From positions 1 to 36,074 of the forward strand of contig CAMCSO010000009.1 in the NCBI GenBank assembly GCA_945877545.1: a stretch of DNA of 36,074 nucleotides. Direction: 5' to 3'. The position numbers and the translations under genes are program-made. Position 1 is the stretch's first letter. Every line of letters starts with the position of its first letter. Source of the DNA: Bifidobacterium breve. GTDB taxonomy: Bacteria > Actinomycetota > Actinomycetes > S36-B12. The notes beneath the pieces are model-generated. The model was not told where the DNA came from and ran no database searches. It saw nothing but the letters and a program-made list of their open reading frames with translations. This document shows positions 1 through 36,074 of this stretch, one piece after another.

Positions 1-719
1 CGATCTTCGAGGTGGTCGGGCGTCAGGGTGTCGTGGTCTCAAGCATCGGTCCAGCGGCCTATGGCGAGTCCGGTCTCACACGTGCGGTCCTGCGAGGGGC
101 GCAGTATCGGCCCGCCGAGGACATTGCCCAACGCGTGCAGGCACTCCAATCGGCAACGAGTGGGGCAGGCCGGACGCTCACCTACGTCTACTGGGCGCAG
201 GTGGATCGTGTCGGCCACGCGAGCGGAGTTGGCAGCAAGGCGTGGATCGAAGCGGTGCGGCGTGCAGATGATCTCGTCGCCGGCCTTCAGGCGATCCTGC
301 CGCAGGACTCCGCGATGCTCGTCACCGCGGATCACGGGATGGTTAACTGCCCGCCCTCAAGTCGGATCGCCATTGAATCCCACCCCGATCTCGTCGCGGA
401 TGTCCTGACGATTGCGGGTGAGCCTCGGGTGCGGCATGTATACGCGCGGCCCATGCACGTTGCCGATGTGGCGATACGGTGGGCGACGCGCCTTGGTGAC
501 CGTGTGCGCGTCTTTACGAGGGATGAGATCTTGGCTGAAGGGCTCTACGGACCCACGGAGGATTTCCTAGCCGAGCGGATCGGCGACGTGGTCGTGGTAG
601 CGCAGGGGAGCACATCGCTCACGAGCCGTCGGGATACCCTCGTGTCATCGCTCATCGGACAGCATGGCGCACTCACGGCCGCGGAGTGGGAGATCCCAGC
701 GGTGATGTTCCGTGGCTGA
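1..719 (+). CDS. Alkaline phosphatase / nucleotide pyrophosphatase family protein (5' truncated)
   Basis: This is the C-terminal part of a metal-dependent hydrolase of the alkaline-phosphatase superfamily (type I phosphodiesterase/nucleotide pyrophosphatase). The reading frame is already open at base 3, so the true start lies outside the window. About 238 residues are visible. Family signatures are YWAQVDRVGHASG (the Asp/His metal-binding segment) and, about 45 residues later, MLVTADHGMVN (the Asp-His pair that closes the metal site). The last ~20 residues are typical of the actinobacterial version. The stop overlaps the start of tdk by 8 bp, so the two are probably co-transcribed. The substrate cannot be read from the sequence. 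Confidence 0.85.
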   Translation, partial: IFEVVGRQGVVVSSIGPAAYGESGLTRAVLRGAQYRPAEDIAQRVQALQSATSGAGRTLTYVYWAQVDRVGHASGVGSKAWIEAVRRADDLVAGLQAILPQDSAMLVTADHGMVNCPPSSRIAIESHPDLVADVLTIAGEPRVRHVYARPMHVADVAIRWATRLGDRVRVFTRDEILAEGLYGPTEDFLAERIGDVVVVAQGSTSLTSRRDTLVSSLIGQHGALTAAEWEIPAVMFRG

Positions 720-1374
720 ACTTGTCTTCTATGCCGGGACAATGGACTGTGGTAAGTCGACGCTCGCGCTGCAAACCGACCACAACCACTCAACTCGGGG
801 ACGCCGGGGCATGGTCTTCACCCGGCTCGACCGGGCAGGGGAGTCGGTCCTCTCCAGCCGTCTGGGCCTTGAGGTACCCGCGATCGAGGTGACCGACGAA
901 CTCAACTTCCGGCAGTTCGTTGTCGACACGTTGTCCGCAGGGGTGGCCCTGGACTACCTCATCTGCGATGAGGCGCAGTTCTACTCGGGCGAGCAGGTCG
1001 AGCAACTCGCTGCTGTCGTTGATGATCTTCGCATCGATGTCTACGCCTTCGGGATCATGACCGATTTTAGGACGAGACTGTTCCCGGGATCGAGCCGGCT
1101 CGTTGAGCTGTCTGACCGAGTGCAGGTGCTCCAAGTCGAGGCCCTGTGCTGGTGCGGGGCGCGGGCAACCCACAATGCTCGCACCGTCGGTGGAGTCATG
1201 GTTGTTGAGGGGGACCAGGTCGTGGTGGGCGACACTGGAGCAACAACCCCGTCAACTGCAGTTGCCTACGAGGTGCTGTGCCGTCGTCACTACGGAGCGC
1301 GAAGGACCGCCGAGACAGCGGGTCAGGAGCACATGTCATCGCAGACCTTGCCATTCACCGTGACGTTCGACTAG
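712..1374 (+). CDS. tdk: Thymidine kinase (TK1 type)
   Basis: It phosphorylates thymidine to dTMP in pyrimidine salvage, in the cytoplasm. The 220-residue protein starts with a P-loop (YAGTMDCGKST, residues ~7-17). It has the Walker-B-like CDEAQF (residues ~86-91), where the Glu is the catalytic base of TK1 enzymes. A lasso-type zinc site is suggested by a CWCG pair near residue 145 and a C-x2-H pair (CRRH) near 190. The GTG start at 712 overlaps the upstream phosphatase stop by 8 bp. The stop overlaps the convergent sepH stop by 4 bp. Length and motif order are normal for bacterial TK1. Confidence 0.93.
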   Translation: MAELVFYAGTMDCGKSTLALQTDHNHSTRGRRGMVFTRLDRAGESVLSSRLGLEVPAIEVTDELNFRQFVVDTLSAGVALDYLICDEAQFYSGEQVEQLAAVVDDLRIDVYAFGIMTDFRTRLFPGSSRLVELSDRVQVLQVEALCWCGARATHNARTVGGVMVVEGDQVVVGDTGATTPSTAVAYEVLCRRHYGARRTAETAGQEHMSSQTLPFTVTFD

Positions 1375-2414
1375 TTCTCGTCGCCCCTCGTCGCCCCGAA
1401 CAGGATCTCGTCCCAACTCGGTACGCTCGACCGACGCGATTTCGACTTGGGCTTCGACTTACCGCCTGAATTTGGGGGCTCATCGCGAGTCAACGCGACC
1501 GTTGGTTGATGCGCGACACCACGGGACTCGGAGGACTCCGTAGCTGACAGCCGGGCCCTCTGCTCACGCGCCTGCTGCTCACGGACCTGCTGCTCGCGTA
1601 ACTCATGCTCGCGCTCGCGCAGCTCATGTTCCCGTCGCTGGTGCTCGCGGAGTTCGGCCTCGCGCAGTTCATGTTCACGTCGTTGGTGCTCAAGTTCCCG
1701 GAGCTCGTACTCACGACGCTCCTGCTCGAGGAGTCGCTCCTCCTGGTCAAACCGCCTCTCGACGTCGCCCCGGTCGAAGTCTGCGGCCTCCCGGTCCAAG
1801 AATGGATCGGAGTCGAGCTCGGGGGACGTCGGCAGGCTCACGAGGTACGGTCGAGCTTCGCTGGGCCCGGCGAGGGGTTTCGCATCATCGACATATTCGA
1901 CCGAGGCCAGGGGAAGAGCTGTACGGACCTCCCCGACCTGCTCGAAACCAACCCCCATGAGCCTGCGAGCGGCCTCATCGATTGGGTGCAGGTTGCGGCC
2001 GGCATTGTCATAGGTCCACGCTGCTTGGACCGGTCCACGCGAGGTTGTGAACGATGCAATGACGACCCACTTGCCGTCATCCCGCCGCCGGGCATCCCAA
2101 GTCACGGACGCGCGGATCATTCCCTCGTCCCATAGCACCCGGGCCACGGTGTCGGCGAGCGTGACGCCGACACCGGTCACGGCGCCGCCGGATCGCCTTA
2201 CTTCGACCGCCTGGGCGAGCTGAGCCACGTAGGCGCGCTCGGCCAACAGTGGGCCGGCGTAGCGTTCAACCTTGGCGAGGGGCCAGCCGGTCTCCGCCGC
2301 AACTTCCTCCGCGGAGGATCCGGCGCGCACGCGCGCCTGAATCTCCTTGGGGCTCAGCGGTTCCAGGACACTCTCCAGCCGTCTCGACGCTCGGGGATCA
2401 GTTGAGCGCAGCAC
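1371..2414 (-). CDS. sepH: SepH, cell-division regulator (DUF3071), short N terminus
   Basis: SepH binds FtsZ and stimulates its assembly during septation in actinobacteria. The 347-residue protein shows the conserved helix-turn-helix core (LSPKEIQARVRAGSSAEEVA onward, residues ~20-60) and the DUF3071 middle domain (TWDARRRDDGKWVV, AAWTYDNAGRNL). A long Glu/Arg-rich helix follows at about residues 210-290, and the C-terminal signature is SVPSWDEILFG. The GTG at 2414 is preceded one codon upstream by an in-frame TGA, so the protein cannot be extended. Known SepH proteins carry about 40 more N-terminal residues with a beta-rich start, which are absent here. The gene lies 54 bp behind the MFS gene on the same strand. 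Confidence 0.9.
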   Translation of the reverse strand: MLRSTDPRASRRLESVLEPLSPKEIQARVRAGSSAEEVAAETGWPLAKVERYAGPLLAERAYVAQLAQAVEVRRSGGAVTGVGVTLADTVARVLWDEGMIRASVTWDARRRDDGKWVVIASFTTSRGPVQAAWTYDNAGRNLHPIDEAARRLMGVGFEQVGEVRTALPLASVEYVDDAKPLAGPSEARPYLVSLPTSPELDSDPFLDREAADFDRGDVERRFDQEERLLEQERREYELRELEHQRREHELREAELREHQRREHELREREHELREQQVREQQAREQRARLSATESSESRGVAHQPTVALTRDEPPNSGGKSKPKSKSRRSSVPSWDEILFGATRGDEN

Positions 2415-2468
2415 GCTTCATGCGCACCGTTCATAAGGTATCGCGTTTGGTTACCGAACCGGGGGACA

Positions 2469-3767
2469 TCAGCGGGCGTCGTCGCGAAAGCCGCCGGGGG
2501 CTGGGCCCGCGATGGGGTCAGCGTTGAGCGGCGTGCCTGGTGGGCCGACGTGGTACGGCTGCACCGAGGCGATGAGGCCTCGCCGGGAGAAGGCGATGAC
2601 GATGGCGGCGATGGCTGCTCCCGCGACGGGGAGGGCGAATGCCACCGTCGTGCCAGAGGCGTCGATGGCGATGCCCGCCAGTGCCGTCCCCGCGGAGAAT
2701 CCGAGGGCCAAGCCCGAGTTGCTCCAAGTGAGTCCCTCCGTGAGGAGGCTTGCAGGGACCAGACGCTCGGCGAGCGAGAATCCCGAGATGAGGGCGGGGG
2801 CGACTGCCGCCCCTGAGATGAACGTTGCAATGGCAAGGGCAGGTACCGACCTGATGAATGGCATCGGAATGAGAATGACTGCGAGGACGAGGTAGCAGAT
2901 CATCGCCTGGGTCGGCAGTCGGATTCTCCAGTGGCGGGAGCCGAACCAAAGACCGCCGACGAGGGAGCCCAGTGCCCAGAGGGCGAGGACGTAGCCGCCC
3001 GCGGCGGGGGTACCAGATCGCACGGCGAAAGCGATCGCAGAAACCTCGAAGGATCCAAAGACGAATCCGGTGCCGATCGCTGCGAGCACAACGGGGAGGA
3101 GGCCGGGGAGCCTGATCGCCGAGCCGTGGTGCTCAGATGTCGTGGGAAGACTCGATGAGGCGGGTGGTTCGGTGGCCCGCTGCGCCGAGAGGAGCAGTCC
3201 GCCCACAACCGTGAGGGCCGCGGCGAGCACGAGGGGCGAGGCGAGCGAGAGGCGCACGGCCAAGGTGGCGACGAGGAGTGGCCCGATCGTGAAGATGAGT
3301 TCGTCGACAATGCTTTCGACGGCGAAGGCGCTGCGGAGCAGGGGCGAGGACGACTGGCCGAGGCGACCGATCGTGTAGGCCCAGCGTGCGCGCACGATCG
3401 CCCCGATTGCGGGTTGACTTGCTCCGGCGATGGCAACGGTCATGGCCTGCGCTACGAGGGGAAGTCCGGACTCGACGGTGAGGACGAAGCCGATGAGCGC
3501 TAAGCCATGGATGGCGACGAGGATGGGAAGAACGCGGTGCTGTCCGTGGCGGTCGGCGAGCCTACTGGTCCACAGGGCGCATGTCGCGGCTGGAAGTTGG
3601 AACGCGGCCGCGAGGAGGCCGGCCACGGCATATGAGCCGGTAACCCCCGAGATGTAGACGACGATCCCGAGGCCGACGATAGATAGGGGCAGCCGCGCGA
3701 TGAACCCGGCGGCCGAGAACCTAAGAGCCCCCGGGATCCGGAGAACCTCGCGGTAGATGGTGAGCAC
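2469..3767 (-). CDS. MFS transporter
   Basis: This is a 432-residue integral membrane protein with about 12 hydrophobic segments, typical of the major facilitator superfamily. The loop after the second or third segment reads SRLADRHGQHRVLP, a recognisable form of the MFS motif A (G/S-x-x-x-D-R-x-G-x-R). The substrate is unknown; an efflux role is plausible from the subfamily but not shown. I chose GTG at 3767 because an SD-like GGGGAG lies at 3782-3787. The longer frame to 3881 would run across the divergent phosphatase gene and adds a non-hydrophobic tail unlike the family. An MFS gene beside sepH is common in actinobacteria. The C-terminal ~25 residues are Pro/Gly-rich and cytosolic. Confidence 0.85.
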   Translation of the reverse strand: MLTIYREVLRIPGALRFSAAGFIARLPLSIVGLGIVVYISGVTGSYAVAGLLAAAFQLPAATCALWTSRLADRHGQHRVLPILVAIHGLALIGFVLTVESGLPLVAQAMTVAIAGASQPAIGAIVRARWAYTIGRLGQSSSPLLRSAFAVESIVDELIFTIGPLLVATLAVRLSLASPLVLAAALTVVGGLLLSAQRATEPPASSSLPTTSEHHGSAIRLPGLLPVVLAAIGTGFVFGSFEVSAIAFAVRSGTPAAGGYVLALWALGSLVGGLWFGSRHWRIRLPTQAMICYLVLAVILIPMPFIRSVPALAIATFISGAAVAPALISGFSLAERLVPASLLTEGLTWSNSGLALGFSAGTALAGIAIDASGTTVAFALPVAGAAIAAIVIAFSRRGLIASVQPYHVGPPGTPLNADPIAGPAPGGFRDDAR

Positions 3768-3839
3768 GATTGTGCACGGTACTCCCCATCGGGTCGGGTG
3801 GTGGGAGTGTGCCCAGACAGCGGGCGAAAGAATGTCGTT

Positions 3840-4679
3840 ATGACGGCCTGCTTGCTCTCCGAACTGCTCTCCCGGCATCACCTTCTGGGCCTGGCATGGG
3901 AGGCGGCCCGTGCGGCCGCTTCCTTTCTGAATAACGAACGACCTGATGCCCTTGCCATCGACACGAAATCATCGCCGACCGACGCCGTCACCGAGATGGA
4001 CCGCGGGGCCGAGGCTCGGCTCATCGACATCCTGCTCGGCGCGCGCCCTGCTGACGGTCTTCTCGGTGAGGAGGGTGGTGAGCGGCCCGGAACGTCCGGT
4101 GTGCGTTGGGTCGTTGATCCACTCGACGGGACGGTGAATTACCTTTATCGGATCCCGTCCTGGGCAGTGTCGGTCGCCGCCGAGGTCAAGGGTGACAGCG
4201 AGATCGGTGTCGTGGTGGCGCCGGCGCTGGGCGAGGCCTACATCGGCATTCGTGGAGGCGGTGCATGGAGCATCGAGGGCGATGAGGCGTGGCCCATGGC
4301 GGTGAGAGAGTGCGGGAGCCTCGCGAACGCCCTCGTCTCCACCGGATTCGGGTATTCAGGTGAGCGACGGGCGGAGCAGGCCGCAGTCGTGCAGGGACTC
4401 GCACCGCACGTGCGCGATTTCCGGCGGGCCGGAGCGGCGGTCGTCGACCTGTGCTGGCTGGCCCGCGGCCGACTCGACGGGCACTACGAGCGAGGGCTCA
4501 ACAGGTGGGACATTGCAGCGGGAGGGCTCATTGCCGCTGAGGCGGGGGCAATCGTCGCCGGGCTGCGGTCAGCGGACCCGTATGAAGGCACCTTCGTGGC
4601 AGCCGTTCCTGGAATCAACGACGAATTTCGCACGGCACTGAAGCGAGCGAGCACAGACAATTCGCTGGTGCCGGGCTAG
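3840..4679 (+). CDS. Inositol monophosphatase family protein (SuhB/HisN-like)
   Basis: This is a Mg/Li-sensitive-type sugar phosphatase of 279 residues. The three metal-site motifs are present: GEEGG (residues ~80-84), WVVDPLDGTVNY (residues ~94-105, the D-P-x-D-G-T signature) and the C-terminal NRWDIAAGGLIAAEAGA (W-D-x-A-A-G). The family covers inositol-1-phosphatases, PAP/fructose-bisphosphatases and actinobacterial HisN, so the substrate is open. The start is ATG 3840, since the longer frame upstream runs into the divergent MFS promoter. The stop overlaps the convergent gamma-carbonic anhydrase stop by 4 bp. A suhB-like gene near dut and DUF4193 fits the usual actinobacterial order. Confidence 0.88.
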   Translation: MTACLLSELLSRHHLLGLAWEAARAAASFLNNERPDALAIDTKSSPTDAVTEMDRGAEARLIDILLGARPADGLLGEEGGERPGTSGVRWVVDPLDGTVNYLYRIPSWAVSVAAEVKGDSEIGVVVAPALGEAYIGIRGGGAWSIEGDEAWPMAVRECGSLANALVSTGFGYSGERRAEQAAVVQGLAPHVRDFRRAGAAVVDLCWLARGRLDGHYERGLNRWDIAAGGLIAAEAGAIVAGLRSADPYEGTFVAAVPGINDEFRTALKRASTDNSLVPG

Positions 4680-5194
4680 GAAATCCTGCGGAGATCCGCG
4701 TTGTACCAGCGGGCGTTATGGACGTAGATGGCAACGGCCTCGGCGAAGGCGTTGTCGGCAATGGCGTGCTCGGTTACCTTCGCTGGAACTCCGAGGGCAC
4801 GGGCGTTGCGTGAGACGATCATGCCGCCCGGGATGAGCGCGCTGGCCCCGACGAGCGCATGTGGTCCGATCGTGGCGGCATGGAGCACGACGGAGCCTGA
4901 TCCAACGAGCGAGTCGTCGAGCACGGTGCATCCCTCGAGGTGGACGTTGTGCCCGACGACGCACCGGTCACCGACGACGGTGTCGTGCTCCGCGGTGCAG
5001 TGGATGATCGTGCCGTCCTGAATCGATGTCTGGGAGCCGACCCTGATGGCGCCGTGATCGCCGCGAAGGACAGCCGTCGGCCAGATGCTCGACTCTGACC
5101 CGATGGTCACGTCGCCAATGATCACCGCGTCTGGGTGAATGAATGCGGAGGGGTCGATGATGGGAATTCGAGTGCCAAGTGCGTATACGGGCAT
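4676..5194 (-). CDS. Gamma-carbonic anhydrase family protein
   Basis: This is a left-handed beta-helix protein of 172 residues built from hexapeptide repeats ([LIV]-G-x4), for example DAVIIGDVTIGSESSIWP and the turns after it. Candidate metal-ligand histidines lie in IIHCTAEHDTVVG and CVVGHNVHLEGC, the positions used in Cam/YrdA-like proteins. It may be a carbonic anhydrase or a related trimeric metal protein; many YrdA relatives have no proven activity. The ATG at 5194 has no SD, but a TAATCT hexamer stands exactly 6 nt upstream, which suggests a leaderless mRNA. It is convergent with and overlaps the phosphatase gene by 4 bp. Confidence 0.9.
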   Translation of the reverse strand: MPVYALGTRIPIIDPSAFIHPDAVIIGDVTIGSESSIWPTAVLRGDHGAIRVGSQTSIQDGTIIHCTAEHDTVVGDRCVVGHNVHLEGCTVLDDSLVGSGSVVLHAATIGPHALVGASALIPGGMIVSRNARALGVPAKVTEHAIADNAFAEAVAIYVHNARWYNADLRRIS

Positions 5195-5200
5195 GGCTGA

Positions 5201-5206
5201 AGATTA
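5201..5206 (-). promoter_or_regulatory. -10 hexamer of a leaderless promoter (gamma-carbonic anhydrase)
   Basis: On the minus strand TAATCT is followed by six bases and then the ATG at 5194. This places transcription initiation at or next to the start codon. No Shine-Dalgarno sequence is visible. Assignment is by pattern only. Confidence 0.45.
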
Positions 5207-5266
5207 GTGTGTTGGGTCATGCTCGTGGGATGAATGTGCGGATCACTACTTGGGGAGGAGTTCAGG

Positions 5267-5563
5267 ATGGCAACCGGCGACGGCACGCCTCGCAAGACTG
5301 ACGAGGAGTTCGCGGAGGAAAGCATCGAGGAACTCAAGGTACGCCGCGCTGAAAAGTCGTACGCCATGCTCGACGTTGACGAGGCGGAGTTGGCCGAGAC
5401 CCTCGAGTTGCCCGGGGCAGACTTCTCGGATGAGCGGCCGACCGTCGAGGCGCTACCTCGGCAGGCTGACGAGTTCACCTGCTCGAAGTGCTTTCTCGTC
5501 CATCATCGCAGTCAACTCGACCACGAGGATGCAGGCGGTGCGGTCTGCACGGAGTGCTCGTAG
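5267..5563 (+). CDS. DUF4193 zinc-ribbon-like protein
   Basis: This is a small acidic protein of 98 residues, conserved and near-universal in actinobacteria, with unknown function. The N-terminal half is charged and probably helical (EESIEELKVRRAEK). The middle carries the family phrase ELPGADFSDE. The C-terminal part has two CxxC pairs, FTCSKCFLVHHRSQL and VCTECS, that should bind one zinc. The ATG at 5267 follows GGGGAGG at 5250-5256. The neighbours (IMPase family, DUF3093, dut) match its usual context. Confidence 0.92.
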   Translation: MATGDGTPRKTDEEFAEESIEELKVRRAEKSYAMLDVDEAELAETLELPGADFSDERPTVEALPRQADEFTCSKCFLVHHRSQLDHEDAGGAVCTECS

Positions 5564-5589
5564 GAGTGAAACGACTGCGCTTCCCGCGA

Positions 5590-5871
5590 TCAGCCCGTGT
5601 GTGAGGACCGATTCGTGATGCGGTAGACGGCGACTTCGACGGCGGTGGCGGCGGCCGCGGTGACGATCGACCATATGAGGATCCGGCCGATACTCACGCC
5701 CGGATCGCGCGGTCCGGGAGCGTCAGCCCCGGTGGCTCGTCGGTAGCCGGCATTGAGGGCCTTGCGAACGATCATCGTGGCCCCGATCGCCACAATTGGC
5801 GCAACGATATGCATGAGTGGGTTGGGCTCTGATTCCTCAGCGGAGACCTGCAGTTCTTCCGAAGGTTTCAC
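5590..5871 (-). CDS. DUF4235 small membrane protein
   Basis: The protein has 93 residues. After a polar start come a hydrophobic stretch (HIVAPIVAIGATMIVRKALN, about residues 20-39), a short basic/Gly-Pro loop and a second hydrophobic segment (ILIWSIVTAAAATAVEVAVY, about residues 64-83). That two-helix hairpin and the RRATGADAP-like loop fit DUF4235, an actinobacterial integral membrane family of unknown role. I chose GTG 5871 because GGGAG stands about 5 nt upstream. The much longer open frame to 6117 runs antisense across the DUF3093 gene's own coding region and is not believable. It converges with DUF4193, leaving a 26-bp gap. Confidence 0.78.
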   Translation of the reverse strand: MKPSEELQVSAEESEPNPLMHIVAPIVAIGATMIVRKALNAGYRRATGADAPGPRDPGVSIGRILIWSIVTAAAATAVEVAVYRITNRSSHTG

Positions 5872-5923
5872 GATAGCTCCCGTTACTCGTGCGCACCCTA
5901 TTCGATGCGGCTGCGACTCAGCA

Positions 5924-6367
5924 TCACTGTAGCGCCCGGACGAGCCGGTCAGGATGCTTGCTCGTGAGGATCCAAGTCGGATGGGGGTCAGTCGGATCGT
6001 CCAGAGTGACGAGGACCGCTGTCGATGCACGCCAAGGGCGAAGGAGGACGAAGGTGCGTGCATCCGCCAATGGCCCCCGATGGATCCGTGTCCCCGCTCC
6101 GTCGAGCAGGGTTGCACCCACGATGGACGATCGGGGGAGCCGAGCGCGCCCGGCGATGAGCGCTGTGTCGGTCACCTCCACCACGGGCGAGGTGAGCCAT
6201 AGCAACCATGACACCGAAAAACCAGCACCTGCGAAAGTGATCCAGCCGAGCCACGGATCGAGGGCCGCGCCGTAGGCGATCGCGACCATAGCGGCGAGGG
6301 CAAGCGCGATACCGAACACCCACCCTGGGGGCAGGAGCCGCTCTCGGAACAGGGGTGCTGGTTTCAC
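5924..6367 (-). CDS. DUF3093 membrane protein
   Basis: The protein has about 147 residues with two adjacent N-terminal transmembrane segments (roughly residues 13-32 and 36-60) and a cytosolic beta-rich domain. The phrases LFRERLLPPGW, RARLPRSSI and the final PTWILTSKHPDRLVRAL are characteristic of DUF3093, an uncharacterised actinobacterial family. It is divergent from the thioesterase gene, and in related genomes it sits next to dut as here. The start is uncertain: GTG 6367 is 10 nt behind a TATTAC hexamer (6378-6383), while an in-frame GTG at 6376 would add three residues. Neither has a Shine-Dalgarno site. Confidence 0.85.
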   Translation of the reverse strand: MKPAPLFRERLLPPGWVFGIALALAAMVAIAYGAALDPWLGWITFAGAGFSVSWLLWLTSPVVEVTDTALIAGRARLPRSSIVGATLLDGAGTRIHRGPLADARTFVLLRPWRASTAVLVTLDDPTDPHPTWILTSKHPDRLVRALQ

Positions 6368-6410
6368 ACACGTCACCGTAATAGTGATGCCGATGAGCGG
6401 GTGACCTCGG

Positions 6411-6416
6411 TAGGGT
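6411..6416 (+). promoter_or_regulatory. -10 hexamer of a leaderless promoter (thioesterase)
   Basis: TAGGGT is followed by seven bases and then ATG 6424, with no SD sequence in between. The spacing makes the start codon the probable 5' end of the mRNA. Pattern-based only. Confidence 0.4.
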
Positions 6417-6423
6417 CAGCCCC

Positions 6424-7011
6424 ATGCCTGCGATTGCACCCCCTGCTGGCGCGACCCTCCCGGATCGGCCAGCGCACGCACCGGCCCCCGGCGAATCCAT
6501 CCCCTCGCACTACCGGTGGTGCTTCGGCTGTGGCGTGGATCATCCAACCGGCCTGCACATGCGAATCACAGCGGGCGATGGCCTGCGGGTGACCGGCGCC
6601 TTTACCGTCACCGAGCATCACCAAGGAGCGCCGGGCCTAGCCCACGGGGGCCTGCTCACGGCGGCGTTTGACGAGGTACTCGGGTCCTTGAATTGGCTTC
6701 TCGGCGATCCTGTCGTGACTGCGCAGATTCAGACGGACTTCCGGCGGCCGGTGCCGATCGGATCAACCCTCATCATCGATGCAGATGTCGTTGGCGTGCA
6801 CGGACGCAAGGTGTTTACCGCGGCGGCCGGTCGTCTGGCAAGTTCCGATGGGCTCGTGGCGGTCACCGCCTCGGCACTGTTCATTCGCGTCCCGATCGAG
6901 CACTTCATGAAGCATGGCAATCCAGAGCACATCGAGCAGGCAATCATTGATCGGGCGAGCGGCGGGCCGGCCTGGCGCACGGGCGGTCACGACGTGGAGG
7001 TGAACCCGTGA
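6424..7011 (+). CDS. PaaI-family hotdog thioesterase
   Basis: This is a 195-residue cytosolic protein with a single hotdog domain. Motifs are RWCFGCGVDHPTGL (residues ~36-49), a phrase common at the entry of this subfamily, and APGLAHGGLLTAAFDEVLG (residues ~70-88). In the latter, HGG and the following Asp/Glu form the acyl-CoA thioesterase active site. It probably hydrolyses an acyl-CoA; chain length and pathway are unknown. About 25 N-terminal residues are Pro/Ala-rich and likely disordered. It lies between DUF3093 (divergent) and dut (28 bp downstream), which is its usual place in actinobacteria. Confidence 0.87.
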   Translation: MPAIAPPAGATLPDRPAHAPAPGESIPSHYRWCFGCGVDHPTGLHMRITAGDGLRVTGAFTVTEHHQGAPGLAHGGLLTAAFDEVLGSLNWLLGDPVVTAQIQTDFRRPVPIGSTLIIDADVVGVHGRKVFTAAAGRLASSDGLVAVTASALFIRVPIEHFMKHGNPEHIEQAIIDRASGGPAWRTGGHDVEVNP

Positions 7012-7039
7012 AGAGAGGCAATATGTCCGGAGCCGGCTC

Positions 7040-7501
7040 ATGAATGCTGTTGAGGTGCTCGTCCAGCGGCTTGACCCGGGGCTGCCGCTTCCGACCTACG
7101 AGCATCCCGGCGATGCGGGTATGGATCTGCGAAGTCGGATCGATGTGAACATCGAGGCCGGCGGTAGGTGCCTCGTGCCGACGGGCATAGCGATAGCCAT
7201 GCGTCCGGGATTCGCTGCATTCGTGCACCCGCGCAGCGGCTTGGCGCTGCGGCACGGAGTCACGGTTCTTAACGCACCGGGGACAATCGATGCCGGGTAT
7301 CGCGGGGAGATCAGTGTGATCCTGGTGAACCATGATCGGTTCGAGTCGTTCGTGATCTTGCGCGGCGACAGGATCGCCCAACTCGTGGTCTTGTCGGTCG
7401 CGTCCGTGACGCCTGCGGAGGTGAGCGAACTACCTGGATCCCATCGCGGCGACGGCGGCTTTGGCAGCACGGGTGGGTTCCTCGGTACGGTTCTCCCGTG
7501 A
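7040..7501 (+). CDS. dut: dUTP diphosphatase (dUTPase)
   Basis: It hydrolyses dUTP to dUMP and pyrophosphate, which keeps uracil out of DNA and supplies the dTMP precursor. The 153-residue protein has all five trimeric dUTPase motifs: HPGDAGMDL (I), PRSGLALRHG (II), GTIDAGYRGEI with the catalytic Asp and the base-stacking Tyr (III), RGDRIAQLV (IV) and the P-loop-like RGDGGFGSTG near the C terminus (V). The ATG at 7040 has GGAG about 7 nt upstream. The stop overlaps the DUF3710 GTG by 4 bp, so translation is probably coupled. Confidence 0.96.
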   Translation: MNAVEVLVQRLDPGLPLPTYEHPGDAGMDLRSRIDVNIEAGGRCLVPTGIAIAMRPGFAAFVHPRSGLALRHGVTVLNAPGTIDAGYRGEISVILVNHDRFESFVILRGDRIAQLVVLSVASVTPAEVSELPGSHRGDGGFGSTGGFLGTVLP

Positions 7502-8118
7502 CCGATGATGTGCAAGCACAGGGCCCCTGGGATGAATCCGATGTCGACTTCGCAGACGGCGTCGATCGCGTCGATCTTGGCGCCCTGCTCATCCCGTCGA
7601 CAAAGGGTATGGACCTCCAGGTTCAGGTGGACGAGCAGTCGGGCAACATCGTTCAGGTAACACTCGCCATGCTTGGATCAGCCGTTCAGGTGCAGCCGTA
7701 TGCGGCCCCTCGATCAGGTGGCATGTGGGAGGACATCCGGGGACAGATTAAGAAGTCGATCAGTGCTGCAGGCGGCCTTGTCGAGGAGGCGACTGGCCCG
7801 TTCGGGGTTGAACTGCGTGCTCAGGTCAAGCCTTCCGATGGGGGGAATAATCTGCAACCTGCCCGTTTCGTTGGAGTTGAGGGCAGGCGCTGGTTCCTGC
7901 GGGCAGTCTTTTTGGGGAAGTCGGCTCGACCCGGTCCCGAAGCGACAGCGCTGGAGGGCGTCGTCCGCGGTCTCGTGGTCGTTCGTGGTGGTGATGCCAT
8001 GGCGGTTGGGGCCCCAATTGCGATGCGTCTTCCCGAGGCCATGGAACAGGCGGGGCCAGCAGGACGCGCGCCCGTCAATCCCTTCGAGCGCGGGCCCGAG
8101 ATTACCGAGATCAGGTAG
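7498..8118 (+). CDS. DUF3710 protein
   Basis: This soluble protein of 206 residues belongs to DUF3710, an actinobacterial family nearly always found directly after dut. Recognised segments are the acidic N terminus with GPWDESDVD, the core SAVQVQPYAAPRSGGMWEDIR and VEGRRWFLRAVFLG, and the C-terminal PFERGPEITEIR. No catalytic motif is visible and the function is unknown. The GTG start overlaps the dut stop (GTGA). The OB-fold gene follows after 15 bp with its own -10-like hexamer. Confidence 0.92.
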   Translation: MTDDVQAQGPWDESDVDFADGVDRVDLGALLIPSTKGMDLQVQVDEQSGNIVQVTLAMLGSAVQVQPYAAPRSGGMWEDIRGQIKKSISAAGGLVEEATGPFGVELRAQVKPSDGGNNLQPARFVGVEGRRWFLRAVFLGKSARPGPEATALEGVVRGLVVVRGGDAMAVGAPIAMRLPEAMEQAGPAGRAPVNPFERGPEITEIR

Positions 8119-8121
8119 GGG

Positions 8122-8127
8122 TAGCCT
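8122..8127 (+). promoter_or_regulatory. -10 hexamer of a leaderless promoter (OB-fold gene)
   Basis: TAGCCT is followed by six bases and GTG 8134. It lies between two closely spaced genes, so it would be an internal promoter of the dut run. Pattern-based only. Confidence 0.35.
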
Positions 8128-8133
8128 GAGGGT

Positions 8134-8493
8134 GTGGGCATCGCTTTGTGGGACCGACTGATGGGAAGCCGCGCCGATCAGGAGGCTGACGAACTCAAGC
8201 GCGAAAGCGCTGATCGATCCTGCGGACGGATATGCGATTGTGCTCCGGGTGACACCGTGACCATCGCGGGGACGGTCCGATCGATCACCCTCCGGCCGCT
8301 CAGTGAGGCGCCCGCCCTGGAAATTGACCTCTACGACGGCTCCGGCAGCATTCGGGTGGTCTGGCTCGGGAGGCGTCGGATTCAGGGCGTGAGCGCTGGC
8401 CGTCGTCTCGTTGTCACCGGTCGTCTGAATCAGGTCGCCGGCAGGCCCGTCGTGTACAACCCCCGGTACGAGCTCAAGCCAATGGCGGCCTGA
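8134..8493 (+). CDS. OB-fold nucleic-acid-binding domain protein
   Basis: This is a 119-residue protein dominated by one OB-fold (residues ~36-118). The strand pattern is VTIAGTVRSITLRP, ALEIDLYDGSGSIRVVWLGRR, GRRLVVTGRLNQ and PVVYNPRYEL, which matches the RecG/aspartyl-tRNA-synthetase-like OB domains. The N terminus contains a C-x-x-x-C pair (CGRICDC region) whose role is unclear. Nucleic-acid binding is inferred from the fold only. The GTG at 8134 is preceded by a probable leaderless promoter; the stop is one base before the DUF3159 GTG. Confidence 0.85.
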   Translation: MGIALWDRLMGSRADQEADELKRESADRSCGRICDCAPGDTVTIAGTVRSITLRPLSEAPALEIDLYDGSGSIRVVWLGRRRIQGVSAGRRLVVTGRLNQVAGRPVVYNPRYELKPMAA

Positions 8494-8494
8494 C

Positions 8495-9238
8495 GTGTCT
8501 GCCGAGCCGCCGGTCGAAGCCCCGAAGCCCTCCGACCCCGATGAGTCTGGATCGCCGGAGCATCTGGCTCACGAGAGCAAGGCCGACATTCGAGCGGAGT
8601 CACTCCTCCTCGAACGTGCGATTGGTGGGTGGCGGGGGATCATCGACTCAGGCCTGCCAACAGCAGTGTTCGTCATCTCGTTCATCGTGACATCGCAGAA
8701 CCTTCGCTCATCAATCATCGCAGCGATTATCGCGGGTCTGGCCATCGTCATCTGGCGGCTCATCCGGCGGGAGAAACTCGGTCAGGTGGCCGCGGGCTTC
8801 ATCGGTTTGGCGTTCTCCGCTTGGTGGGCCTCGCGAAACGACAACGCATCGGACATCTACCTTCCCGGGATGCTCACGAACCTTGGGTATGGATCGGCTT
8901 TCCTCATCTCCATCATTGCGAGGTGGCCGCTGCTCGGAATCGCGATGGGATTCCTTACGGGCGAGGGCACGAAATGGCGCCGCGACCCGGCACTGCGCCG
9001 GGTCTATGCGGCGGCATCGTGGATCTGGGTTGTCCTGTTCTTTAGTAGGCTTATCGTACAAACCCCCCTGTATCTCGCCGGCTGGGTTGAGGTTCAGGGT
9101 ATTGTGAAAATCGTCATGGGCTACCCGCTCTTCCTTGGTGCGGCCTATTGGACGTATCGCGTGCTCGCACCGGTGTTGTCGAATAAGCGAGCCGAACGCG
9201 AGGAAGCAGTACGCAGGGAAGCCGAAGGTCAGAGGTGA
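8495..9238 (+). CDS. DUF3159 integral membrane protein
   Basis: The protein has 247 residues. A polar N terminus of about 50 residues is followed by five or six transmembrane segments (first about residues 54-72 and 77-92, then three more pairs up to residue ~225) and a short Glu/Arg-rich tail. The phrase GGWRGIIDSGLPTAVFVISF and the block PLLGIAMGFLTGEGTKWRRD are typical of DUF3159. In actinobacteria this family sits between the OB-fold gene and the TrkA genes, as here. Function is unknown. Its 3' end overlaps the convergent trkA gene by 10 bp. Confidence 0.9.
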   Translation: MSAEPPVEAPKPSDPDESGSPEHLAHESKADIRAESLLLERAIGGWRGIIDSGLPTAVFVISFIVTSQNLRSSIIAAIIAGLAIVIWRLIRREKLGQVAAGFIGLAFSAWWASRNDNASDIYLPGMLTNLGYGSAFLISIIARWPLLGIAMGFLTGEGTKWRRDPALRRVYAAASWIWVVLFFSRLIVQTPLYLAGWVEVQGIVKIVMGYPLFLGAAYWTYRVLAPVLSNKRAEREEAVRREAEGQR

Positions 9239-9888
9239 CCGAGTAACCGCTGCAGTTCTGGCTCCTGGTCGGGAGCGGCGACGAAGAGCAACTCGTCCCC
9301 CGCCTCAAGTGGATCATCCGCTGACGGGGCAATCACCCTGGGCCCGCGCACGATCGCCACGAGCGCGGTATCCGGGGGCCACGTCTGATCGCCAACGCGC
9401 TGGTTGACCACGGGTGAGTCGGTCGAAAGGGTGATTTCGACGAGGTTGGCGTCACCCTGTCGGAAGGTGAAGAGGCGGACGAGGTCGCCGACGCTTACCG
9501 CCTCCTCCACGAGGGCTGACAGCATGCGCGGGGTCGACACGGCGACATCGACACCCCACGACTCGTCAAACATCCATTCGTTCTTGGGATGGTTGACTCG
9601 GGCAACGACTCGCTGCACCCCGTACTCAGTCTTTGCGAGGAGGGACACGACGAGGTTGACCTTGTCGTCACCTGTCGCGGCAACGACGACGTGACATTCG
9701 GAAAGGCGGGCTTCCTCAAGGGCCGAGATCTCACAGGCGTCGGCAAGGAGCACCTCAGCGCCCTCGACGATGCCGGGGCGGGCGAGTTGGACGTCGCGGT
9801 CGATGAGGAGGACCTGATGGCCATTGCCGATCAACTCGCGGGCAATTGCCCGCCCGACCTTGCCGGCTCCTGCGATGGCGACGCGCAT
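9229..9888 (-). CDS. trkA: TrkA-family potassium uptake regulator (RCK), second copy
   Basis: This cytosolic regulatory subunit of a K+ transport system has 219 residues. The N-terminal RCK_N Rossmann domain begins MRVAIAGAGKVGRAIAREL (GxGxxG) with an acidic strand end (LLIDRD) that selects NAD(H) or nucleotide. An RCK_C domain spans residues ~135-218. It starts at the base where the other trkA ends (TGATG overlap), so the pair is translated together. The two copies are diverged paralogues, as with mycobacterial ceoB/ceoC. They probably form a hetero-octameric ring or regulate the divergent transporter at 10594. Confidence 0.92.
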   Translation of the reverse strand: MRVAIAGAGKVGRAIARELIGNGHQVLLIDRDVQLARPGIVEGAEVLLADACEISALEEARLSECHVVVAATGDDKVNLVVSLLAKTEYGVQRVVARVNHPKNEWMFDESWGVDVAVSTPRMLSALVEEAVSVGDLVRLFTFRQGDANLVEITLSTDSPVVNQRVGDQTWPPDTALVAIVRGPRVIAPSADDPLEAGDELLFVAAPDQEPELQRLLGHL

Positions 9889-10550
9889 CAGATCTCCCTG
9901 GGACCGGTCTCGAACGCGGACTCCACGGCGAGCCGATTGTCGGAGGAGTAGACGGCATGGACGAGATCGCCCTCCTGAACGACGCTGTTGTCCGATGGCA
10001 GGAGTGCGGATCCGAAGCGAGTGATGAACGCGACACGTGCGCCGGAAGCTCGCTCCAGGCTGGTCACAAGGTGGCCAATCCAGGCCGAGCCAACGTGTAC
10101 CTCGGCGAGGGCGATAGTTCCGCTTGGATCGCGGTATTCATCCTGGGCCCCCATGGGGAGCATCTGACGCATGATCTGGCCCGCAGTCCAGGCGACGGTG
10201 GCCACGGTCGGAATTCCAAGGCGTTCGTAGACCTCAGCTCGACGCTGATCGTAGATTCGGGCGACGACGCGTTCGACGCCATAGGTCTCGCGGGCCACCC
10301 GGGCCGCGAGGATGTTCGTGTTGTCGCCACTGCTCACCGCGGCGAACGCATGGGCTCGCTCGATCCCGGCGTTCTCCAATGTCTCGCGATCGAAACCAAC
10401 TCCGGTGACCGTGAGTCCGCTGAAATCCGCGGGTAATCGTCGAAATGACTTCGCGTCCATGTCGACCACGGCGACTGAATGGCCGAGTGTGTCCAGATCG
10501 CGGGAGAGCAGTGCACCGACGCGTCCGCACCCGAGGATCACTATGTGCAC
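9888..10550 (-). CDS. trkA: TrkA-family potassium uptake regulator (RCK), first copy
   Basis: This 220-residue RCK protein begins VHIVILGCGRVGALLSRDL (GxGxxG), followed by VAVVDMD, then FAAVSSGDNTNILAARVAR typical of RCK_N, and an RCK_C domain from about residue 135. I chose GTG 10550. The longer open frame to 10664 covers the divergent transporter's promoter and start and has no TrkA-like residues. It overlaps the next trkA start by one base. Linked to an APC-type transporter, it probably gates K+ uptake in response to nucleotides. Which nucleotide is not visible from the sequence. Confidence 0.92.
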   Translation of the reverse strand: MHIVILGCGRVGALLSRDLDTLGHSVAVVDMDAKSFRRLPADFSGLTVTGVGFDRETLENAGIERAHAFAAVSSGDNTNILAARVARETYGVERVVARIYDQRRAEVYERLGIPTVATVAWTAGQIMRQMLPMGAQDEYRDPSGTIALAEVHVGSAWIGHLVTSLERASGARVAFITRFGSALLPSDNSVVQEGDLVHAVYSSDNRLAVESAFETGPREI

Positions 10551-10579
10551 GGCCCCACCGTACACGGAGTTCGTGGGCG

Positions 10580-10585
10580 TAGGCT
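10580..10585 (+). promoter_or_regulatory. -10 hexamer of a leaderless promoter (APC transporter)
   Basis: TAGGCT lies 8 nt before GTG 10594, in the 43-bp space between the divergent trkA and APC genes. This supports the short start at 10594 over the GTG at 10573. Pattern-based only. Confidence 0.4.
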
Positions 10586-10593
10586 CTGCTGAC

Positions 10594-12531
10594 GTGCCAC
10601 TATCGGACGGCGCCAAGCGCCTGCTTGTCGGCCGAGCGCTTCGCAGCGACCGCCTCCACGACACCCTTTTGCCAAAGCGGATAGCTCTCCCGGTGTTCGC
10701 GAGCGACGCCTTGTCCTCGAATGCCTATGCGACACAGGAGATTCTCCTTGTGCTGTCGCTCGGTGGGTTGTCGCTCTACTCGTTCGGGCCCTGGGTTGCT
10801 CTGGCTGTCATCGTCATTTACTTCACCGTCGTTGCGTCCTATCGTCAAAACGTCCATGCCTACCCGAGCGGGGGCGGGGACTATGAGGTGGTCGCGACGA
10901 ACCTCGGACCCAATTGGGGAGTGATGGTGGCGAGCGCGCTGCTCATTGACTACGTGCTCACCGTTGCTGTGTCGATCTCCTCTGCGGTCGCAAACCTGTC
11001 ATCCGCACTTCCTTTCATCGGACTGCACGGCACCTGGTGGGCGGTCGGCATCATCTTCGTCATCACCGTGCTCAACCTCCGGGGGATCAAGGAGTCTGGA
11101 GCCCTCTTTGCCGTACCGGTCTATTTCTTCATGCTGTCGATCTTCGTGATGATCGGGGTCGCGGTTGTGCGACTGGCGACGGGTAGTGAACTCCAGGCGG
11201 AGAGTGCCAATTGGGATGTGATCCCCGAGGAGACGTTCGTGGGACTAGCACTCGTCTTCGTCGTGGCACGGGCATTCTCCTCCGGCACGACGGCGCTCAC
11301 GGGAATCGAGGCGGTTTCGAACGGGGTTCCGGCATTTCGCCGTCCGAAATCGAAGAATGCGGCGACGACATTGCTGCTGCTGGGGGTGATCTCGATGGCG
11401 ATGTTCACCGGCATCACCTGGCTGGCGCTGCAGACGGGCGTCCGCGTCACCGAATTCAACAAGGACCTCATTGGCCTGCCCGCAGGGCAGGAGCAGAAGA
11501 CCGTGATCGTGCAGATTGCGAATGCCGTCTTCGACAATGCCTATGTTCCGGTGATCATCATCACCTTCGCGACTGCTCTCATCCTCGCGCTCGCCGCGAA
11601 CACGGCATTCAACGGTTTTCCGGTGCTCGGATCGATTCTCGCTCGGGATGGCTACCTGCCAAAGCAGTTGCATACGCGCGGTGACCGCCTCGCATTCAGC
11701 AACGGCATTCTCACCCTCTCTGGGCTCGCGATCATCCTCGTTGTCATCTACCAGGCTGACGTGACGGCGCTCATTCAGCTGTACATCATTGGCGTGTTCG
11801 TGTCATTCACCCTGAGCCAGATCGGCATGGTCCGTCACTGGAACCGACACTTACGCTCCGAAACCGACCCGGCTGCACGACGCACGATGGTTCGATCGCG
11901 CATCATCAACTCCTTCGGCCTGGTCATGACCGGGTCAGTACTCGTCATCGTGCTCGTCACGAAGTTCACGAAAGGCGCATGGCTCGTCGTCCTCGCGATG
12001 CCGCTCATCTTCCTGCTCATGCGGGCCATTTCGCGCCATTATGCAAAGGTCCGCGAGGAACTCGCGACCACAGATCGCGACAAGATGATCCTGCCGGCGC
12101 GGGTTCACGCCCTCGTCCTCGTCTCCCGGATCCACAAGCCGACGTTGCGGGCACTTGCGTATGCCCGCGCGACTCGGCCCACCGTGCTCGAGGCGCTCAT
12201 GGTGAACGTCGATGACGACGAGACGAGTGCGCTGCAGGACGAGTGGGAGCGCAGGGCGATTCCGGTCCAGCTCAAGGTGCTTGACTCGCCGTACCGCGAG
12301 ATCACCCGGCCGATTCTCAGTTACGTGAAGGAACTGCGATCAGACAGTCCGAATGATCTTGTCGCGGTCTACATCCCCGAGTACGTGGTGGGCCACTGGT
12401 GGGAGGCTCTCCTTCATAATCAATCTGCGCTGCGACTCAAGGGCCGACTATTTTTCAGCCAGGGGGTCATGGTGACGAGCGTTCCGTGGCAACTCGAGTC
12501 GAGTGAATCCGTCAGTGATCGGGACAGGTAG
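10594..12531 (+). CDS. APC-superfamily transporter, KimA/YdaO-like (probable K+ importer)
   Basis: The protein has 645 residues: about 12 transmembrane segments up to residue ~490, then a cytosolic USP-like domain of about 150 residues. The N terminus DRLHDTLLPKRIALPVFASD followed by ALSSNAYATQEI is characteristic of the family that includes Bacillus KimA, a proton-coupled K+ symporter. General annotation would say amino acid permease. Divergence from two TrkA genes favours potassium. The GTG at 10594 gives the family's usual N terminus; in-frame GTG 10573 and ATG 10543 are alternatives, and the open frame back to 10312 is antisense to trkA. The RNA methyltransferase follows with no gap. Confidence 0.87.
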   Translation: MPLSDGAKRLLVGRALRSDRLHDTLLPKRIALPVFASDALSSNAYATQEILLVLSLGGLSLYSFGPWVALAVIVIYFTVVASYRQNVHAYPSGGGDYEVVATNLGPNWGVMVASALLIDYVLTVAVSISSAVANLSSALPFIGLHGTWWAVGIIFVITVLNLRGIKESGALFAVPVYFFMLSIFVMIGVAVVRLATGSELQAESANWDVIPEETFVGLALVFVVARAFSSGTTALTGIEAVSNGVPAFRRPKSKNAATTLLLLGVISMAMFTGITWLALQTGVRVTEFNKDLIGLPAGQEQKTVIVQIANAVFDNAYVPVIIITFATALILALAANTAFNGFPVLGSILARDGYLPKQLHTRGDRLAFSNGILTLSGLAIILVVIYQADVTALIQLYIIGVFVSFTLSQIGMVRHWNRHLRSETDPAARRTMVRSRIINSFGLVMTGSVLVIVLVTKFTKGAWLVVLAMPLIFLLMRAISRHYAKVREELATTDRDKMILPARVHALVLVSRIHKPTLRALAYARATRPTVLEALMVNVDDDETSALQDEWERRAIPVQLKVLDSPYREITRPILSYVKELRSDSPNDLVAVYIPEYVVGHWWEALLHNQSALRLKGRLFFSQGVMVTSVPWQLESSESVSDRDR

Positions 12532-13767
12532 TTGACGATCGGCGCCGGCGTTAGGCCGGTCAAGACCCCAGTTCATGTCGGTGACCGGGCGATCGTCGAC
12601 ATCGGGACTATCGCGCATGGAGGTCACTTCATTGCGCACCTGTCAGGACACACCGTCTTCGTTCGTCACGCACTCCCCGGCGAGCGTGCGCGAATAGTGA
12701 TCACCGATGTATCGTCGAAGATCGTCCGCGCTGACGCGATCGAGATCCTCGAAGCATCCCCGGACCGAGTGGCACCACCGTGCGCTTGGGCCCGCCCAGA
12801 CGGATGCGGAGGGTGCGACTTCCAGCACGTTGAACGCTCAGCGCAGTTGGTGCTCAAGGGGCAGGTCGTGCGCGATGCCCTTGCACGCCATGCCGGCCTT
12901 CCCGAAATCGACGTGCAGGTCGAGGCGCTCAACGATGATGGAAGTGGGCTGCACTGGCGCACCAGGGTGCGCTGGACCGTTAACGGCGACGGACGACCGG
13001 GTTTGCTTGCTTACCGCACGCACGACGTGGTGCCGGTCGATAAGTGCCTGCTTGCGAGCCCTGGGATCGTCGAACTCGGCATCCCGCAAACGCGTCACAC
13101 AGGCACTACCGAGGTGAGCACGATCGAGGGTGATGAGGGCCGGGTCAGCGTCGTGGTCGACGGACGCCTTGCATCGGGAAAGCAGCGAACCGACCAACGG
13201 GTGCGCGGCCGCGATTGGCGGGTTGACGTCGCGAGTTTTTGGCAGGTGCATCCTCGGGCAGCAGACACGTTGGTGTCAGCCGTACTTGAGGCAGGCCGAC
13301 CGGCGCCGGGGGAGCACTGGTGGGACCTATATTCAGGCGTAGGTGTCTTTAGCGCCTTCCTCGCAGAGGAGGTCGGGGTAACCGGCGTCGTGCACGCGGT
13401 CGAGAGCGGATCTAGCGCTGTCCGCGATGCACGCAGGAGCCTTCACGATCTCGGTCAGGTGACCCTCCACCATGACAACGCGCTTCGCTGGCTTCGCGCG
13501 GCCGACGAGCGGCCGGACGGAGTCGTCCTCGACCCTCCTCGAGCCGGAGCGGGAAGGGATGTTGTCCAGGCAATCGCTGGCGCCGGGCCAAGGGTGGTTG
13601 TTTACGTCGCCTGCGATCCGGTAGCGCTAGCTAGGGATGTCGCGCTCTTCGCCTCCGCCGGGTACCGACTTGCGGAACTCCGCGCGTTCGATACGTTTCC
13701 CATGACCCACCACGTCGAGACCGTCGGCGCCCTCATTCCGGTCACGTTGGCGCATCCGATATCTTGA
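12532..13767 (+). CDS. TRAM-domain class I SAM-dependent RNA methyltransferase (TrmA/RlmD family)
   Basis: This is an RNA (uracil-5-)-methyltransferase-like enzyme of 411 residues. A TRAM domain (residues ~15-75, with AHGGHFIAH and VRHALPGERARI) comes first. A probable [4Fe-4S] site follows: C-x6-C-x2-C (CAWARPDGCGGC) plus a later Cys in VDKCLL. Then come FWQVHP and SAM motif I (WDLYSGVGVFSAFLA). The catalytic loop is YVACDPVALARD, whose Cys would attack C6 of uracil, and FDTFPMTHHVETV follows. The target U in rRNA or tRNA is not known. The only usable start is TTG 12532, directly after the APC stop, so translation is probably coupled. Confidence 0.88.
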   Translation: MTIGAGVRPVKTPVHVGDRAIVDIGTIAHGGHFIAHLSGHTVFVRHALPGERARIVITDVSSKIVRADAIEILEASPDRVAPPCAWARPDGCGGCDFQHVERSAQLVLKGQVVRDALARHAGLPEIDVQVEALNDDGSGLHWRTRVRWTVNGDGRPGLLAYRTHDVVPVDKCLLASPGIVELGIPQTRHTGTTEVSTIEGDEGRVSVVVDGRLASGKQRTDQRVRGRDWRVDVASFWQVHPRAADTLVSAVLEAGRPAPGEHWWDLYSGVGVFSAFLAEEVGVTGVVHAVESGSSAVRDARRSLHDLGQVTLHHDNALRWLRAADERPDGVVLDPPRAGAGRDVVQAIAGAGPRVVVYVACDPVALARDVALFASAGYRLAELRAFDTFPMTHHVETVGALIPVTLAHPIS

Positions 13768-13802
13768 CGTCGAGATACTTCGTTGCGAGAGGATGAGTCG
13801 TC

Positions 13803-16459
<2,657 letters not shown>

Positions 16460-16463
<4 letters not shown>

Positions 16464-16807
16464 CCCGTTTCGTTCCACCGGGTTGGCCGCGAGGCCTGCC
16501 GCCCGGCGGAACACCGGAATTCAATGAGCGGGTTGTCGGGTGGCTTCTGGACCAGGGGCCCGCTGACCTGCGGACCTCGGATTTACGGCAGTTGCCATTA
16601 GCGCTAGCCACCTACATCGAGCATCATCTTGACGGATGCCTCGAGGCTGCACGACGGGCCTACGGGCAGGCTCGAACCCAACTGGGCCCAGCGCTGCCGG
16701 CGGACCAACTCGAACGCGCGCAGCGGGCCTTTGAGGCAGAGGGCGCGCGACTGCTGCAGGCACAGCGCGAGGTGCGGCTCGTGCTCGGGGCAATGCGTGT
16801 TGGTTGA
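16460..16807 (+). CDS. Conserved actinobacterial protein between acnA and dxs, function unknown
   Basis: This is a 115-residue soluble protein. It begins [16 protein letters not shown] and continues with [17 protein letters not shown]. It then has a helical C-terminal half rich in Ala/Arg/Glu (residues ~50-112), with [20 protein letters not shown] probably forming a helical hairpin. The PPGWP... VVGWLLD pattern recurs in small actinobacterial proteins I have seen described only as hypothetical. The GTG overlaps the acnA stop by 4 bp. A GC-rich hairpin begins at its stop codon. I see no catalytic motif. Confidence 0.75.
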
Positions 16808-16826
16808 CCCGGCAAAGGGGCCGGGT
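16807..16826 (+). terminator. GC-rich hairpin after the acnA operon
   Basis: ACCCGGC, a six-base loop (AAAGGG) and GCCGGGT form a perfect 7-bp stem that starts on the last base of the stop codon at 16805-16807. There is no U tract, so it would be a Rho-independent-like pause site or mRNA end stabiliser at best. Confidence 0.4.
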
Positions 16827-16840
16827 GAGCCGCTGACCCG

Positions 16841-16846
16841 TAGAAT
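16841..16846 (+). promoter_or_regulatory. -10 hexamer of a leaderless dxs promoter
   Basis: TAGAAT, close to the TATAAT consensus, stands 6 nt before the dxs GTG at 16853. There is no SD sequence. The hairpin at 16807-16826 upstream suggests dxs forms its own transcription unit. Confidence 0.5.
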
Positions 16847-16852
16847 GCGGAA

Positions 16853-18757
16853 GTGAGTCTGCTGCGTGGGATCCGTGATCCCCAGGATGTTCGTGCGTTG
16901 CCGGTCGAGCAACTGTCTGTGCTGGCCGGGGAGATCCGCGCATTCCTCGTTGAGAAGGTCTCGGCCACCGGCGGGCATCTCGGCCCGAATCTCGGCGTCG
17001 TCGAACTGACGATTGCGCTCCACCGCGTCTTCAAATCTCCGAGCGATGTCCTGGTGTGGGACACCGGGCATCAGGCCTATGTCCACAAGATGCTCACCGG
17101 ACGCATCGACGACTTTGACCATCTTCGTCAGAAGGGCGGCCTCTCCGGGTATCCGAGTCGCGCCGAGAGTGTCCACGACGTCGTAGAAAACTCGCACGCA
17201 TCAACCTCGCTGTCCTACGCCGATGGCATAGCGAAAGCCTGGGAGCAGCGCGGACTCCTCGGAGCCCACCATGTGGTGGCCGTTATCGGCGATGGTGGCC
17301 TCACCGGCGGGATGGCATGGGAGGCGCTCAACAACATCGCCGGATCAGACCGGCAGGTGGTGATCGTTGTGAACGACAATGCGCGTTCCTACTCGCCGAC
17401 TATTGGCGGCTTGGCACATCATCTGTCGACCCTGCGGACGACCGGCAGTTACGAGCGGTTTATGTCGTGGGGCAAGCAGGTTCTCAAGCGCACCCCGGTC
17501 GTGGGCGAGCCGATCTATGGCACGTTGCATGGCATGAAGAAGGGGCTGAAGGACATCGTCGCCCCGCAGGGGATGTTCGAGGACCTCGGGCTGAAGTACG
17601 TCGGCCCGGTCAATGGCCATGACATCGCCGAACTCGAGCACGCCCTCGGTCGGGCCAAGGAGTTCAACGGTCCCGTCATCGTGCACGTCATCACCGAGAA
17701 AGGTCGTGGTTACGCTCCTGCGGAGGAGGACGAGGCAGATCGGTTCCACGGCGTCCCCATCATCGACCCGGATACCGGCAAGCCGCTCACCGAGGGCGGA
17801 CCCACTTGGACAAGCGCGTTCGCCGATGAAATTGTGCGCATTGGGCATGAGCGTAGTGATGTTGTAGCGATCACTGCCGCGATGCTCGGCCCCACAGGCC
17901 TCGACCGATTTGCAGCAGCATTTCCCTCGCGCACCTACGATGTCGGCATCGCTGAACAACACGCGGTGACAAGCGCGGCAGGCCTCGCCTTCGGAGGCAT
18001 GCATCCGGTGGTAGCCCTCTATGCGACCTTCCTGAACCGGGCCTTCGATCAGGTGCTCATGGATTGCGCACTTCATCGGGCTGGCGTGACGTTCGTCCTG
18101 GACCGCGCTGGCGTAACCGGCGATGACGGTGCCAGCCACAACGGCATGTGGGACCTGTCAATGCTTCAGGTGGTCCCAGGCTTGCGAATGGCCGCCCCAC
18201 GCGACGAAATCACCCTGCGGGCAGAGTTGCGTGAGGCGGTTGGCGTTGAGGATGCCCCAACAGTCGTCCGCTTCTCGAAGGGTGCCCTCGGGCCCGAGAT
18301 TCCAGCGTTGCGGACGTTGGGCCTACTTGATGTCATAGCCGAGTCGGGTCATGGTGACGTCATCATCGTGAGTGTCGGGGCGTTTGCGCCAATCGCGATT
18401 GAGGTTGCCGATCGACTCACGGCGCAGGGGATCGGGGTTATCGTCGTCGACCCGCGATGGGTCAAGCCGCTACCCGTTGACCTCATCGAGTTGGCGTCGG
18501 CTGCCCGTCTCGTTGTCGTCCTCGAGGACGGTGTCAGGCAGGGGGGAGTTGGTTCGGCAGTGAGTCAACTCCTGCGTGACCACGACGTCGACGTACCAGT
18601 CCGCAACCTAGGGGTTCCAGTGGAGTTCCTCGATCACGCGAAGCGAGCGCAGGTCCTTGCCGAGATTGGCCTCACGGCCCAGGAGATCTCCCGGTCGATT
18701 GTCGAGGCTGCGGCGCGTCATGCTCACCTGTCGGACGTGCCGGCCAGCGCCCCCTGA
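16853..18757 (+). CDS. dxs: 1-deoxy-D-xylulose-5-phosphate synthase
   Basis: This TPP enzyme condenses pyruvate and glyceraldehyde-3-phosphate in the first step of the MEP isoprenoid pathway. The 634-residue protein has [18 protein letters not shown] near the start. The TPP-binding stretch is [16 protein letters not shown] ending in [14 protein letters not shown]. The transketolase pyrimidine domain has [17 protein letters not shown] (with the conserved Glu), and [18 protein letters not shown] follows. A transketolase C-terminal domain runs from about residue 490. The GTG start gives the family N terminus [16 protein letters not shown]. The stop lies inside the CCCCTGAATAG element of the next gene's control region. 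Confidence 0.97.
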
Positions 18758-18767
18758 ATAGAGGGGG
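18751..18767 (+). promoter_or_regulatory. CCCCTGAATAG element, copy 1 (candidate activator site)
   Basis: CCCCTGAATAGAGGGGG is a partly palindromic element whose CCCC/GGGG arms flank an A/T-rich centre. It overlaps the dxs stop codon and begins 48 bp upstream of the TAGTCT hexamer of the secreted-protein gene. A second copy at 20810 has the same position relative to its own hexamer (49 bp). The position, about -60 to -43 from the inferred start, is typical for an activator. The binding factor is unknown; the response regulator at 20175 is a candidate. Confidence 0.5.
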
Positions 18768-18798
18768 TAATTTGCTCGGTAGCCCCGCGCTGGCTGGC

Positions 18799-18804
18799 TA
18801 GTCT
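18799..18804 (+). promoter_or_regulatory. -10 hexamer of a leaderless promoter (secreted protein)
   Basis: TAGTCT is followed by six bases and ATG 18811, with no SD sequence. It is paired with the CCCCTGAATAG element 48 bp upstream. Confidence 0.45.
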
Positions 18805-18810
18805 CTCAGC

Positions 18811-19482
18811 ATGCGCATCTCTACCGTTGCACCATTTGCCTTGGTTCTCGTCTTTGCTTTGCCAGCGCCGGCTGCCCACGCCGCCGATAGTGGCGTCGGC
18901 CAAATGCTGACGCTGGACGATGTCCCTTCAGTCGTTGGTACGGTACCCCCGGGAGTTGACCCGGTGAGTTTCACTGTGCCCGCTCGTGGGCTCGAACTGT
19001 GCGACACTGCCCTCGGATCTTGGCAGGTACAAGTTGCAGGTCCGGCCACGGTGAGTGAAGTCGTCATTCCCACGAGTAGTTCAGGAACGTCGGGGTTGAG
19101 TGAGCTTGCCTATGTCTATCCCTCAGAAGCCGATGCTCAAAAAGCTTGGATCAATCTGCGTTCGGCAGCGAAGGCATGCAATCGGACGGAGAAGAAATCG
19201 CAACCCGATGTCGGCGCAGTGACCTCAACGGTCACGACCGGCTACTTTCCGGGAGTCACCGCCTATCCGGACCTTTGGATCAACCATCGAGATGTCTACT
19301 CGGGGGCTGCGGGGCGCCGGCAAGGGACCATCGTTCGATTCAGCGTGTTCAGCCAGTCAACGAACGCCATTCTCGTCACCTCAGGCACATCGACCACGAC
19401 GCCCAAGGGTTTTACCAGGGAGCAACGCGAGGCTGTTCGCGCCCTTGCCCAGAAGTTGAGTGATCGCTGGGATGTTCGTTGA
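18811..19482 (+). CDS. Secreted protein, possibly PknH-type sensor domain
   Basis: The protein has 223 residues with a clear Sec signal peptide: basic start, hydrophobic core VAPFALVLVFALPAP, probable cleavage after AHA near residue 24. The mature part begins with a leucine-rich helix (QMLTLDDVPSVVG). It then has ELAYVYPSEADAQKAWINLRSAAKAC in the middle, with two cysteines (LELCDTA and KACNRT) that could pair. The layout resembles the extracellular PknH-C/sensor-domain fold of actinobacteria, but the match is loose. It is the first gene of the exported-protein island. Its end overlaps the next gene's start by 11 bp. Confidence 0.75.
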   Translation: MRISTVAPFALVLVFALPAPAAHAADSGVGQMLTLDDVPSVVGTVPPGVDPVSFTVPARGLELCDTALGSWQVQVAGPATVSEVVIPTSSSGTSGLSELAYVYPSEADAQKAWINLRSAAKACNRTEKKSQPDVGAVTSTVTTGYFPGVTAYPDLWINHRDVYSGAAGRRQGTIVRFSVFSQSTNAILVTSGTSTTTPKGFTREQREAVRALAQKLSDRWDVR

Positions 19483-20038
19483 CCGCCAATCTGCCTCGTC
19501 TTTGGTGGCGGCGTTAGCGTTGATCGGCGTGATATTGGCCGGGTGCAGCACCCCGTCGAGGTTAGCCGCAGGTTCGTGTCAACAAGGCGCCGAAGCAACG
19601 CAGATTGCGGTGCAGGTGAGAAACAACCTGAACGTTCCGATCACCTTCCATGTTCCGCAGGGTTCTTTCGCGGCAGGTGATTGGCTGTGCGGCGAGGACC
19701 CAAGCCGGTGGGATGACGCCGAACTGCAACCAGGGCAAACCCGAGAGTTCACGCTGATACCAAACCCAATGCCTCCAGTGCAAGCAGCCGAGCAGCCAAG
19801 GGCCTTCCCGCTGAACCTCTCCAGTGGGGACACGAAGATCACGTCCTTTAGCTACCGCGTTGACGTGGTCGATCAGGTTGATCGACAATACATTCAACTC
19901 GCGGACAGCAAAAGGTATGACTGCTCACTGCAGGACACGTGGCAATTTGCCTACAATGGAGCACCCATGCAGGCCCGAATCAACTGCCAAGGGGAACTGA
20001 AGATGACCTTTGAGTATCCACTCACCCTGGTCCCTTGA
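19472..20038 (+). CDS. Putative lipoprotein, function unknown
   Basis: The protein has 188 residues. The hydrophobic N terminus (SLVAALALIGVILAGC) ends in a lipobox LAGC near residue 25, so it is probably lipid-anchored outside the membrane. The mature part looks like one beta-rich domain: IAVQVRNNLNVPITFHVPQG, a central Asp/Trp-rich turn and a C-terminal strand TFEYPLTLVP. Three cysteines besides the lipidated one are visible (WLCGED, YDCSLQ, INCQGE). The ATG 19472 start overlaps the previous gene by 11 bp; GTG 19460 is in frame too. I do not recognise the family. Confidence 0.72.
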   Translation: MFVDRQSASSLVAALALIGVILAGCSTPSRLAAGSCQQGAEATQIAVQVRNNLNVPITFHVPQGSFAAGDWLCGEDPSRWDDAELQPGQTREFTLIPNPMPPVQAAEQPRAFPLNLSSGDTKITSFSYRVDVVDQVDRQYIQLADSKRYDCSLQDTWQFAYNGAPMQARINCQGELKMTFEYPLTLVP

Positions 20039-20102
20039 CGTGATGTTGATGATGACGCTAACTCAAGCGGGGGACACCTTCACCGCGTTGAGTTCGACCA
20101 AG

Positions 20103-20139
20103 GGAGAACCAAGCAAGACCCAAAGCCGATCGGTTCTCC
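20103..20139. promoter_or_regulatory. Inverted repeat upstream of the response regulator
   Basis: GGAGAACC at 20103-20110 and GGTTCTCC at 20132-20139 form a perfect 8-bp inverted repeat with a 21-base gap, 35 bp before the response-regulator ATG. It could end the upstream lipoprotein transcript or serve as an operator. Nothing else is recognised in the 136-bp gap 20039-20174. Confidence 0.35.
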
Positions 20140-20174
20140 TGACGCTCACTTGCTGCTGAAATGGAGGAACGTCC

Positions 20175-20816
20175 ATGGTGAAGATCGCGGGACGAGCGTT
20201 CTTGGTCCTCGATGACCATGAACTGGTCCTTGAAGCAATCGGCCAGCGGTTACGGGTTGATTTCCCTGGGTGCACGATCATCTACTCGGGCGGCTCGCTC
20301 AAGGAAGCGGTGAATGCAACGCGCACGGCGCACTGCGACTGTGCCATCGTCGACCTAGACCTTGGCGATGGCGCAACGGTTGCAGAACTCGTGAGCTCGT
20401 TCACATTGCATGGGATCCCCGTGGTTGTCGTGAGTGCCCTCGGCCGGCCCGAGGTGATCAAGGCCGCTCTGGCGGTCGACGTGAGTGCGTTTGTGACGAA
20501 GAGGTCGAGTGCGACCTTTCTTACGACAGCGATCAAGGAAGTACTCAGGGGCGGTACCTGGTTTCCGGCTGATATGGCAGGTGTGCTGCTCCAGGGATCT
20601 GGCAGCGTTGACCTGTCTGGTCAGGAGAGACGAGCATTGACCCTGTACGCCTCCGGACTCACCCTCGACATGGTCGCCCGACGAATGGATGTCAGTCCGA
20701 ACACGGCGAAGCACTACATCGACCGGGTTCGGACGAAATACACGGCCGCTGGTATCGCATCGCGCACCAAGGTGGAACTCAACACCCTCGCGAGGAATGA
20801 GGGGATGCTCCCCTGA
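20175..20816 (+). CDS. NarL/LuxR-family response regulator (orphan)
   Basis: This 213-residue DNA-binding regulator has a receiver domain at residues ~5-125: acidic pair VLDDHE, phospho-acceptor in AIVDLDLGD, the T/S position in VVVSALG and Lys in FVTKRSS. A LuxR-type HTH spans residues ~148-210 (LSGQERRALTLYASGLTLDM, then VSPNTAKHYIDRVRTKY). Key receiver residues are all present, so phosphorylation is plausible. No histidine kinase is adjacent; the nearest candidates are the tandem kinases at 31402 and 33324. The ATG at 20175 follows GGAGG at 20162-20166. It sits in the middle of the exported-protein genes and may control them. The stop lies inside CCCCTGAATAG copy 2. Confidence 0.9.
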   Translation: MVKIAGRAFLVLDDHELVLEAIGQRLRVDFPGCTIIYSGGSLKEAVNATRTAHCDCAIVDLDLGDGATVAELVSSFTLHGIPVVVVSALGRPEVIKAALAVDVSAFVTKRSSATFLTTAIKEVLRGGTWFPADMAGVLLQGSGSVDLSGQERRALTLYASGLTLDMVARRMDVSPNTAKHYIDRVRTKYTAAGIASRTKVELNTLARNEGMLP

Positions 20817-20827
20817 ATAGGGGGGGC
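20810..20827 (+). promoter_or_regulatory. CCCCTGAATAG element, copy 2 (candidate activator site)
   Basis: CCCCTGAATAG followed by GGGGGGC repeats the element at 18751. It overlaps the stop codon of the response regulator and starts 49 bp before the TAGCCT hexamer that precedes the lipoprotein gene at 20915. Spacing conserved within one base argues for function. Confidence 0.5.
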
Positions 20828-20858
20828 AAAATCGGCCCTCGCCCACATCCACCGGACG

Positions 20859-20864
20859 TAGCCT
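20859..20864 (+). promoter_or_regulatory. -10 hexamer for the lipoprotein gene
   Basis: TAGCCT lies 49 bp downstream of CCCCTGAATAG copy 2. Transcription would begin near 20871, leaving a leader of about 44 nt that includes the SD sequence GAGGAG before ATG 20915. Confidence 0.4.
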
Positions 20865-20914
20865 GTGGATTGTCCCGACCAGGCGGTTGGGCAGTGAGAA
20901 CCGAGGAGACCTTC

Positions 20915-21343
20915 ATGAGTAGAACCAAACTTGCTGGGGCAGTAGCGGTGACGTTGGTGGCCGCTGCGGCACTGGCTGGATGCGGATCGTCCAATGATGC
21001 ATCGAGGCAGGCATCCGGAGCCCCGGTCCCGGTGGCCGATTGCCCGGCGTTCCCGGACTATGGCACGGCACCGGAGTACACCATTGAACTTGAGGCCGCC
21101 GATGCGAAGGTGCTCGTTGAGCAGTGCGCCATCGTGAACATCACGATAGGTGCGGCAGCCGAGCGACTCGCCGGCTCCGCTCTCCCGGATCCGAAACTCT
21201 TCAAGCCACTTGGCCCGACTTCGATCGAGACAGTGTCGACCTATGCCATTGGTGCGCCGGGCTCGAAAGGGACGGCTGTCCTTGTCACCCAGGAACGCCC
21301 CGCGCCGGGCAAGACTGTCATTATCCAGATCGTCGCCCCCTGA
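20915..21343 (+). CDS. Small lipoprotein, paralogue A
   Basis: The protein has 142 residues. A signal sequence with core VAVTLVAAAALAGC ends in lipobox LAGC near residue 22. The mature start is CGSSNDASRQASGAP, followed by DCPAFPDYG, a Cys in VEQCAIVNITIG and a C-terminal domain with TYAIGAPGSKGTAVLVT. The next gene shares DASRQA, a C-x-AFP-x-F/YG phrase, a similarly placed Cys and a Y-x-IG-x-x-GS phrase, so the two are tandem duplicates. The function is unknown. The ATG at 20915 is chosen for GAGGAG about 7 nt upstream and the clean signal peptide. The gene is followed by a strong hairpin. Confidence 0.78.
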   Translation: MSRTKLAGAVAVTLVAAAALAGCGSSNDASRQASGAPVPVADCPAFPDYGTAPEYTIELEAADAKVLVEQCAIVNITIGAAAERLAGSALPDPKLFKPLGPTSIETVSTYAIGAPGSKGTAVLVTQERPAPGKTVIIQIVAP

Positions 21344-21353
21344 TCTGTCGCTG

Positions 21354-21385
21354 CTCGGGTCTGGGCTTGAGTGCCCAGGCCCGAG
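21354..21385 (+). terminator. 13-bp hairpin between the lipoprotein paralogues
   Basis: CTCGGGTCTGGGC (21354-21366) pairs with GCCCAGGCCCGAG (21373-21385) over 13 positions, including one G-U pair, around the loop TTGAGT. It starts 11 bp after the lipoprotein stop. There is no run of T, but the stem is strong enough for a terminator or a processing block that sets the ratio between the two paralogues. Confidence 0.6.
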
Positions 21386-21427
21386 TGATTGGCGTATGAG
21401 GCAATTGTCAAGGTGGAGGTCGAGAGC

Positions 21428-21922
21428 ATGACGAAGTTCAAGAACCAGACTCTGATGGCTACGTCTGTCGCGCTACTCCTTGTTGGATGTGCCTGCCTGC
21501 AGGGGTGTTCTTCATCGGCCCCCGATGCCTCACGGCAAGCAGCCGGAGTCGGCGCATGCCAGGCATTCCCGGGCTTCGGCGCGGGTGTGCCGGAGGAAGT
21601 CCTCGATCACCGCTCCTGGCTCGCCGGCAGGCAAGTGAGCGTACCTCGGTGCAGCATCCTCACTATTGAGCGACTCACGCCAGCTGACAGGCTCACCTTC
21701 AGCCCAGCGCGGACTGGGATCCTTGAGGCGGTAACCCCGACAGGCACTATGTACAGCAGTTATTACGTCATCGGTGAGGCCGGATCAGCAATCGATGTGA
21801 CCGTGACCTCCGATGCGCCGCCTCCGCCACCAGCAGACCTTGGCAATCCCGTTCCGGAGTCGGCCCTGCCCGCAGTCATCACGCTCACCGCGACGGTCCT
21901 GATCGTCGAGTCGCAGGAGTAG
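21428..21922 (+). CDS. Small lipoprotein, paralogue B
   Basis: The protein has 164 residues. The signal sequence has core TSVALLLVGCACL and the lipobox LQGC near residue 27. The mature part begins CSSSAPDASRQAAGVGAC, which matches paralogue A (DASRQA, then C-x-AFP). Further shared positions are a Cys in VPRCSILTIE and YYVIGEAGSA. It differs by a Pro-rich insert (APPPPPADLG) before a C-terminal strand. The ATG at 21428 follows GGAGG at 21415-21419. The stop is two bases from the stop of the convergent fadB. The function is unknown; an extracytoplasmic role is inferred from the lipobox. Confidence 0.77.
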   Translation: MTKFKNQTLMATSVALLLVGCACLQGCSSSAPDASRQAAGVGACQAFPGFGAGVPEEVLDHRSWLAGRQVSVPRCSILTIERLTPADRLTFSPARTGILEAVTPTGTMYSSYYVIGEAGSAIDVTVTSDAPPPPPADLGNPVPESALPAVITLTATVLIVESQE

Positions 21923-21924
21923 TG

Positions 21925-24027
21925 CTACTCGGGCAGTGATGCAATGCCCGGCTCTAGAAATCGCTTTCTGGTGGCCCGCACTGACGCCCCGCTGCGATCG
22001 AGGTACGGGGTGAGTCCACCGAGAGCGAACGGCATCCCAGCCCCCAGGATCATGCACAGGTCAAGGTCTTGGGGCTCGGTTACGACGCCATCGTCGAGCA
22101 TGATGCGTGCTTCTCGGGCGAGCGCATCGGCAACTCGCTCAAGCACCTGTGCCTCATCGAGCGCCGCATCGCCCTGCGCAAGGAGTGCGATGACCTCGGG
22201 ATCGAGCTTCGGATTGTCCTTGCCCCCGGGCAGAAAGATGCCCGGCTTGCCGGCCTCGACGATGCGGCGCAGGTTGTCGGAGAGCGGGTAGCGATCCGGA
22301 AATGCGTCGTTGAGCACCTCCATGACATGGAAGGCGACCGCAGGTCCGACGAGCTGCATGAGTGTGAAGGGCGACATCGGCATGCCGAGTGGCCGAAGGG
22401 CGCGGTCGGCGACGGCCAGATCGGTGCCCTCGTCGACTGCGCGGAAGACCTCAGCCATGACGAGGTTGAGGAGCCGGTTGACCACGAAGCCGGGAGTGTC
22501 CTGCACCAGGACCGTGGACTTCTTCAGTGTTCGGCCGACCGCGAAGGCGGTGGCGAGCGTGGCGTCATCGGTGCTCGCCGACGGGATGATCTCGAGCAGC
22601 GGCATGACTGCCACGGGATTGAAGAAGTGGAACCCGACCACCCGCTCCGGATGCGACATCGCGCTCGACATCTCGGTGAGGGAAAGCGAGGAGGTGTTCG
22701 AGGCGATGACGCAGGTGTCGGTGACGATGGCCTCAAGTTCGGCGAACACCTGCTGCTTGACGGCCATGTTCTCGAAGACGGCCTCAATCACGAAACTCGC
22801 ATCGGCGAACCCGTCCTTCGAGGTGCTGCCGCTGATAAGCGCGCCGAGCCGGTTGGCCATGTCGGGCTTCATCCGGCCCTTGTCGACCTGCTGCATAAGC
22901 TCCCCTCGGACGAACTCGAGGCCCTTGTCGATCCTGTTCTGATCGAGGTCGGTCATGACGACGGGGACCTGAAGTCGCTTGGCTAACAGGAGCGCGAGCT
23001 GGCTGGCCATGAGTCCGGCGCCAACGACCCCGACCTTGGTGACGGGGCGAGCGAGCGAACGATCAGGCGCGCCGACCGGCGATTTCGCCCGCTTTTGAAC
23101 GAGATCAAAGGCATAGAGGGAGGCGCGGAGTTCGTCACCCATGACGAGGTCGGCGAGTGCCTCGTCCTCGGCGGCAAAACCCTCGTCGCGGGTCGAGGTC
23201 TTGGCCGCTGCAATGAGATCAAGGGCCGCGTAGGGGGACTTGAATGCCCCGTGGGTTCGGGCATCGAGTGTTGATCGCGCGAATCCGATGACGGTGTCCC
23301 AGAGGCCGCGGTCGGGATCCTTGCGAGTGATAATGATCTCGCCGGTGAGAACGCGCGCGGCCCAGTGAAGAGATTGTTCGAGGAAATCAGCCGGCTCGAA
23401 CATGGCATCGAAAATGCCGAGTTTGCGGCCCTCGGCGGGCTTTAGCTGACGATTCATGGTCATAGCGTTCGTGAGGATGACCTGCATGGCATCGGCAGGC
23501 CCGATGAGGTTCGGCAGGAGCCAGGCGCCTCCCCAGCCGGGGACAAGGCCGAGGAAGACCTCGGGCAGCGACAGGGCAGCGGCGCCGCTCGACACCGTGC
23601 GGTAGGTGCAGTGGAGGGGCAGTTCGAACCCGCCGCCGATGGCCGCGCCGTTCACGAAGGCGAAGGTTGGGACATCGAGCTCGCCGAATCGGCGGAACAC
23701 CTTGTGGCCGAGCTGCGCGATCTCAATTGCCTGCTCACGGGCCCGCACGTGCGAGATGCCCGATAGGTCGGCGCCGACGGCGAAGATGAAGGGCTTGCCA
23801 GTGACGCCCACCGCGATGATGCCGGGCATTGCGATGATCTGGTCGAGTGCGGCGTCGAGGGATGCCAGGCCAGCAGGGCCGAAGGTCGAGGGCCTCGTGT
23901 GATCGCGGTCATTGTCCAAGGTGATGAGCGCCATGGTGCCGGCGCTGAGGGGCAGGTCGATGAGCCTCACCCGCGCGTGGGTGACGACCTCACCGGGAAG
24001 GGCGCCTTCGGTCATGGTCTCGGTCAT
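21925..24027 (-). CDS. fadB: 3-hydroxyacyl-CoA dehydrogenase / enoyl-CoA hydratase (FadB/FadJ type)
   Basis: This bifunctional beta-oxidation enzyme of 700 residues hydrates enoyl-CoA and oxidises 3-hydroxyacyl-CoA with NAD. The N-terminal crotonase domain has the oxyanion strand FAVGADLSGI and the two acid residues in NGAAIGGGFELPL and LPEVFLGLVPGWGG. The NAD domain starts near residue 330 with VGVVGAGLMASQLALLLA, and the catalytic His is in GFHFFNPVAVMPL. C-terminal 3HCDH domains contain DTPGFVVNRLLN. The ATG at 24027 overlaps the fadA stop (ATGA), so the two subunits are coupled. GGGAG lies about 6 nt upstream. Confidence 0.95.
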   Translation of the reverse strand: MTETMTEGALPGEVVTHARVRLIDLPLSAGTMALITLDNDRDHTRPSTFGPAGLASLDAALDQIIAMPGIIAVGVTGKPFIFAVGADLSGISHVRAREQAIEIAQLGHKVFRRFGELDVPTFAFVNGAAIGGGFELPLHCTYRTVSSGAAALSLPEVFLGLVPGWGGAWLLPNLIGPADAMQVILTNAMTMNRQLKPAEGRKLGIFDAMFEPADFLEQSLHWAARVLTGEIIITRKDPDRGLWDTVIGFARSTLDARTHGAFKSPYAALDLIAAAKTSTRDEGFAAEDEALADLVMGDELRASLYAFDLVQKRAKSPVGAPDRSLARPVTKVGVVGAGLMASQLALLLAKRLQVPVVMTDLDQNRIDKGLEFVRGELMQQVDKGRMKPDMANRLGALISGSTSKDGFADASFVIEAVFENMAVKQQVFAELEAIVTDTCVIASNTSSLSLTEMSSAMSHPERVVGFHFFNPVAVMPLLEIIPSASTDDATLATAFAVGRTLKKSTVLVQDTPGFVVNRLLNLVMAEVFRAVDEGTDLAVADRALRPLGMPMSPFTLMQLVGPAVAFHVMEVLNDAFPDRYPLSDNLRRIVEAGKPGIFLPGGKDNPKLDPEVIALLAQGDAALDEAQVLERVADALAREARIMLDDGVVTEPQDLDLCMILGAGMPFALGGLTPYLDRSGASVRATRKRFLEPGIASLPE

Positions 24028-25217
24028 GCTGCACTCCCGTGGTTGAGGTTCTCCCAGATGACGGTCCCGCCCATGCCCAGCCCGATGCACATCGTTGTGA
24101 TGCCGTAGCGGGCCGATGGGTCGTGCTCGAAGTCTCGAGCGAGGTGGTTCATAAGCCGAATGCCACTCGAGGCGAGGGGATGCCCGACGGCGATCGCGCC
24201 GCCCATCGGGTTCACCCGAGGATCCTCATCGTCGATACCGAAGTGGTCGAGGAAGGCGAGGACCTGCACGGCGAAGGCCTCGTTGATCTCGAACAAGTCG
24301 ATTTCCGTGATGGAAAGCCCGGCGCGGCGCAGGGCCTTTTCGGTACTCGGCACTGGTCCAACCCCCATTACCTCGGGCTCGACGCCAGCGAAGGCGAACC
24401 CGACCATGCGCATCTTCGCGGTCAGACCGAGTTCGGCGGCGACATCGGCCCCGGCGAGCAGCGCGGCGGTTGCACCATCGGTGAGGCCGGAGCTATTGCC
24501 GGCGGTCACCCGGCCATGCGGGCGAAATGGCGTCTTGAGGCCGGCGAGGCCGGCGAGGGTGGTGTCGGCACGGGGCACCTCGTCGACAGTGACCAGGCCC
24601 CAACCCTGCTCGCCATCGCTCACAGCCACGGGGACGAGATCGACCTGGATGCGACCCTCGGCATAGGCCTTGGCCGTCTTTGACTGGGATCCGACGGCGT
24701 AAGCATCGGCGCGATCCTTGGTGATCAACGGGAAGCGATCGTGCAGGTTCTCGGCGGTCTTGCCCATCAGCAGTGCCTCGGGGTCGACGAGCCTCTCGGC
24801 AAGGAATCGGGGATTGGGGTCGACGCCCTCGCCCATTGGGTGGCGGGACATGTTCTCGACACCGCCCGCGAGGGCCAGATCAATCTGCCCGGCCATGATG
24901 GCCGTCGAGACGGTCGTGACGGCGGTCATGGCACCGGCGCACATGCGGTCGATTGCGTACCCCGGCACTGAACTGGGGAGGCCGGCGAGCAGTGCAGCAG
25001 AGCGCCCGATGGTCATGCCTTGATCGCCGGTCTGCGTTGTGGCGGCAACGGCGACCTCGTCAATGCGTGACGGAGGAACATTTGGATTGCGGCGGAGTAG
25101 TTCGCGCATGGCCTTGACGACGAGGTCATCGGCGCGCGTCTCGCGGTAGACCCCTCCGGCCTTGCCGAATGGGGTACGAACCCCATCAACGAACACAACA
25201 TCGCGTGCCTCTGCCAT
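24024..25217 (-). CDS. fadA: Acetyl-CoA C-acyltransferase (thiolase, beta-oxidation)
   Basis: It catalyses the thiolytic step of beta-oxidation as partner of FadB. The 397-residue thiolase has the nucleophilic Cys in IDRMCAGAMTAV. It also has NEAFAVQVLA, the catalytic His in GGAIAVGHPLASSGIRL and the second Cys in CIGLGMGGT near the end. The ATG at 25217 has AAGGGG about 7 nt upstream, and it heads the fadAB operon. A palindromic operator overlapping a TAATAT hexamer lies about 35 bp upstream, so fatty-acid-responsive repression is likely. No regulator gene is in the window. Confidence 0.95.
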   Translation of the reverse strand: MAEARDVVFVDGVRTPFGKAGGVYRETRADDLVVKAMRELLRRNPNVPPSRIDEVAVAATTQTGDQGMTIGRSAALLAGLPSSVPGYAIDRMCAGAMTAVTTVSTAIMAGQIDLALAGGVENMSRHPMGEGVDPNPRFLAERLVDPEALLMGKTAENLHDRFPLITKDRADAYAVGSQSKTAKAYAEGRIQVDLVPVAVSDGEQGWGLVTVDEVPRADTTLAGLAGLKTPFRPHGRVTAGNSSGLTDGATAALLAGADVAAELGLTAKMRMVGFAFAGVEPEVMGVGPVPSTEKALRRAGLSITEIDLFEINEAFAVQVLAFLDHFGIDDEDPRVNPMGGAIAVGHPLASSGIRLMNHLARDFEHDPSARYGITTMCIGLGMGGTVIWENLNHGSAA

Positions 25218-25251
25218 GACTATCCCCTTGGGTTGCCAACTCGGTGACGTC

Positions 25252-25268
25252 ATATTACCGGTCAGTAA
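25252..25268 (-). promoter_or_regulatory. fadA promoter with TetR-like operator
   Basis: On the minus strand TTACTGACCGGTAA (25255-25268) overlaps a TAATAT -10 hexamer (25252-25257). TTACTGACCGG followed by inverse bases is the left half of the TTACTGACCGGTCAGTAA-like palindromes known for TetR-family fatty-acid repressors; the right half is degenerate. Binding here would block the promoter of fadAB. The regulator is not encoded in the window. Confidence 0.5.
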
Positions 25269-25277
25269 CAAGGGTGG

Positions 25278-26498
25278 CTACGGCGCCACTACCACCGCGG
25301 CTGCTAGTGCCGAGGCGGTGAGCCCGATCTGCCACTCCCGTGCCCCGCCGGCGCTGAGGAATTCCCCTATCGATGCGGCAGTGACCGGCTCAGGCGGCTC
25401 CCAGCACAATCGCCGCACGAGGTCGGGGGTGAGGAGGTTCTCGGCGGGCATGTCGATGCGATCGAGGATGACCCCGAGCGCCGCCTTCGCTGACTCGAGG
25501 CGTGCGAACGCCTCCGGATTGCGCTCAGGCCAGTTGCGCGGTGGGGGCGGTCCGGTAGGCGGCGGGCTGATGTCCGGCAGATCAGCATCCGGCAGGGCCA
25601 TTGCGGTGGACACCGCGCTCCACCAGCCGGGCAGCCTGCGCTGCTGACCTCGACCGCTGAACTCCTTCAGCGCACCGAGTGCCTCTTTGGAGATGGGCAA
25701 TGCGGTTGCCGCGGCAACGATCGCCGCATCGGGGAGGATCCGCCCTTGGGCAATGTCGCTGCGTCGCGCGACCTCATCGCGAGCGAACCACAGTGATCGC
25801 ACGACTCCGAGGGCTCGCGCCTTGCGCAGCCGGTGGATCCCTGACGTGCGCCGCCACGCGTCGTCACCCCTCTCCTTGGGAGTGAAGTGAATGAGTGCCG
25901 CGAACTCCTCATGCGCCCATTCGAGTTTGCCCGCGGCCTCGAGCTCGGCGTGCATGCGGTGACGCAGCTCCACGAGCAGCTCGACGTCTAGGGCTGCGTA
26001 CCGAAGCTGACTTGGTGTCAACGGGCGAAGGGACCAGTCGGCGGATCCGTGGCCCTTCTCGAGTACCTCACCGAGCTCGGCTGATACGAGGGCGGCCAGG
26101 CCCACCTTCTCCCTGCCGAGCAGTCGGCCAGCAAGCTCAGTATCGAACAGGACGGCCGGACGAAGCCCGATCTCGGCGAGGCAGGCGAGGTCCTGGGTCG
26201 CTGCATGGAGGATCCATTCCACCCCCTCGGTCGCCGACTGGATGACGGAGAGATCGGGAAGGTCGATCGGATCGATGAGTGCCGTGCCAGCGCCTTCGCG
26301 GCGAAGTTGTACGAGATACGCACGCTGGCTGTACCGGAAGCCCGATGCGCGCTCGGCATCGAGCGCGAGCGGACCGACCCCGGCGGCGAGCTTCGATGCG
26401 TAGCCTTCAAGGTCTTCGAGGGTGGTGATCACTTGGGGGACGCCGTCACGCGGTTCTAGGGGCGTGGTCTCGGGCAATACTTCCGCAGGGATCGTCAC
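25278..26498 (-). CDS. Ribonuclease D-like 3'-5' exonuclease with HRDC domain
   Basis: This DEDD-type exonuclease probably trims structured RNA 3' ends. The frame gives 406 residues from GTG 26498. An exonuclease domain starts with LALDAERASGFRYSQRAYL (Asp and Glu of motif I), then ILHAATQDLACLAE (Asp of motif II) and QLRYAALDVELLVEL (Tyr/Asp of motif III). An HRDC domain follows (residues ~205-290), then a Pro-rich linker and a second helical module. I preferred GTG 26498, which has AAGGA just upstream and fits homologue length. ATG 26570 would add 24 residues and overlap the DUF3000 gene by 44 bp. It is probably co-transcribed with DUF3000. Confidence 0.87.
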   Translation of the reverse strand: MTIPAEVLPETTPLEPRDGVPQVITTLEDLEGYASKLAAGVGPLALDAERASGFRYSQRAYLVQLRREGAGTALIDPIDLPDLSVIQSATEGVEWILHAATQDLACLAEIGLRPAVLFDTELAGRLLGREKVGLAALVSAELGEVLEKGHGSADWSLRPLTPSQLRYAALDVELLVELRHRMHAELEAAGKLEWAHEEFAALIHFTPKERGDDAWRRTSGIHRLRKARALGVVRSLWFARDEVARRSDIAQGRILPDAAIVAAATALPISKEALGALKEFSGRGQQRRLPGWWSAVSTAMALPDADLPDISPPPTGPPPPRNWPERNPEAFARLESAKAALGVILDRIDMPAENLLTPDLVRRLCWEPPEPVTAASIGEFLSAGGAREWQIGLTASALAAAVVVAP

Positions 26499-26526
26499 GT
26501 CATCCTTCGTCTGGAGGGGCGCATCC

Positions 26527-27135
26527 TCAGGAGTGGACGGGCGCTGGGTGGATCTGAGACTGCTGGACATGCTGCGCGCCGGGCGCCATGGGCATGAGCC
26601 CGGTCGCATGCCGCAAGAGTTCGATCCATGCTTCGACGTGGCGCTCCATGGATTCGTGCACGGGAGCATCGTCAACAGAGCATGGGGTCCACGATGCCCG
26701 GATCTCGACGAAGCCATCGCGCGGCCGATCACTGAGCGATCCGAAGGACTGACCGGCCGTTGCGGTGACGGTGCCTCCGAGTTGCGATGCGTGGGCGCCC
26801 GTCTCTGCTAACGCCTCTATGAGCCACGTCCATCCGACGTCGTGGAGCATCGGGTCTGAGACGAGGTCCGGCTCAAGTGAGGCCCTCGCGAAGACGACCG
26901 CTCGGAAGTCCCCGTCCCACTCGTCGACACCATCGGGGTCATGGAGGAGGACGAAGCGACCCGAGACCGGGTCACGATCATCAATAGCTGATTCAACGGT
27001 CAGGGCTAGGGCGAAGGGAGCAAGGCGCTGGGGTGCCGGGGCCTCGTCAACCCGAAATTCCGGGCGGATGCGGGCCTCCCGTACGCGGGCCGACGCCTGC
27101 GCGAACGCCTCGGCACTCGCTGTTACTGACCTCAC
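26527..27135 (-). CDS. DUF3000 protein
   Basis: This soluble 202-residue protein is of the DUF3000 family, which in actinobacteria sits directly upstream of the RNase D/HRDC gene, as here. Diagnostic stretches are RLAPFALALTVE, GRFVLLHDPDGVDEWDG, DVGWTWLIEAL and FVEIRASWTP. A Met/Pro/Gln-rich C-terminal tail follows. No catalytic residues are recognisable and the function is unknown. It is divergent from the EamA gene across a 145-bp region with tandem repeats. Confidence 0.92.
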   Translation of the reverse strand: MRSVTASAEAFAQASARVREARIRPEFRVDEAPAPQRLAPFALALTVESAIDDRDPVSGRFVLLHDPDGVDEWDGDFRAVVFARASLEPDLVSDPMLHDVGWTWLIEALAETGAHASQLGGTVTATAGQSFGSLSDRPRDGFVEIRASWTPCSVDDAPVHESMERHVEAWIELLRHATGLMPMAPGAQHVQQSQIHPAPVHS

Positions 27136-27196
27136 CGTTGCAGGCTACGCGTTGTTGGGTGCAGCAGGGAGATCGGCGCGCCGAGTCCGGGTGAGC

Positions 27197-27244
27197 GGAT
27201 ATGGAAGCGGATATGGAAGCGGACATGGAAGCGGACCTGGAGGC
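27197..27244 (+). repeat. Four tandem 12-bp repeats
   Basis: GGATATGGAAGC is repeated twice exactly, then GGACATGGAAGC and GGACCTGGAGGC, contiguous and degenerating to the 3' side. They lie between the divergent DUF3000 and EamA genes. Read in the EamA frame they would encode Gly-Tyr-Gly-Ser-type repeats, and an in-frame GTG at 27191 exists, but the normal EamA start at 27281 leaves them untranslated. Confidence 0.8.
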
Positions 27245-27266
27245 GCGAGCGCAGGGCGAACTCACC

Positions 27267-27272
27267 TACAGT
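27267..27272 (+). promoter_or_regulatory. -10 hexamer of a leaderless promoter (EamA)
   Basis: TACAGT is followed by 8 bases and ATG 27281. No SD sequence is visible, and the 12-bp repeats end 22 bp upstream. Confidence 0.4.
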
Positions 27273-27280
27273 CACGTCAC

Positions 27281-28120
27281 ATGGGCGCACTCTTGGCACT
27301 GGCGTCGTCGATCATGTGGGGCGCGGGCGACTTCGTCGGCGGCATGACGAGCCGCCGGCGCCCTGCGCTCGCTGTGTACCTCGGCTCGCAAGTCTTCGGA
27401 TTCCTCGGTCTCGTCGTGGCGGCGACCGTCACCGGCGGCTGGGGCACGGCGCCGGCCTACTGGCCTTGGGCCATTGCGGGTTCGGTGGCCGGCGTGATCG
27501 GAATGTTCGCGTTCTATCAGGCTCTCGCCATCGGTCCCATGGGCATTGTGTCGCCGCTGGTCGCCCTAGCAGTTGTTATCCCGGTGGCCTTCGGGCTCAT
27601 CAACGGGGAGACTCCGTCGAGCCTGCAGGGTCTGGGAATCCTCGCGGCAATCGTCGGTGTTCTGCTCGCGTCGGGTCCGGAACTCAGCGGAGCTGAATCT
27701 GCCAAGCCCCTTGGTTATGCGGTCGTGGCCCTGGTGTTCTTCGGTGTCATGTTCATCACCATTGCTGAAGGGAGCAAGACGAGCCCCCTTATGACGATGA
27801 CGGGCATGCGCGCTACGTCGATGGTGCTCATCATCGTGGCGGTCCTCGTATTCCGCTCGAAGGGCGGCATCACTCCCCGAGACTGGCCGGTGCTCGCGTT
27901 CGTCGGTCTCTTGGACGCCGCAGCCAACGTGACATTTGGAGTCGCGACGACCCTCGGCCTGCTTTCGACGACGGCTGTTCTGGGATCGCTCTACCCGGTC
28001 ATGACTGCGATTCTCGCCGCCATAGTTCTCAAGGAGCGGTTACGACCGATTCAGTATGTGGGAGTCGCCGTCACCATGCTCGGGGTGTTCCTCGTCAGCG
28101 CCGGCGCTGAGGCGAACTGA
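27281..28120 (+). CDS. EamA-family (DMT) transporter
   Basis: This is a ten-transmembrane-segment permease of 279 residues made of two EamA halves. The first starts at residue 1 ([20 protein letters not shown]) and the second from about residue 145 ([17 protein letters not shown]). The C-terminal half ends [18 protein letters not shown] followed by [12 protein letters not shown], the hallmark end of EamA domains. The substrate (metabolite efflux in general) is unknown. ATG 27281 is the family start; a frame open far upstream is antisense to DUF3000. Its last 81 bp overlap the 3' end of the convergent msrB. Confidence 0.88.
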
Positions 28121-28546
28121 GACGGAGTTGATGCAGTAGCGCAGGTCGGTGGGCGTGCCGTATCCCTCACCCTGGAACACGTGACCCAGATGGCCACCGC
28201 AAGCGGCGCACCGAACCTCGGTACGCACGGATCCGAGCGACCGGTCCTCGATGGTGACGATCCGATCCTGAGCGAGTGGGGAGAAGAAACTCGGCCAGCC
28301 GCAGTGCGAGTCAAACTTGGTGTCGCTGCGAAACAACTCCTCGCCACATGCCCGACAGCTGTAGACGCCCTCGGTCTTGGTGTCGGTGTACTCGCCGACG
28401 AACGGTCGCTCGGTGCCGGCCTCGCGCAGGACGTGATATTCGAGCGGGGTCAGTTCTGCCCGCCATTCGGCTTCAGGCTTCGAGATCGGGTACGGGGTTC
28501 CGTCAGGCATGAGGTTCATGCTCGTTACCGGGGTGTCGTGGCTCAT
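28040..28546 (-). CDS. msrB: Peptide-methionine (R)-S-oxide reductase
   Basis: It reduces methionine-R-sulfoxide in proteins, in the cytoplasm. The 168-residue protein has zinc pairs CRACG and CAACG, the HLGHVF motif and the catalytic Cys in [11 protein letters not shown]. The body starts [18 protein letters not shown]. The start is ATG 28546; ATG 28519 is also possible, and neither has a convincing SD. The C terminus runs about 23 residues past the conserved domain ([18 protein letters not shown]), antisense to the EamA 3' end. The NUDIX gene diverges 14 bp upstream. Confidence 0.92.
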
Positions 28547-28560
28547 GGGACCATGCTGCC

Positions 28561-29097
28561 ATGAGCTACGACACTGAGACCATGTCCTCCTGGTTGAGTT
28601 CGCAGGAGTTGGCAACTGCACGCGAGCGAGTGCCAATTGTGTACGTCGATGCGATCCCGGTCCGCACTGATGCCCAGGGGGCCGTTACTCAGGTGGGCCT
28701 GCTTCTTCGTGCGATGCCCGACGGAACAATCAGCCGGGCCGTGGTCTCCGGACGGATCCTGCATGGCGAGCGCGTGCGCGATGCCCTGCTCCGCCACCTT
28801 GAGAAGGACCTAGGGGCCATGGCCCTCCCGCAGGTCCCGCCGTCGCCCCAGCCATTTACCGTGGTCGAGTACTTTCCTGACCCCTCGGTGACGGGTTTCG
28901 TCGACCCGAGGCAGCATGCCGTGTCGTTGGCTTTCATCGTGGCGATCGCGGGGGACTGCGCCCCCTCGCAGGACGCCCTTGATCTCGTCTGGGTGACCCC
29001 GAAGGAGGCATCGACGCTTGAGTTCCAAGGGGAGCTGTCGGGTGGGCAGGGACGACTCGTGCGCATGGGTCTCGCATATTGCGGTGTGCTGCCATAG
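28561..29097 (+). CDS. NUDIX hydrolase-like protein (DUF4916)
   Basis: The protein has 178 residues. The opening [20 protein letters not shown] and the stretch [20 protein letters not shown] are typical of the DUF4916 NUDIX group found in actinobacteria. [15 protein letters not shown] and [13 protein letters not shown] match the later strands of a NUDIX fold. A standard GX5EX7REUXEEXGU box is not recognisable, so catalytic activity as a nucleotide hydrolase is doubtful. The gene diverges from msrB with 14 bp between start codons, so the promoters must overlap. Confidence 0.8.
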
Positions 29098-29109
29098 TCT
29101 GCCGTGTGT

Positions 29110-29141
29110 TGCCCTCGTCGGGGGCACTTGACTTGAGGGCA
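29110..29141. terminator. Inverted repeat after the NUDIX gene
   Basis: TGCCCTC (29110-29116) and GAGGGCA (29135-29141) form a perfect 7-bp inverted repeat with an 18-base gap, 12 bp past the NUDIX stop. It is a weak terminator candidate. Nothing else is seen between the genes except the AAGGAAGGG that serves the LapA-like gene. Confidence 0.25.
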
Positions 29142-29167
29142 GGCGGCTGTCCAAGGAAGGGTTGATC

Positions 29168-29425
29168 ATGAGTGAATTCGGCAAAGCGGCGACCGAGAGC
29201 AAGCGAATCTCCGCGCGTGGGATCATTGCCATCATCATTCTCATCATCGCTGTGGTCTTCATGGCGCAGAACACCACTGACGTCACCATCAGGGTTATCG
29301 GCTATAGCTTCGACGTGTGGCTGTGGGCGCTGATCCTCGTGGTCTTCCTGCTTGGCATGGTCCTTGGCGGGGCGGTTCGCGCGGGAGTACGCAAACTCCG
29401 TGGCCAGGAGAAGGCACCGAAGTAA
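29168..29425 (+). CDS. LapA/DUF1049-like small membrane protein
   Basis: The protein has 85 residues and two membrane helices: SARGIIAIIILIIAVVFMAQ (about residues 16-35) and WLWALILVVFLLGMVLGG (about residues 51-68). Between them is the phrase NTTDVTIRVIGYSFDVW, the usual LapA/DUF1049 pattern (Q-N-x-x-x-V then hydrophobic then W). A basic tail KLRGQEKAPK follows. In other bacteria the family helps LPS assembly; in actinobacteria the role is unknown. The ATG at 29168 follows AAGGAAGGG at 29153-29161. Confidence 0.85.
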   Translation: MSEFGKAATESKRISARGIIAIIILIIAVVFMAQNTTDVTIRVIGYSFDVWLWALILVVFLLGMVLGGAVRAGVRKLRGQEKAPK

Positions 29426-29444
29426 CAACAACCGTATGCCGGGT

Positions 29445-29478
29445 CGACTCGTGCGGCGCATCATCGTCGTACGAGTCG
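29445..29478. terminator. Inverted repeat after the LapA-like gene
   Basis: CGACTCGT (29445-29452) and ACGAGTCG (29471-29478) form a perfect 8-bp inverted repeat with an 18-base gap. It lies 20 bp past the LapA-like stop and could end that transcript. No U tract follows. Confidence 0.3.
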
Positions 29479-29552
29479 GCTCCGAGGCCGGACTTTGGGG
29501 TGCACGCAGTCGCCGGATGAGCGTGAAGAGGCGTGGTGACCGTAGAGTTCAT

Positions 29553-29558
29553 TAGAGT
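29553..29558 (+). promoter_or_regulatory. -10 hexamer of a leaderless promoter (desaturase)
   Basis: TAGAGT is followed by six bases and ATG 29565. No SD sequence is present. Confidence 0.45.
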
Positions 29559-29564
29559 GGTGCC

Positions 29565-30509
29565 ATGACCGTTTTGGCTGACGACCTAACCGCCCAGCGA
29601 CTGCTCATCGATCTCGAACCTGTCGTCGAACGTGAGCTCAATCGGCACCTGTCGACTGCCAAGGAATGGTTTCCCCACGAGTACATTCCGTGGGACGAGG
29701 CCGAGAACTTCGACGGCCCACTCGGTGGCCGCGAGTGGACACCGCAAGAGCGTCGATTCAGTGAGGCGGCTCGCACCAGCCTCATCATCAACCTTCTCAC
29801 CGAGGACAACCTGCCGAGCTACCACTACGAGATCGCCACTCACATGGGTCGCGACGGGGCCTGGGGTACCTGGGTGGGGCGTTGGACCGCTGAGGAGGGT
29901 CGGCATGGCACGGCGATCCGCGACTACCTGCTTGTGACGCGGTCCGTCGACCCGATTGAACTTGAGCGCGCCCGGATGATCCAAATGGAGGCTGGGTTCT
30001 CGGCGATCCACCCGGGCCTGCTCGGCGGGCTTGCCTACGTATCATTTCAGGAGCTCGCGACCCGTGTGTCACACCGCAATACCGGCACCGCCACCCAGGA
30101 TCCGATTGCGGAGCAACTGCTCGCCCGGATCGCTCTCGATGAGAACCTGCACATGATCTTCTACCGCAACACCTACGCCGCGGCACTCGACCTCGCGCCG
30201 GACCTTGCGATGCGGTCAGTGACAGATAATGTGCGCGATTTCGCCATGCCGGGGCACGGAATCGAGGGTTTCGGTCGAAAGGCGGTCGAGATCGCGGTCG
30301 CCGGAATCTACGACCTGAAGCAGCATCGCGATGAGGTCATCATGCCGGTCCTCCGAAAGTGGCAAATTTTCGAACGCAATGACTTCGGGCCACAGGGGGA
30401 GGCGGCGCGCGACGAACTCTCTGCGATTCTCGCCGATATGGATGTTGCGGTGGATCGCTTCGAGGAGCGTCGCGAGGCGCTTCGGGCCCGGTTCGCTGCG
30501 CGCGACTGA
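29565..30509 (+). CDS. Acyl-[ACP] desaturase (DesA-type, di-iron)
   Basis: This soluble stearoyl-ACP-desaturase-like enzyme of 314 residues introduces double bonds into fatty-acyl chains for membrane lipids. Di-iron ligands are the Glu in LLTEDNLPSYHYE, the E-x-x-H in TAEEGRHG and the E-x-x-H in DENLHM. The start TAQRLLIDLEPVVERELNRHL and WFPHEYIPWDEAENF are typical of actinobacterial DesA1/DesA2. The probable leaderless promoter lies just upstream, and the protein is intact. Immediately downstream is a decayed region, so this gene is the last intact one before the kinases. Confidence 0.93.
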   Translation: MTVLADDLTAQRLLIDLEPVVERELNRHLSTAKEWFPHEYIPWDEAENFDGPLGGREWTPQERRFSEAARTSLIINLLTEDNLPSYHYEIATHMGRDGAWGTWVGRWTAEEGRHGTAIRDYLLVTRSVDPIELERARMIQMEAGFSAIHPGLLGGLAYVSFQELATRVSHRNTGTATQDPIAEQLLARIALDENLHMIFYRNTYAAALDLAPDLAMRSVTDNVRDFAMPGHGIEGFGRKAVEIAVAGIYDLKQHRDEVIMPVLRKWQIFERNDFGPQGEAARDELSAILADMDVAVDRFEERREALRARFAARD

Positions 30510-30517
30510 ACACCGAG

Positions 30518-30816
30518 ATGTTCGGCATATGGGTGCTCGCCGAGTCACTGAGTGCCTGCAGGCTGGGGTTTCATGGCCGAGGCGGTCGCATCTGACGAGC
30601 CTGCGGGGGCGGTGATCGAGCCAGGGTGGAGGTGTCTGGATGTTGCTGGACCTCTCGATTTCGCAATGGATCGGTGTCATGCCCGGAATCACCGGTTGTC
30701 TCGCACGCAAGGCTGTGAGCGTGTTCATCCTCTCCACCTACGACACTGGCTACGTTCTTGTGCGCGAGTACCCGGTGCATGACGACTGGCCGATGAGCAG
30801 TCGAAACAGTGGATGA
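30518..30816 (+). pseudogene. Frameshifted ACT-domain protein (CASTOR-like) remnant
   Basis: Three frames must be joined to read a small ACT-domain protein. ATG 30518 gives WVLAESLSACRLGF and then a stop. A second frame gives IEPGWRCLDVAGPLDFAM (30606-30659). After one extra base the third gives IGVMPGITGCLARK and VFILSTYDTGYVLVRE up to TGA 30814. The last phrases match the ACT domain of actinobacterial CASTOR/DUF-type proteins (S-T-Y-D-T-D-Y-V-L-V). The normal C-terminal helix after YVLVRE is missing. The gene is therefore inactive unless the reads contain errors. Confidence 0.7.
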
Positions 30817-30828
30817 TCGAGCGTCGCT

Positions 30829-31297
30829 TCATTCGCGATCGGCCTCAACCTCGGCCAGTTTACTGAGGGTCCCCTCGGGAAGCCACTTCGCCTGGTTGCC
30901 CTTGAAGGTCCGGGGCATGATCCACGGTCCGAAGCAGGCACTGGTGCCACAGCGTGCGCTGCCGCGTGTGGACGGTGCTGGTCAGCATGTGATCGTGGCG
31001 GAGGCGCACCGTCGTGGTGGGCATGAGTTGCTGGGCGATCGACGCCGTGGATGATTCTCGGGTGAACTGCACGTAGTCGTCGATGCGAGTCCAGTTGCGG
31101 AAGTCCTCGACGAATGTGCCGGGGTCGCACGGGTCGCTGGTAACGAGGGAGAGCGGGTTCGGATCTGCGAGGTTCCGCTCGACTCCACGCTCGACGAGGG
31201 CCACCTGCTCGGGGGTAAATGCCCATCTGACGCGGACGGCACCTTCGCGCGCGAACTCGCTCACGGCGCCGACCGGCAGATTGAATCCAGACATCAC
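30829..31297 (-). pseudogene. Phytanoyl-CoA dioxygenase family gene, deleted and frameshifted
   Basis: The N-terminal part reads FNLPVGAVSEFAREGAVRVR, then ALVERGVERNLADPNPLS and TTTVRLRHDHML, ending at TLWHQ, which is a typical PhyH N-half including the start of the H-x-D iron site. The expected core of about 45-50 residues, including the iron-site Asp, is then absent. The sequence resumes in another frame with CFGPWIMPRTFKGNQAKWLP, the family's later region, and ends at TGA 30829-30831 after EVEADRE. The C-terminal iron His is lost. The gene is a deletion remnant on the opposite strand to the ACT pseudogene. Confidence 0.7.
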
Positions 31298-31401
31298 GTT
31301 ACCCGCCTACGACGCGTTGGGTCGACTTCGGAGCGGTGCAAAAACCGATGGGTCACCGGACGATCCCGTGACATTCGCGGCGAACGTGGAACGATGCCGG
31401 G

Positions 31402-33258
31402 GTGGTGAATTTCGAGGCGATCTGGGCCCGGCGAACGGTGCCGGAGCGATGGTCGGCCCGAGACGCGATCATCGGTCAATGGTCGATCTCGCCGCTGCTC
31501 TGGCTCGTGTCGATGCCGTTCATCATCGCCGTCCAGTATTCCCGTCTCGAGGAGAATTTCGACTGGGACAACACTCAATTGCTCGCCGTCAGCGCGCTCG
31601 GTCAGATCGTGGCACTGGCCGTCCTCCTTGCTGCGCGGCGCTTCGGCGGCTTGCGGGCAGGCGTGCGGGATCGCAGCCTGATCGCGGTCGTCTTCATCTG
31701 GTTCGTCGCAGGGGGAGCGGCCGGCGCCGTGACCGCGCTGTTTCTCGCGCGGATCCAACTCTTCCCTGGTCCCCGCGGATTCGTCGTGGTGTCCCTCATG
31801 GGCATCACGACGATCGCCATTTACTCGCTCGTCTCCTTCACGATCGGAGTGCTGCGCGGTCACCGGGACGAGGTTGACAGACTCCGCGCACACCGCGATG
31901 TGCTCGTCCTTCGAAACCAGGAGTCCGGGGCCTTCGCGGACGATCAGCTGCGACTGCTGCGCGCCGCGCTTGACGAGGAAGTCCTGCCCGTCTTTCGCGA
32001 GCTCGGGGAGCGTGTCGATGCGCTCAGCTACCGTCCTCTTCAGGGGGAGCTCGAGCAGTTGCGGCTGCAGGTCATCATCACATCGGAGTCAATCGCCCGG
32101 CGCGTCGATGATGGCATCGACAGTGCGGTCCAGGTTCGGCGGGCGAATCGGCTGAGCCGGATCGCCCGGGGCCGCCGGACCGACGGGGGTCGGATGAGCA
32201 TCCTCCTCGGTTCGTCGGTTCCAGCCCTCCTCGGTTGCGTCATCGTGGTCCTCTTCGCCTTCGTGGAGCGAGTTCGCGGGTGCCTGACCATCTCGTTCAT
32301 CATGACGATCAGCATGATCCTCATCGTGCTGGCCGGAGCTGCCGTGCGCCGGTACACGTCAGGGGATCCGCCGGGTGCCCGTCTCGCAGTGGGCGCGGCC
32401 ACGCTCGGGTCGCTGCTCCTGGTCTTCTGGGGGGCGACCCGTCTTGAGATTGCCGGCTGTGCCTGGACTGGGTCGACTGAGCTCTTCATCACCTCTGCGT
32501 GCACCCTGGCAGGGGCCCTAGTGTTCGCCGGCGTGTCCGTCGAGGCGGATCGTCAGTTGAAGCTCATGAAGGACGAGGTTCGTGACACAAACGTTGCATT
32601 CCACGCCGCAGTCGCAGCCCTGAACGAGACCGGTTGCACTCTCCGTGATCAAGTTTCGCATGTTCTGAACGGGGTTCTTCAGGGACGACTCGCCGCCGTG
32701 TCGATCGCCCTCCAGTCCCATGTTGACGACCTCGGTCGGGGCGGGCACCCGAGCACGGAACTACTCGTGGAGCAAGTGACAGCACTGCTGCGCCTCGCAG
32801 ACCGAGACATAGCCGAGATCGTCACCGAGCCGGTGCAGCCGCTTCAACTTGACGAAGCGCTCAGTCAACTTCGAATTCGCTGGGCTGGGCTCCTCACCCT
32901 CGGATGGGACATCGAGTCTGAGGCGCAGGTGCTGCTGGACGATGACGTCATCCTGCTCCGATGGGCGAAGGAGGTTATCGATCATGCGGTGAGAAACTCG
33001 AGCAGACACGGTGGGGCGACAGCGATCACCATTCAGGTGAGCACTACGTGGGTGGAGGCCGGGTGGCTCGGCATTCGGGTGAAGGACAATGGAGTCGGGC
33101 CCGGGCCTGATGAGGCGCTGGGCGGAACGGGTGCAAGATCGGTGACAGCACGCCACGGCATCTGGGTACTGCGGGGTCGAGCGGCCGGTGGGGCTGAGCT
33201 CATCGTGGACTTGCCCGGTCGTCGATGGTCGAGCGATAACGATGACCAACATTCGTGA
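31402..33258 (+). CDS. Eight-TM histidine-kinase-like protein, degenerate (pseudo-kinase)
   Basis: The protein has 618 residues. Four TM segments (residues ~31-47, 59-78, 92-115, 126-150) are followed by a cytosolic helical linker (~150-265) and four more TM segments (~267-375). A dimerisation helix and a HATPase_c-like domain (~500-612) end the protein. The position of the phospho-acceptor His in the HisKA_3-like phrase reads VLNGVLQGRLAAVSIAL, with Asn (codon AAC 32668-32670). The N-box, HAVRNSSRHGG, has His (32983-32985) where the catalytic Glu belongs. The G1 box DNGVG is kept. GTG 31402 or 31405 are both possible. The stop is followed by the second kinase. ATP binding may survive; autophosphorylation is unlikely. 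Confidence 0.82.
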   Translation: MVNFEAIWARRTVPERWSARDAIIGQWSISPLLWLVSMPFIIAVQYSRLEENFDWDNTQLLAVSALGQIVALAVLLAARRFGGLRAGVRDRSLIAVVFIWFVAGGAAGAVTALFLARIQLFPGPRGFVVVSLMGITTIAIYSLVSFTIGVLRGHRDEVDRLRAHRDVLVLRNQESGAFADDQLRLLRAALDEEVLPVFRELGERVDALSYRPLQGELEQLRLQVIITSESIARRVDDGIDSAVQVRRANRLSRIARGRRTDGGRMSILLGSSVPALLGCVIVVLFAFVERVRGCLTISFIMTISMILIVLAGAAVRRYTSGDPPGARLAVGAATLGSLLLVFWGATRLEIAGCAWTGSTELFITSACTLAGALVFAGVSVEADRQLKLMKDEVRDTNVAFHAAVAALNETGCTLRDQVSHVLNGVLQGRLAAVSIALQSHVDDLGRGGHPSTELLVEQVTALLRLADRDIAEIVTEPVQPLQLDEALSQLRIRWAGLLTLGWDIESEAQVLLDDDVILLRWAKEVIDHAVRNSSRHGGATAITIQVSTTWVEAGWLGIRVKDNGVGPGPDEALGGTGARSVTARHGIWVLRGRAAGGAELIVDLPGRRWSSDNDDQHS

Positions 33259-33323
33259 AAAGTCTCGCGGAGAGAGGGCCGTGCGGCCATAGGCTCTGCC
33301 GAGGGGGGTGGCTGGAGGTTGCG

Positions 33324-35123
33324 GTGAAGAAGGCGGTGGTCGACTACTCCTTGCTTCATTCGCTGAGGAGTCGCTGGTCTACGTCGCCGCTGATGTGGCT
33401 GGTGGCCGCTCCCGTGCAAATCAGTGGAATTGTCATCCGTAACTCCGCCCTTCACCCGGACAGCGAGGCGTTAATCGTCCTGCTCGCTGTGATCGCAGAA
33501 CTTTCGGTGCTGCTCCTGCTCATGATCGTGGCGCGGCAGCGCTCGACGTGGGGCCGGTTCCGGTCAATGAATCCAGGTCAGGTGCTCATCGTCTGGGTCG
33601 GGTGCGGAGCACTTCTCACCGTCATCATGGAGTTGGGCGTCAATCTGCTCATCGGGGGAGGAGGCCTTGGACTTGGTGTCCGACTGCTGTGGACGACGGG
33701 AAGCACGATCGCATTGTTCGGTGTTGCCACGATGATTGGTGCTGGTGTCGCTGAGCGGCAGGCTGCCATCGTGCGCCTTAGCCTTGCAAATGAGCGAGTC
33801 ATGCGGCTCGGGGCTGCGTCGCAACGTTTCGCTGAAGACCAGCGCCTACTCCTTGCAGATGCACTCGACGAAATGGTGATCCCCGCCCTCGAGCAACTTG
33901 CAGAGGAGACAGAGGAACTCAATCGGGCTTCCCATAGCGACTTAGAGCCGCTGCAGGGGCGTGTCGCGTTTTACTCCGAGACGATCATCCGTTCCCTCAG
34001 CAGGGAGGTGTCGACCATTGCCCCGCAGTGGTTGGATCCAATGCCGGCGCCCGAATCAAGAATCGGCTTTACTCTTCGGGGGCTCCTAGATCTCCTCATA
34101 ACGGCCAGGATTCGGATCCTTCCATCAGCAGCCTTCATAGTGATCATCCTGTGGGCCCAGATCGTGCCCTCATGCCTCCCGCGTGATGTGCTGGTTTTGG
34201 CGAGCGGCGTGATCATCGGATCCATCGGATACTTAATTTGGCGCTCGGTTTCGGCTGACTCACCTAGGGGTGCAGGATTCGTCAACCTCGTGATGTATCC
34301 GGCGATCGGCGCTGGATTCGTGTGGAGCGCCCGTACGCCGATCCTTGCCTGCACGTGGGAAGGCACAAACCCTCAATTGGCCGTGGTGGTGTGTATTGGG
34401 TTGGCGTGCTTGGCATTGATCGCCATGGCACTCGAGGTTGATAGACGCTCACGGAATGACGCAGCGGCGCTAGCCTCTCGTATTCGCGTGGGGGAGGCGT
34501 TGGCTGCGGAGTTGGAACGTGCTGGTGAACGAATGCGCGATCAGGTGTCACTCGTGCTCCATGGTTCCGTCCAAAGTCGACTGACTGCCGTTTCGCTTGC
34601 CCTGCACGTCCACATGGAGCAGGTGAGGGCAGGTGGTAACCCCGATCAGCGACAACTCCTTGAGCGCGTGACCATACTTCTCGAGCGGGCCGTGGGTGAT
34701 GTGCAGTCGGTTTTTGCGCAGGAGCCCCCTCCCGCGAGCATCGACACGCGAATGCAGGCCATGCAAGCTCAGTGGCTTGGACTTCTCGACATCACCTGGG
34801 GAAGGTCTCCGAGGGCCGCAGAGGTCCTTGGAGCCGATCCCGAATGTGCTGTGTGGGTCTTTGAGATCCTCGGGGAGGCGATTACGAATGCCAGCCGTCA
34901 TGGAATGGCAGGCTCAGTCAACCTGCGAATTGATGTCGACCATGAGACGGGCACGTTGCTTGTCATCACCGCGAGAGACGATGGCGTCGGACCGCCGAAC
35001 GACATGCGGGAGGGTCTGGGTACCCATCGAATCAGGGCCCGCGGCGGATCCTGGGCCCTTGAAGCGGGGCAGGAGGGCGGGTCTCGAATGACCGTGACCC
35101 TCCCGATCGACTCAGGTCGCTGA
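33324..35123 (+). CDS. Eight-TM sensor histidine kinase, paralogue with intact catalytic residues
   Basis: The protein has 599 residues with the same 4 TM - linker - 4 TM - kinase layout as its upstream neighbour (start STSPLMWLVAAPVQISGIVI). The phospho-acceptor motif reads LVLHGSVQSRLTAVSLAL, with His at codon 34560-34562. The N-box GEAITNASRHG keeps Glu (34875-34877) and Asn, and the G1 box is DDGVGPP, with a G2-like GLGTHRIRARGG. It probably senses a membrane signal; no receiver gene adjoins. GTG 33324 is preferred because GGAGG is at 33314-33318. The frame's earlier GTG at 33255 overlaps the first kinase stop by 4 bp and lacks an SD. Confidence 0.85.
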   Translation: MKKAVVDYSLLHSLRSRWSTSPLMWLVAAPVQISGIVIRNSALHPDSEALIVLLAVIAELSVLLLLMIVARQRSTWGRFRSMNPGQVLIVWVGCGALLTVIMELGVNLLIGGGGLGLGVRLLWTTGSTIALFGVATMIGAGVAERQAAIVRLSLANERVMRLGAASQRFAEDQRLLLADALDEMVIPALEQLAEETEELNRASHSDLEPLQGRVAFYSETIIRSLSREVSTIAPQWLDPMPAPESRIGFTLRGLLDLLITARIRILPSAAFIVIILWAQIVPSCLPRDVLVLASGVIIGSIGYLIWRSVSADSPRGAGFVNLVMYPAIGAGFVWSARTPILACTWEGTNPQLAVVVCIGLACLALIAMALEVDRRSRNDAAALASRIRVGEALAAELERAGERMRDQVSLVLHGSVQSRLTAVSLALHVHMEQVRAGGNPDQRQLLERVTILLERAVGDVQSVFAQEPPPASIDTRMQAMQAQWLGLLDITWGRSPRAAEVLGADPECAVWVFEILGEAITNASRHGMAGSVNLRIDVDHETGTLLVITARDDGVGPPNDMREGLGTHRIRARGGSWALEAGQEGGSRMTVTLPIDSGR

Positions 35124-35504
35124 ACTGTGGCAGGGAGGTTTGGACGACGTCATCGTGAGCCTTGATGAGTCGGTGGAGCGCGAGGTCTTTGAAGAACTTC
35201 AGGGTCGGTGGCGAAATCGGTGCGGATCTCGCGTTCGAGCCGACCCAGCGCGCTGCTCCGATTGAAATCACCGTGTTTTCACGGTGGCGCGTCCGCCTTG
35301 ACTGAAATTATGCTGGGCACCTTCGAACGTCGAATGGGATCAATTCCCAGTGAGGAACCATCAACGTTGGCTGCCCAATCGAGGCCCTTGGCGGGCCATG
35401 CGTTCGATTCAGCCTCGCTACCAGAGGCAGTCGACCGAGTGCTGCACTGGTTCCAACGTCACCTCGTCACCGCGAGTGTGCTGTTCCGGCGCCGGCCGGG
35501 ACGC
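35124..35504. other. Intergenic stretch before the delta-60 protein
   Basis: This 381-bp stretch contains no convincing gene. A reading frame on the plus strand stays open from ATG 35310 into the signal-peptide start at 35505, giving up to 65 extra N-terminal residues with moderately biased codons, so part of it may be coding. A perfect 7-bp hairpin (CACCGTG-TTTT-CACGGTG) lies at 35269-35286. Short antisense frames at 35032-35271 look random. Confidence 0.45.
35269..35286. terminator. Hairpin downstream of the kinase pair
   Basis: CACCGTG, TTTT and CACGGTG form a perfect 7-bp stem with a four-base loop, 145 bp after the second kinase stop. No U tract follows. It may end the kinase operon. 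Confidence 0.35.
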
Positions 35505-36074
35505 ATGGGTTCATGGCGGAGGGTATCCGCTGCACTGGTCGTCGCACTTGTCGTCACACTGCTCCTGAAACCACCGGCGTACGCGGCCGACGACGGCAGT
35601 TTGGACGCAGCATTCACCACAGCCAACGGCACCGGCGCGAACAGTGACATGCGATCAATTGCAGTGCAGGCAGACCAGAAGTCCGTCATCGGCGGCAACT
35701 TCACCGACTGGAACGGCACCACCGCCGGACGGGTCGTTCGACTGAACACGGATGGCAGCCTTGACACGGCGTTCACCACGAACACCGGCACCGGCGCCAG
35801 CGGTTCCGTGTGGTCCATTGCGGTGCAGGCAGACCAGAAACTCGTCATCGGCGGATTCTTCGCCACTTGGAACGGCGCTACCGTCGAGAGGCTGGTTCGA
35901 CTTAACACGGATGGCACCCATGACACGGCCTTCACCACGAACACCGGCGCGGGCGCGAATGGGTCCGTATGGTCGGTGGCGGTGCAGGCAGACCAGAAGA
36001 TCGTCATCGGCGGCGACTTCACCACCTGGAACGGTGCCGCCGCCGGAGGCGTCGTTCGACTGAACGCGAACGGC
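35505..36074 (+). CDS. Exported delta-60 repeat (DUF5122) protein, 3' end beyond window
   Basis: At least 190 residues are visible and the frame is still open at the window end. A Sec signal peptide follows the ATG at 35505: basic SWRR, hydrophobic core VSAALVVALVVTLLL, and a probable cleavage after AYA (residue ~28). Then come 53-residue (159-bp) repeats with the consensus VRLNTDGSLDTAFTTNTGTG, followed by SIAVQADQKLVIGGFF, T-x-W-NG and RLVRL. This is the DUF5122 beta-propeller-like repeat of long exported actinobacterial proteins. In-frame ATGs at 35310 and 35334 would add a 57-65 residue cytosolic tail. Neither start has a strong SD. Confidence 0.78.
   Translation, partial: MGSWRRVSAALVVALVVTLLLKPPAYAADDGSLDAAFTTANGTGANSDMRSIAVQADQKSVIGGNFTDWNGTTAGRVVRLNTDGSLDTAFTTNTGTGASGSVWSIAVQADQKLVIGGFFATWNGATVERLVRLNTDGTHDTAFTTNTGAGANGSVWSVAVQADQKIVIGGDFTTWNGAAAGGVVRLNANG
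35661..36074 (+). repeat. 159-bp tandem coding repeats (delta-60 units)
   Basis: The near-identical phrase GC[AG]GTGCAGGCAGACCAGAA starts at 35661, 35820 and 35979, exactly 159 bp apart. Each unit codes for one 53-residue delta-60 repeat. The array continues past the window end. Confidence 0.85.

Follow-up and report, generated by a model that had tools for sequence, protein, structure and literature searches.

We found that two neighboring genes in the 36,074-nucleotide window (the whole stretch of DNA that was analyzed) encode paralogous sensor kinases with eight transmembrane (TM) helices, the upstream one (P) being a putative natural pseudo-histidine kinase and the downstream one (K) a likely active kinase. 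Our preferred reading, to which we assign a probability of roughly 50%, is that P, K, and a response regulator (RR) form a P-K-RR two-component system in which P is a non-catalytic subunit that sets the activity of K through pairing of DHp domains, the domains by which kinases dimerize and dock their regulators. In the ancestor of the genus, an 8-TM kinase would have been duplicated in tandem, giving rise to P and K beside a LuxR-type regulator to which K would donate phosphate. P would have lost its normal phosphorylation site and had its ATP site weakened, while retaining the sensor in the membrane and a DHp helix pair that is nearly invariant; it would pair with K through DHp, and its own 8-TM sensor would set the activity of K. 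In the following, G000 denotes this genome and G001–G004 congeneric genomes; coordinates are collected in Table 1.

Table 1. Positions of P, K, their key residues, and nearby genes in the window
Feature	Position	Strand	Basis or remark
P, putative 618-aa 8-TM pseudo-histidine kinase	31402..33258	+	open frame; K paralogue; orthologues in G001, G002, G003
K, 599-aa 8-TM sensor kinase, His and N-box Glu kept	33324..35123	+	start (probable) set from relatives; orthologues in G001-G004
P DHp domain, residues 412-475	32635..32826	+	lowest dN/dS within P and invariant-site enrichment
P Asn423 codon (AAC), phospho-acceptor His replaced	32668..32670	+	aligned on family His
P His528 codon, N-box Glu replaced	32983..32985	+	family alignment
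K His413 codon (CAT), presumed phospho-acceptor	34560..34562	+	invariant outside P clade
K N-box Glu518 codon	34875..34877	+	alignment
DUF5122 beta-propeller repeat gene, cut by contig end	35208..36074	+	PF17164, E 4.7e-26; synteny with G002
PhyH (phytanoyl-CoA dioxygenase) pseudogene	30750..31297	-	three fragments in three frames, two deletions

The two genes are codirectional and separated by 65 bases, both frames are open, and the proteins align as paralogues from end to end (26% identity, E 2e-51). The listed start of K at 33255 is probably too early and the true start is probably the GTG at 33324, because G002 and G003 carry an in-frame TAG upstream and their proteins align from the equivalent GTG; a GGAGGT precedes this codon. 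Hydropathy profiles gave eight strong TM segments in P and nine peaks in K, arranged as four plus four around an internal region of ~ 120 residues. AlphaFold2 models of moderate confidence (mean pLDDT 75–77) showed the same layout for both proteins, namely, two sets of four TM helices joined by a long helical linker and followed by a two-helix DHp and then a GHKL domain. TM4 and TM8 each extend into a very long helix followed by a second antiparallel helix, and the GHKL alpha/beta domain follows the C-terminal helix pair only. The unusual layout that the initial annotation had described for both neighbors was therefore confirmed by alignment, hydropathy, and structure prediction.

The helix preceding the ATP-binding domain had been called HisKA_3-like, which proved to be a loose description. 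The HisKA_3 H-box is HDxxxQ, with an acidic residue at +1 and Gln at +5, whereas the family of P and K has an HGxxQ box, with Gly at +1 in 78 and Gln at +4 in 86 of the 91 members outside P; P itself retains this Gln (Gln427). Pfam HisKA_3 (PF07730) gave no match to either protein at E values up to 10, and a match in only one of 27 relatives (0.0018). The motif HDLVIQ is present in another, sister kinase of G000. For HATPase_c, P scored 23.1 and K 25.8 bits, both under the 26.4 cut-off, and 23 of 27 relatives matched at E<=0.1. The GHKL fold was evident from the AlphaFold2 models and from Foldseek matches to DesK, VraS, and DosS, with TM-scores (by target length) of up to 0.70 for the ATP-binding domain of P. 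The DesK kinase core was the best match of both models, and the RetS-GacS complex (PDB 7n0e) was also among the matches. The nearest NCBIfam models, UhpB and MctS, scored far under their cut-offs, and Pfam gave no PAS match. P and K thus resemble the DesK/UhpB/LiaS class (HPK7) in their best structural match and in having a LuxR-type partner regulator, but differ from it in the HGxxQ box, in having a helical hairpin within the series of eight TM helices, and in lacking a Pfam HisKA_3 match.

It was also observed that 8-TM kinases with the HGxxQ box and an adjoining LuxR-like regulator form a large family (for example, loci L003–L192), which is frequent in the order but thinly represented elsewhere in the class, and almost none of whose members are matched by Pfam HisKA_3. 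In one distant relative (L190, G328:C1:688000-694000), the kinase seems to be split into adjacent N-terminal and C-terminal frames. The cytosolic linker of P and K (residues 135–235 of K) resembles a vestigial DHp-like hairpin. When the N-terminal half was compared with the C-terminal 4TM-DHp half by hhalign, the two aligned collinearly with a probability of 96% and a score of 59–61, compared with no more than 41 for 60 local shuffles and with 20–22 for reversed profiles. The TM bundles alone gave no duplication signal with hhalign, so an origin of the whole family from an internally duplicated 4TM-DHp unit is suggestive only.

In the family alignment, Asn423 of P falls on His413 of K, and His528 of P on Glu518 of K, which bears out the earlier observation that P has Asn at the phospho-acceptor position and His in place of the N-box Glu, and that K keeps both residues. 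Of the 95 members in the alignment, 90 have His as the acceptor, four have Asn, and one shows an Ala, which comes from a misaligned N-terminal piece of a split gene. The four Asn are those of the P orthologues of G000–G003, and Asn occurs at this position in no other aligned member. The N-box replacement is less uniform: His, confined to P among these 95 members, is present in G000, G002, and G003, and G001 has Asp. Some members with an intact acceptor His, a minority, also lack the Glu and carry Asp, Gln, Ala, or Ser instead; loss of the Glu was therefore rejected as a marker of inactivity. P retains Asn532 of the N-box as well as its G1 box (DNGVGP), while its G2 box reads GGTG compared with EGLG in K and is eroded further to GSAA in G001. 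Some weak binding of nucleotide by P may persist.

P could be an ordinary kinase if it used another residue of the same helix, such as His420, three residues before Asn423, but this is very improbable. His420 is found in P of G000, G002, and G003, yet in G001 it is replaced by Leu (RDQVTLVLNG), and His440, 17 residues beyond Asn423, is common to K; the N-box Glu has been lost as well, and the G2 box is altered. A replaced acceptor His, with the replacement conserved among orthologues, would class P as a pseudo-histidine kinase. The status proposed in the initial annotation is supported by the fixed Asn, by the constant tandem with K, and by purifying selection. K was described there as intact, and this holds for its His and N-box Glu; an acidic residue after the His is absent throughout the family, so we regard kinase activity of K as likely but no firmer than that.

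We compared dN/dS between G000, G002, and G003. Overall values were 0.26–0.29 for P, 0.30–0.40 for K, and 0.08–0.09 for the response regulator. Within P, the DHp domain had a dN/dS of 0.08–0.09, near the value of the regulator, compared with 0.22–0.38 in the other regions of P and 0.32–0.54 in the DHp of K. Invariant sites made up 56 of 64 DHp positions in P and 318 of 551 elsewhere (Fisher p 1.3e-6), and no such enrichment was found in the DHp of K (p 0.67). The first DHp helix is also where P and K are most alike (50% identity, compared with 18–31% in the TM bundles, linker, and CA domain). It is the best-conserved segment between K and the outgroups as well (42%), so the similarity of P and K there is partly family-wide. 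The sensor of P evolves fast, with 55% identity between P proteins in TM1–4.

That P is a decaying gene without function is, in our view, the least probable of the explanations considered. Its N-terminal sensor does evolve fast, and the adjacent PhyH is a true pseudogene in G000, but the frame of P is open in four genomes, its dN/dS is ~ 0.27, and its DHp is near-invariant. PhyH, which is intact (268 aa) in G002 and G003, itself shows what decay looks like at this locus, being broken into fragments in different frames. Because the part of P under strongest constraint is the domain that dimerizes kinases and docks regulators, P is most likely retained for contacts rather than for catalysis. The same constraint makes formation of a P-K heterodimer plausible. 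It is compatible with either K or the regulator as the contact, and would equally follow from a P homodimer that binds the regulator.

This last arrangement is the chief rival of the preferred reading, though we consider it unlikely: a homodimer of P would target the regulator directly, serving as its dedicated phosphatase or, in the manner of DivL, as a sink or sensor for its phosphorylated form. The retained Gln427 of the H-box is compatible with phosphatase action, and the constraint on the DHp of P matches that on the regulator. Phosphatase activity of kinase cores often needs the nucleotide pocket, however, and that of P is altered. A role as a sink or sensor has a precedent in DivL, which binds DivK~P without kinase or phosphatase activity (PMC4211667). 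Against both versions, the invariant tandem with K suggests that P and K work jointly.

Tandems of the P-K type were found in all of the only five genomes of the genus that were available, two of which are ~ 60% complete, and nowhere else in an order-level search; the two genes thus co-occurred wherever we could check the genus, with the upstream gene of G001 truncated by the start of its contig. Scanning genome contigs with K as a single protein query gave no match, and an alignment-based scan matched nothing beyond the genus itself and distant single kinases. In a 37-member tree, the upstream copies of this genus grouped together, the downstream copies formed their sister group, and single-copy genes from other genera branched outside both. 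A smaller tree recovered the same two groups with support of 85/85 to 85/90. Both copies of G004, the earliest-branching genome, likely belong to these respective groups. While the upstream copy of G004 has kept the acceptor His, its N-box carries Asp and its G2 box lacks the glycines (VDGAHRRIE). Read on this tree, the decay of catalysis would therefore have been stepwise, affecting the ATP site (N-box and G2) first and the His later.

The initial annotation had also stated that no response regulator adjoins the pair, which is true only inside the window, since the contig ends there. In related genomes, Pfam Response_reg matches adjoin the kinases, in 20 of 20 longer stretches and 14 of 16 shorter ones, some of these stretches being copies of one gene. 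The gene order is RR-HK outside the genus and P-K-RR within it. The regulator (Response_reg 46.2 bits) has a LuxR-like C-terminus with a weak GerE match, and its receiver residues are in place, namely, Asp (VVTDLHL), Thr (VLTSH), and Lys (YLVKS). Its orthologue in G000 lies outside the window at C240:1-633, where it opens the contig, and is 93% identical to that of G003. The other 3.6 kb of C240 are 85–88% identical to, and collinear with, the region that comes after the regulator in both G002 and G003. The K and regulator genes of G002 are separated by a DUF5122 gene of ~ 1.1 kb, and it is within the counterpart of this repeat gene that the window contig ends. Because C240 opens with the regulator and synteny with G002 spans the DUF5122 gene, absence of the regulator from the window is best explained by an assembly break at the repeat. 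Loss of the regulator from G000 was ruled out by the same observations. A receiver-domain regulator is thus conserved beside the kinase, with an orthologue in this genome, as in a two-component system. G000 and G002, and not G001, G003, or G004, carry the DUF5122 gene as an insertion separating K from the regulator. We also considered whether the acyl desaturase encoded two genes upstream (29565–30509) is linked to the pair as in DesK systems, and rejected this as a conserved association: those single-copy relatives that were checked either lack the desaturase or have it on a different contig.

RetS and GacS of Pseudomonas are not tandem duplicates, and their sensor domains differ from those of P and K. 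In this pair, as cited in PMC9491836, one sensor kinase controls the other via hetero-oligomerization. DivL of Caulobacter is a pseudo-histidine kinase whose retained DHp binds partners and which controls another kinase (PMC4211667). It resembles P in the conserved replacement of the phospho-His and in the retained DHp. Unlike P, DivL has a Tyr acceptor, keeps the other kinase motifs, senses through PAS domains, and did not arise as a tandem duplicate of the kinase it controls; P has Asn, an altered N-box and G2 box, and an 8-TM sensor, and so lacks the Tyr acceptor and PAS sensors that define the DivL family. An actinobacterial comparison is ChrS/HrrS of Corynebacterium glutamicum, in which a dead kinase likewise acts with a live paralogue (PMC9491836). 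The ChrS pseudokinase arose by a frameshift during laboratory evolution and was stated to be undescribed in nature (PMC9491836), whereas P occurs naturally and is old. HrrS and ChrS each have a regulator of their own, while for P and K there is a single locus with a single regulator.

ChrS also bears on the direction of control. P and K might form a heterodimer in which P activates or recruits K, which is the role suggested for the ChrS pseudokinase toward HrrS. In C. glutamicum, that pseudokinase raised ChrA output via HrrS, and native ChrS and HrrS heterodimerize (PMC9491836). We consider activation improbable for P, but sequence leaves the sign of the effect undecided, and that P restrains rather than activates K is our inference. 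It is doubtful that every element of a fuller account holds at once, namely, a fixed three-gene system, an upstream copy that is an obligate heterodimer subunit inhibiting or gating K, stepwise loss of catalysis, and an HGxxQ family whose internally duplicated membrane half carries a vestigial DHp-like hairpin.

Only a few heterodimerizing histidine kinases had been reported as of 2022 (PMC9491836). An exact-phrase literature search for histidine pseudokinases or the HGPxQ motif returned nothing relevant. To our knowledge, natural pseudo-histidine kinases are rarely documented. Beside the known precedents of DivL, RetS/GacS, and ChrS/HrrS, what would be new here is a natural tandem of a putatively dead and a probably live kinase sharing one regulator. 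The host group consists of uncultured actinobacteria, and the HGxxQ 8-TM family is common in its order yet poorly covered by Pfam. With the dead and live copies adjacent, an intermediate stage in a living relative, and the single ancestral gene in outgroups, the surviving stages would make the origin and purpose of a pseudokinase directly testable.
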